DNA of 64,000 nucleotides from Clostridium ljungdahlii DSM 13528 (lineage in GTDB: Bacteria; Bacillota; Clostridia; Clostridiales; Clostridiaceae). Positions 1 through 64,000 of the stretch are shown piece after piece. The notes beneath the pieces were generated by a model that saw only the letters and a program-made list of their open reading frames with translations, had not been told where the DNA came from and made no database searches. The DNA lies in assembly GCF_000143685.1 (NCBI RefSeq), contig NC_014328.1, positions 682,001 through 746,000 on the forward strand, read 5' to 3'. The translations under genes and the position numbers were made by a program. How positions within the stretch are numbered: position 1 is the stretch's first letter; each line of letters opens with the position of its first letter.

Positions 1-1293
1 TGGCTAATACATATACTGTATTTGACTTACAACTTTTTACTTCATCAATTAGATTTTCATAGTGCTTACAAATTATAAAGTTGTCTTGGGGTAATCCTGC
101 TACTTTTAATCTTACGGCCATGTCATAAAGTCTTATACCTGAAATCATTATTTTATCTATATCCAGTGAAGACAGCTTTTCAAAATTCACGTCCCATATC
201 CAAGATACATCTCTTCCATCTGCATAATTGTCATTTAGAAGTACAGCTAGGTTAAAGGTCCTGTTGTCAAGGCTTAAAGTATTTATAGCTTGATCATAAC
301 CAGCAGGATTTTTTACTAAGATTATTTTAACTTCTTTACCTTCTATATTTATGACTTCCTGTCTTCCAAAACTGCTCTTTTGTTTTTTTAGAGAATCATA
401 TATACAGGAAGTAGATATTCCACAAACCATTGCTATAGAATAAGCACATAGGGCATTATACATATTATATGTACCCGGTTGATTTATATAATATTCCTTT
501 TCATTAATTATTACTAATGATCCATCTGGAGTCTGCTCTTTTATTTCATCTAAAGTATAATCCAATTCAGGTCTTTTATAACCACATTTTTCACAGTAGT
601 AATCGCCCAAATGATTATATGTAAGAAAATTATATTTGTAAGGATTTTTGCATTTTTTGCAGAACTTAGCGTCTGCATTAGTATCTACTTTTTTTATATT
701 TGTTGGAGAACAATTAAATCCATAATAAATAGTTCTGTTTGGTAAATTTAGATCTCCAAGAAGAGATTCGTCTCCGTTAAGTATTAAATTTGAAAGAGGT
801 ACTTTTTTGATACCTTTTAGAATTTTGTTTAATGTAGTGTAAACTTCTCCATATCTGTCAAGTTGATCTCTAAATAAGTTTGTTACAGTTATAATTTCTG
901 GAGTTATATAATCTGTAAATAAAGGAACATTTGCTTCATCACATTCTATAACTGCATAGTTTGTCTCACTACATTTTTTAAACGAATAATTTTCTATAAA
1001 ACATGAAACTATACCTGTCAGCATATTTGCACCTGTATTGTTTGTAATTACACGTTTTTTCCCATCCTTTAGCATGTTGTAGACCATACTTGTAGTTGTA
1101 GTTTTACCATTTGTACCTGTTATAAGTATAATTTTATAATCCTTACATATGGTTTTAAGAATATTCTTATCTAATTTTAAAGCAACTTTTCCAGGAAAAT
1201 TACTTCCTCCTTTAAATAAAAATTTGATAATTTTATTACGATCTTGGAAATAATAATACTAAAAAAAGATTTTATGTTAATTTTTAACACCAC
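1..1293 (-). CDS. murT: MurT, lipid II isoglutaminyl synthase subunit (3' end outside window; apparent -1 frameshift near the N-terminus)
   Basis: Mur-ligase-type ATPase subunit of the MurT/GatD complex that amidates D-glutamate in the peptidoglycan stem. The minus-strand frame shows ITGTNGKTTTTSM (Mur P-loop), then a four-cysteine zinc ribbon (CEKCGY and FCKKCK, about 590-660) and TVYVLA at the window edge, so probably only a few tens of residues are missing. The main frame is open from about 1258 but has no ATG, GTG or TTG before the P-loop. A typical hydrophobic MurT N-terminus (KSFFSIIISKIVIKLSNF) lies in the neighbouring frame, starting at GTG 1293 or a nearby TTG. The two frames join at T TTA AAG (1216-1210) by a -1 shift. 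A one-base deletion, a sequence error or programmed frameshifting could each explain this. gatD would be expected beyond the left edge. Confidence 0.85.
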
Positions 1294-1799
1294 CTTCAAC
1301 TTAAGTAAAGCATTTGTTTATTTACTTTACATATTGTTTGTCATAAGTCTATAGGCCCTAAATTTAAGATTGAAGTCTATTATAGTACACAACAAATACA
1401 CGAGCAAGTAAATAACTCTTAATATTATAATACAATATTATAATTTTTACATTAAAAAGTTGTAAATTTACTGTATTTCTTAAGCTGAATAATAGAATTT
1501 GGAAATAAACATCCACAGTAATGTATGATTTATAAATGTATATATATAAGACTGTTAAAATTATAATATAAGGGCATAGTTAAATAAGTTATAATATGGA
1601 AGTAATTTATCAAGTAGTTTTGCAAGTTTAAATAAGATAAAATTCATTATAGACCTAACTTATAAATAAAAAGTATAGCTCATATTCAAAAATACATAGA
1701 ATTAATGTAGTACATATAAAATACACAAAGTATATAGTGTAGTATTACAGGTATAAATATATAAAATACTTTATAATTAAATTTAAAATAATTTTTTTA
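1294..1799. other. AT-rich intergenic stretch
   Basis: About 500 bases between the divergent murT and pckA genes. The sequence is extremely AT-rich with many short AT palindromes. I see no convincing ORF, RNA gene or long repeat; the only clear signal is the pckA promoter at its right end. Confidence 0.6.
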
Positions 1800-1827
1800 T
1801 TGCATTTTTCTATAAATGGTGTAATAT
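1800..1827 (+). promoter_or_regulatory. pckA promoter
   Basis: TTGCAT (1800-1805), 16-bp spacer, TAATAT (1822-1827). A GGGGGA ribosome binding site follows and pckA starts at 1859, giving a leader of about 25 nt. Confidence 0.6.
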
Positions 1828-1858
1828 ATAAATATAAACTAATTTAGGGGGAAACATC

Positions 1859-3427
1859 ATGAATATTGACTTATCATATTTAAATATTAATAAATATAGA
1901 AATATGTATAAAAATTTATCACCATCAGAATTAACGGAATTTTCAATTAAAAGAGGAGAAGGATTTTTATCAAATAAGGGAGCTCTTATGATTAATACTG
2001 GAAAGTACACAGGAAGATCTCCTAAAGATAGATTTATAGTTAATCAAGAAAGCATTAGGAACAAAATAAACTGGGGAAATGTAAATCTTTCTATAGAAGA
2101 AGATATTTTTAATAAAATGTATGATAAGATTTTAAATTATATAAGTGATAAAGACATTTTTGTGTTTGATGGATTTGTTGGAGCTTTAAAAAAATATACC
2201 CTTCCTATAAGAGTAATATGCGAAAGGGCATCCCAGGCGTTGTTTGCAAATCAATTGTTTAGAAGACCAACGGAGGAGGATTTAAAGTGTTTTACTCCTG
2301 AATTTAATATTATATCGGCACCTGGATTTAAGGCTAAGGGCAAAGAAGACGGTTTAAATTCAGATGCCTTTATTTTAGTAAATTTCGATAAAAAAATTAT
2401 ATTAATAGGGGGAACCAGTTACTCGGGAGAAATAAAAAAATCAGTATTTTCAGTAATGAACTTCTTGCTTCCACAAAAAGGAGTCATGCCTATGCACTGT
2501 TCTGCTAATATAGGACAAGATAATAAAACTTGCTTATTTTTTGGATTGTCAGGAACAGGAAAAACTACTTTATCAGCAGATGGTGAAAGAAGACTGATTG
2601 GTGATGACGAACATGGATGGTCTAATGAAGGTGTATTTAATTTTGAGGGTGGATGTTATGCTAAAACTATAAGACTTGATAAGGAAAAGGAAAGTCAGAT
2701 ATACAATGCCATAAAATTTGGAACTGTAGTTGAAAATGTAGTGGCAGATGGGAATAGAGTACCTGATTATAATGATGCTAGATATACTGAAAATACAAGG
2801 GCAGCATATCCTATAAATTATATAGATAATATAGAAGAAAGTGGTGTAGGAGGAAATCCAGAGACTATAATATTTTTAACCGCAGATGCTTTTGGTGTAA
2901 TGCCACCTATATCAAGGCTTTCTAAAGAAGCAGCAATGTATCACTTTATGTCTGGATATACTAGCAAGATAGCTGGAACTGAAAGAGGAATAATTGAACC
3001 TCAAGCTACTTTTTCCTCTTGCTTTGGTGAACCGTTTATGTTAATGAATCCTGCTGTCTATGCAAAATTGTTAGGCGAAAGAATAGACAAGTATAACACT
3101 CAGGTATATTTAGTGAATACTGGATGGCTATCTGGAGGATATGGAAATGGAGATAGAATAAAACTTTCCTATACAAGGGCTATGATTAGAGAAGCTTTGA
3201 GAGGGAAGTTCAAGGATGTTGAATTTGTGGAACATCCTGTATTTAAAGTAATGATGCCTAAAAGATGTCCAGGTGTACCTGATGAAATATTAAATCCTAG
3301 AAATACATGGGAAGATAAAGAAGCATATGATGAGACAGCGAGAAAGCTGGCGCTGAAGTTTAGTAAAAACTTTGAGAAGTTTAAAGATGTTTCCGAAGAT
3401 ATAGCAAAAGCTGGACCTGAAGCTTAA
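1859..3427 (+). CDS. pckA: Phosphoenolpyruvate carboxykinase (ATP)
   Basis: Cytosolic enzyme interconverting oxaloacetate + ATP and PEP + CO2 + ADP; in clostridia it links C4 acids to glycolysis and gluconeogenesis. The 522 residues are close to the usual 520-540 for the ATP type. Visible motifs are YTGRSPKDRF near residue 50, the kinase-1a P-loop GLSGTGKTT at 229-237, the metal-binding IGDDEHGW just after it, and TADAFGVMPP. The ATG at 1859 follows a strong GGGGGA ribosome binding site. Promoter and terminator on either side indicate a monocistronic unit. The nucleotide-specificity region matches the ATP rather than the GTP family. Confidence 0.97.
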   Translation: MNIDLSYLNINKYRNMYKNLSPSELTEFSIKRGEGFLSNKGALMINTGKYTGRSPKDRFIVNQESIRNKINWGNVNLSIEEDIFNKMYDKILNYISDKDIFVFDGFVGALKKYTLPIRVICERASQALFANQLFRRPTEEDLKCFTPEFNIISAPGFKAKGKEDGLNSDAFILVNFDKKIILIGGTSYSGEIKKSVFSVMNFLLPQKGVMPMHCSANIGQDNKTCLFFGLSGTGKTTLSADGERRLIGDDEHGWSNEGVFNFEGGCYAKTIRLDKEKESQIYNAIKFGTVVENVVADGNRVPDYNDARYTENTRAAYPINYIDNIEESGVGGNPETIIFLTADAFGVMPPISRLSKEAAMYHFMSGYTSKIAGTERGIIEPQATFSSCFGEPFMLMNPAVYAKLLGERIDKYNTQVYLVNTGWLSGGYGNGDRIKLSYTRAMIREALRGKFKDVEFVEHPVFKVMMPKRCPGVPDEILNPRNTWEDKEAYDETARKLALKFSKNFEKFKDVSEDIAKAGPEA

Positions 3428-3472
3428 ACTATTTATTATAGATAATCTAAGTGAAATTTATATGGAAAAATA

Positions 3473-3520
3473 GGATTTAGTGATGAGTTGATTTTATTTT
3501 CATCACTAAATCCTTTATTC
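3473..3520 (+). terminator. pckA terminator
   Basis: Perfect 14-bp inverted repeat (GGATTTAGTGATGA / TCATCACTAAATCC, arms 3473-3486 and 3500-3513) about 45 bases after the pckA stop, followed by a short T-rich stretch. Confidence 0.8.
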
Positions 3521-3642
3521 ATATATGAAATAAAAGATAATTTTACTTATGTAACAAATTATTAATAATATATATGCTGTGAAAAAGCTTACGGTAATAG
3601 TATAATAATACTTGTTTATAAATTTAATAGGGAGTGAAGTTA

Positions 3643-4476
3643 ATGGAATTATTATTTATTATTAAAGCTGCTGCTATTGGAGTAGTCGAGGGAATAACAG
3701 AGTTCTTGCCAATATCTTCAACAGGTCATATGATAATAGTAGGAAATCTGATAAACTTCAAAGCACCAACATATAATGGTGCTTATATAGATATGTTTGA
3801 AGTAGTAATTCAGCTAGGTGCCATACTTGCTATAGTAGTACTTTATTGGGATAAGATTTTTAATTCGCTTAAAAATCTTAAACCGGGCAAATGGGGATTT
3901 AAACTTTGGCTTACTATTTTAGTTGCTTTTATACCTGCTGCTGTTTTAGGATTGCGTTTTAATGATTTAATTAAGAGTAAATTATTTAATCCAGTTACTG
4001 TTGCCTGTGCACTAGTATTTGGTGGTTTCCTTATGATATATATGGAGAACAAATACAGGAAAGGAAATAGTACAAATACAATTGAAAATGTAAACCTCGT
4101 ACAAGCATTTAAGATAGGATGTTTTCAATGCCTTTCACTTTGGCCAGGAATGTCTAGATCTGCGTCCACAATAATGGGTGGATGGGTAAGCGGACTTACA
4201 AATGTAGCTGCAGCAGAGTTTTCCTTTTTCCTTGCTATACCTACTATGATAGCAGCATCAGGATGGTCACTTATAAAAGTAAATGTATCTATGAATATTT
4301 CTCAAATTATTGCTCTGGCAGTTGGATTTATAGTTTCATTTATAGTAGCGTTAGTTGTAGTAGAAAAGTTTATAAATTTTTTAAAGAGAAAACCAATGAG
4401 AGTTTTTGCTGTATATAGAATATTTATAGGAGCAATAATACTTATATTGTATTTTGCTAAAGTTATAAATATTTAA
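3643..4476 (+). CDS. uppP: Undecaprenyl-diphosphate phosphatase (UppP/BacA)
   Basis: Polytopic membrane enzyme that dephosphorylates undecaprenyl pyrophosphate to recycle the cell-wall carrier lipid; overproduction gives bacitracin resistance. The two family signatures are present: EGITEFLPISSTGH near the N-terminus and PGMSRSAST mid-protein, with several hydrophobic segments and a length of 277 aa that fits. I choose ATG 3643, eight bases after AGGGAG, over GTG 3634, which overlaps that ribosome binding site. It has no clear operon partner; the next gene is 16S rRNA. Confidence 0.95.
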   Translation: MELLFIIKAAAIGVVEGITEFLPISSTGHMIIVGNLINFKAPTYNGAYIDMFEVVIQLGAILAIVVLYWDKIFNSLKNLKPGKWGFKLWLTILVAFIPAAVLGLRFNDLIKSKLFNPVTVACALVFGGFLMIYMENKYRKGNSTNTIENVNLVQAFKIGCFQCLSLWPGMSRSASTIMGGWVSGLTNVAAAEFSFFLAIPTMIAASGWSLIKVNVSMNISQIIALAVGFIVSFIVALVVVEKFINFLKRKPMRVFAVYRIFIGAIILILYFAKVINI

Positions 4477-4542
4477 TGCTATGTAAGAAGATGTAAGGCT
4501 TGACTCAATCCATACATATAAATGAGTCACTATTTATAATTT

Positions 4543-4606
4543 ATAATGGACAATCAATAAAGATTTTTCTGTGTTATCAGAAAAATCTTTATTGATTGTC
4601 CATTAT
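4543..4606. repeat. 29-bp perfect inverted repeat between uppP and the rRNA operon
   Basis: Arms 4543-4571 and 4578-4606 are exact reverse complements around a 6-nt loop (TGTTAT). There is no T-run after the right arm, so it is not a textbook terminator. It lies 70-130 bases upstream of the rRNA promoter and could insulate it from uppP read-through. Confidence 0.8.
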
Positions 4607-4677
4607 TGCTAATTGTCAGATACTAATTATAGTTAGAATATATTTTTTAAATTATGAATTTATATTTTAAAATAGTA

Positions 4678-4706
4678 TTGACAGAGTTAGAAATACATGA
4701 TAAACT
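4678..4706 (+). promoter_or_regulatory. rRNA operon 1 promoter
   Basis: TTGACA (4678-4683), 17-bp spacer, TAAACT (4701-4706), preceded by a nearly pure A/T tract (4640-4677) that looks like an UP element. The same two hexamers and spacing occur in front of the second operon at 35821-35849. Confidence 0.8.
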
Positions 4707-4861
4707 AAAAAAGTCGTCGAGATGAGGCGTCAAAATGATCCTTGAAAATTAAACAGAGGAAGATATAAGTACAACTTATTTAGAATAAACCAGCAATTCT
4801 TTTGAGCTGCGAGAGCAGCTAAAAAAGTAATTTCGTAATAAGAAGAGTCAATACAAACTTT

Positions 4862-6372
<1,511 letters not shown>

Positions 6373-6494
6373 TAGGGAGTCGAAAGATAGAGTATAATCT
6401 ATCTTATAAATTGATGGTTTAAGTAAGTTAGAAAATCTACTCTGTTTAATTTTGAAGGATCATAGATTCTTCAAAAATAGAATAAAAATATTTT

Positions 6495-6570
6495 GGGGGT
6501 ATAGCTCAGCTGGGAGAGCATCTGCCTTGCACGCAGAGGGTCAAGAGTTCGAATCTCTTTATCTCCACCA
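6495..6570 (+). tRNA. tRNA-Ala (anticodon TGC)
   Basis: Complete 76-nt cloverleaf with encoded CCA in the 16S-23S spacer. The anticodon loop reads CTTGCAC and the T-loop GTTCGAATC. Confidence 0.97.
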
Positions 6571-6574
6571 TTTA

Positions 6575-6651
<77 letters not shown>

Positions 6652-6811
6652 AAGGTTTTCATTAGAAAACCATTTTCAATTTATAATGTAAATTGAAAAA
6701 TTGTCCTTTGAAAATTGCACAGTAAATAAGAAATAAAGTAAAGCTAAGGTTATAATATAACCTTTGTAGATGATACAAAGAAAATTACTAAAAGTAATTT
6801 TCAATAATAAA

Positions 6812-9701
<2,890 letters not shown>

Positions 9702-9803
9702 ATAAAAACGAAAGAAAAAAAGTTTACTGTGCAATTTTGAGAGGACAGAGTAATTTGAACTCTTAAAAGTTAATATATATGAAAATTGATAGTAACAATT
9801 TTC

Positions 9804-10082
9804 GTCAGTTAAATGATGGCTATGAAGAGAGAAGTAAGTTAATTAAATCATTAAAGAGAGTCCTGTATGGTGAGAGAGGATATGAAAGATTTTCTGAACG
9901 TGCACTTGGAGCTTAAAGGCCGATATGTAGGTTTTTACGTTATCATACGTTATAGTGACAGGGTATTATCAGCAATTGTTTGTTGAAGTACTTTATGAGG
10001 TATAAGTCGTGAGGCTTATATGAATTTGGGTGGTAATCACGGATTTTTCGTCCCTTTAGTGGGGTGTTGAATCCGTTTTTTT
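9804..10082 (+). promoter_or_regulatory. T-box riboswitch leader
   Basis: It shows the T-box landmarks in order: the GAAGAGA / AGTA side of Stem I (9824-9835), an apical ATGGTGAGAG loop (9867-9876), the GAAC...TTGGAG 3' side of Stem I (9897-9911), the T-box GGGTGGTAATCACG (10028-10041) and a terminator hairpin ending in T7 (10039-10082; ACGGATT / AATCCGT). The UGGU bulge predicts a tRNA with A at position 73. The specifier is uncertain: the usual spacing after GAA gives GUG (Val), and one base further gives UGC (Cys). It controls the following amidohydrolase-metNIQ operon. A weak promoter (TTGAAC 9755, TATGAA 9778) or rRNA read-through could supply the transcript. Confidence 0.9.
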
Positions 10083-10127
10083 ATTACAAGATAGAAGTCT
10101 ATTTAAAAGATAGAAAGGAGCCTCTAC

Positions 10128-11312
10128 ATGACACAACAAAATGTAAAATTTTTGGAAAATTCAGAAGATACTGAATTTAATAAAAAGATGAAAGATATTT
10201 TTGAATATTTCCATCAGAGACCAGAGTTATCTTACGAGGAATATGATACAACTAAAGAATTAGCAAAACTTCTAAGAGAAGGTGATATAGATATATTGGA
10301 TCTACCAATGAAGACAGGTCTCGTAGCTGAAATCAAAGGAAAGAAAGGTGGACCTACCATTGCAATAAGAACGGATATAGATGCTTTGCCAATTACGGAA
10401 GAAACAAACCTTACATACAAATCCAAAAATAAAGGTAAAATGCATGCTTGTGGTCATGACTTTCATATGACAACTATACTTGGTGCGGCTTACTTGCTAA
10501 AAAGAGATCAAAAAAAGCTTAAAGGAAATGTTAGAATTTTATTTCAACCTGCAGAAGAATCTAGTCATGGTGCTGAAGAAGTTATAAAAACTAGTGCACT
10601 GGATGGTGTACAAGCCATATTTGGATTACATTGCAATTCTGATTGGGATGTTGGAACGCTTGGCATAAATGTAGGTCCTGTGACTGCTGCTGTTGATAGA
10701 TTTGAAGTTGAAGTTACAGGAAAGGGTACACATGCAGCACACCCTGAGCTTGGAACAGATCCAATAGTTGCTGCTTCTAATATAATAACAGCACTTCAGA
10801 CCATTGTAAGTAGAAATATGCATCCTTTAAATCCTGCAATAGTAAGTGTAACTCATATGGAAAGTGGACATACTTGGAATGTAATACCTGAAAAAGCATA
10901 TTTTGAAGGTACTGTAAGAACACTTAATGAGAAAGACAGGGAGCTCATACCTGAGAAAATAAAGATGATTTCGGAAAATATCGCTGAGGCTTACGGGGCA
11001 AAAGCTAATTTCAACTGGTATGAAGGACCACCAGCAACTAACAATGATAAAGATTGGACAGAAGTGGCAATTAGTGTTGCTAAAAAAGATGGTTATCAGG
11101 TTAAAATTATATCTCCTAAAATGGGAGGAGAAGATTTTGCTTATTATCAAAAAACTCTTTCAGGTACTTTTGTGAATATAGGAGTTGGAAAAGGAGAATC
11201 TCTTCATAGTCCCAAATTTAAAATAGATGAATTAGCTCTTGAAAAAAGTACAAAATATTTTAAAAATCTTGCAGAACAAGCTTTAATAGTATTAAATAGC
11301 AAAAGGGATTAA
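10128..11312 (+). CDS. M20D-family amidohydrolase (N-acyl amino acid deacylase type)
   Basis: Cytosolic zinc aminoacylase-like hydrolase of the hippurate / N-acetyl-amino-acid / IAA-amino-acid hydrolase group, releasing an amino acid from an N-acyl conjugate. Seen: HACGHDFHMTT with metal ligands near residues 106-111, LFQPAEES with the catalytic Glu, GLHCN, and the C-terminal MGGEDFAYY. The length of 394 aa is normal. Start at ATG 10128 after AGAAAGGAG. It is first in a T-box operon with a MetNIQ transporter, so the likely job is to process an imported acylated amino acid (inference). The exact substrate cannot be read from sequence. Confidence 0.9.
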   Translation: MTQQNVKFLENSEDTEFNKKMKDIFEYFHQRPELSYEEYDTTKELAKLLREGDIDILDLPMKTGLVAEIKGKKGGPTIAIRTDIDALPITEETNLTYKSKNKGKMHACGHDFHMTTILGAAYLLKRDQKKLKGNVRILFQPAEESSHGAEEVIKTSALDGVQAIFGLHCNSDWDVGTLGINVGPVTAAVDRFEVEVTGKGTHAAHPELGTDPIVAASNIITALQTIVSRNMHPLNPAIVSVTHMESGHTWNVIPEKAYFEGTVRTLNEKDRELIPEKIKMISENIAEAYGAKANFNWYEGPPATNNDKDWTEVAISVAKKDGYQVKIISPKMGGEDFAYYQKTLSGTFVNIGVGKGESLHSPKFKIDELALEKSTKYFKNLAEQALIVLNSKRD

Positions 11313-11337
11313 ATACTTTATAGGAGGAATCCGTGAG

Positions 11338-12366
11338 ATGATTGACTTAAAAAATGTGTATAAAACCTTTAATAGGGATGGTATGAAAATTGAGGCTTTG
11401 AAAGGAATTAACATAAAAGTAGATAAAGGAGATATATATGGAGTTATAGGTTTTAGTGGAGCAGGAAAAAGTACGCTTTTAAGAATGGTTAATTTTCTTG
11501 AAAAACCTACATCTGGAAGTGTACTTGTTAATGGGCAAGATATTAGTAAACTCAATAAAAAGCAGCTTATAAGTACTAGAAGAAAAATAGGAATGGTTTT
11601 TCAACATTTTAATCTTTTAAATTCAAAAACTGTTTTTGCAAATGTAGCTCTTCCTTTAATTCTTGATCATGTTCCTAAAAATGAAATATCAAATAGGGTA
11701 AATGATCTTCTCAAATTTGTAGGCCTGGATAATAGAGCAAAAAATTATCCAGATGAACTATCAGGCGGACAAAAGCAGAGAATTGGGATCGCCAGGGCAC
11801 TTGCTACAAATCCACAAATACTATTATGTGATGAAGCTACATCTGCTTTAGATCCACAAACTACGGAATCAATACTCGAACTTTTAAAAAGAGTAAATAA
11901 AGAATATGATATTACTATTTTGCTAATAACCCATCAAATGAATGTAATACAGAAAATTTGTAACAAAGTTGCTGTAATGGAGAAAGGAAAGATAGTAGAG
12001 AAGGGAAGAGTAATAGATGTTTTTGGAAATCCAAAAGAAAAAGTTACAAAAGATTTTGTACATAGTGTAACTAATGACGATATTCCAATAAGCATATTAA
12101 ATCTTATTAAAAACAACAGACAGAATAGTCAAAATAGAAAATTCTTTAGGCTTAAATTTATGGGAAATTCAACACTTACACCTATGATATCTATGGCAAC
12201 GAAAAAATTTAATGCTGAAATAAACGTGCTTAATGCAAGTGTTACAGAACTTCAGGACACACCTATGGTAAATATGGTAATAGAACTCGAATGTGATTCT
12301 ACTTTAGCTGAAGAAATTGTTAAATATATTGAAAGTAAAAATATTTTAGTAGAGGAGGTGGCATAA
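11338..12366 (+). CDS. metN: MetN-type ABC transporter ATP-binding protein
   Basis: ATPase of a methionine-uptake (MUT) family importer, membrane-associated with MetI. Motifs are Walker A GFSGAGKST, signature LSGGQ and Walker B ILLCDEATSALDP. The C-terminal ~85 residues (from about 260) form the NIL domain that in MetN binds methionine for trans-inhibition. ATG 11338 follows GGAGGAA. It lies 25 bases after the amidohydrolase and one base before metI. The transported amino acid could be methionine, cystine or a derivative; the T-box specificity does not settle this. Confidence 0.93.
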   Translation: MIDLKNVYKTFNRDGMKIEALKGINIKVDKGDIYGVIGFSGAGKSTLLRMVNFLEKPTSGSVLVNGQDISKLNKKQLISTRRKIGMVFQHFNLLNSKTVFANVALPLILDHVPKNEISNRVNDLLKFVGLDNRAKNYPDELSGGQKQRIGIARALATNPQILLCDEATSALDPQTTESILELLKRVNKEYDITILLITHQMNVIQKICNKVAVMEKGKIVEKGRVIDVFGNPKEKVTKDFVHSVTNDDIPISILNLIKNNRQNSQNRKFFRLKFMGNSTLTPMISMATKKFNAEINVLNASVTELQDTPMVNMVIELECDSTLAEEIVKYIESKNILVEEVA

Positions 12367-12367
12367 A

Positions 12368-13021
12368 ATGCAGACTATAACTATATCGCAGATTTATACT
12401 GCAATATTACAAACACTGTACATGATTTTCATACCACTTTTAATAGGATCTGTAGTAGGAACTCTTTTGGGAGTATTAATGGTAGTAACAAGGCCTAATG
12501 GAATACTGGAAAATAAATATATTTATAATGTTTTAAATCCTATTGTAAATATATTTCGTTCTTTGCCATTTATAATTTTGATGGTTGCAATAGTACCTTT
12601 TACTAAACTTATAGTAGGTTCATCTATAGGTACGAGTGCTGCACTAGTTCCTCTTACTATTTTTATTACTCCTTATATTGCAAGACTTGTGGAAAATTCT
12701 ATTTTGGAAGTAGATAGTGGAACTATAGAAGCTGCAGAGGCAATGGGTGCTACGTCTTTTCAGATAATATGGCATTTCCTTCTTCCTGAAGCAATGGGAT
12801 CACTTGTGCTTTCACTTACTACTGCTACGATAGGTCTTATAGGGGCTACTGCAATGGCAGGAACTGTAGGCGGTGGAGGAATAGGAGATGTAGCTATATC
12901 CTATGGATATGAAAGATTTGATACAGAAGTAATGGTTATTACGGTAATTTTACTTATAATATTTGTACAATTTATACAGACAATAGGTAATGTAATAGCT
13001 AGAAAAGTAAGAAGAAATTAA
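12368..13021 (+). CDS. metI: MetI-type ABC transporter permease
   Basis: Integral membrane permease of the MetNIQ importer, 217 aa with five or so hydrophobic segments. The ATPase-coupling EAA loop is visible as EAAEAMGATSFQIIWHFLLP, and GTVGGGGIGDVAI follows, as in MetI. The start codon lies one base after the metN stop; the ribosome binding site GAGGAGG is inside the end of metN, suggesting translational coupling. Confidence 0.93.
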   Translation: MQTITISQIYTAILQTLYMIFIPLLIGSVVGTLLGVLMVVTRPNGILENKYIYNVLNPIVNIFRSLPFIILMVAIVPFTKLIVGSSIGTSAALVPLTIFITPYIARLVENSILEVDSGTIEAAEAMGATSFQIIWHFLLPEAMGSLVLSLTTATIGLIGATAMAGTVGGGGIGDVAISYGYERFDTEVMVITVILLIIFVQFIQTIGNVIARKVRRN

Positions 13022-13043
13022 AAATTTTAAGGGGGAGAACATA

Positions 13044-13883
13044 ATGATAAGAAAATTTTTAAAAACTACTATAGCATCACTGCTTATAATTACATCGGCA
13101 ATAGGATTGTCAGCATGTGGATCAAAAAATAGCAGTGATTCAAGCGAAAAGAAAGAGATAAAGCTGGGAGTTTCTCCTGGACCTTACAACGATCTTTTTA
13201 ACGCAGGCGTAAAACCTATTCTTGAAAAAGAAGGTTATAAGGTTAATTTGGTAAATTTCTCGGAACTTCTTTCATCTGAGGTTGCCCTGACAGAAGGAAG
13301 TGTTGATTTTAACGTTGCACAACATAATGCTTATGTTAAAGCGTATAATAAGGAGAAAAAGGCAAATCTTGTTTCTATAATAAAAATACCAACAGTGAGG
13401 GCAGGAATTTTTTCGAACAAGCATAAATCAATGAGTGAAGTTAAGCAGGGGGATAAAGTATTTATTCCTAAAGACCCATCAAATGCAGCTAGAGCTTATG
13501 CATTACTTGAAAAAGCAGGATGGATTAAGATAAAATCAGGTGTAGTAAAGACACTTGCAACTCAAAAAGATATAGTTGAGAATAAAAATAACATAAAAAT
13601 AATTGAAATGGATTCTTCACAAATACCACGTTCTATGAATGAAGCAGATTATGCCGTACTTCCAGGGGCTATTGAATATATGGCAAAAATAGATGCATCG
13701 AAAGCACTTATTTCAGAAACACTTTCAGATGATCTTTATATAACTGTTGCAGTGGATGGAAAAAATAAAAATGCTAAATGGGCACAGGATATAATAAAAG
13801 CTTATAAATCACAAGATTTTAAGAATTACATAAAGACACATAATTCTAAAGGATATTGGGTTCTTCCTGATGATCTTAAGTAA
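13044..13883 (+). CDS. metQ: MetQ/NlpA-family substrate-binding lipoprotein
   Basis: Surface lipoprotein that delivers substrate to MetNI. The signal peptide has a lipobox LSAC with the lipidated Cys at residue 25 and a Ser/Asn-rich tether after it. The core shows the NlpA pattern (KLGVSPGPYNDLF..., VDFNVAQHNAYV, VFIPKDPSNAARAY). It is last in the operon, 279 aa, start ATG 13044 after AAGGGGGAG. An imperfect hairpin downstream (13908-13981) could terminate the operon. Confidence 0.93.
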   Translation: MIRKFLKTTIASLLIITSAIGLSACGSKNSSDSSEKKEIKLGVSPGPYNDLFNAGVKPILEKEGYKVNLVNFSELLSSEVALTEGSVDFNVAQHNAYVKAYNKEKKANLVSIIKIPTVRAGIFSNKHKSMSEVKQGDKVFIPKDPSNAARAYALLEKAGWIKIKSGVVKTLATQKDIVENKNNIKIIEMDSSQIPRSMNEADYAVLPGAIEYMAKIDASKALISETLSDDLYITVAVDGKNKNAKWAQDIIKAYKSQDFKNYIKTHNSKGYWVLPDDLK

Positions 13884-13907
13884 GTTAATATTTAATATGT
13901 AGGTTAT

Positions 13908-13981
13908 CAAAGAACAAATAGCAAATAAAAAATAACAGATGATGAGGAATTTCTTATTTAAACTTTGATATTTGTTCTTTG
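13908..13981 (+). terminator. Probable terminator after metQ
   Basis: 13-bp exact arms CAAAGAACAAATA (13908-13920) and TATTTGTTCTTTG (13969-13981), with further partial pairing of the AT-rich interior. The long loop and weak T-run make the assignment uncertain. Confidence 0.5.
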
Positions 13982-14008
13982 AACTTTTTAAAAGTTTGCT
14001 ATTAAGTA

Positions 14009-14037
14009 TTGACAGCTAGCTAAAAATACAGTATAAT
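14009..14037 (+). promoter_or_regulatory. Consensus promoter of the separated 5S-tRNA-Phe unit
   Basis: TTGACA (14009-14014), 17-bp spacer, TATAAT (14032-14037): both hexamers are perfect and spacing is optimal. The 5S gene begins 70 bases further on. Operon 2's 5S has no such promoter and is read from the main operon. Confidence 0.88.
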
Positions 14038-14106
14038 ACTAAATTGTAGCGAAGAAAAAAACAATATATAAGGAAATTAGTAGAAATAGCAATTTTTGAT
14101 AGTAAA

Positions 14107-14223
14107 TCTGGTGGTAATGACGTGAAGGTAACACCCCTTTCCATACCGAACAGGAAGGTTAAGCTTCACAGTGCCAATGGTACTGCAGGGGAGGCCCTGT
14201 GGGAGAATAGGTCGCTGCCAGGT
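14107..14223 (+). rRNA. rrf: 5S ribosomal RNA (separated from operon 1)
   Basis: 117 nt, with TCTGGTGG at the 5' end pairing with TGCCAGGT at the 3' end and the internal CCGAACAGGAAG loop. It differs from the 5S at 41117 at three positions. It lies 4.4 kb after the nearest 23S, behind a protein-coding operon and its own promoter. Confidence 0.96.
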
Positions 14224-14232
14224 AATTTTTTT

Positions 14233-14308
<76 letters not shown>

Positions 14309-14321
14309 AAAGTTTATATTA

Positions 14322-14355
14322 AAAAAGCTTCAAGTTATATGTGAGGCTTTTTTTT
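14322..14355 (+). terminator. Terminator after tRNA-Phe
   Basis: AAAAAGCTTCA pairs with TGAGGCTTTTT (one G-U pair) around a 9-nt loop, running into T8. Confidence 0.8.
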
Positions 14356-14408
14356 CGTATAAAAGAAAACTTATTGATGTGACGATTTTTTTTAAGGGGA
14401 TGTGAAAT

Positions 14409-15323
14409 ATGAATAAAGGTGTTTTAAAATCTAGCATGTTGCTTTTAATAACCTCTGCTATATGGGGATTTGCATTTGTAGCACAAAGAGTGGGTATGAA
14501 TTATGTAGGTGCGTTTACTTTTAATGGAGTAAGATTTGGACTAGGTGCTTTTTCTTTACTTCCACTTATAATATTTTATAAAGAAAAGGATAAAAATAAA
14601 GAAAAAAATAAAAGTTTTAAAAGCGTATTTTTATCTGGACTTTTTACAGGATTAATAGTGTTTTTAGCTTCTTCTTTCCAACAAGTAGGCCTTATAGGAA
14701 CTACAGCAGGAAAAGCTGCTTTTATAACTGGATTGTACATTGTATTTGTTCCAATTATGGGTATGTTCTTAAAACGACATATAGGGCTGAATTCATGGAT
14801 TGGAGCTTTAATTGCTGTGGTAGGATTATACTTTTTATGCGTTACAAGTAGTTTTTTTATATCACACAGTGATTTACTTGAACTTGGAAGTGCCTTTTTC
14901 TTTGCGGTTCAAATAATTTTAATAGATATTTTTTCTAAAAAGTTTGATACACTCAAACTGGCATTTTTTCAATTTATAACTTGTTCGGTTTTAAGTTTAA
15001 TAACAGCTATTTTATTTGAAAGTATAACAATAAGTGGAGTTTTACAGGCTGCAATACCTATTCTATATGGTGGTATATTTTCAGTGGGAATTGCATATAC
15101 ATTGCAAATTGTCGCACAAAAAAATGCTGAACCAACACATGCAGCTATTATAATGAGTATGGAATCAGTTTTTGCAGCTATTGGAGGTTTTTTAGTTTTG
15201 AATGAATATTTAAGTTTAAGGGCAATGTTTGGATGTGGCCTTATGCTTGCAGGTATGATTATATGTCAGGTGAAACCTAGGGAAATTTGCCATGCAAAAG
15301 TTGAAGCTTGTAAAAAGAGGTAA
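14409..15323 (+). CDS. EamA/DMT-family transporter
   Basis: 304-aa integral membrane protein with about ten hydrophobic segments arranged as two EamA repeats. The first begins LLLITSAIWGFAFVAQR and the second shows the conserved ESVFAAIGGFLVLNE. It belongs to the drug/metabolite exporter superfamily; the substrate cannot be inferred. ATG 14409 follows AGGGGATG. It is followed after 130 bases by the folate operon, whose own promoter suggests separate transcription. Its topological class matches that of the protein at 41676, but the two differ widely in sequence. Confidence 0.9.
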   Translation: MNKGVLKSSMLLLITSAIWGFAFVAQRVGMNYVGAFTFNGVRFGLGAFSLLPLIIFYKEKDKNKEKNKSFKSVFLSGLFTGLIVFLASSFQQVGLIGTTAGKAAFITGLYIVFVPIMGMFLKRHIGLNSWIGALIAVVGLYFLCVTSSFFISHSDLLELGSAFFFAVQIILIDIFSKKFDTLKLAFFQFITCSVLSLITAILFESITISGVLQAAIPILYGGIFSVGIAYTLQIVAQKNAEPTHAAIIMSMESVFAAIGGFLVLNEYLSLRAMFGCGLMLAGMIICQVKPREICHAKVEACKKR

Positions 15324-15408
15324 TACATAAGGAAAGTGTCATATTTAAAGTCAATTAAATAGTCATCTATTATGTATGTTTTTAGTAAAATATGTTATAA
15401 TGTTGGAG

Positions 15409-15414
15409 ACGATT
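15409..15414 (+). promoter_or_regulatory. Candidate folP promoter (extended -10)
   Basis: TGTTATAATG centred near 15400 reads as an extended -10 (TG-N-TATAAT); no strong -35 is visible. folP starts about 50 bases downstream. The exact coordinates of the box are approximate. Confidence 0.4.
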
Positions 15415-15453
15415 TCAATAAAAGTTTTGAATTTAATGATAAGAGGGGATATC

Positions 15454-16272
15454 ATGGATAAAGTAATTACAATAGGCAAAAAAGATTTTCAAATAGGAAA
15501 AAGGACTTACATTATGGGTATACTTAATGTTACACCAGATTCTTTCTCTGATGGCGGAAAATTTAACAATATAGAGCTGGCTATAAAACATGCTAAACAG
15601 ATGGAGGAAGAAGGGGCAGATATAATAGATGTAGGTGGAGAATCTACAAGACCAAGCTATGATCCTGTATCTGAGCAGGAAGAACTAGAAAGAGTTATTC
15701 CAATAATAGGCAAATTAAGTAGGTGTGTAGACATTCCTATTTCTATAGATACATATAAGGGAAAAGTTGCAGAAGAATCTATAAAAGCAGGAGCATCCTT
15801 AATAAATGATGTTTGGGGATTTAAAAGAGACCCTTATATGGCAGAAGTAGCTGCACATTATAGAGTTCCTTGCTGTTTGATGCACAACAGAGATAATAGA
15901 AATTATACAAATTTGATGAATGACGTATTAAATGATTTACAGGAAAGCATAGATATAGCGTTAAAAGCTGGAGTTGACCCCAAAAATATAATAACAGATC
16001 CAGGCATAGGTTTTGCTAAAGATTATGAACAAAATTTAGCTGTTATGAATCAGTTAGAAAGGCTTTCAGAACTAGGATATCCAGTACTCTTAGGAACTTC
16101 TAGAAAATCAATGGTAGGAAAGGCATTAGATCTCCCGGTAAATGAAAGAATAGAAGGAACTGTAGCTACTACAGTAATAGGAATAATGAAAAAGTGTGAT
16201 TTTGTAAGGGTTCATGATGTAAAGGAAAACAAAAGAGCTGCAGTAATGGCAGATGCAATAATAAGAAGGTAG
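15454..16272 (+). CDS. folP: Dihydropteroate synthase
   Basis: Condenses 6-hydroxymethyl-7,8-dihydropterin diphosphate with p-aminobenzoate to dihydropteroate; the target of sulfonamides. TIM-barrel with diagnostic MGILNVTPDSFSDGG, then DVGGESTRP, IDTYKG and GTSRKS. I choose ATG 15454, eight or so bases after AAGAGGGG, giving 272 aa. The in-frame extension to 15376 would add an unconserved tail and has no ribosome binding site. It is the first gene of folP-folE-HD-folBK. Confidence 0.96.
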   Translation: MDKVITIGKKDFQIGKRTYIMGILNVTPDSFSDGGKFNNIELAIKHAKQMEEEGADIIDVGGESTRPSYDPVSEQEELERVIPIIGKLSRCVDIPISIDTYKGKVAEESIKAGASLINDVWGFKRDPYMAEVAAHYRVPCCLMHNRDNRNYTNLMNDVLNDLQESIDIALKAGVDPKNIITDPGIGFAKDYEQNLAVMNQLERLSELGYPVLLGTSRKSMVGKALDLPVNERIEGTVATTVIGIMKKCDFVRVHDVKENKRAAVMADAIIRR

Positions 16273-16354
16273 CTCTGCTAAGTGAATTAAATCACTTGTG
16301 CAATGCCAGCTTAAATGATATAATCTTGATATTTAATTAACTAAGTATGTTTCA

Positions 16355-16405
16355 GGGGAAGGAGAAATATTGGGTAAGCTTTTTTAAACTCAATATACAT
16401 TTATC
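16355..16405 (+). promoter_or_regulatory. folE leader: ribosome binding site separated from the start by a hairpin
   Basis: GGGGAAGGAG (16355-16364) is 41 bases from the folE ATG, too far for normal use. Between them, ATATTGGGT (16367-16375) pairs with ACTCAATAT (16388-16396), nine pairs with one G-U. Excluding that hairpin leaves 11 bases between the ribosome binding site and the ATG. Confidence 0.55.
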
Positions 16406-16963
16406 ATGGATGAAAAAAAGATTAGAGAAGCAGTAAAAATGATGCTTGAAGCTATAGGAGAAGATCCTGAAAGAGAAGGATTGGTTGAGACGCCTGATAG
16501 AATTGCTAGAATGTATAAAGAGATATTTGAAGGATTGGATGAAAGTCCTGAAAAGCATTTGAGAAAAGTATTTACTGTAGATAGTGATGATATTGTACTT
16601 GAAAAAGATATAACATTTTACTCCATGTGTGAGCACCATCTTCTGCCATTTTACGGAAAAGCACATATAGCGTATATACCTGATGGCAAAGTTGTAGGAT
16701 TAAGTAAACTGGCTAGAACTGTTGAAGTTTTTGCAAAAAGACTTCAACTTCAAGAGAGAATGTCTGCTCAAATTGCTGATGCAATGATGAAATATGTAAA
16801 AGTTAAGGGAGTTATGGTTGTAGTTGAAGCGGAGCATATGTGTATGACTATGAGGGGAATAAAAAAACCTGGAAGTAAGACTGTTACAGCAGTTGCTAGG
16901 GGACTTTTTAAAAGTGAACCTAGACTTAGGGATGAAGTTTATAGAATGATAAATATGGAATAG
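16406..16963 (+). CDS. folE: GTP cyclohydrolase I
   Basis: Converts GTP to 7,8-dihydroneopterin triphosphate, the first step of folate synthesis. The zinc ligands are visible in [20 protein letters not shown] and [11 protein letters not shown], which also supplies catalytic residues. The length of 185 aa is typical of the short bacterial type. The start at 16406 matches the conserved N-terminal helix, but no ribosome binding site lies directly upstream (see the leader entry). It is three bases before the HD gene. Confidence 0.96.
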
Positions 16964-16966
16964 AGC

Positions 16967-17455
16967 GTGGTGCTGAATTTGGAAAAAGTTAATGCTATTT
17001 TAAAAAACCGTAAGTTTTGTACCTATTTATCTAAAATTAATAAGCTTGAAGAAAGTAGAAAGTATTGTAAACACAATATTCAACATTTACTGGATGTGGC
17101 TAGAATTACTTATATAAAAGTGTTGGAAGAAAATATTCATGTAAAAAAAGAAATTATATATGCAGCTGCTCTGCTGCATGATATAGGAAGATGGCAGCAA
17201 TATGAAGAGGGTATACCTCATGAATTAGCTAGTATTAAGTTAGGAAAAGATATTTTGGATGAGTGCGGCTTTGACAATGAAGAAGAAAAAGAAATATTTG
17301 ATTTGATAAGTAATCACAGAAAAAAAGATTCTGATAGTTTACTTCAAAGTATATTTTATGATAGTGACAAAGCATGTAGAAATTGTTTTATGTGTAAAGC
17401 TGTTTCAGAGTGTAATTGGCCAGATGAAAAGAAAAACTATAGTATTGAATATTAA
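16967..17455 (+). CDS. HD-domain phosphohydrolase in the folate operon
   Basis: 162-aa HD-superfamily protein. The metal-binding pattern is visible: an early His (CKHNIQHLLDVAR), the HD pair in AALLHDIGRW, a later ISNHRKKDS and an Asp in FYDSDKACR. The C-terminus has a small Cys cluster (CRNCFMCKAVSEC). Start GTG 16967, three bases after folE. Context between folE and folB-folK suggests a folate-related phosphohydrolase, for example the step from dihydroneopterin triphosphate, for which no Nudix enzyme is present here. That role is inference only. Confidence 0.85.
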   Translation: MVLNLEKVNAILKNRKFCTYLSKINKLEESRKYCKHNIQHLLDVARITYIKVLEENIHVKKEIIYAAALLHDIGRWQQYEEGIPHELASIKLGKDILDECGFDNEEEKEIFDLISNHRKKDSDSLLQSIFYDSDKACRNCFMCKAVSECNWPDEKKNYSIEY

Positions 17456-17481
17456 TTGGTTTTAGTTAGGGGATGTTTTGT

Positions 17482-18309
17482 ATGGATATCATATATGTAG
17501 AGGATTTAGAAGTATATGCCTATCATGGCGTAAATCAAGCTGAAAAAGATATGGGGCAGAGGTTTCTTATATCACTACAAATATTTTTAAATTTAAGTGA
17601 AGCAGGAAAAAGTGATGACCTGAGTAAAACTATTAATTACGCTAAATTATGCTGTGAAGTAGAGGAAGAATTTAAAAGGGAAAAATATGATCTTATTGAA
17701 AAGTCTGCAGAGTCACTAGCTAATTTTATATTGAAAAAATATATAGCAGTAGAAAAAGTGACAGTTAAAATAAAAAAGCCCTGGGCGCCTATAGGAAAGC
17801 CATTAAAGTGGGTAGCGGTAGAAATAAATAGGCGCTGGCATACAGCTTATATTTCAATTGGTTCTAATTTAGGTGATAAAGAAAAAAATATAAAAGATGC
17901 CGTAGATATAATAGATTCTTCACATTATAATAATGTAACAAAAGTATCTAAATTATATGAAACTAAACCTGTGGGATATTTAGATCAGGATAATTTTTTA
18001 AATGGTGCTCTAGAGGTTAAAACCTTAATGGAGCCCGAAGATTTAATGGATTTTTTGTTAGAGGTAGAGAAAAAATTAAAAAGGGAGAGAATAATAAAAT
18101 GGGGACCTAGAACTATAGACTTGGATGTAATATTATATGATAATTTAGTTACATCAGAAGAAAAGATTATACTTCCCCATCCAAGAATGCATGAGAGATT
18201 ATTTGTTTTAAAGCCATTGTCAGATATTGCACCTTATGTTATTCACCCTGTTTTAAATGATAGAATCATAAATTTGACTCATGAATTAGAAAAAACACAA
18301 GAATTATAA
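17482..18309 (+). CDS. folBK: Bifunctional dihydroneopterin aldolase / HPPK
   Basis: Fusion of two consecutive folate enzymes. The N-terminal ~118 residues are FolB (EDLEVYAYHGVNQAEKDMGQRF, then the KIKKPWAPI strand). The remainder is FolK, with SIGSNLGDKEKNI, the KWGPRTIDLDVILYD signature and LPHPRMHERLFVLKPL. I prefer ATG 17482, eight bases after AGGGG, over ATG 17473, which abuts the ribosome binding site. It is last in the operon and followed by a strong terminator. Fused FolB-FolK is known in several Firmicutes. Confidence 0.95.
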   Translation: MDIIYVEDLEVYAYHGVNQAEKDMGQRFLISLQIFLNLSEAGKSDDLSKTINYAKLCCEVEEEFKREKYDLIEKSAESLANFILKKYIAVEKVTVKIKKPWAPIGKPLKWVAVEINRRWHTAYISIGSNLGDKEKNIKDAVDIIDSSHYNNVTKVSKLYETKPVGYLDQDNFLNGALEVKTLMEPEDLMDFLLEVEKKLKRERIIKWGPRTIDLDVILYDNLVTSEEKIILPHPRMHERLFVLKPLSDIAPYVIHPVLNDRIINLTHELEKTQEL

Positions 18310-18320
18310 AGTTTTAAGTT

Positions 18321-18366
18321 AAAAATAATTTTGCATATAGTTTATATGCAAAATTATTTTTTTATA
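18321..18366 (+). terminator. Folate operon terminator
   Basis: 19-bp arms (18321-18339 and 18343-18361) around a 3-nt loop, followed by T-rich sequence. Confidence 0.85.
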
Positions 18367-18455
18367 CTATATTTTGTTGTGCAGTTTTAAGTCACAGTAA
18401 TAAATATACGATATATAACCATAATGTAAATTTAGCAAAGAATGGGAGTGGTTTC

Positions 18456-19571
18456 ATGACAGAAAAGATATTAAAACCTCCAGTAGAGGTTTTGTATAAA
18501 GAAGAAATTGCAGCTTTAAAGAAAAATGATGATGGAATAAAACCAGAAAATTGGATACTGTCACCAAAAGCTGTGAGAAAATTTATACTCGGAAGTTTAG
18601 AACCTTTAACATATAGAAATAAAAAAATATACATAAATAAAAAGTTTTTTGGAAATGATTCTCTGGTTGAAAGATGTATTATAACCCTTGCAGGAAATAG
18701 AGGACTTATGCTTGTTGGAGAACCAGGTACTGCAAAAACAATGTTATCTGAGTTATTATCTGCGGCGATATGTGGCTGCAGCACCAACACTGTTCAAGGT
18801 ACAGCTGGAACTACTGAAGATATGATTAAGTATTCATGGAATTATGCAATGCTTTTAGCAAAAGGACCAACATCTGAAGCTTTAGTTAAAGCACCACTTT
18901 TTGTTGGAATGGAGAAGGGAATTATCACGAGATTTGAAGAGATAACAAGGTGTCCATCAGAAATTCAAGATAGTTTAATAAGTATATTAAGTGATAAGGT
19001 ACTTAATATACCAGAACTTGGTGAAAGTGAAGGATTACTATTTGCAAAACCTGGATTTAATGTAATAGGTACTGCAAATACACGTGATAAAGGTGTTAAT
19101 GAAATGAGTAGTGCTTTAAAAAGAAGATTTAATTTTGAAACCATATTTCCTATAAAAGATGTTTCACTGGAAGCAAAAATAATAGTAAATGAAGTTGAAA
19201 AACTTAAAAACCAAAACAACATAAAAATGGAAGTGGATGAGGATGTTGTAGAACTTTTGGCCTCAACTTTCCATGAGCTGAGAGAAGGAATATCTTCAAA
19301 TGGTATAAGGATAGATAAGCCTTCTTCAGTTATGAGTACAGCAGAAGCCGTATCTGTTTATTACCAGACAATGATAACAGCTTATTACTATGGAGATTCG
19401 AAGATTAACCTCAATTCTATGGCCCAAAATATAATGGGTGCTGCTTTAAAGGAAAGTAGAGATGATCTTGAAAAGATTAAAAGTTATTTTAATGTTGTAG
19501 TTAAATCAAAAGCTGCAGAAGGTGGGGAGTTATGGAAAAGTTATTACGAAGCAAGGAAATGGATAAAATAA
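18456..19571 (+). CDS. MoxR-type AAA+ ATPase (YehL-like)
   Basis: 371-aa AAA+ ATPase of the MoxR branch, a group that acts as chaperones or remodelling factors with VWA partners. Walker A is GEPGTAKT at residues 88-95. The Walker B position reads ITRFEEITR, with EE in place of the usual DE. Sensor 1/arginine-finger region is GTANTRDKGVNEMSSALKRRF. ATG 18456 follows GGGAGTGG. It opens an eight-gene same-strand cluster that also holds a VWA gene, and overlaps the next gene by 40 bases. From memory it resembles E. coli YehL. The function is not established. Confidence 0.88.
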   Translation: MTEKILKPPVEVLYKEEIAALKKNDDGIKPENWILSPKAVRKFILGSLEPLTYRNKKIYINKKFFGNDSLVERCIITLAGNRGLMLVGEPGTAKTMLSELLSAAICGCSTNTVQGTAGTTEDMIKYSWNYAMLLAKGPTSEALVKAPLFVGMEKGIITRFEEITRCPSEIQDSLISILSDKVLNIPELGESEGLLFAKPGFNVIGTANTRDKGVNEMSSALKRRFNFETIFPIKDVSLEAKIIVNEVEKLKNQNNIKMEVDEDVVELLASTFHELREGISSNGIRIDKPSSVMSTAEAVSVYYQTMITAYYYGDSKINLNSMAQNIMGAALKESRDDLEKIKSYFNVVVKSKAAEGGELWKSYYEARKWIK

Positions 19572-21943
19572 ATAAACTATTTAATGCCGCCTTTGATTTA
19601 AGGTCAAACCTTGTATTTTTTCCTGTAAGACATCATAGTCCAGCATGCTCGTATCATTTAAGAAATACAATTGAAGAATATTTACCGGAAATTATACTAA
19701 TTGAAGGACCTATAGATGGAAATAACATAAAGGATTCACTGTCACATGAAGATAGTAATCCTCCTTTTGCTATTTACTATTCTTATTCAGATTCAAAAGG
19801 ACTTATAGATGATACAAGGGGAAAATATAGATGTTATTATCCCTTTTTAGATTATTCACCAGAACTTATTGGAATTAGAGAAGGCAAAAAGAAAAACGTT
19901 GAAACTAGGTTTATTGATTTATCTTATGCTGACATACTTATAAACAGTGAGAAAGGTAAGGGACTTCTGAAAAAAGAAGATAAGTTAAGTTACAATGATG
20001 ATTATTTTCTTGAAGAAAACAAATTTATAGAAGAATTGTGCAAAAGAGAAGGCTGCAGAAGTTTTAATGAGTTTTGGGAAAAGCTATTTGAAATTCAGGG
20101 ACTTTATATAAGTAAAGAAGATTTTGTGAAAAATATGCTTTCTTATTGTTATCTTTCAAGAATGTGCAGCACAAAAGAAGATCTTATAAGTGAAGGCTGT
20201 GTTGCCAGGGAAACTTTTATGGCATCTAAAATTCAAGAAGCATGCAGCGTATATAACAAAGTTTTAGTAATCACCGGTGGATTTCATACATATGGAATAA
20301 TAGATTTATTGAATAAAAAAGTTGAATTTAGAATTAAGAAAATTGATGAAAAGGATAAAGGAGTATACGTTATGCCATACTCTATGGAAGCACTTGATCA
20401 GTTAAATGGATATTCAAGTGGAATGCCCTTTCCCAATTTTTATGAAGGTGTGTGGAAAAGATTAAATGAAAGTTATGAAACTGCATATAAGAATTCTGTA
20501 CTTTCAAATATTATTCAAAATGGTAAAAAGGTTAGAAAAAATGATGGATGTCTTTCTACTTTTGATGAAATATGTGCGTTTGATATGGCCCAGGGACTTT
20601 CAAATCTTAGGGGGAAGCGGCAGCCTGGAGTGTATGAACTCATAGACAGTATAACTTCATCTTTTATAAAAGGAGACTTAAATATATCTACAGAAGATCC
20701 ACTTAAAATTTTATATAAAGATTTAACTGGAAATAAAATTGGCAAGCTTTGCAGGGAGGCAGATGTGCCGCCTCTTGTACATGATTTTAAAGACACTTGT
20801 GCTAAATACAAGCTCAAGATAAATACTACTATAAAACAGGAAATTTCACTTGATATATTTTCATCAAAAAGACACAGAGAAATAAGTTGTTTAATGCATA
20901 GGATGGCATTTTTAAATACTAATTTTTCTAGGCTAATAAAAGGACCAAATATTTTTTTAAAGAGAGATGTAAATTTAATAAGGGAAACCTGGTACTATAA
21001 ATGGAACACACAAGTTGATGCAGCTTTAATCGAAAATTCAGTTTATGGAGGAACCTTAAAAGAAGCATCTACGTCTCTTATAAAAAAGAATATGAATGAA
21101 TGTGGTAGAAGTGCAGAAAATATTTCAAGATTATTAGTTTTATCATTTAACATGGGGCTTGATGAAATTTTTAATTCTACAATAAATGAACTAAAAGATA
21201 TTATTGCGGAAGATAGCAGCATCTATTCATTAATAAATTGCCTTTATTATTTAAATTACATTTACACAATGAGAGAATTATATTTCATGAATTCTATGAA
21301 TGAAGTAAAAAATATAATTTTTTACGTGTACAGCAAAATATGCATATTGATTCCAGATATGGCTTCAATTAATGAAGAAGAAGCTTTAAAAGGAGTTAAT
21401 TCTCTGAAAGAAGTATTTAACATTGTAGTGAAAAGAGAATTAGATTTAGATGACACACTTTTAAAAGAAGCTTTATTTTCGCTTCTAAGATTTGATTCTA
21501 TAAATGCAGGAATTGAAGGAGCAGCATCTGGAATACTATATGGATTAAATGAACTTAAATCAGAAGAAGCAGCAAAGTCTGTGGAAGGATATATATTTGG
21601 TACTAAGGAAAAAGCACTAAAAGCACCGTCTTTTTTAAATGGATTGTTTTCAACTGCAAGAGATTTAGTTTTTGTGGAAGGTTCTATTTTAAAGTCAATT
21701 GATAAGTTTATAAATGAAGTTGAAGATGAAGATTTTATAAGAATTATACCACAGTTAAGGCTTGCATTTAGCTATTTTATACCTAGAGAAGTAGATGAAA
21801 TAGGAGAAAAAGTAGCAAAAAATTATAAGGTGAGTAAAGTTCATTTTGATGGACTTAAAGTTATTTCACCTGAAATTTTAAAGCTTGGATCGGAAATTGA
21901 TAAATATGCAGCTGAGAAAATGGAGCAAAGTGGCATAATATGA
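19532..21943 (+). CDS. DUF5682-like protein (YehM-like)
   Basis: 803-aa soluble protein with no signal peptide or membrane segment. The N-terminal third carries spaced polar motifs: PVRHHSPAC, IEGPID, YPFLDYSPE, FIDLSYADI and ITGGFHTYGI. These are the kind seen in the EreA/ChaN/TIKI-like hydrolase group, so a metal-dependent hydrolase fold is possible (inference). The C-terminal half is helical and repeat-like. Start ATG 19532 follows GGTGGGGAG inside the AAA gene; ATG 19559 is an alternative that would shrink the overlap to 13 bases. Its position between the MoxR and VWA genes matches the E. coli yehL-M-P order as I recall it. Confidence 0.75.
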   Translation: MEKLLRSKEMDKINKLFNAAFDLRSNLVFFPVRHHSPACSYHLRNTIEEYLPEIILIEGPIDGNNIKDSLSHEDSNPPFAIYYSYSDSKGLIDDTRGKYRCYYPFLDYSPELIGIREGKKKNVETRFIDLSYADILINSEKGKGLLKKEDKLSYNDDYFLEENKFIEELCKREGCRSFNEFWEKLFEIQGLYISKEDFVKNMLSYCYLSRMCSTKEDLISEGCVARETFMASKIQEACSVYNKVLVITGGFHTYGIIDLLNKKVEFRIKKIDEKDKGVYVMPYSMEALDQLNGYSSGMPFPNFYEGVWKRLNESYETAYKNSVLSNIIQNGKKVRKNDGCLSTFDEICAFDMAQGLSNLRGKRQPGVYELIDSITSSFIKGDLNISTEDPLKILYKDLTGNKIGKLCREADVPPLVHDFKDTCAKYKLKINTTIKQEISLDIFSSKRHREISCLMHRMAFLNTNFSRLIKGPNIFLKRDVNLIRETWYYKWNTQVDAALIENSVYGGTLKEASTSLIKKNMNECGRSAENISRLLVLSFNMGLDEIFNSTINELKDIIAEDSSIYSLINCLYYLNYIYTMRELYFMNSMNEVKNIIFYVYSKICILIPDMASINEEEALKGVNSLKEVFNIVVKRELDLDDTLLKEALFSLLRFDSINAGIEGAASGILYGLNELKSEEAAKSVEGYIFGTKEKALKAPSFLNGLFSTARDLVFVEGSILKSIDKFINEVEDEDFIRIIPQLRLAFSYFIPREVDEIGEKVAKNYKVSKVHFDGLKVISPEILKLGSEIDKYAAEKMEQSGII

Positions 21944-21997
21944 ATGCAGTTATTCTATTTTGGACTTAAGTATGCATATAAAGAAAGGAAGATTAAT

Positions 21998-22486
21998 ATG
22001 GAGATTAAAATTAGACAGGTATCTATAGATGATTTAAATTCGGTAGCAGAAGTGGAAAGCATTTGCTTTCCAAAAGCAGAAGCAGCTACAAAAGAGTCTT
22101 TTAAGCAGCGTATAGAAACATTTCCAGAAAGCTTTTTTGTGGCAGAAGTAAATGATAGAATAGTTGGATTTATTAATGGATGCATTATAAATGAGACTGT
22201 TATATGTGATGAACTTTTTGAAGATTCTACACTTCATGTTCCAAATGGACACTATCAAACCATTTTTGGATTGGATGTTATACCAGAGTATCGTAATCAG
22301 GGAATTGCAGCAAAGTTAATGAAGCATATGATAGAAACAGCAAGATCATCAGGCCGAAAGGGAGTTATTTTAACTTGTAAGGAAAGGCTTATTCATTATT
22401 ACATGAAGTTTGGCTACAAAAATAAAGGAGTATCTAAATCAGTTCATGGTGGTGCTAAGTGGTATGATATGATTTTAGAATTTTAA
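21998..22486 (+). CDS. GNAT-family N-acetyltransferase
   Basis: 163-aa GNAT protein. The acetyl-CoA-binding motif A is FGLDVIPEYRNQGIAAKLM and motif B includes YYMKFGYKNKG. The N-terminal VAEVESICFP resembles the arylalkylamine N-acetyltransferase-like branch. ATG 21998 has AAAGGAAG upstream; the longer frame beginning at 21944 lacks a ribosome binding site. It sits within the MoxR/VWA cluster in the same direction, 54 bases after the DUF5682-like gene, but is not a usual member and may be a passenger. Confidence 0.88.
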   Translation: MEIKIRQVSIDDLNSVAEVESICFPKAEAATKESFKQRIETFPESFFVAEVNDRIVGFINGCIINETVICDELFEDSTLHVPNGHYQTIFGLDVIPEYRNQGIAAKLMKHMIETARSSGRKGVILTCKERLIHYYMKFGYKNKGVSKSVHGGAKWYDMILEF

Positions 22487-22532
22487 GTATATAAGTGAAG
22501 TTTATTAAGGAAAATTATAATGGAGGAATATA

Positions 22533-22922
22533 ATGAAAAATTTTAATATAGAATTACCTGAGAGTTTAGAAAAATTTAAAGACAAAATAGAAAAACTATA
22601 AAACCATATGTAAAAATAAAATTAAAAGAACAAGAAAACAAGCCTTGGGAAATGGGTTAGGGCAAGCTTTGAGGAAAGTAATTTAAATGAATGGAAAGCT
22701 AACAAAGAATATTCTTTGATACAGATAGATGAGGCTTGTGATAGCTGCAGTACCTATTTAAAGGATAAAAATGAGGAGCTTTTCTTAACTGTACAAAGAT
22801 ATGAGGATGGAACAGAAAATAAAATTATCTATGCATCTTCAGTAAAATTAATTAAAAAATTATTTAGAGATAAATTGAAAACAGCAGTTGGATATCCTAA
22901 ATATGAAATATATAGATTTTAG
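22533..22922 (+). pseudogene. Broken gene with two frame changes
   Basis: Good ribosome binding site TGGAGGAA and ATG 22533, but the first frame stops at 22599. The sense continues in a second frame (TIKPYVKIKLKEQENKPW, 22595-22660) and then a third (about 22650-22922, ending KTAVGYPKYEIYRF). The N-terminal portion reads like the start of DUF1963/YwqG proteins; the rest is unrecognised. Two frameshifts within about 65 bases argue for decay rather than error. Between it and the VWA gene (22923-23051) is a further short open stretch with no start, probably debris. Confidence 0.6.
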
Positions 22923-23051
22923 AAAGTTTTAAGGGCTTATCTTCTACAAATAAGGATTACTGCTTATTGAATAAGATATAAAGTTTAAGGTAACTTTGGG
23001 ACAATATGCAGTGGAGCATTTAAAAAAATGGCAGAAGAGGAGGGATAACCT

Positions 23052-24188
23052 ATGAAGGAAAGTTTAGTCAGCTTAAATAGATGGAGATTGATACTTGGAA
23101 AATATGCAGATGGTAAAATTCCATTTGAAGATAGCAATTCAGGTATCAACTATATGGAAATGGATGACTTACTGGATTTTTTATATTCAAGAGAATACAG
23201 CGAAAAAGATGGAGTTAAGAGAGGTAAAAGCAGTGGGAGCACGTCACCATCAAATTTGACTGTACCTAAATGGATAACTAAAATAAGAGAACTTTTTCCA
23301 AAGGAGACTGTTGAAGTACTTGAAAAGCATGCAATTGAAAAATATAATCTCACAGAACTTTTAACGGATAAAGAAGTTTTGGAAAAATTAGAACCTAATA
23401 AAGAGCTTTTAAAAAATATACTACAGATGAAACACCTTATGAAAGGTGATGTACTTGATACTGCCAAGTCCATTGTAAAAAAGGTAGCAGAGGATATAAC
23501 AAAGAAACTTGAAAATGATGTTAAAAGATCAATTACGGGTAGGGTAAATAAAAATAAATCCACAACTTTAAAGTCTTCTAAAAATATAGATTTTAAAAGG
23601 ACTATAAAGAAAAATTTAAAAAACTATGATTGTGATAAAAAGAGACTCGTAGTGGACAAGATATATTTTAATGAGAATGTTAGAAAATTCAACCCATGGA
23701 ATATAATAATTGCAGTAGATGAGAGTGGGTCTATGCTAGATTCTGTGATTCATAGTGCAATTATGGCTGGTATATTTTCAAAACTTCCTATGCTTAAAAC
23801 AAATCTCATTATATTTGATACGGAAGTAGTTGATTTAAGTGGATATATTGATGATCCTGTTACAACACTTATGAGTGTACAGCTTGGTGGTGGAACTAAT
23901 ATAACTAAAGCTATGACTTATTGTGAAAAGTTAATTGAAAATCCTCATAGGACAATGGTTGTTCTAGTTACGGATTTATATGAGGGATATGGTTATGGAA
24001 ATATGTATGCAAAGGCAAAGTCCATTGTTGAAAGTGGAGCAAAGCTCATTATTTTAACAGCTCTTGATGTAGAGGCATCGCCTTCATATGATAAAAATGC
24101 TGCTTTAAAAATGGCTTCACTTGGAGCAGAAGTTGCAGCTATGACACCGGGGGGGTTATCAGATTGGATAGCAAAGATAATTTCTTAA
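23052..24188 (+). CDS. VWA-domain protein (YehP-like, CoxE-type)
   Basis: 378-aa protein with a C-terminal von Willebrand A domain. The MIDAS metal site is complete: DESGS at residues 223-227, the Thr of LGGGTNIT and the Asp of LVTDLYEG. The N-terminal 200 residues are helical and charged, with no membrane segment, so it is cytosolic. The gene starts at ATG 23052 after GAGGAGGG, and its 3' end overlaps the SWIM gene by 25 bases. MoxR ATPases typically work with VWA partners, and both are in this cluster. The length matches my recollection of E. coli YehP. Confidence 0.88.
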   Translation: MKESLVSLNRWRLILGKYADGKIPFEDSNSGINYMEMDDLLDFLYSREYSEKDGVKRGKSSGSTSPSNLTVPKWITKIRELFPKETVEVLEKHAIEKYNLTELLTDKEVLEKLEPNKELLKNILQMKHLMKGDVLDTAKSIVKKVAEDITKKLENDVKRSITGRVNKNKSTTLKSSKNIDFKRTIKKNLKNYDCDKKRLVVDKIYFNENVRKFNPWNIIIAVDESGSMLDSVIHSAIMAGIFSKLPMLKTNLIIFDTEVVDLSGYIDDPVTTLMSVQLGGGTNITKAMTYCEKLIENPHRTMVVLVTDLYEGYGYGNMYAKAKSIVESGAKLIILTALDVEASPSYDKNAALKMASLGAEVAAMTPGGLSDWIAKIIS

Positions 24189-25840
24189 AAGAACTTGGAA
24201 AATTTATTTACAGCATGGATGCAGATTATCTTGCTGGAATCAGCAATAAAGGTATTACAAAGAGAGCAGATAAGGATTTGTCCAAAGTTTCAAATATAGA
24301 ATATGAAGTAAAGAATAATAGCATTGAATTTAAATTTGATGATATAACCTGCAGTATAAATGAAAATATAAAAGGTTATAAATGCAGTTGTCCGTCAAGG
24401 AGCATATGTAAGCATGTCATAATGTGTTATTTGTATTTGATGAAAAATAAGGAAAAGTTATTTGATATACAGGGTTGTGGAAGTCAATCTGAAGAAGAGG
24501 AAAAGTTTTTAGCTTTAAAAGAAATTTCCATAGATACAATAAAGAAAAAGACAGGAGATAAAAATCTGAATGACATAATTAAAAGAATAGAATTTGGAGT
24601 GAATTTTGAAATAAAAGAAGGTTCTATTATAGAAGTCAATTTTATAGACGAAAATACTTTGGTGAAGTTCTTGGGTAACATTGAAAATTCAACATGCACT
24701 TGCAAATCCAAGGAATTATGTGTACATAAAGCTGAAGCGTTGATTTTATACAAATTGAAAAAAGGCTATTTGAATTTAAAAGAGCTTAAAGTTTTTGCAA
24801 AAACATCAGAAGGTTTTGATGAACAAAAATTAAAAGAGGCTTCATTTAAGATAAAATTTGCAGTTGAAGATATGCTTATAGCTGGTCTTTCTAGAATGCC
24901 AGTTACTATCATGGATAGTTTGAATAATTTAGCTGTTATATGTCATAATTATGAACTCCCTAATTTTGAAAAAAGTGTAAGAGATATTAGAGAGGAAATT
25001 TCTCTCTATTTTAATAAAAATGCTTCCTTTGTTAAAGAAAATCTAGTAAATAAAATAACATCTCTTTATACAAGGGCAATTTCACTTGAAAATGTAAAAG
25101 ACTTAGATAAATTGAGTTTGCTTGTTGGTGAATTTAAAAGTTCATATTACGAGATTCCACCTGTAGAATTTCATGGTTTTGCAGCTGAAAAGTGGAAAAG
25201 CAATTCTGGTTATGAAGGAATTACATATTATTTTTTAGAAAGTAAAAATGGACAAATTTATACATATACAAATGCATTACCTACATATTATGATGATGTT
25301 AATTATAGGAAATCTTTTAATGAACCTGCTCCATGGAACTTAAATTGTAGTATTTGTGAATTAAGTAATATAAGTTTCAAATTAATTCACGGCAAAATTA
25401 ATTCACAAAATAGGATATCTTCAAGCAGTGAATCAAATGGGACAATAATAGGTAAAAGTAATATTTTTAAATTAAATACTGAAAAGTATGATTATGATAA
25501 CTGGAATGAAATTTTAGACAGGATATTTTTAGACAAGAGGGAAAAAGATCAAGAGTATAATTTAATATTTTTACAAATAGATAAATTTGGAGAAGTGGAT
25601 TTTAATGATGTAACTCAAGAATTTTCTGTACCAATTTATGATAAGTTTAATAACTGCAGTAAAATTATTATTAAATTCTCCTTGGATACAAAATATATGA
25701 TAAGAAGAATTGAAAGAGTTATAAAATATAACAGATCACATTATATTTTTGGAAGAATTTATATAGATGGTGAGGAGCTCGTATTTTATCCTATAACTTA
25801 TTATGATGATACTGGACAAGTAGAAAATTTAACACTATAA
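24164..25840 (+). CDS. SWIM zinc-finger protein with two SWIM motifs (YehQ-like)
   Basis: 558-aa protein with two CxC...CxH SWIM motifs: YKCSCPSRSICKH (Cys74, Cys76, Cys82, His84) and STCTCKSKELCVH (Cys178, Cys180, Cys186, His188). SWIM domains bind zinc and mediate DNA or protein contacts. The rest is unrecognised. Translation probably starts at TTG 24164, eight bases after a G7 run, within the end of the VWA gene, so the two are likely coupled. The next gene follows by 22 bases. Confidence 0.82.
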   Translation: MDSKDNFLKELGKFIYSMDADYLAGISNKGITKRADKDLSKVSNIEYEVKNNSIEFKFDDITCSINENIKGYKCSCPSRSICKHVIMCYLYLMKNKEKLFDIQGCGSQSEEEEKFLALKEISIDTIKKKTGDKNLNDIIKRIEFGVNFEIKEGSIIEVNFIDENTLVKFLGNIENSTCTCKSKELCVHKAEALILYKLKKGYLNLKELKVFAKTSEGFDEQKLKEASFKIKFAVEDMLIAGLSRMPVTIMDSLNNLAVICHNYELPNFEKSVRDIREEISLYFNKNASFVKENLVNKITSLYTRAISLENVKDLDKLSLLVGEFKSSYYEIPPVEFHGFAAEKWKSNSGYEGITYYFLESKNGQIYTYTNALPTYYDDVNYRKSFNEPAPWNLNCSICELSNISFKLIHGKINSQNRISSSSESNGTIIGKSNIFKLNTEKYDYDNWNEILDRIFLDKREKDQEYNLIFLQIDKFGEVDFNDVTQEFSVPIYDKFNNCSKIIIKFSLDTKYMIRRIERVIKYNRSHYIFGRIYIDGEELVFYPITYYDDTGQVENLTL

Positions 25841-25862
25841 ATGGTAAATTGGTGGTGAGTAT

Positions 25863-26183
25863 ATGAACGAATGTAAACAGATACTTAATGTAATAGATGA
25901 AGTCCAAAAAAGCATTCAAGAATTATTTTTTAGTGGATTTAATACACCTAGTGATTTTGTAATAGATGAATTTTTGAGGCTTGGACTTGTTTTAGAAAGT
26001 TGTGGAATGAGTTATGGTTCTCAAAAATTAAATAGTATACATGATAAGTTGAAATCAAAAAGACATTCATTTGATTTCAACTATAGTGAATGTGTTAAAG
26101 AATATTGTGAACTAAATGAGTACTGTATAATTTGTAAAAAGAGATTGAATATATTAAATTTGAAGACAAAAATAAGCAGCTAG
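25863..26183 (+). CDS. Small conserved-context protein of unknown function
   Basis: 106 aa, ATG 25863 preceded by GGTGGTGAG. Seven Cys residues, including CIICKK near the C-terminus, and amphipathic helices are visible, with no signal peptide or membrane segment. I do not recognise the family. It is tightly packed between the SWIM and DUF4132 genes, and its stop overlaps the ribosome binding site of the latter, so it is probably expressed with them. Confidence 0.7.
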   Translation: MNECKQILNVIDEVQKSIQELFFSGFNTPSDFVIDEFLRLGLVLESCGMSYGSQKLNSIHDKLKSKRHSFDFNYSECVKEYCELNEYCIICKKRLNILNLKTKISS

Positions 26184-26194
26184 GAGTGGATAGT

Positions 26195-29100
26195 GTGAAT
26201 ATAAAGGAACATTTACTTAATAAAATTGAGGATGTACTTGAGGAACTAAATGTATCACAGGATGCATTGGGGTCTCTAGAAGATTATTTAGAAGATGAAG
26301 TTCAAGAAGATGAATTTTTAAATATGCTTCCTGAGGTTGATTTTAACTCGATTTCAAAGGATATATTGAGTAAGGCTGCAAAAGCATATACTTCTATAAG
26401 AAGATACAAGTCAAATGAATATATAAGAAAATACATAAATATCTTGTTTAAAATGGGAAAAGCAAGCGTGACCTATGTAATACTTAAATCTAGTTACTGG
26501 ATTTCTGAATATACGGTTAATGAACTTATAAAAGCTGGAGTTGAAAAATATATAGTTCTTATAGTTTATGTAAACCGTTTGGCATATGACTATAGCAGAT
26601 TAGACAATAAAAATTTTAAAACAATATATGATATGTGCAGGGAAAGTCCGGAGGATGTAATAAAGGCTTGTGAGTACTTGGATGTAAATCAAAAGATGGT
26701 AGTCTGTTCAATATATTGTAAATATAAAGGTATAGAAAAAAATGACAAGTATTATGAATTTTTAAAGGACATAGAAGATGATTTTACAAATTCTATAGAC
26801 AACCTTTATGATAATAAAATGCCTGATGATTTGGTAAAAAAAATTCAAATGTTCATTGAAAAAAATGACTACGCACTTCTTGAAAATATTATTGATGAAG
26901 TTAAAGGATATAAATATAGTGATTACCTATTTAAATTTTTAGTTGGATTTTCAGCATTAAATGCAGATAAATCTGCAACTTTAAAGAAGATGTTTCAGTT
27001 TTTTGTAAGAGTAAATTTTAGAGATGCTTTAAATTCAGCATATAGTATTTTACCTGTTACAAGTTGTTATTCTGACACTGTAAATAATATGGATATGTTA
27101 TTTGAAATACCTTCAAAATACCATGTTGCCTGGTATGCAGAAAAGTTTGCAGGTAATGAAACGGCATCAGAAATACTCAAGAAAAAATTAAAAGAGAACA
27201 AGAAGTCCTTTGAAGAAGCAATAAGCTTATCAGAAGGCGCCAGTAAAAATTATTTAATGTCATTTATGCTTGATGGTGATGAAAAATCAAATTATATAAA
27301 AACTCTTGAGGAAAATTGTATAAATGTGTTTTCAAAAGTTCTTAGGGAAGATAAAGTAAATGAAGGGGATATAAGTGTAGTAGAATCATTTTTACGAGAT
27401 GATGTTTCCTTTGAAAATGTGAAAAACACACTATATTCAATAGAACCACAAAATACAAGTTATTGGAGAATGAATAATGAATTAATAGAAGTACTGAATA
27501 TTTTATGCAAAAATTTAGGCGGAGGTATTAATTTATATGAAAGAGTAGTTTCAGTAATGGCAGCAGTTGGTTATAAGAATTATATTGTAAAACTTTCATC
27601 AGATTATAAGAGAAACACTGGAACAGAGTACAGCAGTGAAAAGTTTCATAAAATATTTGATATACTTAGAAAGTACAGTGTACCTATCCTGGCAAAGATG
27701 AAACTTATAGATAATATTATAAATGATTATGATTATATGGGTAGGAAAGCAGCAGCACTTCATACTGTTTTAAAAGATATTGTGGTAAAAGATAAAGATG
27801 AAGTTGTTAAAAATATAGATAATATTTCAGCAGATGGAAGATGTGTATTTTTAGAGTATATATTTAAAGTGAAAAAGGAAGAAAATATAAAAGTAGTTTT
27901 AGATAAGTTTGGAGATGGCTCAAAAAAGGTTAAGGAAAAGATAGTAGAGTTGTTTACAAATAGTTCAAGCAATCTTAAATATATGGAAGGTGTGCTTGAT
28001 AAGCTTAAGGCCAAGAAACAGGGAGAAAGAGAAGTTGCTATAAGAATTTTATCAAAATGGTTAAATGAGGAAGGCATTGAAGAAGAAAGAAGTAAGCTCA
28101 TTAAAGAATGTTTAAATTATACTCTGGAGGCTGAAAAGAGTCAGAAAATAAGAGCCTTACTTATGGAGGTTTTGGGAATTGAACAAAAAGGCATGGACAA
28201 AGAAAAATTAAAAGGTGAGGAATTTATAAAAGATTTACTTAAAGGCAATAAAAAGAATTCACTTTCATGGCTTGAATTTGATTCATTACCTAAAGTTAAA
28301 TTAGAAGAGAGTAATAATTACTGTGAAGAGGACTATTTAAAGGCCGTTTTACTTTGCTATTCAGCATCAAATACTATAGGCAAGAGTGTCGATGGAGACA
28401 GGCTTGTTCAAAAGTTAAATAGAGATAGCTTGAAATTATTTGCAAATGAAGTTTTTGATAGGTGGTTTGAAAAAGGTGCAGAAGCTAAAAAGAGATGGGT
28501 GCCTGGATTTTCATCAATTTATGGCGGAGAAGAAATTGTAATGAAGCTGCAAAAGTGTATCAATGATTGGGCAAAGAATTCAAGAGGTGCCATAGCAAGT
28601 CAGGCAGTTAAGGCTCTAGCTTTAAATGGGGGTTCTTCTGCACTTTTAATAGTTGATGGTATCTCAAGAAAATTCAAGTTCAAGCAGGTTAAAAAAGCAG
28701 CAGCAGAAGCACTTGATTTTGCTGCAGAGCAAATGGGAGTAGATAGAGAAGAACTTTCTGATAAAGTTGTTCCGAACTTAGGATTTAATGCAAGTGGAGA
28801 GAGAATATTTGACTATGGAAGTAGAAAGTTTATTGTAAGACTTGCTGCGGATTTAAGTGTAGAAGTATATGATCAAAATGAAAAGAAACTTAAAAACTTG
28901 CCTTCACCAGGCAAAAAAGATGATGAATCAAAAGCAAAGGAAGCACGTAGTGAATTTAGAGCATTTAAAAAGCAATTGAAAAATACAATTTCAGTTCAAA
29001 CTACTAGAATGGATTTGGCACTCTCAAATGAAAGAAAGTGGACAAAAGAAGCATGGATAAAACTATTTGTTGAAAACCCTATTATGCATAAATTTTCAAT

Positions 29101-29764
29101 AGGACTTATATGGGGAATCTATGAAAATTCAAAATTAGTAGATACATTTAGATATATGGAAGATGGAACTTTTAATACTAAAGATGAAGATGAATTTGAA
29201 GTACCTGAAAAATCAAGCATAGGACTTGTGCATCCTCTTGAACTTTCTAGAGAGGATTTAAATCTTTGGAAGGAACAGCTTGAAGACTATGAAATTGTAC
29301 AGCCTATTAAACAATTGGATAGAGAAGTATTTACTATGACTGAAGAAGAAAAGAAAATGAAATATGTAGATAGATTTGGAGGGAAAATCGTAAATGGTCT
29401 ATCGCTTGTAGGTAAGATAATGAACTATGGCTGGTATAGAGGTTCTATTCAGGATGCAGGAGGATACTATGAATTTTACAAGGAAGATAACAGCTTGGGC
29501 ATAGGAGTTGAATTGAAGTTTGAAGGATTGTCTGTTGGCTATGAAAATGAAGATACGACAATTTATATATTGAGATTTTATAATGCAGGTACAGTAAAAA
29601 GAGGAAGTTACATATATGATGAGATAAAGGAACAGCATTTACTTTCCTTAAGCCAAGTTCCAGAAAAATATTTTAGTGAAATACTATATCAAGTTAGCAG
29701 TGCACTATCATCAAGCAGTACAGTAAATGAAAATTGGAGAAATGGTTCTGGAATTAAGTTTTAA
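26195..29764 (+). CDS. DUF4132 protein (YehI/MolR-like)
   Basis: About 1189-aa cytosolic protein. The first ~850 residues are helical and look like HEAT/ARM-type repeats. The C-terminal part carries DUF4132 hallmarks: an Arg-rich linker, ENPIMHKFSIGLIWGIYE, a TFRYMEDGTFN strand, IGLVHPLELS and YEIVQPIKQLDREV. Start GTG 26195 lies eight bases after AGGAG; GTG 26186 overlaps that site. E. coli YehI (MolR) is of similar size and belongs to the same domain family. Its naming as a molybdate regulator is old and not mechanistically supported. It is the last gene of the cluster and is followed by a terminator. Confidence 0.85.
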   Translation: MNIKEHLLNKIEDVLEELNVSQDALGSLEDYLEDEVQEDEFLNMLPEVDFNSISKDILSKAAKAYTSIRRYKSNEYIRKYINILFKMGKASVTYVILKSSYWISEYTVNELIKAGVEKYIVLIVYVNRLAYDYSRLDNKNFKTIYDMCRESPEDVIKACEYLDVNQKMVVCSIYCKYKGIEKNDKYYEFLKDIEDDFTNSIDNLYDNKMPDDLVKKIQMFIEKNDYALLENIIDEVKGYKYSDYLFKFLVGFSALNADKSATLKKMFQFFVRVNFRDALNSAYSILPVTSCYSDTVNNMDMLFEIPSKYHVAWYAEKFAGNETASEILKKKLKENKKSFEEAISLSEGASKNYLMSFMLDGDEKSNYIKTLEENCINVFSKVLREDKVNEGDISVVESFLRDDVSFENVKNTLYSIEPQNTSYWRMNNELIEVLNILCKNLGGGINLYERVVSVMAAVGYKNYIVKLSSDYKRNTGTEYSSEKFHKIFDILRKYSVPILAKMKLIDNIINDYDYMGRKAAALHTVLKDIVVKDKDEVVKNIDNISADGRCVFLEYIFKVKKEENIKVVLDKFGDGSKKVKEKIVELFTNSSSNLKYMEGVLDKLKAKKQGEREVAIRILSKWLNEEGIEEERSKLIKECLNYTLEAEKSQKIRALLMEVLGIEQKGMDKEKLKGEEFIKDLLKGNKKNSLSWLEFDSLPKVKLEESNNYCEEDYLKAVLLCYSASNTIGKSVDGDRLVQKLNRDSLKLFANEVFDRWFEKGAEAKKRWVPGFSSIYGGEEIVMKLQKCINDWAKNSRGAIASQAVKALALNGGSSALLIVDGISRKFKFKQVKKAAAEALDFAAEQMGVDREELSDKVVPNLGFNASGERIFDYGSRKFIVRLAADLSVEVYDQNEKKLKNLPSPGKKDDESKAKEARSEFRAFKKQLKNTISVQTTRMDLALSNERKWTKEAWIKLFVENPIMHKFSIGLIWGIYENSKLVDTFRYMEDGTFNTKDEDEFEVPEKSSIGLVHPLELSREDLNLWKEQLEDYEIVQPIKQLDREVFTMTEEEKKMKYVDRFGGKIVNGLSLVGKIMNYGWYRGSIQDAGGYYEFYKEDNSLGIGVELKFEGLSVGYENEDTTIYILRFYNAGTVKRGSYIYDEIKEQHLLSLSQVPEKYFSEILYQVSSALSSSSTVNENWRNGSGIKF

Positions 29765-29790
29765 AAATGTTGTTAAACAATGGACATAGA

Positions 29791-29843
29791 AAGGGAAAAT
29801 GGGTATAGATTTGTGTAAAAACTAAATCTATACCCATTCCCTT
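29791..29843. terminator. Bidirectional terminator between convergent operons
   Basis: ATGGGTATAGATTT pairs perfectly with AAATCTATACCCAT around an 11-nt loop, extended by AAGGGAA / TTCCCTT with a one-base bulge. It lies between the DUF4132 gene and the minus-strand S41 gene. Confidence 0.8.
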
Positions 29844-31092
29844 AAAATTTTAAGATGTAATTTAAAACAGGATCAGTTTTATTCATGTAATCTTTTATAG
29901 ACAATTCAATTATCTTATCAGGTGCAAAAGTGCTGCTGTTGTTATTGGAACTTTTATTAAACTGTGTGGAATAACTTATTTCCATCTTTGAATTTGGAAG
30001 TTCAAATTCCTTTACAGCACCATAGTGATTTGGTTTACCACTAGTAGTTTCCCCTACAAAAGTTGCGTTAGTATCCTTTTTTAATAGGCTAGTATCAACT
30101 ATTGCGGATGAAAAGGTATTCCTTCCAACTATCACAAATAGGTGATTTTTATTATTTAACTTTTTATTTTTAAGCCAGTCTATAATTGGTTTTATATATT
30201 TATCACTTCCACCGGAATTATCTCTCATATCAATTACAAATTTATCTACAGTATGTGTATTCATAAAGCTTAACATTTGAGCTATAAAATCTTCTATGGA
30301 TTTACCTGAGTCCTCGTCACTTTGGCACTTATTATATTTAAAATAAACTGTCTTCTCATCACTTAAATATTTATACCAGTAATTTAAATTTTTCTTTTGC
30401 ATATAAAGTGGATATGAACTATTGTATGTTTCATTTACGATAAACTTTTCACTAATTTTGTGTTTATCCATAGAACTTACATTTAAATTAAAAATTTTTC
30501 CATTACTGTCTTGAAAAGTAAAGACTGCTTTATTTGTATCAGATACAACTTTTATGCCATGGACAATTTCAGGATTTGACAAATACTTGGGCACACTCTT
30601 TTTAACCATTCCTTCGTTGTCATTTACTATTAAAGGTAAAATCGCTTCTTGGATATTTTTTATGTCTTTACCATTTATCTTTATGAGTTTGGCATAAAGA
30701 GCTTTTTTGTACTCACTTGTAGTATTTACAACATATACACCTTCTTTAAAATAGTAAAATTCCATTGGATATGCATTTAAGGTTTCCTTATATGCAGATG
30801 TATGTGAATCTCCTATGGATGCAGTTATTTTATAGATACCAGCAGCTATTTCATCGTCATTTAAATTATCTACTGAATTTTTTAGTGTATTTATTTCATC
30901 ATTAAACTTTTCTTCATTTATTTTAAAAAATAAATTTACATGTTTTTTAGGAAGAGCTTTTTGCATATAACTTAAGTCTTTTTTCCACTTTGTATTTCTA
31001 TCTCCACCTAGATACTCAGATTCACATCCTGCAGCAGCTATAGCAAAAGAAAATAGTATAAAACCAAAAACTAATTTTACAAATTTATTCAT
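29842..31092 (-). CDS. S41-family peptidase-like lipoprotein
   Basis: 416-aa exported lipoprotein; the signal peptide ends in AAAGC. The C-terminal half has the tail-specific protease (S41) core: FVIDMRDNSGGS, VGRNTFSSAIV with the candidate nucleophilic Ser, and GETTSGKPNHYG. The N-terminal region covers a helical segment with SIGDSHTS, as in the CtpA-like C-terminal-processing families that lack PDZ. It lies 12 bases after the second permease on the same strand, so it is the last gene of the ABC exporter operon. A role in processing or degrading the transporter's peptide substrate outside the cell is inference. Confidence 0.85.
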   Translation of the reverse strand: MNKFVKLVFGFILFSFAIAAAGCESEYLGGDRNTKWKKDLSYMQKALPKKHVNLFFKINEEKFNDEINTLKNSVDNLNDDEIAAGIYKITASIGDSHTSAYKETLNAYPMEFYYFKEGVYVVNTTSEYKKALYAKLIKINGKDIKNIQEAILPLIVNDNEGMVKKSVPKYLSNPEIVHGIKVVSDTNKAVFTFQDSNGKIFNLNVSSMDKHKISEKFIVNETYNSSYPLYMQKKNLNYWYKYLSDEKTVYFKYNKCQSDEDSGKSIEDFIAQMLSFMNTHTVDKFVIDMRDNSGGSDKYIKPIIDWLKNKKLNNKNHLFVIVGRNTFSSAIVDTSLLKKDTNATFVGETTSGKPNHYGAVKEFELPNSKMEISYSTQFNKSSNNNSSTFAPDKIIELSIKDYMNKTDPVLNYILKF

Positions 31093-31104
31093 CGTTAACT
31101 CCTT

Positions 31105-31854
31105 TTAATTTATATCCTTTTTGTTAAATTCGTATATAGAAATACTTATAAAAAATATAAAACACAAAACACTTGAAATTATAATATAATTCAAATCAAC
31201 ACGATAATCCAAATCAACATGTGCATTTGAATAAAAATAATCTACTGAAAGCCATGGTGATAGTAGCGGAATATATTTTGCACAATATGAAAAAGACTGA
31301 GTTCTAAGTAGACATGACAAAATAAACCCTAATATACCATAAGTCATTGGCATTATAATATTCCTGCTCAAGTTTGCAATTAATACAGGAATTGGAACTA
31401 ATAAAAATTGAAATAACATAGATAATATATTTGCTTTTAAATCCTTTGTTATAACATTTATCTCGGGTAAATTTCCATTTAAAAAGTAATAGCTTAATGG
31501 TATTGATATGATTTCGATAACATATGTTAAAAAAATCAATATATATATTACAACCAATTTTGACATGAAAATTTTTGATTTGCTTGCTGGATAAGCGTAT
31601 AATACATTAGCTGTCTTATCTGTAAATTCCCTTGAAAATACATATGCCGATATTATTGAAAATAAAACTATAAACAACATTATAAAATTTGTCTGTTCTA
31701 TATTGTAAGCATATTTTTCAAAAGACATGTTAACTTCAGTTATATGTCTTGCAGCAAACATAAGTATTGTCATAATTGTTCCGCCAATCAAAACAAGAGG
31801 TGCAATGCAAGTCTTTTTCAATTTAAAAAATTCTGAGCATATCATATTTAACAT
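31105..31854 (-). CDS. ABC-2 type permease (second subunit)
   Basis: 249 aa with about six hydrophobic segments. It begins MICSEFFKLKKT, the cytosolic helix typical of lantibiotic-immunity and bacitracin-type permeases, and carries a SAYVFSREFTDKTANVLYAYP loop that also occurs in its neighbour. The two permeases share this loop and most of their length, so they are paralogues from a duplication. It is the third gene of ATPase-permease-permease-S41. Confidence 0.88.
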   Translation of the reverse strand: MLNMICSEFFKLKKTCIAPLVLIGGTIMTILMFAARHITEVNMSFEKYAYNIEQTNFIMLFIVLFSIISAYVFSREFTDKTANVLYAYPASKSKIFMSKLVVIYILIFLTYVIEIISIPLSYYFLNGNLPEINVITKDLKANILSMLFQFLLVPIPVLIANLSRNIIMPMTYGILGFILSCLLRTQSFSYCAKYIPLLSPWLSVDYFYSNAHVDLDYRVDLNYIIISSVLCFIFFISISIYEFNKKDIN

Positions 31855-31875
31855 TTTAGAATTCCTCCATTAAAA

Positions 31876-32625
31876 TTAGTTTATATCTCCATTAATATAG
31901 TGATATAAACATAGAAATATAGATACACCAAAAGTTAAAACTGCACTTGAAATTACAAGTACATAATCAATTGGATCACCTTTATAAAAGTAGTATATGG
32001 GTAATGCGGGAAGCATGAGTGGGTCCACCTGCATATATATGCCCATAAGCATCATAAATGCAGAAGATACAGCTCCAAGTATGCCATATATTACAGGAAA
32101 GATAATGTTCTTTGTTAAGTTCCCAATTAATATTGGAATCGGTATTAGCAAAAACTGAAATAGCATGGAATATAAGTTGACTTCTATATCTTTAACAATA
32201 AGATAAGATGGAAGTAAATTTCCCCATGATATATAAAGTGTCAAATATGTGGATATAGATTGAATGAAATATGCAAATGCAATTATTATATACACTGTAA
32301 TTAATTTTCCAATGAAAATTTTTATTCTAGAAGATGGATAAATAAATAAAGTATTTGCAGTTTTATCTGTAAATTCTCTTGAGAAAACATAACTTGCTAT
32401 TAATGAGAAAAAAACTATATATAAAAACTGAAAACAAATCACTTCTATGTTTACCCTATAATTCATAAATAAAGTATTTCTTAGTGTTTCTGAACTACCT
32501 CTATAGTTGTTTGAAAGTGCTTGTATACATTCAAGTATTGGAACAAAAATAGCAGCAATTAAAGTTATAATTACTAGATATGACTTTTTAAGCTTTAAAA
32601 ATTCAGAGTATACTATATTAAACAT
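31876..32625 (-). CDS. ABC-2 type permease (first subunit)
   Basis: 249 aa, about six membrane segments, starts with IVYSEFLKLKKSY. It carries the same ASYVFSREFTDKTANTLFIYPSSR loop as the downstream permease. The start codon immediately follows the ATPase stop, indicating translational coupling. One ATPase with two different permeases is the LanFEG/BcrAB arrangement of self-protection exporters. No lantibiotic precursor or modification enzyme is visible nearby, so this is probably resistance rather than immunity. Confidence 0.88.
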   Translation of the reverse strand: MFNIVYSEFLKLKKSYLVIITLIAAIFVPILECIQALSNNYRGSSETLRNTLFMNYRVNIEVICFQFLYIVFFSLIASYVFSREFTDKTANTLFIYPSSRIKIFIGKLITVYIIIAFAYFIQSISTYLTLYISWGNLLPSYLIVKDIEVNLYSMLFQFLLIPIPILIGNLTKNIIFPVIYGILGAVSSAFMMLMGIYMQVDPLMLPALPIYYFYKGDPIDYVLVISSAVLTFGVSIFLCLYHYINGDIN

Positions 32626-33531
32626 TTAATTGCCTCCTGTAAGCTTTATAAAATAATCTTCCAGGCTGTCCACTTTTAAACATATTTCATCTACAAGTAA
32701 ATCATTTGAAACTAAAGCTTTATTTATATTTGAAATTTCCTGAAGCTTTTCATAAACCCTAAAATTATTTTTTCCCCATATGACATAATCTTTTATTCCA
32801 AGTTTTTCTTCAAGGATGAAAGAAGCTTTTTTATCATTATTCACTTTGATATTTATATAATGTCTGTTTCTTCTTTGAAGTTCGTCATAGGATATTTCTT
32901 CTAGGAGCTCTCCTTTATGAATTATGCCTATCTTATTTGCCATCTGTTGAACTTCGCTTAATATATGACTTGATATTAAAAACGTAATACCTTGTTTTTT
33001 ACATAAGTCTATAATAAGTTCTCTTATTTCTTTAATTCCTATAGGATCAAGCCCATTAGTTGGTTCGTCCAATATTAAAAATTCAGGATGATGTAAAAGT
33101 GCCCTTGCAATTCCAAGCCTTTGTTTCATACCAAGTGAAAATTCTTTTACTTTTTTATTTTTAACATCACTTATACCTACTACTTTTAAGGTTTCATCTA
33201 TGCAATTCTTGCCCTGGACTCCCATCATCCGCCTGTGTATTTCCAAGTTTTCACCTGCTGTAAGATTTGGATAAAATCCTGGATATTCTATCATTGAACC
33301 TATTCTCTCCAGCACTTTTCTATTTGAAGTTTTCTCAGAAAAAAGTTCGATTTCTCCAGAAGTCGGTTTTATAAGTCCCATAATCATTCTTATGGTTGTA
33401 GTTTTTCCAGCACCATTTTGTCCAAGAAATCCATATATATCACCTTTTTTTATGTGTATATTCAAATTTTTAACTGCACAAAAGTGTTTAAATTCTTTTG
33501 TTAAATTGTAAGTTTTAAGAATGTCGTCCAT
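32626..33531 (-). CDS. ABC transporter ATP-binding protein (bacitracin / lantibiotic-resistance type)
   Basis: 301-aa ATPase. Walker A is GQNGAGKTT, the signature is SLGMKQ (BcrA-like) and Walker B is FLILDEPTNGLDP, followed by the ISSHILSE switch region. The C-terminal ~80 residues form the extra domain found in this group. ATG 33531 has GGAGG seven bases upstream; GTG 33534 is only four away. A terminator lies between this gene and the histidine kinase, so it may have its own promoter. Confidence 0.92.
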   Translation of the reverse strand: MDDILKTYNLTKEFKHFCAVKNLNIHIKKGDIYGFLGQNGAGKTTTIRMIMGLIKPTSGEIELFSEKTSNRKVLERIGSMIEYPGFYPNLTAGENLEIHRRMMGVQGKNCIDETLKVVGISDVKNKKVKEFSLGMKQRLGIARALLHHPEFLILDEPTNGLDPIGIKEIRELIIDLCKKQGITFLISSHILSEVQQMANKIGIIHKGELLEEISYDELQRRNRHYINIKVNNDKKASFILEEKLGIKDYVIWGKNNFRVYEKLQEISNINKALVSNDLLVDEICLKVDSLEDYFIKLTGGN

Positions 33532-33552
33532 CACGATACCTCCATTAACATT

Positions 33553-33594
33553 TAATAAAAAAGGACTATGTCTATAATATACAACATAATCCTT
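33553..33594 (-). terminator. Terminator or attenuator between the two-component genes and the exporter
   Basis: On the minus strand AAGGATTATGT pairs with ACATAGTCCTT (one G-U), followed by T6. It lies 20 bases after the kinase stop and about 20 bases before the ATPase start. It separates regulator from exporter transcription unless bypassed. Confidence 0.65.
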
Positions 33595-33614
33595 ACATGC
33601 TATTTAATAAGTTC

Positions 33615-34544
33615 TTACAATTTTCTTAAATTCTGCTTCAGCGTAAATTTAAATTCTGTTCTTTCAAAAGGAGTGCTGGATACAAAAATGTTTCCACCTA
33701 ATGATTCAACCAACTTTTTTACTATTGTAAGTCCCAATCCACTGCTTTTTAAATTTAACTTTCTGGATTTTTCTACGGTATACAATCTATCAAATACATA
33801 AGGCAAATCTTCTTTAGGTATTCCAGGTCCATTGTCCCATACGGAAATAAAAACATTATCATTGTCACAGCTTAAATCAATACCTATTTTAGTGGCATGT
33901 GAGCCGTACTTTAATGCATTATTTATGAGATTTGCTAAAATTCTGTTTAGTGATTTTTCATCTGCCACAGCATAAACATCATCTTTTTCAAACTTTAATT
34001 CAGGTTCAATATTTATCTTTTTAAATTCACTAAAGAAAAGTAATATGTTTTGTCTTACAATTTCACATATATTTATTTCTTTTACATCAAGTTTGAAGTC
34101 ATTTGAGTCCATCTTTGAAATTTCAAAAAATTCTTCTATCAAATTGTAGAGGTAAATTCCCTTACTGTAAGCTATTTTCATATAACGTTCTTTTTCAGCT
34201 AGTGTTAAGGTGGTATCATTTAACAGTAGTTCTATATACCCAAGGATTGATGTGAGTGGTGTTCTTAAATCATGTGATATATTTGATATCATCCTTTTAC
34301 GAGATTCTTCACTTGTATTACTTTTGTCCTGTACTTTTTGAAGCCTGTTTATCAACCTATTTATATTTATAATCAGTTTACTTAAAGTTCTTACATGAGT
34401 TTGTGTTCTTATCCTTTGATTCAAATTTCCATTTAATATTTGATCAATGACTATTGAAATATAATTTGCTTTTTTATAAAAGCTCATTAGTATAAGTATT
34501 AGAAAAATTATTATGAATATTAAAACGCAATTTAATATACTCAT
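33615..34544 (-). CDS. Sensor histidine kinase
   Basis: Membrane kinase with a single N-terminal hydrophobic segment and almost no extracellular part, then a HAMP-like linker. The phospho-acceptor box is ISNISHDLRTPLTSILGY, the N box LANLINNALKYG and the G boxes DNGPGI and SGLGLTIVK. Such short kinases often sense antibiotics through a partner transporter, which fits the ABC genes downstream (inference). ATG 34544 overlaps the regulator stop; GTG 34556 is an in-frame alternative. Confidence 0.92.
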   Translation of the reverse strand: MSILNCVLIFIIIFLILILMSFYKKANYISIVIDQILNGNLNQRIRTQTHVRTLSKLIININRLINRLQKVQDKSNTSEESRKRMISNISHDLRTPLTSILGYIELLLNDTTLTLAEKERYMKIAYSKGIYLYNLIEEFFEISKMDSNDFKLDVKEINICEIVRQNILLFFSEFKKINIEPELKFEKDDVYAVADEKSLNRILANLINNALKYGSHATKIGIDLSCDNDNVFISVWDNGPGIPKEDLPYVFDRLYTVEKSRKLNLKSSGLGLTIVKKLVESLGGNIFVSSTPFERTEFKFTLKQNLRKL

Positions 34545-34545
34545 A

Positions 34546-35235
34546 TTATTCACCAAGTTTATATCCTATTCCCCATACAGTAACTATGTATTTAGGGTTG
34601 TTTGGATTATCTTCAATTTTGTTCCTAAGCCTCTTAATATGTACCATTACAGTATTATCATCGTGCAAATAGTCATTTTCCCAAACTCCATTAAATATTT
34701 GTGCTTTTGTAAAAACTCTATCAGGATTTTTAAGAAAAAACTTTAGAAGCTCAAATTCCTTTGGAGTCAAGTTTAGTTCTTTGTCTTCTTTAAAGAACTT
34801 ATGATTCGAAGTATCTAATTTTAAAGATTTATATGTTAAAGTTGGATTTTTATCATGAACATTATTGTAGTATATATATCTTCTAAGCTGAGCTTTGACT
34901 CTAGCTGCAAGTTCTCTTGTGGAAAATGGTTTTATCATATAATCATCAGCACCCATGCTGAGCCCTATAACTCTATCGGTTTCTTCATTTTTAGCGGAAA
35001 GAATAATAACGGGTACAGTACTATTTTCTCGTATTTTTCTCAAAACTTCTATACCATCTATATAAGGAAGCATTAAATCTAGAATAATCAATTGAAAAGT
35101 ATTGTCGTATTTCTCAAGTGCATCTTTTCCGTCAAAAGCTTGTACTATATTATAATTTTCATTTTTTAAAGTATTATAGATTAAGTTGTTTATTTCTTCA
35201 TCATCCTCTATAACAAGTATTTTAGATATATTCAT
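34546..35235 (-). CDS. OmpR-family response regulator
   Basis: 229-aa two-domain regulator. The receiver has acidic residues at 10-12, the phospho-acceptor Asp in LIILDLMLPY (residue 53) and the conserved Lys in MIKPFSTREL. The C-terminal winged helix shows LTPKEFELLKFF and VHIKRLRNKIE. It is cotranscribed with the kinase, whose start overlaps its stop. ATG 35235 follows ACGAGGG. It probably controls the ABC exporter operon downstream. Confidence 0.94.
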   Translation of the reverse strand: MNISKILVIEDDEEINNLIYNTLKNENYNIVQAFDGKDALEKYDNTFQLIILDLMLPYIDGIEVLRKIRENSTVPVIILSAKNEETDRVIGLSMGADDYMIKPFSTRELAARVKAQLRRYIYYNNVHDKNPTLTYKSLKLDTSNHKFFKEDKELNLTPKEFELLKFFLKNPDRVFTKAQIFNGVWENDYLHDDNTVMVHIKRLRNKIEDNPNNPKYIVTVWGIGYKLGE

Positions 35236-35261
35236 TTGGATACCCTCGTTTCATTAATTTT

Positions 35262-35420
35262 GTCTGATGGCTAGCTACTGTAACACTCCCACGCACACAT
35301 CGAAAGCGACTATACCAAATCAAAGATTTGGAATATCTGCTTGCACACAGCGAAAGCGACTATCACCAAATCAGAGATTTGGGATATCTGCTTTTCCCAC
35401 TAAGTAATATTCATTGATAA
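35262..35420 (-). repeat. Structured intergenic repeat, copy 1 (with internal tandem duplication)
   Basis: It shares with copy 3 (50766-50873) the end blocks CTGATGGCTA..CTACTGTAA, ACTCCCACGC, CGACTAT, ATATCTGCTTTTCCCACT and TTCATTGATA. Within it a ~50-bp unit (CGAAAGCGACTAT...ATCTGCTT, 35301-35342 and 35351-35393) is repeated, each unit with a CCAAATC / GATTTGG stem. Confidence 0.8.
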
Positions 35421-35820
35421 TCCTACAATTATTATATAAAAAGAGGAATATGTTTTTCAATGATGTAGCGATTCAAAACAAAAATAAGTTTATCTAATGA
35501 TTATTAACAGGCTTCTCGGTATCTTTGATCTGATGATAGTTGCTTTTACAGAGTGCATGAGAGTATTAGAGAGGATAGTTAGCGGATAAACACTGTAATT
35601 AGGTTAAAATCAGTATAATCTCTACCGGGTGTATCTATGTGCGAAATATTAAGTATAAGAGGGAAATATTGATTATTTACAATATAATTTGTAGTATTTG
35701 AATATAAGACATCAGTGGTGTTATAAGAAATATGATAAGATTACATACGTTGCTTGAGCAGTTGATAAATGTTGCTTGAGAGCCGCGTAAATTTATATTT
35801 TGTTAGTAGAAAAAAAGATG
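35421..35820. other. Intergenic region upstream of rRNA operon 2
   Basis: AT-rich, no ORF of note. It contains repeat copy 2, a direct repeat GTTGCTTGAG near 35750 and 35772, and an isolated TATAAT near 35614 with no good -35. Confidence 0.5.
35518..35590 (+). repeat. Structured intergenic repeat, copy 2 (partial, diverged)
   Basis: Opposite orientation to copy 1. It covers ATCTTTGAT..TGATGATAG, GCTTT.ACAGAG, GAGTATTA.AG and GGATAAA in the same order as the minus strand of copy 3. Confidence 0.65.
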
Positions 35821-35849
35821 TTGACAAAATAAAAAAGACGTGATAAACT
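35821..35849 (+). promoter_or_regulatory. rRNA operon 2 promoter
   Basis: TTGACA (35821-35826), 17-bp spacer, TAAACT (35844-35849), matching the operon 1 promoter in both hexamers and spacing. The upstream sequence is less A/T-pure than in operon 1. Confidence 0.8.
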
Positions 35850-35982
35850 ATAAAAGCTGTCGAAGTGAGACGGCAAAATGATCTTTGAAAATTAAACAGA
35901 GGAAGATATAAGTACAACTTATTTAGAATAAACCAGCAATTCTTTTGAGCTGCGAGAGCAGCTAAAAAAGTAATTTCGTAAT

Positions 35983-36154
35983 TTGGTGTATTATGATCAG
36001 TGATAACTGAAAGTAATATACTAAAATTGATAGTAACGAGTACAGCGAGGAAAATGCTGAACGAGGAGCGGAACTTACTAACGTAATTGAGCACCGGAGT
36101 GAAGTATTTGACGAAGCTGGGCGAAGTTAATATCAATTTTCTATAGAGCCATAT
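35983..36154 (+). repeat. Extra segment in the rRNA operon 2 leader
   Basis: The two leaders match up to ...TTTCGTAAT (4839 / 35982) and again from AAACTTTTAAATTAAG. Operon 1 has about 15 bases between these points, operon 2 about 172. The extra part includes a segment bounded by inverted AAAATTGAT (36023-36031) and ATCAATTTT (36132-36140), with GC-richer purine blocks such as GAGGAGCGGAAC and GGGCGAAG. Confidence 0.8.
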
Positions 36155-36161
36155 AAACTTT

Positions 36162-37672
<1,511 letters not shown>

Positions 37673-37794
37673 TAGGGAGTCGAAAGATAGAGTATAATCT
37701 ATCTTATAAATTGATGGTTTAAGTAAGTTAGAAAATCTACTCTGTTTAATTTTGAAGGATCATAGATTCTTCAAAAATAGAATAAAAATATTTT

Positions 37795-37870
37795 GGGGGT
37801 ATAGCTCAGCTGGGAGAGCATCTGCCTTGCACGCAGAGGGTCAAGAGTTCGAATCTCTTTATCTCCACCA
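37795..37870 (+). tRNA. tRNA-Ala (anticodon TGC), operon 2
   Basis: Identical to the tRNA-Ala of operon 1, in the same spacer position. Confidence 0.97.
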
Positions 37871-37874
37871 TTTA

Positions 37875-37951
<77 letters not shown>

Positions 37952-38111
37952 AAGGTTTTCATTAGAAAACCATTTTCAATTTATAATGTAAATTGAAAAA
38001 TTGTCCTTTGAAAATTGCACAGTAAATAAGAAATAAAGTAAAGCTAAGGTTATAATATAACCTTTGTAGATGATACAAAGAAAATTACTAAAAGTAATTT
38101 TCAATAATAAA

Positions 38112-41001
<2,890 letters not shown>

Positions 41002-41116
41002 ATAAAAACGAAAGAAAAAAAGTTTACTGTGCAATTTTGAGAGGACAGAGTAATTTGAACTCTTAAAAGTTAATATATATGAAAATTGATAGAAATAGCA
41101 ATTTTCGTCAATAAGA

Positions 41117-41233
41117 TCTGGTGGTAATGACGTGAAGGTAACACCCCTTTCCATACCGAACAGGAAGGTTAAGCTTCAGGGTGCCGATGGTACTGCAGGG
41201 GAGGCCCTGTGGGAGAATAGGTCGCTGCCAGGT
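41117..41233 (+). rRNA. rrf: 5S ribosomal RNA (operon 2)
   Basis: 117 nt, 115 bases after the 23S, in the normal position. It differs from the 5S at 14107 by GG for CA and G for A in the arm after AAGCTTCA. The 23S-5S spacer has a GAAAATTG / CAATTTTC hairpin (41081-41105). Confidence 0.97.
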
Positions 41234-41247
41234 GAAAAAATTATTGT

Positions 41248-41322
41248 TCCGTGGTAGCTCAATGGTTGAGCATTCGGCTGTTAACCGAAGGGTTGGAGGT
41301 TCGAGCCCTCTCCACGGAGCCA
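41248..41322 (+). tRNA. tRNA-Asn (anticodon GTT)
   Basis: Complete 75-nt cloverleaf; TCCGTGG pairs with CCACGGA, the anticodon loop is CTGTTAA and GCCA ends the gene. It is the last gene of rRNA operon 2. Confidence 0.97.
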
Positions 41323-41367
41323 TTTTTTATTTTATAGATTAAAAACTAATAAATTTGAATATATGTG

Positions 41368-41400
41368 AAAGCAGATTAATAAAATTAATCTGCTTTATTT
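41368..41400 (+). terminator. rRNA operon 2 terminator
   Basis: AAAGCAGATTAAT (41368-41380) and ATTAATCTGCTTT (41384-41396) form a perfect 13-bp stem with a 3-nt loop. Confidence 0.8.
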
Positions 41401-41472
41401 ATGCTTTTGACATGGGTATAATCTTATTGCTGAAAGTCTGATACGGGAGATGTGTGGGCTATGCATACAAGA

Positions 41473-41501
41473 AAGGCTATTGGAGAATATCCAATAGCCT
41501 T
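41473..41501. terminator. Second hairpin between convergent units
   Basis: AAGGCTATTGGA and TCCAATAGCCTT form a perfect 12-bp stem with a 5-nt loop. It could end either operon 2 or the minus-strand EamA unit. The remaining gap to 41675 holds nothing I can name. Confidence 0.6.
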
Positions 41502-41675
41502 ATATTATCTAAGTCGTTAACTAACAAGTATCTTAAAGAAATAGATTTAGTTTCTGTATCTAAAGTATATTTATTAGTATACTAATTTCTTTTGAACCAC
41601 TATGTACTGAACTGTGTGGGAAATCTGCTAAATAAAATAATTATTCAACTCCTACTTGATTAGTGTATCCTATTA

Positions 41676-42590
41676 TTATGACTTTTTATTGTAAGATAAG
41701 ATTAAAACTGTACTTAAAATAAGTATACTTCCTATAATATCAAATATACCAAAAGGAGTGTGAAGCCATAGTATTGACACTGTAGTTGCAGACATAGGTT
41801 CTAAACAAGAAAGTAAACTTGTTTCTGAAGCTTTAATGTACCTTGTACTATCCAAATACCAATAGAAGGAAACAAGGGTTCCAAAAACAACTACAAAAGT
41901 AATTGCTAAAATTGAATCAGTAGAGTATTCTCCTTGTATTCTCCAAAAAGGATGAACGAAGCTAAAGAATATTCCACCTAAAAGCATTCCCCAACCAATT
42001 ACAATATCACACCCCCATCTTTTAATAATATATACAGGTTGAACTACATAAAATGCAGCAGCAAATGCTGATAAAACTCCCCAGAATAAAGCTAAGTTGG
42101 AGATGGCTAGGCTATGTATATTACCTCTAGTAATGAGTAAGAACGTACCTAATAAAGCCAGCAGGATTGATAATGTTTCCCTTAAGGTAGGAAGTTCTTT
42201 AGATTTAAAGGACACATAACATACAATTATTACTGGACTCAGATATTGAAGTATTGTAGCTGTAGCAGCATTCCCATATTTAATCGATGCAAAATAACCA
42301 TATTGTACGCCTATTAATCCTATGATACTAAAGAAAATTATGTTTCTCCTACCGTATTTAGATTTCCATATATTAAAGATTTTTTTACCATTCTTTAAGT
42401 ATAGAAATATAAGTAGGAGTGATCCTGACAGTAAAAGACGAATATCTACAAGCCATTCTGGACTAATATCTTTTTTTTGAAAAAGATATTGAGCTACAGG
42501 TCCTGAAACACCCCAAAGCATAGAAGCGGATACTACTAGTAGTATCCCTTTCATCCTTGAATTGTTTTTTAATGTAATTTGAGTATCCAT
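41676..42590 (-). CDS. EamA/DMT-family transporter
   Basis: 304-aa membrane protein with ten or so hydrophobic segments and two EamA repeats (SASMLWGVSGPVAQYLF; LSCLEPMSATTVSILWL). Substrate unknown; the family exports amino acids, drugs or metabolites. It is the last of three minus-strand genes, 21 bases after the MBL-fold gene, so it is likely in the same transcript as plsC. Confidence 0.9.
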   Translation of the reverse strand: MDTQITLKNNSRMKGILLVVSASMLWGVSGPVAQYLFQKKDISPEWLVDIRLLLSGSLLLIFLYLKNGKKIFNIWKSKYGRRNIIFFSIIGLIGVQYGYFASIKYGNAATATILQYLSPVIIVCYVSFKSKELPTLRETLSILLALLGTFLLITRGNIHSLAISNLALFWGVLSAFAAAFYVVQPVYIIKRWGCDIVIGWGMLLGGIFFSFVHPFWRIQGEYSTDSILAITFVVVFGTLVSFYWYLDSTRYIKASETSLLSCLEPMSATTVSILWLHTPFGIFDIIGSILILSTVLILSYNKKS

Positions 42591-42611
42591 TGCAATTCCT
42601 TTCTGTGATTG

Positions 42612-43472
42612 TTAGTCTTGTTTACTTATCTTAGTGCCATTACTAGTGAGAATGATTGTTCCACTTATATCGGTTCTATATATTTGTATATTTTTCTTTT
42701 TAAGTTTATTTATTGTCTTTTTATGTGGATGTCCATATTTATTATTTTTTCCGCAACTTATTACTGCTATTTTAGGATTAACTTTATCCAGAAATTGTTG
42801 TGAAGTGGAGCTTGAACTACCATGATGACCAACTTTTAGTACATCAGCTGATAGATCATAATTTTTATCTATCATTTCCATTTCACTTGTTTTTTCTGCA
42901 TCCCCTGTAAAAAGAAATTTGGTATTTCCATAAGTTAGTTTTAATACTACTGAATAATTATTTGTATCTGGATAACTCTTACTATTAGGTGCAAGTATTT
43001 CTGCAGTTGTATTTTTACCTAAGTCTAACTGTAATCCAGGAGTTGGAGCATCTATTTTCATATTTTTATTTTTTAATTGTTGAATCATATACTCAAAAGT
43101 TTTTGTATTAACTATTTTTTTAGGAGTATAAAACTTATTAACAGTGTATTTTTTTATTACATTTCCCATGCCACCTATGTGATCTTCATCAGGATGGGTT
43201 GCAATTACATAGTCAAGTTTTTTAATATTTTGTTTATTTAAATAAGACATCAATTTGTCTCTACTTTCATTTGGGCCAGCATCTATCAAAAGGTTTTTTC
43301 CATTTACTTGTATTAATTCACTATCTCCTTGTCCTACATCTATATAATGAACTTTAAGTCCACTGTAGTTGGAATTAGTATTTGAATTAGTATTATTTGT
43401 ACATCCTGACATTAGAAATATGAAAATAAATACGATTGATAGTATATTAAAGTATTTTTTTATAAATTTCAT
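42612..43472 (-). CDS. ComEC-like MBL-fold hydrolase, lipoprotein
   Basis: 286-aa metallo-beta-lactamase-fold protein like the C-terminal domain of ComEC, but as a stand-alone lipoprotein (lipobox MSGC). Visible: VHYIDVGQGDSELI, the metal motif THPDEDHIGG, TGDAE, and VGHHGSSSSTS. This family is usually annotated as a competence-protein-like hydrolase, and stand-alone exported forms are common in clostridia. Possible roles are extracellular nucleic-acid or phosphodiester hydrolysis; not established. It lies 27 bases after plsC. Confidence 0.9.
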   Translation of the reverse strand: MKFIKKYFNILSIVFIFIFLMSGCTNNTNSNTNSNYSGLKVHYIDVGQGDSELIQVNGKNLLIDAGPNESRDKLMSYLNKQNIKKLDYVIATHPDEDHIGGMGNVIKKYTVNKFYTPKKIVNTKTFEYMIQQLKNKNMKIDAPTPGLQLDLGKNTTAEILAPNSKSYPDTNNYSVVLKLTYGNTKFLFTGDAEKTSEMEMIDKNYDLSADVLKVGHHGSSSSTSQQFLDKVNPKIAVISCGKNNKYGHPHKKTINKLKKKNIQIYRTDISGTIILTSNGTKISKQD

Positions 43473-43499
43473 TCAGTGTCCTCCTTTATGAATCCTATA

Positions 43500-44225
43500 T
43501 TAATTTTCTAAATAAATATGTTTACTTATTTCTGATTTTATGTTATCTGCTAAAGATTCTCTCTCTTCTCTCGAAAGAGAATCTGTATAAATTGGCTTAC
43601 ATATAGTTATATTTACATTTGCAGATTTTATCATAGAATGAGCATTTCCCTCTCTTAGTTTATAACTTCCATCTATAGCAATTGGAACTATAGGTACTTT
43701 AGATTTTAAAGCCAGTTTTAAACTTCCCTTTTTAAATTCTCCTATTCTAGGGCCTTTACTTCTGGTGCCTTCAGGAAATATTACCATACTATGTCCATTA
43801 TTTAATAGTTCACTACCTTTATTTATAGATTTTATTGATTCTCTTATATCATTTCTATTTATAAAAATACAATTAATTTGTTTCATCCAGTAAGAAACTA
43901 ATTTGAACTTCGTTAGTTCTTTTTTAGCTATAAATCCTACAGTCCTGTCTAAAGAAGATAGTATTATAGGTATATCTAAAAAACCTTGATGGTTTGAAAC
44001 AAAAAGGCAGGGAACCTGTGGAATGTTTTCTGTACCGGTTACTTTTACAGATGCATTTATAAGCTTTAATATAAAATTAGACCATTTTTTCACAGCTATA
44101 TATATATAATTTTCAGCTTCTTTTTCAGAACCACTTTTTCTAATTCTGTCTAACTTCAATTTTTTAACTAATGAATAGACCATGTACAAGAAAAAAACTA
44201 CATAAAATAAAAAAGTTTTTAACAT
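43500..44225 (-). CDS. plsC: 1-acyl-sn-glycerol-3-phosphate acyltransferase
   Basis: Membrane-bound enzyme that acylates lysophosphatidate to phosphatidate in phospholipid synthesis. HX4D motif in VSNHQGFLD, the substrate motif FPEGTRSKGP and the IVPIAIDGS strand are all present. 241 aa with an N-terminal hydrophobic segment; ATG 44225 after AAGGAGGA. It is the first gene of a three-gene minus-strand unit. Confidence 0.93.
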   Translation of the reverse strand: MLKTFLFYVVFFLYMVYSLVKKLKLDRIRKSGSEKEAENYIYIAVKKWSNFILKLINASVKVTGTENIPQVPCLFVSNHQGFLDIPIILSSLDRTVGFIAKKELTKFKLVSYWMKQINCIFINRNDIRESIKSINKGSELLNNGHSMVIFPEGTRSKGPRIGEFKKGSLKLALKSKVPIVPIAIDGSYKLREGNAHSMIKSANVNITICKPIYTDSLSREERESLADNIKSEISKHIYLEN

Positions 44226-44279
44226 AAAATTATTCCTCCTTGAAAATTCTAATTATGAGTTCATGATAATACAACATTT

Positions 44280-44288
44280 ATTATAACA
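44280..44288 (-). promoter_or_regulatory. Candidate plsC promoter
   Basis: On the minus strand TGTTATAAT (44288-44280) forms an extended -10 about 55 bases before plsC. A convincing -35 is not visible. Confidence 0.45.
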
Positions 44289-44407
44289 TATACAGTACTT
44301 CAAATTAGTATAGAGCCAATATTTGATTTAAAAATCCTATTATGTATTATAAAAGACCCATAATGAATACGTTACATAAAATTGCGTCAAAAATAACAAA
44401 TAAATAT
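44289..44407. other. Intergenic region between divergent plsC and Re-citrate synthase units
   Basis: AT-rich with no ORF. It is flanked by the plsC promoter and the citrate-operon promoter; nothing else recognised. Confidence 0.5.
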
Positions 44408-44436
44408 TTGCTTATCAATAATAAAAGTGATACAAT
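44408..44436 (+). promoter_or_regulatory. Promoter of the citrate-synthase operon
   Basis: TTGCTT (44408-44413), 17-bp spacer, TACAAT (44431-44436). It directly precedes the palindrome at 44436-44488. Confidence 0.7.
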
Positions 44437-44488
44437 ATAAGCATATTTATTATAGAAATGGTACTAATAAGCCATGAATATGCTTATA
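44436..44488 (+). promoter_or_regulatory. Palindrome at the transcription start of the citrate-synthase operon
   Basis: TATAAGCATATT (44436-44447) and AATATGCTTATA (44477-44488) are exact 12-bp complements; within the loop ATGG pairs with CCAT. It lies over the expected start site. It could be an operator or a leader hairpin; the spacing of 41 bases between arm starts is about four helical turns. Confidence 0.55.
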
Positions 44489-44623
44489 AATATTCAAAAA
44501 CAGTACATAAATATAGATTACAAAAAATAAACGCAAAATTCATATATGAAATATAATGTATAAAATAATTCAAAAAGCCATTTTAAAAGATAGGTCCAAT
44601 ATTAATCCGAGGAGATGAATTAA

Positions 44624-45985
44624 ATGAAAAAAAGTTCCTATGAATATAAATTAAATAATGTAGATAGTCCCAATTTTTATAAAAATATATTTCCCTATGA
44701 TGAAATTCCAAAAATAAATTTTAATGGAGTACAAATACCTAAAGACTTACCTGAAAATATATATATTACGGATACTACATTTAGAGATGGCCAGCAGTCA
44801 ATGCCTCCGTATACTACAGAACAGATAATTAGAATTTTTGATTATCTTCATAATTTGGATAATAATTCGGGAATAATAAAACAGACGGAATTTTTTTTAT
44901 ACACAGAGAAGGATAGGAAAGCTGCTCAAGTATGTATGGAAAGAGGATATGAATTCCCGGAGGTTACTTCATGGATAAGGGCTAATAAAGAAGATTTTAA
45001 GTTGGTAAAACAAATGGGAATTAAAGAAACGGGAATGCTTATGTCTTGTTCAGATTATCATATATTTAAAAAGTTGAGAAAGACTAGAAAAGAAACTATG
45101 GATATGTATTTAGGTATAGTTAAAGAAGCTTTGGATAATGGAATTCGTCCAAGATGTCATCTAGAAGATATAACCAGGGCTGATTTTTATGGATTTGTAG
45201 TTCCACTTGTAAATAAGTTAATGGAATTATCGAAACAATCAGGTATTCCTATAAAAATAAGAGCCTGTGATACCCTTGGACTAGGAGTATCTTATAGTGG
45301 AGTGGAATTACCAAGAAGCGTACAGGCTATTATGTATGGTCTTAGGAACAATTGTGGTGTTCCTTCAGAATGTATAGAATGGCATGGACACAATGATTTT
45401 TATGCAGTAGTAAATAATTCTACAACAGCTTGGCTATATGGTGCATCAGCTGTAAATACTTCATTTTTAGGAATTGGAGAGAGAACAGGAAACTGCCCAC
45501 TAGAAGCTATGATATTTGAATATGGACAGATAAAAGGAAATACTAAAAATATGAAACTTGAGGTTATAACGGAATTATCAGAGTATTTTAAAAAAGAAAT
45601 GGAATATGCAGTTCCACCTAGAACCCCTTTTGTGGGAAAAGAATTTAATGTAACTAGAGCTGGAATACATGCAGATGGAATATTAAAAGATGAAGAAATC
45701 TATAATATATTTGATACGGATAAAATTTTAGGAAGGCCAGTTGTAGTAGCTGTAAATCAATATTCCGGTCACGCTGGAATTGCAGCCTGGATTAATACCT
45801 ATTATAGATTAAAAGATGAAGAAAAAATTGATAAATGGGATACTAGAATTGCTAAAATTAAAGAATGGGTGGATGAACAATATAAAGCAGGAAGAACTAG
45901 CATAATAGGAAATGATGAACTAGAATTATTAGTTGATAAGATGCTGCCAGATATTTCACAAAAAAAAGAAGAAAGAGCTAGCTAG
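44624..45985 (+). CDS. Re-citrate synthase (isopropylmalate / homocitrate synthase family)
   Basis: 453-aa TIM-barrel condensing enzyme of the DRE-TIM family. ITDTTFRDGQQSMPP is the metal/acetyl-CoA site, CHLEDITRADFYGF and EWHGHNDFY supply further ligands. It matches what I recall of the C. kluyveri Re-citrate synthase in length and general form, rather than LeuA or NifV. It forms citrate from oxaloacetate and acetyl-CoA with Re stereochemistry. Aconitase and isocitrate dehydrogenase follow on the same strand, which supports citrate as product. ATG 44624 after GAGGAG. Confidence 0.88.
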   Translation: MKKSSYEYKLNNVDSPNFYKNIFPYDEIPKINFNGVQIPKDLPENIYITDTTFRDGQQSMPPYTTEQIIRIFDYLHNLDNNSGIIKQTEFFLYTEKDRKAAQVCMERGYEFPEVTSWIRANKEDFKLVKQMGIKETGMLMSCSDYHIFKKLRKTRKETMDMYLGIVKEALDNGIRPRCHLEDITRADFYGFVVPLVNKLMELSKQSGIPIKIRACDTLGLGVSYSGVELPRSVQAIMYGLRNNCGVPSECIEWHGHNDFYAVVNNSTTAWLYGASAVNTSFLGIGERTGNCPLEAMIFEYGQIKGNTKNMKLEVITELSEYFKKEMEYAVPPRTPFVGKEFNVTRAGIHADGILKDEEIYNIFDTDKILGRPVVVAVNQYSGHAGIAAWINTYYRLKDEEKIDKWDTRIAKIKEWVDEQYKAGRTSIIGNDELELLVDKMLPDISQKKEERAS

Positions 45986-46065
45986 AGTAGATACAAGATT
46001 TATATAATAAATTCAATTGATTATAAGTTGAAAGTTTATCTACAACTATATAATGGAGGATAACA

Positions 46066-47991
46066 ATGGGATTAAATGCATCACAAAAAATTATAAAAAA
46101 TCATTTGGTTAAAGGTAAAATGATAGTAGGAGAGGAAATAGCTATAAAAATAGATAGAACACTTACCCAGGATTCAACTGGAACTATGGCTTATCTTCAA
46201 TTTGAAGCACTTGGAATAAATAGAGTGAAAACTAAAAAATCTGTAGCTTATATAGATCACAATATACTTCAATCAGGTCCAGAAAATGCAGATGATCATC
46301 TTTACATTCAGACTGTGGCAAAAAAACATGGCATATATTTTTCAAGACCTGGAAATGGAATATGCCATCAAGTTAATCTTGAAAGATTTGGAGTGCCTGG
46401 GGATACCCTTTTGGGTTCAGACAGTCATACACCTACAGGCGGAGGTATAGGAATGCTTGCCATTGGTGCTGGTGGATTAGATGTAGCAGTAGCTATGGGC
46501 GGTGGAGAATATTATATAAATATGCCTAAGATAGTAAAAGTTAACTTGAGGGGTAAGTTAAGTCCCTGGGTTACAGCAAAAGACATTATTTTAGAAATGC
46601 TTAGAAGATGCACAGTTAAAGGTGGAGTAGGGAAGATATTTGAGTATGTGGGAGAAGGAGTGAAAACTTTATCTGTACCCGAAAGAGCGACAATAACAAA
46701 TATGGGAGCAGAACTTGGAGCTACTACTTCCATATTCCCAAGTGATGATACAGTACGCGATTTCTTAAAAGCCCAGGGAAGGGTAAAGGATTTTTCGTAT
46801 GTTCAGCCGGATGCAGATGCAGTTTATGATGAAGAAATGGAAATAAATTTATCTACTCTTGAGCCTATGGTAGCCTGTCCGCATAGTCCAGATAAAGTTG
46901 TACCAGTATCCCAGCTTAAAGATGTTAAAGTAAATCAGGTATGTATAGGAAGTTGTACTAATTCTTCTTTTGTAGATATGATGAAGGTTGCACATATATT
47001 AAAGGGAAAAACAGTTAATGAAAATGTATCACTTACTATATCACCGGGTTCAAAGCAGGTTTTAAACATGATTGCTCAAAATGGAGGACTTGCATCTATG
47101 GTAGGGTCAGGGGCTAGAATACTTGAAAGTGCCTGTGGACCTTGTATAGGTATGGGACAGTCACCATCTACAGATGCAGTATCACTTAGAACGTTTAATA
47201 GAAATTTTGAAGGAAGATCTGGAACAAGATCAGCTAAAATTTATCTTGTAAGTCCTGAAATTGCAGCTGCATCTGCAATAAAAGGCTATATTGCAGATCC
47301 AAGAGAACTGGGAGAACCTATTTATATTGAGATGCCAGATGAATTTCTTGTAGAAGATAATATGATTGCTCCTCCTGATGAAACAGGAGATAACATTAAG
47401 GTAGTTAGAGGCCCTAATATAAAGCCTTTTCCAAAGGCAAAGTCTTGTGAGAATATAACTTGTGGCAAAGTACTTACAAAAGTTGGAGATAATATAACTA
47501 CGGACCATATAATGCCGTCAAATGCAAAATTGCTTCCTTATAGGTCAAACATACCTCATTTAGCTGAATACTGCTTGACTCCTTGTGATGAAGATTTTCC
47601 TAAAAAAGCAAAGGAAAATGGAGGAGGAATTATTGTAGCTGGAAGTAACTATGGTCAGGGTTCCAGTAGGGAACATGCTGCACTTGCTCCTCTTTATCTT
47701 GGAGTAAAGGCAGTTCTTGCTAAATCTTTTGCTAGAATTCATAGGGCAAATTTAATAAATAATGGAATAATACCTTTAGTTTTTGAAAATGAAGATGATT
47801 ATGACAAGATAGATGTTATGGATGAACTGGTTATAGAAGATACTTTAAAACAAATTAAGAATGATGTAGTTACTGTGAAAAATAAGAATAGAAATGAAGA
47901 ATACAAAATGGTATTTAATGTTACGGACAGACAGAGAGATATGATAAAGTTTGGTGGACTTTTAAATATGATGAAAGAAAATAACAAGTGA
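46066..47991 (+). CDS. acnA: Aconitate hydratase
   Basis: 641-aa [4Fe-4S] aconitase that isomerises citrate to isocitrate. Fe-S ligands appear in CIGSCTNSS and ACGPCIGMGQ; DHIMPSN, SNYGQGSSREHAAL and HRANLINNGI mark the C-terminal swivel domain. This is the shorter mitochondrial-like class used in clostridia, not the ~900-aa AcnA, so the symbol is used broadly. ATG 46066 follows TGGAGGA. It is 80 bases after the citrate synthase, and its end overlaps the extended reading frame of icd. Confidence 0.94.
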   Translation: MGLNASQKIIKNHLVKGKMIVGEEIAIKIDRTLTQDSTGTMAYLQFEALGINRVKTKKSVAYIDHNILQSGPENADDHLYIQTVAKKHGIYFSRPGNGICHQVNLERFGVPGDTLLGSDSHTPTGGGIGMLAIGAGGLDVAVAMGGGEYYINMPKIVKVNLRGKLSPWVTAKDIILEMLRRCTVKGGVGKIFEYVGEGVKTLSVPERATITNMGAELGATTSIFPSDDTVRDFLKAQGRVKDFSYVQPDADAVYDEEMEINLSTLEPMVACPHSPDKVVPVSQLKDVKVNQVCIGSCTNSSFVDMMKVAHILKGKTVNENVSLTISPGSKQVLNMIAQNGGLASMVGSGARILESACGPCIGMGQSPSTDAVSLRTFNRNFEGRSGTRSAKIYLVSPEIAAASAIKGYIADPRELGEPIYIEMPDEFLVEDNMIAPPDETGDNIKVVRGPNIKPFPKAKSCENITCGKVLTKVGDNITTDHIMPSNAKLLPYRSNIPHLAEYCLTPCDEDFPKKAKENGGGIIVAGSNYGQGSSREHAALAPLYLGVKAVLAKSFARIHRANLINNGIIPLVFENEDDYDKIDVMDELVIEDTLKQIKNDVVTVKNKNRNEEYKMVFNVTDRQRDMIKFGGLLNMMKENNK

Positions 47992-48008
47992 TTATTGGAG
48001 GATTAAAA

Positions 48009-49019
48009 ATGACGCATAAAGTTACTCTTATTAAAGGTGATGGTATAGGACCAGAAATTTGTGAAGCTGTAAAAAAAGTTATAAATAAGAGTGGGGCAGA
48101 TATTGACTGGGAAATACTTGAGGCTGGAGCTTCAATTTTGGATAAATATGGTACACCAATACCAGATAATATTATAGAAAGTATAAAGAAAAATAAAGTA
48201 GCACTTAAAGCACCAGTTACTACCCCTGTTGGAAAAGGATTTAAAAGTGTCAATGTAACTCTTAGAAAAAAATTAAATCTATATGCAAACATAAGGCCTA
48301 TAAAAACTTATTCTGGAGTAAAATGTAGATATGATAATGTGGATCTTGTAATATTTAGAGAAAATACAGAAGATTTGTATGCAGGGATTGAGCATATGAT
48401 AAATGATGAAATAGCAGAAAGCGTTAAAATAATATCTAAAAAGGCAAGTGAAAGAATAGTAGAGGCAGCTTTTCAGTATGCAATTAAAAATGGAAGAAAG
48501 AAAGTTACGGCAGTTCACAAGGCTAATATAATGAAACTTTCAGATGGACTTTTTTTAAAAACAGCTGAAAAAGTAGCGGAAAAATATAAAGGTATTCAAT
48601 TTGAAAGTGTAATAGTAGATGCTATGAGTATGAAACTTGTACTCAATCCAGAGGACTATGATGTACTTGTTATGCCTAATTTATATGGAGATATTTTATC
48701 AGATATGGCATCAGGACTTATAGGCGGGCTTGGATTAGTACCAGGGGCTAATATAGGAGAAGATGCAGCAGTGTTTGAAGCTGCCCATGGTTCGGCTCCG
48801 GATATTGCAGGACAGAATAAAGCAAATCCAACGGCTATAATACTTTCGGGAGTTATGATGCTTAACTATTTAGGTGAAACAGAAGCGGCAAATAAAATTG
48901 AGATAGCTATAGAATCTGTACTTAGAGAAGGTAAATATTTAACAGAGGATTTAGGAGGAAATGCTACTACTACTGTATTTACTAAAGCTATTATAGAGAA
49001 AATTGAAAATTGTAATTAA
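48009..49019 (+). CDS. icd: Isocitrate dehydrogenase (NAD-type, short)
   Basis: 336-aa beta-decarboxylating dehydrogenase giving 2-oxoglutarate. LIKGDGIGPEI at the N-terminus, FRENTEDLYAGIEH at the substrate site, VMPNLYGDILSDM and the adenine-binding EAAHGSAPDIAGQNKANP are visible. The length and the latter motif suggest NAD rather than NADP use (inference). ATG 48009 follows TTGGAGG; the in-frame GTG at 47988 would overlap acnA and lacks a ribosome binding site. It is the last gene of the oxidative half-TCA operon feeding glutamate synthesis. Confidence 0.92.
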   Translation: MTHKVTLIKGDGIGPEICEAVKKVINKSGADIDWEILEAGASILDKYGTPIPDNIIESIKKNKVALKAPVTTPVGKGFKSVNVTLRKKLNLYANIRPIKTYSGVKCRYDNVDLVIFRENTEDLYAGIEHMINDEIAESVKIISKKASERIVEAAFQYAIKNGRKKVTAVHKANIMKLSDGLFLKTAEKVAEKYKGIQFESVIVDAMSMKLVLNPEDYDVLVMPNLYGDILSDMASGLIGGLGLVPGANIGEDAAVFEAAHGSAPDIAGQNKANPTAIILSGVMMLNYLGETEAANKIEIAIESVLREGKYLTEDLGGNATTTVFTKAIIEKIENCN

Positions 49020-49036
49020 GTATACTTAATTTTTTT

Positions 49037-49075
49037 AGTTGAAAGTTGATAGTGGATAATTGTCAACTTTCAACT
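49037..49075 (+). terminator. Hairpin after icd
   Basis: Perfect 13-bp arms AGTTGAAAGTTGA (49037-49049) and TCAACTTTCAACT (49063-49075). It is followed by ATTTA rather than a T-run. The TTGAAAGTTGA word is a common clostridial intergenic motif. Confidence 0.6.
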
Positions 49076-49092
49076 ATTTAAAATCATACATA

Positions 49093-49131
49093 GGGCTGAC
49101 ATACTAATTAATTAGTAGTCAGCCCATTATT
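49093..49131. terminator. Bidirectional terminator between icd and metY
   Basis: GGGCTGAC / GTCAGCCC with an inner TACTAATTAATTAGTA palindrome. It serves the convergent operons. Confidence 0.75.
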
Positions 49132-49181
49132 TATGGGTTAAAATAATATAAAAATTATGGGAGTCAAATTAAATTAATTTA

Positions 49182-50465
49182 TCAAGCTTTTGCAAGAGCC
49201 TGATCCAAATCGTATATAATGTCATCAATATTTTCCACACCTATTGAAAGCCTTATAAGGTCTGGAGTAACTCCAGCAGCTTTTTGTTGTTCTTCATTTA
49301 ACTCTGCATGAGTTGTACTTGCAGGGTGAATTACTAATGATTTTGCATCTGCTACATTTGCAAGTAAGGAGAACAATTTAACGCTGTTTATAAATTTCTT
49401 TCCTGCTTCAGATCCACCTTTTATTCCAAAGGTAAATATTGAACCTGCCCCTTTTGGAAGGTATTTCTTAGCTAATTCTTTGTATGGACTTCCATCAAGT
49501 TCAGGATAGTTTACCCATGCAACTTTTGGATGTTTACTTAAAAATTCAACTACTTTTCGTGTATTTTCTACATGTCTCTCTACTCTAAGAGAAAGTGATT
49601 CAAGTCCAAGTAAGAAATAAAAAGCACTTTGTGGACTTAGTGTTGCGCCTGTGTTTCTTAAAAGTTGTACTCTGGCTTTTGTAGCAAAAGCTGTAGGTCC
49701 AAGATCTGCATATACAAGCCCATTATAGCTTTCATCAGGTGTTGTAAAGTCAGGAAATTTTCCGCTTGCTGCCCAGTCAAATTTTCCACCATCTACTATA
49801 ATTCCGCCTAAAGTAGTCCCGTGACCACCTATAAATTTAGTTGCAGAATGAACAACTACGTCTGCACCATATTCTATAGGTCTTACTAGATAAGGAGTTC
49901 CAAAAGTATTATCTATAATAAGAGGAATTTTGTTTTCATGGGCTATGTTTGCTACAGCTTCTATATCCAAAACATTGATTCTAGGGTTACCTATTGTTTC
50001 TGCATAAACTGCTTTAGTTTTATCTGTAATAGCTTTTCTGATGTTTTCAGGGTCATCGGGATCTACAAAAGTTACATCAATTCCTAACTTTTTCAAGGTT
50101 ACTGAAAACAATTCATAAGTTCCACCATAAAGTGTGCTAGCTGCAACTATATTGTCTCCTGCACTTGCTACATTTAATACAGCGTAAAGTATTGCTGCAA
50201 GTCCGGAAGATGTAGCAAGGCCTGCGCTGCCGCCTTCAAGGGCTGCTACTCTTTGTTCAAATACGTCTTCTGTTGGGTTCATTATTCTGGCATAAACATT
50301 TCCTGGTTTTTTAAGCTGGAAAAAGTCTGCGGCTTCATCGGCATCTTTAAATACAAAGGATGTAGTCTGGTAAATTGGAACTGCTCTTGCACCTGTAGTT
50401 GGGTCAGGCACCTGGCCTGCATGTACTTGTAATGTTTCAAATCCTAATTTTCTTTCTTCACTCAT
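49182..50465 (-). CDS. metY: O-acetylhomoserine sulfhydrylase
   Basis: 427-aa PLP enzyme of the Cys/Met metabolism family, converting O-acetylhomoserine and sulfide to homocysteine. The PLP lysine is in [13 protein letters not shown], and YARIMNPT and [11 protein letters not shown] are typical. It is about 40 residues longer than cystathionine gamma-synthase, which favours MetY. ATG 50465 follows TTAGGAGG. It is under an S-box (SAM-I) riboswitch, so it should be off when SAM is plentiful. Confidence 0.95.
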
Positions 50466-50523
50466 TTTTTCGTCCTCCTAATACCTTTTAATATTTTGAG
50501 CGAAACTTCTATAACCTGGCAGA

Positions 50524-50684
50524 ATAAAAAAATCTTCTTGTAAGATAAGTTACAAGAAGATTCTATCTTCATGCTTCTCATCTTTCAGGTTAACACCTGC
50601 TGGAATTAGCACCGTTGAATGAAAATGATCATTCAGGTTGCCGGGCATCATAGGGCCAGTCCCTCTGCCACTCTGGATAAGAAG
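50524..50684 (-). promoter_or_regulatory. SAM-I riboswitch (S-box) of metY
   Basis: The minus strand carries P1 CTTCTTATC / GATGAGAAG (50684-50676 with 50582-50574), the core AGAGTGGCAGAGGGACTGGCCC, ATGCCCGGCAACC and GTGCTAATTCC. The terminator AATCTTCTTGTAA / TTACAAGAAGATT (50562-50531) ends in T7. Promoter TTGACA (50734-50729) and TATGAT (50710-50705) have an 18-bp spacer. Confidence 0.96.
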
Positions 50685-50765
50685 TTCCGTATTCGATTGA
50701 GAAAATCATACCAGACATAGATAAGGTTTGTCAATAGAAAAATAAAAAAATATTTAGAAAATTTT

Positions 50766-50873
50766 ATCTGATGGCTACCTACTGTAATACTCCCACGCGC
50801 TCTGTGAAAGCGACTATCATCAAATCAAAGATTTGAGATATCTGCTTTTCCCACTAAGTAAGATTCATTGATA
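50766..50873 (-). repeat. Structured intergenic repeat, copy 3
   Basis: CTGATGGCTACCTACTGTAA, ACTCCCACGCG, CGACTATCATCAAATC / GATTTGAGATAT, CTGCTTTTCCCACT and TTCATTGATA match copy 1 but with a single internal unit. On the minus strand AAAGC...CAAATC ttt GATTTG...GCTTT forms a long hairpin. It lies between the two SAM riboswitches. Confidence 0.8.
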
Positions 50874-50908
50874 TTACGAATTATAGTAAAATAGTCATGT
50901 AAATAGTA

Positions 50909-50937
50909 TTGACAATTGATAGTTAAAGTATTAATAT
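50909..50937 (+). promoter_or_regulatory. metH promoter
   Basis: TTGACA (50909-50914), 17-bp spacer, TAATAT (50932-50937), just before the SAM-I aptamer. Confidence 0.7.
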
Positions 50938-50944
50938 TAAAGCA

Positions 50945-51110
50945 CTTTTATCACGAGAGGTGGAGGGACTGGCCCAGTGAAACCCAACAACCGGCACTAA
51001 AGTGCATCGGTGCTAATTCCTGCAGAATAAAACGAATTCTGAAAGATAAGGAAAGTTGATTTTGTCAAATTTAAAGCTGCTTTTCTGATTGAAGGGCAGC
51101 TTTTTTAGTT
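50945..51110 (+). promoter_or_regulatory. SAM-I riboswitch (S-box) of metH
   Basis: P1 CTTTTATC (50945-50952) with GATAAGGAAAG (51045-51055), core GGTGGAGGGACTGGCCC, AAACCCAACAACC, GTGCTAATTCC. Terminator AAAGCTGC / GCAGCTTT (51073-51103) with T6. About 210 bases follow before the metH start. Confidence 0.96.
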
Positions 51111-51317
51111 AATAGTTAAAAATGAAAAATTAATAGTTAGTGAGCGAAAGCTGAGTAAATAAATATTAATTCTAAATAATATTATTGTATATTTATACAA
51201 TATTAAATAATTTAGATGTATTGTATAAAATTTGTTTAAAGTTTAAAATTTTATACAAGAAGTAATGGATTAAATAATTTGAACATGAAACTTGTATTTG
51301 AAAAAGGAGTGCAGCAA

Positions 51318-53717
51318 ATGTTATTTAAAGATTTATTAAATAAGTTTAGTAACAAATTTGTTTTTTTTGATGGAGCTATGGGAACCATGCTTCAAAGAGC
51401 AGGACTTAAAGTAGGTGAACTTCCAGAAACATTAAATATAACAAATTCAGAGATTATAAGAAAAGTACATAGGGAATATTTAAACGCAGGATCAGATATC
51501 ATAATAACAAATACTTTTGGTGCTAATGAACTTAAGTATAGTTCTTCTGATTATACAATAAAAGATGTAATTACAGCTGGAGTAAAAATTGCAAAGGAAG
51601 AGGCAAAGGATAAATTAGTAGCACTTGATATAGGACCTACAGGACAAGTTATGGAGCCTACAGGAAGTTTAAGTTTTGAATCTGCATATGAATTATTTAA
51701 AAGTCAAGTAATTATAGGGGAAAAAGCGGGAGCAGATATAATTCTAATAGAAACTATGTCTGATTTGTACGAAGCAAAGGCAGCTATTCTTGCGGCAAAA
51801 GAAAATAGTTCTCTTCCAATATTTTGTACAATGACTTTCCAGCAGGATGGAAGAACTCTAATGGGAACAGATCCAAAAACTATGGTATTTGTGCTTGAAT
51901 CGTTGGGGGTGGATGCCCTTGGAGTGAATTGTTCCTTGGGACCGGGAGAATTGCAAGATATTGTAGATGAAATCTTAAAGTATTCTTCTATACCCGTTAT
52001 AGTTCAGCCTAATGCAGGACTCCCAAAGTATGATGGCGAAAATACGATTTATGATATAACTTCAGATGAATTTGCAGAAAATGTAGTGATTATGGCAAAA
52101 AAAGGAGTTAGGTTTTTTGGAGGATGTTGTGGAACAAGTCCTGAATTTATAAAAACTATGGTAAAAAGTTTGAAAAATATAGTACCTTTAGATATAAAAG
52201 AAAAAAATTATACCACAGTGTGTTCAGCCAGGGATACTGTGTTCCTAGGTAATAGGATAAAATTTATAGGGGAGAGAATTAATCCTACAGGTAGAGATAT
52301 TTATAAGAAAGAGCTTAAGGAAGGAAAGGTAAATTTTATACAGAAAGAAGCAGTGAAGCAAAAAGAAGAAGGAGCACATATACTTGGGCTTAATGTAGGA
52401 CTACCTGAGATTAATGAAGTTCAAACTATGAAAGAAGCAGTAAAAGCAATACAAAAAGTAGTACAATTACCTATAGATATAGACAGTCCAAATCCTAAAG
52501 TGTTAGAGGCTGGAGTTAGAGTTTATAACGGTAAACCTATAATAAATTCAGTAAATGGTAGAAAAAAGTGCATGGAAGAAGTATTTCCAATAGTAAAGAA
52601 GTATGGAGGCTGTGTTATAGCCTTAACTATAGACGAAAATGGAATACCTGATACTGCAGAGGGTAGGGTAAAGATTGCAGAAAAGATAATCAAAACTGCC
52701 GAAAACTATGGAATCAAGAGAAAGGATATAATAGTTGATTGTCTTACGCTAACTGCATCTGCTCAACAAAAGGAAGTGCTTGAGACAATAAAGGCCATAA
52801 AGATTCTAAAGGAACAATTTGGAGTAAAGACTACTCTTGGTGTAAGTAATATATCCTATGGACTACCTAGAAGATGTATATTAAATAGAACTTTTCTTGC
52901 ACTTGCTCTTCAGGCAGGACTTGACTTGCCAATAATAAATACAGCAGACAAAGGCGTGAAAGATATTATTTCAGCTTTTGAGGTTTTAACAAACATAGAT
53001 AAAGAAGGAAAGGAATATGTAAAAAAATATAGCGGTAAATCTGAAGGTGAAAAAGCAAAATGGGGAAGCGATATTCCTAATTCAGGTGAAAATGATAAAA
53101 ATCTAAAACAGACCATTATTGATGGAATGGAAGAGGAAGCAGTAGAGTTAACTTGTAAGCTTTTGAAAAGTAAGAAGGCAGTAGATATAGTAAATTCTTA
53201 TATAATTCCAGCGTTAGATGAGGTAGGTGTACAATATGAGAACAAGGATATATTTTTACCACAGTTAATACAATCAGCTGAAACTGTAAAACAAGCTTTT
53301 GAAATAATAAAGAAAGATATGCTTAAAAGTGGCGAAAATAAGATATCCAGGGGAAAAATAATACTTGCTACTGTTAAAGGAGATATACATGATATAGGAA
53401 AAAATATAGTTAAAGTGCTTTTGGAGAATTATGGATTTGAAGTTATAGATTTGGGAAGAGATGTAGATATTAGTGAAGTAGTAGATGCTATAATAAAAAA
53501 TAACGTAAAGTTAGTAGGACTCAGTGCACTTATGACAACCACCGTAAGTAATATGAAAAAGACTATAGATGCTATAAGAGATAAGGGGCTTCAATGTAAA
53601 GTTGTAGTAGGTGGAGCAGTATTAAATCAAAATTATGCAGATATGATAGGTGCAGATTATTATGCTAAGGATGCTAGAGAAACTGTAAAGATAGCAGAAG
53701 AATTATTTTCAGTTTAG
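51318..53717 (+). CDS. metH: Cobalamin-dependent methionine synthase
   Basis: About 799 aa. It transfers the methyl of 5-methyltetrahydrofolate to homocysteine through B12. Domains in order: homocysteine barrel with zinc Cys (GVNCSLGP, FFGGCCGTSPE), pterin barrel (IGERINPTGRD), B12 cap, and Rossmann B12 domain with KGDIHDIGKNIV (cobalt-ligand His). There is no C-terminal SAM reactivation domain, as is usual in clostridia. I choose ATG 51318, eight bases after AGGAG; the in-frame TTG at 51279 has no ribosome binding site. Confidence 0.95.
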   Translation: MLFKDLLNKFSNKFVFFDGAMGTMLQRAGLKVGELPETLNITNSEIIRKVHREYLNAGSDIIITNTFGANELKYSSSDYTIKDVITAGVKIAKEEAKDKLVALDIGPTGQVMEPTGSLSFESAYELFKSQVIIGEKAGADIILIETMSDLYEAKAAILAAKENSSLPIFCTMTFQQDGRTLMGTDPKTMVFVLESLGVDALGVNCSLGPGELQDIVDEILKYSSIPVIVQPNAGLPKYDGENTIYDITSDEFAENVVIMAKKGVRFFGGCCGTSPEFIKTMVKSLKNIVPLDIKEKNYTTVCSARDTVFLGNRIKFIGERINPTGRDIYKKELKEGKVNFIQKEAVKQKEEGAHILGLNVGLPEINEVQTMKEAVKAIQKVVQLPIDIDSPNPKVLEAGVRVYNGKPIINSVNGRKKCMEEVFPIVKKYGGCVIALTIDENGIPDTAEGRVKIAEKIIKTAENYGIKRKDIIVDCLTLTASAQQKEVLETIKAIKILKEQFGVKTTLGVSNISYGLPRRCILNRTFLALALQAGLDLPIINTADKGVKDIISAFEVLTNIDKEGKEYVKKYSGKSEGEKAKWGSDIPNSGENDKNLKQTIIDGMEEEAVELTCKLLKSKKAVDIVNSYIIPALDEVGVQYENKDIFLPQLIQSAETVKQAFEIIKKDMLKSGENKISRGKIILATVKGDIHDIGKNIVKVLLENYGFEVIDLGRDVDISEVVDAIIKNNVKLVGLSALMTTTVSNMKKTIDAIRDKGLQCKVVVGGAVLNQNYADMIGADYYAKDARETVKIAEELFSV

Positions 53718-53853
53718 GATAAACAGAGTTCTTGGCATCAGATGGAGTTTTGACTCCACCTAATGCTTAGAAATCGTTATCCAGGGACATAGCTGCTCTT
53801 TACTCCCACTTGGAGAAGTGGAAGTATTAGAGCAGGTAGTCATCGGATAAAAA
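53717..53853 (+). repeat. Structured intergenic element, copy 4, immediately after metH
   Basis: TTATCC (53777-53782) pairs with GGATAA (53845-53850) enclosing GAC/GTC, CTGCTCT / AGAGCAG and CCACTT / AAGTGG stems around GGAG. A second GGATAA (53717-53722) can pair with the same TTATCC, enclosing a TGGAGT / ACTCCA hairpin. The right side matches copies 1-3. It may also act as the metH terminator, although no T-run follows. Confidence 0.7.
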
Positions 53854-53938
53854 TAATTTTTATGGAATATTTAATGTGTTTAATATACAATAATATGTAA
53901 GAGAGACAATATCAAAATAGATTTTGGGAGATATAAAA

Positions 53939-54625
53939 ATGGGTGAGAAGATTAATAAAAAAGATGTTAAATATGTACCAGAGATAAGAGGAGTACTTAG
54001 AGGGCATATGATAAATTTCCCTGGTGTAATAAGGGAGGCCAGCGGCATAATAGTTTTTGGAAAAAGAATAAAATCTTTTGCATTTACTACGGATATAGCA
54101 GTTATAAAAAATATAGATGCAGATGCAATTTTAGCAGTTTATCCTTTTACACCCCAATCAGTTATAACAGAGTCATTAGTTACAGCTTCTGATGTACCCA
54201 TATTTTGCGGTGTAGGGGGTGGACTTACCACAGGAAAAAGGGTTGTAAACTTAGCATTAAATGCTGAATTTACTGGAGCTATGGGGGTAGTGTTAAATAG
54301 TCCTACATCTAATGAAATTGTAAGAGCTGTTAGAGAGGCTATTGACATTCCTATTATAGTTACAGTAGTATCTGAAAGAGATGATATTCAAAAGAGAATG
54401 GAATCGGGAACTTCCATATTAAATGTATCTGCGGGTAAGAATAGTGCTTCTCTTGTGAGAAAAATAAGAGAAAAATATAAGGATATTCCGATTATAGCTA
54501 CAGGGGGAAGGACTAAGGAAAGTATAGAGGAAACGATAGAAGCAGGTGCAAACGCTATTTCATATAGTCCTCCTTCTACGGCAGAATTGTTTAAGGGGAC
54601 TATGGAAAAGTACAGGAATATGTAA
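53939..54625 (+). CDS. TIM-barrel-like protein of unknown function
   Basis: About 228 aa, cytosolic. Alternating strands and Gly-rich turns suggest a beta/alpha barrel: CGVGGGLTTGKR, NSPTSNEIVRAV, ILNVSAGKN, and a phosphate-binding-like IIATGGRTKESIEETIEAGA. I do not recognise a specific family. ATG 53939 follows GGGAG by eight bases; the in-frame TTG at 53924 overlaps it. It is on the same strand as metH but separated by the structured element. Confidence 0.75.
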   Translation: MGEKINKKDVKYVPEIRGVLRGHMINFPGVIREASGIIVFGKRIKSFAFTTDIAVIKNIDADAILAVYPFTPQSVITESLVTASDVPIFCGVGGGLTTGKRVVNLALNAEFTGAMGVVLNSPTSNEIVRAVREAIDIPIIVTVVSERDDIQKRMESGTSILNVSAGKNSASLVRKIREKYKDIPIIATGGRTKESIEETIEAGANAISYSPPSTAELFKGTMEKYRNM

Positions 54626-54751
54626 TAAACAGGGGCTCTGTTCAAAGCAATGTAAGAAGTTGCTATTGAAGCAGCCTCTTTTATTTTTGAATAAACAGAG
54701 AAATATGTATAAGTACAGAATAAAAATAGTATAGAAAAAACAAAAAAGGTA

Positions 54752-54780
54752 TTGAATAATTATAATATTAAATGTATAAT
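54752..54780 (+). promoter_or_regulatory. Promoter of the amino-acid ABC operon
   Basis: TTGAAT (54752-54757), 17-bp spacer, TATAAT (54775-54780), 58 bases before the lipoprotein gene. Upstream, 54629-54686 has an imperfect AGGGGCT / AGCCTCT hairpin with T4 that may end the previous gene. Confidence 0.75.
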
Positions 54781-54838
54781 TATTTATATATTTAACCTAA
54801 GGAGTTAAAAATAATAATTATAGAAAAGGGGAAAAAAA

Positions 54839-55663
54839 ATGAAGAAGTTAAAAAAGACAATAATTGTAATGTTGACAATTGTTTTTGCAGCTGCTTTATT
54901 TGCAGGATGTGGGAGCAGTAACAGTAATAGCGGAGATGAACAAAAAGGACAGAATGCTTTAGAGAGGGTAAAAAAAGCAGGAGTTCTAAAGGTAGGACTT
55001 GAAGATTCTTTTCCACCAATGGAATTTAGAGATAACCAAAACGTACTTAAAGGTTTTGATATAGATATGGCAAACGCTATAGGCAAAAAGCTGGGAGTAA
55101 AGACTCAATTTGTAGGTACTGAATTTAATGGAATAATTTTAGCACTTAACTCTGGAAAATTTGATGTTATAATATCAGGACTTAGTATTGATGAAAAGAG
55201 AAAAAAGCAAATAGATTTTTCACAGCCTTATATACAAAATGCACAAATTATAGTTACTAAAAGCGGAAATGAAGCAATTAAGACTTCAAAAGATTTAGCT
55301 GGAAAGAAAGTAGGAGTAGGACTTGGTACAACTAGTGAAAAAGTTGTTCAAACGTTACAAGGTATAAAAGAAGTTAAAAAATATGATAAGACTACAGAAG
55401 AACTTCAGGATTTATTAATAGGAAGAATTGATGCGGTTATAGTAGATGAACCAGTTGGAAAATATTATATATCTAGTCCTGACAAGAAAGGAAAATATAC
55501 AGTACTTAATGAAAAACTTACTAATGAACCTATGGGAGTAGGATTTAAAAAGGGAGACAAGGAACTTGAGACAGCAGTACAAAAAGCATTAGATGAGTTA
55601 AAAAAGGATGGAACAATGTCTAAAATCTCTACTAAATGGTTTGGAGAAGATATATATAAATAG
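54839..55663 (+). CDS. Polar amino-acid ABC transporter substrate-binding lipoprotein
   Basis: 274-aa extracytoplasmic lipoprotein (lipobox LFAGC, Cys24, then a Ser/Asn linker). It has the family-3 solute-binding fold: GVLKVGLEDSFPPMEF, KGFDIDMANAIGKKLG, DVIISGLSIDEKRK, and the Asp of AVIVDEPVGKYY. The ligand is probably a polar amino acid; the position before argGH makes arginine or ornithine attractive (inference). ATG 54839 after AAAAGGGGA. Confidence 0.93.
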   Translation: MKKLKKTIIVMLTIVFAAALFAGCGSSNSNSGDEQKGQNALERVKKAGVLKVGLEDSFPPMEFRDNQNVLKGFDIDMANAIGKKLGVKTQFVGTEFNGIILALNSGKFDVIISGLSIDEKRKKQIDFSQPYIQNAQIIVTKSGNEAIKTSKDLAGKKVGVGLGTTSEKVVQTLQGIKEVKKYDKTTEELQDLLIGRIDAVIVDEPVGKYYISSPDKKGKYTVLNEKLTNEPMGVGFKKGDKELETAVQKALDELKKDGTMSKISTKWFGEDIYK

Positions 55664-55692
55664 TATATGCAAAAAGAAAGTGGGTAAAGTAA

Positions 55693-56343
55693 GTGAATAT
55701 AGAGTTTATTAAAAATATATTACCTATTTTATTAAAGGGTAGCGTAATGACAATTGAACTTACAGTAATCACCTTGATATTAGGAACTATGCTTGGAGTA
55801 TTTTTGGCACTCCTGAAATTGTCTAAAAATATCGTATTAAAATTAGTATCAAGTTTCTATACATGGATATTTAGAGGAACTCCTTTACTGCTGCAGCTAT
55901 TTTTCTTCTACTATGGATTACCTTTTATTGGAATAGAACTTACTCCTTTTACCGCAGCTATATTAGGACTTGGTTTAAACTGTGGTGCATATATGGCTGA
56001 GATAATAAGAGGTGGAATACAGTCTATAAACAAAGGACAATTTGAAGCAGCAAAAGCTCTTGGATTTAGTTATGTAGAGACTATGAGGAAAATTATTTTA
56101 CCACAAACCTGGAAGATAATAATACCACCAGTAGGAAATGAATTTATATCTATATTGAAGGATACTTCATTGGTATCTACTATAGCTATGGTTGAACTTA
56201 TGAGGTCAGCTCAGCAGATATATGCAAGCAGCTTTGATCCAATATCTGTATTTTTAACTGCAGCAATATTGTATCTTATAATGACAACTGTATTTACAAC
56301 TGTATTTGGAATATTCGAAAGAAGATTGGCTATTTACAGTTAG
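55693..56343 (+). CDS. Polar amino-acid ABC transporter permease
   Basis: 216-aa HisM-type permease. Five hydrophobic segments; FRGTPLLLQLFFFYYGLP and the EAA loop EAAKALGFSYVETMRKIILP are diagnostic. It starts at GTG 55693 after a modest GTGGGTAAAG ribosome binding site, 29 bases after the binding protein. Confidence 0.92.
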   Translation: MNIEFIKNILPILLKGSVMTIELTVITLILGTMLGVFLALLKLSKNIVLKLVSSFYTWIFRGTPLLLQLFFFYYGLPFIGIELTPFTAAILGLGLNCGAYMAEIIRGGIQSINKGQFEAAKALGFSYVETMRKIILPQTWKIIIPPVGNEFISILKDTSLVSTIAMVELMRSAQQIYASSFDPISVFLTAAILYLIMTTVFTTVFGIFERRLAIYS

Positions 56344-56376
56344 AAATTAGAGTAATTTTAAGTGGAGGTTTGATTT

Positions 56377-57156
56377 ATGGAAAATGCTATTTTAAATAAT
56401 GGCGAAAATTTAGATAAAAATGAATATATGATAGAAGCGTCTAATTTAACTAAGAGTTTTAATAATCTTTTAGTTTTTAAAGATTTAAATGTGAAAGTAA
56501 AGAGAGGTGAGGTCCTCGTAGTTATAGGGGCCTCGGGATCAGGAAAAAGTACACTTTTAAGATGTCTAAACCATCTGGAGGAATTAGATAGTGGAACTAT
56601 AGTTATAGAAGGGGATAAGCTAAACCCTAAGGACAAAAAAATGCTTCGAAAAATAACTACAAAGATGGGAATGGTTTTTCAAAATTTTAATTTATTTCCA
56701 CATATGACAGCTGTTCAAAATGTTATGGAAGCTCCACTAGTTGTAAAAAAAGAAAAAAAGTCAGAGGTTTTACAAAGAGCTAAGCAACTTTTAAGTAAGG
56801 TGGGACTTGCAGATAAGATGGAATATTATCCATCTAAACTCTCAGGTGGACAGCAGCAGAGGGTTGCTATTGCAAGGGCTCTTGCAATGAATCCGGATAT
56901 AATGTTGTTTGATGAACCAACATCAGCCTTAGACCCTGAACTTGTGGGGGAAGTTTTGAATGTAATGAAGGATCTGGCTAAGGAAGGTATGACAATGGTA
57001 GTAGTAACTCACGAAATGGGGTTTGCCAGAGAAGTAGCTGATAGGGTTATATTTATGGATGGAGGAAAGATAGTTGAGCAGGGGACTCCAGAGGAAGTAT
57101 TTTCACATCCAAAAGAAGATAGAACTAAGGAATTTTTAAATAAAGTTTTAAAATAA
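56377..57156 (+). CDS. Polar amino-acid ABC transporter ATP-binding protein
   Basis: 259-aa ATPase. Walker [10 protein letters not shown], signature LSGGQQQR, Walker [14 protein letters not shown], followed by the [19 protein letters not shown]-loop typical of GlnQ/HisP. ATG 56377 after GTGGAGG. It is the last gene of the three-gene importer, 75 bases before argG. Confidence 0.94.
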
Positions 57157-57230
57157 AAAGTCAGTATTTTAAATACTTTTATTTGTCTAAGCTATTTATT
57201 AAAATTTAAATATATATGGAGGGCGAATTC

Positions 57231-58436
57231 ATGAAAGATAAAGTTGTGTTAGCATATTCAGGAGGATTAGATACATCAATTATTATTCCTTGGTTAAAGG
57301 AAAATTACGACTTAGAGGTTATTGCAGCTTGTATAAATGTAGGACAAGATGATGACATGGAAGAAGTAGAAAAGAAAGCCATTAAAACAGGGGCCTCTAA
57401 AGTATATATTGAGGATTTAAAGGAAGAATTTGTGAAAGATTATTTATTTAAGGCAGTAAAGGCCAATATATTGTATGAGGACGCGTATTTTTTAGGTACA
57501 TCTCTTGCAAGACCACTTATGGCCAAGAGATTAGTTGAAATAGCTCATGCAGAAGGAGCAAAATATATAGCTCACGGATGTACAGGAAAGGGAAACGATC
57601 AGGTACGTTTTGAGGTCGGGGTAGCAAGTTTTGATCCTACAATAAAGATAATAGCACCTTGGAGAATATGGGACATAAAGTCCAGAGAAGATGCTATAGA
57701 TTACGCAAATTCAAAGGGAGTAGATGTTCCTGTAACTAAGGAAAAAATATATTCAAATGATAAAAACATCTGGCATGTAAGTCATGAAGGTGGGGATTTG
57801 GAAGATCCAAGAAATGAGCATAAAACAAGTATGTACTTTATGACTACTACACCGGAAAAAGCGAAAGATGAAGACACATATATAGAGCTTTATTTTGAAA
57901 AAGGAGAACCTAAAAGATTAAATGGAAAAGAATTAAGCCCTTTAGATATGATGGAACAGCTAAACAAAATAGGTGGAGAAAATGGAATTGGAATAGTTGA
58001 TATGGTGGAGAACAGACTGGTTGGCATGAAATCCAGAGGTGTATATGAAACTCCTGGTGGAGCAATATTATATGCTGCACATACTGCTCTTGAAAGATTA
58101 ACTATAGACAAGGATACTTTTCACTATAAACAATTAGTATCTCAAAGATATGGTGAACTCGTATATGATGGACTTTGGTTTGGAAGCCTTAGAGAGGCAC
58201 TGGATGCTTTTGTTGAGTCTACTCAGGAAAATGTAACAGGAACAGTAAAATTAAAGTTATATAAAGGAAATATAATGCCAGCAAGTATAGATGCTATACA
58301 TCCTCTATTTAATGAAAGTATATCTTCTTTTGGTGCAAGTGATTTATATGACCATAAAGATGCAGATGGATTTATTAAAATCTTCAGCTTACCTTCTAAA
58401 ATAAGAGCTGCAGTAAAAAAGGAAAAGGAAAATTAA
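57231..58436 (+). CDS. argG: Argininosuccinate synthase
   Basis: Joins citrulline and aspartate with ATP in arginine synthesis. 401 aa. [16 protein letters not shown] is the PP-motif nucleotide site; [14 protein letters not shown] and SREDAIDYA are typical. ATG 57231 follows GGAGGGCG; ATG 57216 is part of that ribosome binding site. argH starts one base after its stop. Confidence 0.97.
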
Positions 58437-58437
58437 T

Positions 58438-59754
58438 ATGAAACTCTGGGGAGGAAGATTTAAAAAATCTGAAAGCAAGCTTATGGAGGATTTTAATAGT
58501 TCTCTTAGCTTTGATAAGCTTCTTTATAGTGAAGATATAGAGGGAAGTATGGCCCATGTAAAAATGCTTTCCAAATGCAATATACTATCTAAAGAAGAAG
58601 GAGAATCCATATTAAAAGGACTGCAATCTATTTTAAGTGACATTGAAGATGGAAAACTTAAAATAGAAGGAGATTATGAGGATATACACACTTTTGTAGA
58701 GGTAAATTTAATAGAGAGAGTAGGACAGGTAGGAAAGAAACTTCATACTGCTAGAAGTAGAAATGACCAAGTAGCAGTAGATTTTAGATTATACTGTAAA
58801 AAAAGTGCATTAGAAGTTATAAAGAACATAGAGAAACTTCAAGATGTAATTAAAAATCTTGGAGAAAATAACAATATAATGATGCCTGGGTATACACACC
58901 TTCAAAGGGCACAAGTTGTAACTTTTAAGCATCACATAATGGCGTATTACAATATGTTAAAAAGAGATAAGGCAAGAATATCAAATGCAGTTGAAATTAT
59001 GGATGAAAATCCACTTGGATGCTGCGCTCTTGCTGGAACAACTTATAATATAGATAGAAGTTTTACTGCAAAAGAATTAGGTTTTAAAAAGCCTGTAGAT
59101 AACTTTTTAGACGGTGTAAGTGATAGGGATTATGTCCTTGAGCTATTATCGAATTTTTCTATAATAATGATGCACTTAAGCCGTTTAAGTGAAGAACTTA
59201 TATTATGGAGCAGTAAAGAATTTGATTTTGTACAAATAGATGATGAATTTTCTACAGGAAGCAGCATAATGCCCCAGAAAAAGAATCCCGATGCTGCAGA
59301 ACTCATAAGGGGCAAAACAGGGAGAGTATACGGTTCGCTCATGTCACTGCTTACCACAATGAAAGGCATTCCTCTTGCCTACAATAAGGATATGCAGGAA
59401 GATAAAGAACAGTTTTTTAACTCCTTAGATACTGTATTAAGCTGTCTTAAAGTTATGAGTGGTATGCTCTCCACATTAAAAATCAAAAAAGACAATACAT
59501 TTAAAGCTGTTAAAAGAGGATTTTTAAATGCTACAGAAGCGGCTGATTACTTGGTTAATAAAGGAATGGCTTTTAGAGATGCCCATAAAGTAATTGGTGA
59601 AATTGTATTGTATTGTGAAGAAAGAGATAAGGCTATAGAAGATGTTTCTGTAGACGAATTGAAAAAGTTTAGCTCTCTTTTTTCAGATGATGTATATGAA
59701 TTTATAAATTATGAAAATACATTAAATAGAGGAATTAAGAAAAATCTCAGATAG
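58438..59754 (+). CDS. argH: Argininosuccinate lyase
   Basis: Cleaves argininosuccinate to arginine and fumarate. 438 aa of the fumarase/aspartase superfamily; the signature GSSIMPQKKNP is present, with HTARSRNDQV and PGYTHLQRAQ. The start is one base after argG, so the pair is coupled. A bidirectional hairpin follows. Confidence 0.97.
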   Translation: MKLWGGRFKKSESKLMEDFNSSLSFDKLLYSEDIEGSMAHVKMLSKCNILSKEEGESILKGLQSILSDIEDGKLKIEGDYEDIHTFVEVNLIERVGQVGKKLHTARSRNDQVAVDFRLYCKKSALEVIKNIEKLQDVIKNLGENNNIMMPGYTHLQRAQVVTFKHHIMAYYNMLKRDKARISNAVEIMDENPLGCCALAGTTYNIDRSFTAKELGFKKPVDNFLDGVSDRDYVLELLSNFSIIMMHLSRLSEELILWSSKEFDFVQIDDEFSTGSSIMPQKKNPDAAELIRGKTGRVYGSLMSLLTTMKGIPLAYNKDMQEDKEQFFNSLDTVLSCLKVMSGMLSTLKIKKDNTFKAVKRGFLNATEAADYLVNKGMAFRDAHKVIGEIVLYCEERDKAIEDVSVDELKKFSSLFSDDVYEFINYENTLNRGIKKNLR

Positions 59755-59766
59755 TATGTAAAATTA

Positions 59767-59811
59767 AGGCGTAAGTAGAAGACTTTTATAATTGTTTTCC
59801 ACTTACGCTTA
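59767..59811. terminator. Bidirectional terminator between argH and the DUF378 gene
   Basis: GGCGTAAGT pairs with ACTTACGCT, with an inner GAA..AC / GT..TTC extension. It serves convergent genes. Confidence 0.65.
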
Positions 59812-59814
59812 TAA

Positions 59815-60033
59815 TTATTTGACTTCTTTTGTATCCCCAGTGCTTCTTTCATTTCCGAAAAACGAAAGTGCATACAACCCTCCTAGTCCTACAAGTGCGT
59901 ATATTACTCTAGTAGCTGTTGACATTGTTCCAAATAGTGATGCTACGAGATCAAATCTAAAAAAGCCAATTAGTCCCCAATTTAACGCACCTATTACAAC
60001 CAATGTTAGTGCAATTATATCTAATGTTCTCAT
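59815..60033 (-). CDS. DUF378 small membrane protein
   Basis: 72 aa with two hydrophobic segments and the DUF378 hallmark IGALNWGLIGFFRFDLVASLFG. Function unknown. ATG 60033 after AAAAGGAGA. Apparently monocistronic. Confidence 0.88.
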   Translation of the reverse strand: MRTLDIIALTLVVIGALNWGLIGFFRFDLVASLFGTMSTATRVIYALVGLGGLYALSFFGNERSTGDTKEVK

Positions 60034-60143
60034 AATTACATCTCCTTTTTATTTTTATACAAAAGTATTATTTGCATATTTTATAAAATTTATGAGTTTA
60101 AATAAAAAGAAAATGAAAATGAAAAAAGAAGGTAAATAACAAG

Positions 60144-60623
60144 TTATTCATCTAAAACATCGATATCAATGCTTCTATCTACAGGTTGAAATAAAGATAT
60201 TATTGTATCAGTTCTTTGAACTCCATCTACGGATTGAATTTTATTCATAAGTAGATTTTGTAAATCAGTAATATTTTTACATAGAACCTTTACAAATATA
60301 GAATAATCTCCTGTTGTATAATGGATTTCCACGATTTCTTTTATTTGTTTTAATTCATCTAGTGAATTATTAAAAGACTTAGCTTTATCTAAATAAATGC
60401 CTATAAAGCCACATACGTCAAATCCAATTTTTGAATTGTCGATTATAAGCTTAGTACCTTTTATTATGTCCATGTCCTCCATTTTTTTAACTCTAACATG
60501 TATGGTTCCACCGCTTACGTGGCATTGTCTAGCTATTTCTAGAAAAGGAGTCCTTGAATCCTTCAAAAGAATTTCAAGAATTTGAAGGTCTAAGTCATCT
60601 AAACCATTAATTTTTAAGCTCAA
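60144..60623 (-). CDS. AsnC/Lrp-family transcriptional regulator
   Basis: 159 aa. N-terminal HTH (LDLQILEILLKDSRTPFLEIARQCHVSGGTIHVRVKKM) and a C-terminal RAM effector domain. It starts at TTG 60623 after AAAGGAGG by eight bases. It is divergent from an asparagine synthetase gene, the arrangement of asnC-asnA in E. coli, so asparagine or another amino acid is a likely effector (inference). Confidence 0.92.
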   Translation of the reverse strand: MSLKINGLDDLDLQILEILLKDSRTPFLEIARQCHVSGGTIHVRVKKMEDMDIIKGTKLIIDNSKIGFDVCGFIGIYLDKAKSFNNSLDELKQIKEIVEIHYTTGDYSIFVKVLCKNITDLQNLLMNKIQSVDGVQRTDTIISLFQPVDRSIDIDVLDE

Positions 60624-60917
60624 TTTATATTCCTCCTTTTAAAGTTATCCGTATTTTTTCTGAAAACTTTAAATTAGTATGTGTACAATAACATTATAAC
60701 AGAAATTTTGATAAATTAATAATTGTAAACCTTATCATTAATTAATAATTTATGAATTTTTAATTTTAGGTATATTAAAATGATAAATTTACAAAAAAAC
60801 ATAATATTAATTAATGATATTGCAAAATACGTAAAAAAGTATTATTATATTGGTAATGAAACTAGAGAAAAGATATTCATTGAGAATTTATATAAATTGT
60901 TTAGGGAGGCCACATAT
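60624..60917. other. Intergenic region between asnC-like regulator and asparagine synthetase
   Basis: 294 AT-rich bases. An in-frame extension of the downstream gene to 60780 exists but lacks a ribosome binding site and does not look conserved. A regulator site is expected here; I cannot place one with confidence. Confidence 0.5.
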
Positions 60918-61886
60918 ATGAAAACATATGTATTGAAAGATGAAAAGGAATTAAAACTTTTAGATGAAACTATGGAAAAAATTAGAAGAGAAAAATTGCC
61001 TACTATACTTGGTATACAACAAGCTATATTGAGGGCAGTAGATGATTATATGTATAAAAATGGAGTAGTTAGACTTTTACCTAACATGCTGGCACCTATA
61101 ACAGATCCACTTTGCCATAGCGTAGAAGAGTGTGCAATTACTTATCAAGGACAAGAATTTAACTTAACAAAGTCCATGATATTTCATAAACAAATAGCTC
61201 TTTCAAGTCCAAACTTACAGAAAATTTATATTGTATCTCCAAATGTAAGATTAGAGTTACCAGAAAGAGGAGATAAGAGGCATTTATTTGAGTTTACTCA
61301 AGTTGATTTTGAATTTAAAGATGGTACAATGAATACAGTATTTGAATTTATGGAAGGTCTCGTAAAATATGTATTTGACTATATAAAAGAAGAATGTAAA
61401 GACAAGTTTGAAAAATTAGGAATAGGAACATCTCACTTAAATATAACAGGTCCTTTTGAGAGACATACAACTCAAGAGTTAAAAGCAAAATATGGAGATG
61501 ATTTTGAAGCTATAGCCTCACAAAAAGCAACACAACCATTCTGGTTAATAAACCATAAGAGGGAATTCTATGATGCTGAAGATTTGGATAACAGAGGTAC
61601 TTATAGAAACTATGATTTAATATGGCCTATGGGTTATGTAGAAGGATTAAGTGGCGGAGAAAGAGAATATAAATATGATAGAATAATTACAAGAATGAGA
61701 GAAGCTAAAATGGATGAAAGTTTACTTAGAAACTACATTGAGCTTGCAAAAAGAGGAGAACTCCCTAAAACAGCAGGAGCTGGTTTTGGAGTTGAAAGAA
61801 TGACTAGATTTGTATGTCAACAAAAAGAAATTGATGATGTGACTGTATTTAGTAGAAAACCAGGAAAAGAAAAATATATATTCTAA
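60918..61886 (+). CDS. Archaeal-type asparagine synthetase (AsnRS paralogue)
   Basis: About 322 aa. Class II aminoacyl-tRNA-synthetase core without the anticodon-binding domain. Motif 2-like RHLFEFTQVDFEF and motif 3-like GAGFGVERMTRF are visible. This is the AsnRS-related asparagine synthetase group described in archaea, which makes asparagine from aspartate and ammonia; it is not E. coli AsnA. ATG 60918 is nine or so bases after GGGAGG. The divergent AsnC-type regulator supports the role. A tRNA-editing or other paralogue cannot be excluded from sequence. Confidence 0.82.
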   Translation: MKTYVLKDEKELKLLDETMEKIRREKLPTILGIQQAILRAVDDYMYKNGVVRLLPNMLAPITDPLCHSVEECAITYQGQEFNLTKSMIFHKQIALSSPNLQKIYIVSPNVRLELPERGDKRHLFEFTQVDFEFKDGTMNTVFEFMEGLVKYVFDYIKEECKDKFEKLGIGTSHLNITGPFERHTTQELKAKYGDDFEAIASQKATQPFWLINHKREFYDAEDLDNRGTYRNYDLIWPMGYVEGLSGGEREYKYDRIITRMREAKMDESLLRNYIELAKRGELPKTAGAGFGVERMTRFVCQQKEIDDVTVFSRKPGKEKYIF

Positions 61887-61921
61887 AAGAAGGCTGTCTA
61901 AAATGGACAGCCTTCTTAGTT
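61887..61921 (+). terminator. Asparagine synthetase terminator
   Basis: AAGAAGGCTGTC / GACAGCCTTCTT, perfect 12-bp stem, 7-nt loop. Confidence 0.8.
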
Positions 61922-61978
61922 ATTTGCTTAGAAATTTTACTGTCATACAGGTTTTCAGACAAATAAATAGAAAAGGTA

Positions 61979-62006
61979 TTGATATAAGTTAGAAAGTATA
62001 TAATAA
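61979..62006 (+). promoter_or_regulatory. Promoter of the small membrane protein gene
   Basis: TTGATA (61979-61984), 16-bp spacer, TAATAA (62001-62006). Other overlapping -10 choices exist in this AT repeat. Confidence 0.45.
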
Positions 62007-62037
62007 TATATATAGACAAACTAAGGGGGGAGAACAA

Positions 62038-62400
62038 ATGCCTTTATGGTTACAAGTACTATTACAGGTAGCATTTATTGCGATAATATTTTTATTTGTA
62101 TATAATCAATTAAAAATACGTATTTTATACAAGTTTCATCCAAACAGATGGATAATTCTTTTATTGTCTATAGCAGCTTTTTTCTTGCCTACAATAATAG
62201 CGGCCTATTTTAGATATAACTTAAATGGGAGTGTATGGCAATACATATCTTCTGCTGTATTTTTAGTTTTATTTTTATGGTTTGTGGATTTAAGAAGCGG
62301 TGCCATATATGATGTAAAGGGTTCACAAAAAGAAAAGAACATAAAGATAAAGCCTAAAGCTAAGCCAAATAGAGCAAAACATAATAAAAACAAAAAGTAA
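62038..62400 (+). CDS. Small membrane protein of unknown function
   Basis: 120 aa with three hydrophobic segments (about residues 5-21, 38-60, 68-86) and a very basic C-terminal tail rich in Lys. ATG 62038 follows GGGGGGAG. No family recognised. Own promoter and a strong hairpin after it suggest a monocistronic gene. Confidence 0.8.
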   Translation: MPLWLQVLLQVAFIAIIFLFVYNQLKIRILYKFHPNRWIILLLSIAAFFLPTIIAAYFRYNLNGSVWQYISSAVFLVLFLWFVDLRSGAIYDVKGSQKEKNIKIKPKAKPNRAKHNKNKK

Positions 62401-62401
62401 G

Positions 62402-62457
62402 TTTTTTATACAAATTAAAAGTCTACTTATAGGTAGACTTTTAATTTGTATAAAAAA
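62402..62457. terminator. 25-bp perfect hairpin after the small membrane protein gene
   Basis: Arms 62402-62426 and 62433-62457 are exact complements with a 6-nt loop; T6 and A6 at the ends make it usable in both directions. Confidence 0.75.
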
Positions 62458-62458
62458 A

Positions 62459-62482
62459 ATCCACATGGGGGAGCATGTGGAT
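62459..62482. repeat. Short hairpin with G-rich loop
   Basis: ATCCACATG / CATGTGGAT, perfect 9-bp stem with GGGGAG loop, directly after the preceding terminator. Function unknown. Confidence 0.5.
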
Positions 62483-62667
62483 AAATAGGGGATATTTATT
62501 AACCTTTTAATACATATTCATGATATCATATATTTTTACATAAATCAATATTTTTTATTTATAAATGCTATTTTTCGACACTAATTATGAAACAGTACAT
62601 ATGAATTAAGGAACGTACATTTTACTTAAATATATTATCGGAAGTAGTAGGAATTGTAATAAAAACG

Positions 62668-62697
62668 TTGACAAAACACAAATAACTGATATATAAT
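62668..62697 (+). promoter_or_regulatory. Strong promoter with no gene behind it
   Basis: TTGACA (62668-62673), 18-bp spacer, TATAAT (62692-62697). No good ORF follows on this strand for 370 bases. Confidence 0.65.
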
Positions 62698-62703
62698 GAA
62701 AAC

Positions 62704-62978
62704 ATGAGGTATACATATGCTAACATGTATATACAGGTTATTGCCTTATTAAAAAATATATAGTTTATATCTGTAATTTTTTTAGTAAATAAATTACAGC
62801 TTATATTTACCAGATTATTATTTAGTTTTAAACTTCCATTTCTGAGACCCCCATCTCTAGATAATAAAGTGATTACTTGAGCTATCACTTGGGAAGAAGA
62901 GGCAAATATGCATCTGGATCATAGAGTCTTAAGTGTACTTGAAATTAAATTTTATGTATGCTCAGGACTCTGTTTATT
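62704..62978 (+). ncRNA. Candidate non-coding RNA or long leader of the GntR gene
   Basis: Downstream of the strong promoter. It contains several potential stems: CTGAGA / TCTCTAG with a C5 loop (near 62850), AAGTGAT / ATCACTT (62869-62888) and AGAGTC / GACTCT (near 62924-62972) followed by TTTATT. No known riboswitch class recognised. Confidence 0.3.
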
Positions 62979-63007
62979 AATGACTTAATTTTTGAAAGTC
63001 TATAATA

Positions 63008-63036
63008 TTGACAATGACGTTTTATAATTCTAATAT
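63008..63036 (+). promoter_or_regulatory. GntR gene promoter
   Basis: TTGACA (63008-63013), 17-bp spacer, TAATAT (63031-63036), 62 bases before the start. Confidence 0.7.
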
Positions 63037-63097
63037 TATAATTATGTTAAAATTGTTTTATATGGATTAGATGAAATTTAATAAGGAGTAGTAAATA

Positions 63098-63796
63098 ATG
63101 AAAAACTCTATATATTGTAAAATAGCTGATGATATACGTGATAAAATTATTAGTGGCGAACTTAAAACAGGGGATGATTTGCCTTCTGAAACAGCTTTAT
63201 GCAGTGAATATAGTACAAGCAGGATGACGGTTAGAAAGGGACTTACTATTTTATCCAATGACGGATACATATATTCTATACCAGGAAAAGGATATTTTGT
63301 ACAAAAGCCTAATTACAACAAATATACTATTTTTTATAGTGAGAGAAACAATTTGATAAATGATGTGGATCGCATAAAACTTCTATCTGTAGATGTTGTT
63401 TTGCCTGATGATAAACTTGCAACTAATCTTCGTATAAGTAAAAATAGAAAGATAATAAGAATTAGAAGATTGTTTTATACACAAGGGGATCCTATGGCTT
63501 ATGATTTAAAATATCTAGTATACCAAAAGGGAGTTCCAATTATAGAAAATGAAATCGAAAATGCTACTTTCCCAGAAATGATGTCCAATAGGGCTTCTCT
63601 TTATAGTTTAAATAAGGAAATTGTAATGTATGCTAAAATGCCTGGAGAAGAGATTAAAGAACTTTTAAAAATGTATGATGAGGTTGCGCTATTTGTTGTA
63701 GAACAAAAATTAAATGATGTTAAAGACAAGCCAATTGGGTTTGGAATAACTTACTTTAGAGGAGATTATATTAAATTACACGGGGTTAGTCAATAA
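63098..63796 (+). CDS. GntR/HutC-family regulator with UTRA domain
   Basis: 232 aa. N-terminal winged helix (IADDIRDKIISGELKTGDDLPSE, then SRMTVRKGLTILSNDGYIYSIPGKGYFV) and a C-terminal UTRA ligand domain starting near residue 75. Typical ligands are sugar phosphates or amino-acid derivatives. The target operon is not in view; it may lie to the right of the window or be autoregulated through the long upstream region. ATG 63098 after AAGGAG. Confidence 0.93.
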   Translation: MKNSIYCKIADDIRDKIISGELKTGDDLPSETALCSEYSTSRMTVRKGLTILSNDGYIYSIPGKGYFVQKPNYNKYTIFYSERNNLINDVDRIKLLSVDVVLPDDKLATNLRISKNRKIIRIRRLFYTQGDPMAYDLKYLVYQKGVPIIENEIENATFPEMMSNRASLYSLNKEIVMYAKMPGEEIKELLKMYDEVALFVVEQKLNDVKDKPIGFGITYFRGDYIKLHGVSQ

Positions 63797-63843
63797 AAGT
63801 AGGTTTTAATTACTAAAAAGTTTTTAAAATGAAATAAATATTA

Positions 63844-63882
63844 AAAAAACAATCTATAAGTAACATATAGATTGTTTTTTCT
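63844..63882 (+). terminator. GntR gene terminator
   Basis: AAAACAATCTATA / TATAGATTGTTTT stem followed by T-rich sequence. The rest of the window (63883-64000) holds nothing I recognise. Confidence 0.8.
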
Positions 63883-64000
63883 CGTATGGGCGATTTTTAC
63901 GTTGAAAGTTATAAAAATATGGAAGGTAAACTAACTTCAGAGCTATAGAGTCTAAAATGATTTAAGTTGAATAATTACAAATTTTGTTATAAAATTTAAG

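Follow-up and report, generated by a model that had tools for sequence, protein, structure and literature searches.

A yeh-type MoxR-VWA gene cluster of Clostridium ljungdahlii with a predicted TraB/TIKI-type domain in its DUF5682 protein

CbbQ-CbbO and RavA-ViaA are pairs of a MoxR ATPase and a VWA partner that serve a dedicated client. The same combination is described for NorQ-NorD and CoxD-CoxE in excerpts of two further sources (PMC13036017, PMC3893208). YehL represents one of seven MoxR subfamilies, and E. coli K-12 has just one other MoxR protein besides it, according to the accessible text of PMC3893208. Its gene lies in the run yehI-yehK-yehL-yehM-yehP-yehQ, an operon that receives only passing mention and no assigned function in the literature searched; the accessible parts of two reports connect yehM with copper-selected mutations and with the label 'biofilm' in expression data (PMC12409786, PMC12114223). 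Among the papers listed by a literature search on DUF5682 or PF18934, the family of YehM, none mentions either name. MoxR and VWA proteins are also combined with additional proteins (VMAP, iSTAND and others) in the MoxR-vWA ternary conflict systems, as described in the available text of an eLife 2020 article (PMC7159879).

The window analysed here, a stretch of 64,000 nucleotides from C. ljungdahlii DSM 13528 (NC_014328.1, positions 682,001 to 746,000), contains a cluster of this kind (Table 1). The initial annotation had described it as a coupled YehL/M/P/Q/I-type system, a reading that profiles and co-occurrence strongly support, although a sixth gene and the insertions had been overlooked. 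All five domains that it named (MoxR, DUF5682, VWA, SWIM and DUF4132) were assigned by Pfam profile search where it had placed them, the genes do lie on one strand, and the reported overlaps of 40 bases (MoxR/DUF5682) and 25 bases (VWA/SWIM) are real.

Table 1. Genes and inverted repeats of the cluster (window coordinates).
Feature	Position	Strand	Support or remark
Perfect 19-bp inverted repeat, 3-base loop, folBK/cluster gap	18321..18361	.	candidate two-way terminator
MoxR-family AAA+ ATPase, YehL type, 371 aa	18456..19571	+	PF07728, E 4.6e-35
DUF5682 protein (YehM family), 803 aa	19532..21943	+	PF18934, E 1.6e-93
GNAT acetyltransferase, inserted, non-core	21999..22486	+	PF00583, E 4.7e-16
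Gene remnant, inserted, non-core	22533..22651	+	tblastn E 3e-9 to L011 gene
VWA (CoxE-like) protein, YehP type, 378 aa	23052..24188	+	PF05762, E 7.4e-42
Double-SWIM zinc-finger protein, YehQ type, 558 aa	24164..25840	+	PF04434, E 1.3e-5
106-aa protein, sixth component	25863..26183	+	corresponds to C-terminal domain of longer SWIM proteins elsewhere
HEAT-like solenoid (predicted) with DUF4132, YehI type, 1192 aa	26186..29764	+	PF13569, E 1.5e-50
Perfect 15-bp inverted repeat, DUF4132/S41 peptidase gap	29798..29838	.	candidate two-way terminator

The likeness to the E. coli yeh region, which the initial annotation had noted, proved correct: profiles built here matched the orthologues YehL (6.5e-116), YehM (9e-78), YehP (1.1e-123), YehI (1.3e-82) and YehQ (2.5e-22), and in both organisms the five genes form one same-strand run. 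The DUF4132 gene, however, is the first in E. coli and the last in the window, yehF (WGR) and yehH lie upstream in E. coli, and the window carries the inserted GNAT gene and the gene remnant. E. coli also has YehK, which is unrelated by profile to the 106-aa protein; as a counterpart of the latter it was ruled out by zero profile matches up to E 10. With NorQ-NorD, CbbQ-CbbO, CoxD-CoxE and RavA-ViaA the window shares a MoxR ATPase with a VWA partner, but its ATPase is of the YehL subfamily, extra proteins including a TraB-like putative hydrolase are present, and a respiratory enzyme was not recognised near the operon. Unlike the ternary conflict systems, the window proteins have no VMAP, iSTAND or propeller Pfam match, and the VWA protein matches VWA-type Pfam families only.

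Co-occurrence was determined in the best 80 of 259 matches to a clostridial bait, which is why the set comprises mostly Lachnospiraceae and Clostridium; the counts are valid for these 80 loci and for a cut of 35 bits on window-seeded profiles. All recognised components are encoded on the same strand in the 80 fetched loci, and co-occurrence is near-complete, with all five main components in 58 of the 62 loci that offer enough sequence. Five of the 80 (L026, L029, L048, L068 and L076) lack at least one partner despite a contig long enough for the test. The 40-base overlap is identical in 75 of 81 MoxR/DUF5682 pairs (80 loci plus the window), and the divergence of the components is correlated across loci, a correlation that partly reflects shared species history. 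Related operons were found in Pseudomonadota, Actinomycetota, Deinococcota, Bacteroidota and Fusobacteriota; two records confirm by profile the occurrence in actinobacteria that the initial annotation had mentioned. In E. coli, an at least partial match is present in 5342 of 5426 genomes and at least 80% is covered in 3976. Some of the related operons (Deinococcus L130, Rhizobium L156, Methylosinus L155, Hymenobacter L154) combine MoxR, DUF5682, VWA and SWIM in the same way but have DUF5691 in the place of DUF4132 and the order SWIM-DUF5691-MoxR-DUF5682-VWA; VWA is split into three pieces in Methylosinus, and SWIM and DUF5691 are fused in Hymenobacter. A homology comparison of DUF5691 with DUF4132 gave a probability of 5.8 versus 0.2 for 15 shuffles. 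For annotation purposes, the two domains occupy the same operon slot.

The main new result of this study is the predicted placement of DUF5682 in the TraB/TIKI superfamily, together with invariant His and Glu residues. From sequence and model, the N-terminal domain (residues ≈20–300) is predicted to be of the TraB/TIKI type and to belong to the TraB/PrgY/TIKI hydrolase superfamily, followed by a helical C-terminal part (AF2 model, mean pLDDT 87.4). A solved TraB family protein was the top match of the domain in VIA. Alignments A1 and A2 comprise 66 and 50 of 120 listed proteins, respectively, each with the window protein. In hhalign, DUF5682 matched a mixed set of 20 TraB proteins, a few of them shortened by the chosen start codon, with probabilities of 83–97 compared to ≤1.1 for controls; after division into halves of 10 that we labelled 'PrgY-type' and 'GumN-type', probabilities of 62–94 were obtained for the PrgY-type half, and neither the GumN-type half nor a YbaP set was matched. 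An hmmscan of the whole protein yielded PF18934 alone at E ≤ 0.05 and no match to PF01963 (TraB_PrgY_gumN); the link is one of superfamily kinship and not of PF01963 membership. Foldseek with the whole model returned helical-repeat proteins, none at E ≤ 0.001, and searching the PDB with the A1 profile yielded two rows, both weak and unrelated (best E 0.078). H34, E58, E111, R226, E227 and H252 are identical in all 95 aligned sequences, of which H34, H252 and E58 together with E111 or E227 are candidates for a catalytic set of two histidines and two glutamates. DUF5682 resembles the superfamily in motifs, conserved His/Glu residues and, tentatively, predicted fold; it differs from it by the large helical C-terminal part, the membership in a MoxR-VWA operon and the missing TraB Pfam match. 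The designation 'DUF5682-like putative hydrolase' of the initial annotation is backed by this predicted domain, through profile comparison as well as predicted structure.

The MoxR protein is 46% identical to YehL (322 bits) and reaches only 26 bits with RavA, which points to the YehL type. Its residues G88, G91, K94, E161, E162, N208, R223 and R224 are invariant in 89 of 89 aligned sequences. Conservation of the Walker, IEGP and MIDAS motifs was taken from alignment columns. The MIDAS residues of the VWA protein (D223-S225-S227-T282-D308) are kept in 74 of 74 sequences of the locus set and in 10 of 10 others, except for one exchange of T to N. The SWIM protein has two CxC..CxH motifs at residues 74 (CSCPSRSICKH) and 178 (CTCKSKELCVH); the first is kept in 74 of 74 aligned proteins (one H unread), the second is missing in some of six non-clostridial ones. 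The 106-aa domain is encoded by a stand-alone gene in the window and in 30 loci, and in 37 others it is joined by fusion to the SWIM protein as its C-terminal end; for this reason the small gene missed by the initial annotation belongs, as judged by sequence, to the system; it should be annotated as a detached domain of the SWIM protein. The DUF4132 domain comprises residues 900–1083 at the C-terminal end of its protein, whose AF2 model (mean pLDDT 86.2, pTM 0.57) filled the Foldseek and VIA lists with HEAT/ARM solenoid matches. One natural protein is a fusion of DUF5682 and VWA. Natural fusions support contact between the products, and it is plausible that these form a large regulated complex.

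We tentatively assume, with a probability of roughly 45%, that the MoxR-VWA pair activates DUF5682 as a TIKI-type hydrolase and that the SWIM, 106-aa and HEAT-DUF4132 proteins bring the target. MoxR would form a ring and dock on VWA in analogy to NorQ on NorD, while the MIDAS site of VWA would bind DUF5682. ATP hydrolysis could then remodel DUF5682, by which the active site is either opened or loaded with metal. The activated enzyme would cut a peptide or ester bond via H34, H252 and E58 (with E111 or E227), in a substrate that the SWIM and solenoid proteins select. The trigger may be a genotoxic, metal or other stress. If true, the TraB/TIKI reading provides a first testable job for a long-unexplained E. 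coli operon and turns the 'function unknown' of DUF5682 into the question of whether YehM hydrolyses in the presence of MoxR-VWA and ATP. Hydrolysis by YehM would establish a new type of energy-controlled hydrolase that almost every complete E. coli genome contains at least in part and that occurs across six phyla. It is a rather improbable extension that yeh-type operons constitute an unrecognised class of ATP-gated cytosolic protease, with a fold unrelated to Clp, Lon and FtsH, in which MoxR ring and MIDAS adaptor would switch on a TIKI-family peptidase and feed it with substrates picked by SWIM and HEAT proteins.

It is unlikely, but deserves consideration, that MoxR-VWA only loads metal into DUF5682 or another metalloenzyme in the manner of NorQD, with the SWIM and solenoid proteins as assembly scaffolds. 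NorQD inserts iron in the service of nitric oxide reductase (PMC13036017), metal-cluster assembly of CO dehydrogenase requires CoxD (PMC3893208) and Tiki activity depends on metal (PMC6254334), as far as the accessible text of these papers goes; the Pfam match of the window VWA, VWA_CoxE, fits this picture. The available part of PMC12409786 lists yehM with the genes that acquired mutations when E. coli was selected on copper, but this is a single gene in that list. Metalloenzyme or molybdenum genes are not recurrent in the 30 flank clusters listed, as inspected by eye, and the targeting-type SWIM and HEAT proteins exceed the known two-protein insertion pairs. Quite improbable is a DNA-damage response module, in which the SWIM and DUF4132/WGR partners would sense nucleic acids and the complex would act on damaged DNA or on proteins bound to it. 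Binding of nucleic acids is predicted for SWIM fingers, and the WGR protein YehF is encoded upstream of yehH-yehI in E. coli; the window proteins, however, have no WGR domain (Pfam, E ≤ 0.05). In the accessible text of PMC8533742, the Deinococcus DUF4132 protein DRA0166, whose link to DUF5682 is hypothetical, is strongly up on DdrO depletion and MolR is described within the LexA regulon, but DUF4132/MolR genes are not up in irradiated irrE mutants. Upstream of MoxR, weak excesses were found for GAACN4GTTC (14 of 79 stretches versus 8.4 expected) and CTGTN8ACAG (16 of 79 versus 8.2), with up to one mismatch and expectations from mononucleotide shuffles; exact GAACN4GTTC occurs in only one of the 79 (L051), and the stretch of the window has none. 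SOS control via LexA boxes was dismissed, the excess being weak and measured against simple shuffles.

The 'conflict' role suggested by the initial annotation did not find support, because there is no PADLOC match to the core, no confirmed IMG/VR relative and a wide distribution in E. coli. The operon would here be an anti-phage or anti-plasmid device akin to the ternary systems, in which infection would set DUF5682 free as a toxic effector; we regard this as distinctly improbable. In its favour, the cassette is gained, lost and decaying within the genus (13 genomes compared), the Iodobacter cassette adjoins a type I restriction system, and toxin-antitoxin-like or Abi-like genes, identified by eye, are inserted in a few operons (e.g. 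L020, L029, L036). MoxR also matches bpMoxR of the ternary systems, if below the cut-off (22 bits, cut-off 27). Against this, the core proteins of the window and of E. coli match no family of PADLOC-DB (2023), one weak GajA match (E 0.009) concerns the inserted GNAT and not the core, and 0 of 23 IMG/VR pattern matches were confirmed. By eye, the flank clusters that recur most often resemble response regulators, in 25 loci, and ABC transporters, in 20, DUF5682 is conserved, unlike a fast-changing effector, and an at least partial operon match is near-universal in E. coli. YehL is absent from the accessible text of PMC7159879, in which DUF4132 and SWIM count zero. A function in molybdate metabolism, suggested by the name molR under which DUF4132 proteins were formerly annotated, is extremely improbable: relatives are named 'Molybdate metabolism regulator' or 'MolR family' in databases, but molybdenum genes are not recurrent among the 30 flank clusters, and this role was rejected as such neighbours were not recognised there by eye. 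In the available part of PMC8533742, the molybdate genes of D. radiodurans are unchanged while the DUF4132 gene changed.

The cluster is followed by a convergent S41 peptidase gene, and the inverted repeats in the two gaps are both likely to act as two-way terminators. The upstream repeat is absent from the list of our terminator scan, which requires G-C pairs. Terminator-like sites were slightly above chance (5 versus 2.6 expected), promoter-like sites were at chance level (67 versus 65.6), and an Rfam search of 17000–31500 gave zero matches. The near-zero junction at 21943/21944 had been taken for a step from DUF5682 to VWA; the next ORF is the GNAT acetyltransferase, and a VWA start at 21944 is ruled out. 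In the window, VWA begins 1.1 kb downstream of DUF5682, whereas both genes directly adjoin in many relatives. GNAT gene and remnant are insertions between the two and lie outside the system core. The remnant, which we take to be DUF1963-like, is broken up by a stop codon and a frameshift, and two tblastn pieces match the intact L011 gene. The GNAT ORF runs from 21944, but homology to a sister species begins only at 21987. The insertion site was inspected in six relatives; in genome G008, GNAT stands alone between folBK and S41.

The cluster is a real and widespread system, orthologous to yehI-L-M-P-Q of E. coli and apparently uncharacterised. All five domains named in the initial annotation (MoxR, DUF5682, VWA, SWIM and DUF4132) were assigned by Pfam, and its comparison with an E. 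coli counterpart proved correct: the window profiles match YehL, YehM, YehP, YehI and YehQ. The window (bases 682001-746000 of a single-contig genome of 4,630,065 bases) carries perfect inverted repeats that bracket the same-strand cluster between folBK and an S41 peptidase gene. Among named proteins, the closest match comes from Clostridium sp. AWRP (96%). A 106-aa gene had been missed, and the earlier reading of the ORF at 21944 was rejected: this ORF encodes a GNAT acetyltransferase, and behind it lies a decayed gene.

Features in and around the cluster (window coordinates)
Feature	Coordinates	Strand	Remark
tRNA-Ala/tRNA-Ile pair	6495-6651	+	high-GC
folBK	17473-18309	+	5' neighbour of cluster
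Inverted repeat	18321-18361		perfect
Walker B EE of MoxR	18936-18941		residues 161-162
MoxR/DUF5682 overlap	19532-19571		40 bases
Later ATG of DUF5682	19559		may be the true start
GNAT	21999-22486
Small-gene remnant	22533-22651
106-aa gene	25863-26183
Inverted repeat	29798-29838		perfect
S41 peptidase gene	29842-31092	opposite to cluster	3' neighbour
tRNA-Ala/tRNA-Ile pair	37795-37951	+	high-GC

The DUF5682 alignment was used in a profile search of 84,980 species genomes. The best 80 of 259 confirmed relatives were fetched, and the components of these loci were scored by ORF calling and with profiles made from the window proteins. Among loci with enough sequence, MoxR was present in 78/78, VWA in 68/69, SWIM in 62/66 and DUF4132 in 58/62; all five components occurred together in 58 of 62, a near-complete co-occurrence. 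The scored components share one strand in 80/80 loci, and DUF4132 comes first in L010, L016, L017 and L053 and last in the other loci that show it. Of 81 MoxR/DUF5682 pairs, 75 have precisely the same 40-base overlap, so the MoxR C-terminus constrains the first codons of DUF5682. Pairwise distances among the five proteins correlate with r of 0.84-0.96 (61 complete loci, window included). Genes inserted in the operons vary, some being toxin-antitoxin-like, Abi-like, TnpB-like or GNAT by eye. Judged by eye, the recurrent flank clusters listed appear to be common genes: response regulators (25 loci) and ABC transporters (20 loci), the next reaching at most 8. An insertion with a TnpB-like ORF, named by eye, splits the VWA gene of L013 (13256-15798), and five operons (L039, L044, L045, L059 and L062) end with two tandem DUF4132 proteins.

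The window MoxR is 46% identical to YehL, yet scores just 26 bits against RavA. DUF4132-type operons were found in Escherichia, Iodobacter and Agrobacterium, and by profile in Nonomuraea; together with MoxR-DUF5682-VWA in Nocardia, where no SWIM was seen, this confirms the proposed actinobacterial occurrence in two records. DUF4132 gives way to DUF5691 in Deinococcus, Rhizobium, Methylosinus and Hymenobacter, where the order is SWIM-DUF5691-MoxR-DUF5682-VWA; VWA is split into three pieces in Methylosinus, and SWIM and DUF5691 form one fused protein in Hymenobacter. In Fusobacterium a SWIM-motif ORF lies upstream of MoxR-DUF5682-VWA. Within the phylum the system is rare and patchy: of 299 evenly drawn genomes, window genome counted, 5 passed the cut-off for DUF5682, 7 for DUF4132 and 3 for both. 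In G231, one of these genomes, the genes for SWIM, a HEAT-repeat protein, MoxR, DUF5682 and VWA follow one another. Close to the E. coli operon lies YehF (L085, 2475-3299), a WGR-domain protein; the WGR domain is linked to DNA-damage proteins.

As a stand-alone gene, the 106-aa family occurs in the window and in 30 loci; in 37 others, mostly labelled Lachnospiraceae, it forms a domain at the C-terminus of the SWIM protein. Weak internal copies are also present in some SWIM proteins (e.g. L010 residues 226-286, iE 1.5e-5), and no match to E. coli YehK was obtained by profile.

The Walker A lysine, sensor Asn and arginines of MoxR are kept in 89/89 aligned sequences, and the VWA MIDAS residues in 84/84, save one T-to-N. 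All 89 MoxR sequences also carry EE in Walker B where DE is usual, possibly a hallmark of the YehL subfamily. DUF5682 would most simply be the client of MoxR-VWA, being the operon's enzyme-like protein and joined to VWA in one natural fusion, P0103 (one protein among 120 listed of 2215 found). SWIM and the HEAT-like solenoid remain and may serve in targeting; either DUF4132 or DUF5691 could fill the solenoid slot.

The suggested role in conflict found no support: the core proteins had no PADLOC match, and none of 23 pattern hits in IMG/VR was confirmed as a relative. The one INPHARED record among 50,697, a phage-labelled unverified faecal scaffold with MoxR-DUF5682-VWA (L127, MT835988), is probably a bacterial contaminant. 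Matches occurred in 31 of 72,556 plasmid records, several of them chromosome-sized.

Excerpts of the literature list YehL among seven MoxR subfamilies (PMC3893208) and treat MoxR-vWA ternary conflict systems (PMC7159879); the excerpted text of the latter does not name YehL, and DUF4132 and SWIM are likewise absent per the search listing. In excerpts, yehM is placed under biofilm genes in expression data (PMC12114223) and under copper-selected mutations (PMC12409786), with no mechanism given in either. No mention of DUF5682 or PF18934 was found among 20 listed papers of 27, in a collection with few subscription papers, so a prior TraB assignment of DUF5682 may exist. The present analysis adds the TraB/TIKI reading of DUF5682, a sixth component and the DUF4132/DUF5691 interchange.

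DUF5682 occurs in 2 of 13 genomes of a genus sample, the window's own counted, and the folBK-S41 site was checked in six relatives. Four (G011, G002, G004 and G003) have no system component there. In G008 (L144) the GNAT, 87% identical to 21987-22486, is the only cluster gene; it either outlived the system or took the same site independently. G006 retains MoxR, an internally shortened DUF5682, GNAT and the final 175 residues of DUF4132, and lacks VWA, SWIM and the 106-aa gene. The simplest history would be a single acquisition in the window's lineage, then decay. By eye, the reading frame of the surviving DUF4132 tail in G006 (L122, 12044-12682) is shared with the last part of another acetyltransferase-like stretch. 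The small-gene remnant has an intact relative near a GNAT within the same operon of L011; are the two a travelling accessory pair? The tRNA pairs, about 31 kb apart, look like two putative rRNA operons either side of the cluster, and recombination between these could remove it.

The system looks dispensable. At least a partial match to the 10.7-kb yehI-Q stretch of E. coli was found in 5342 of 5426 genomes; only 3976 of 5426 cover at least 80% of it. An excerpt of PMC9334617 places a transposon in this region in an ST131 branch. On an E. coli plasmid (L128), the yehI-Q region and its chromosomal neighbours lie between IS26 copies, beside resistance genes.
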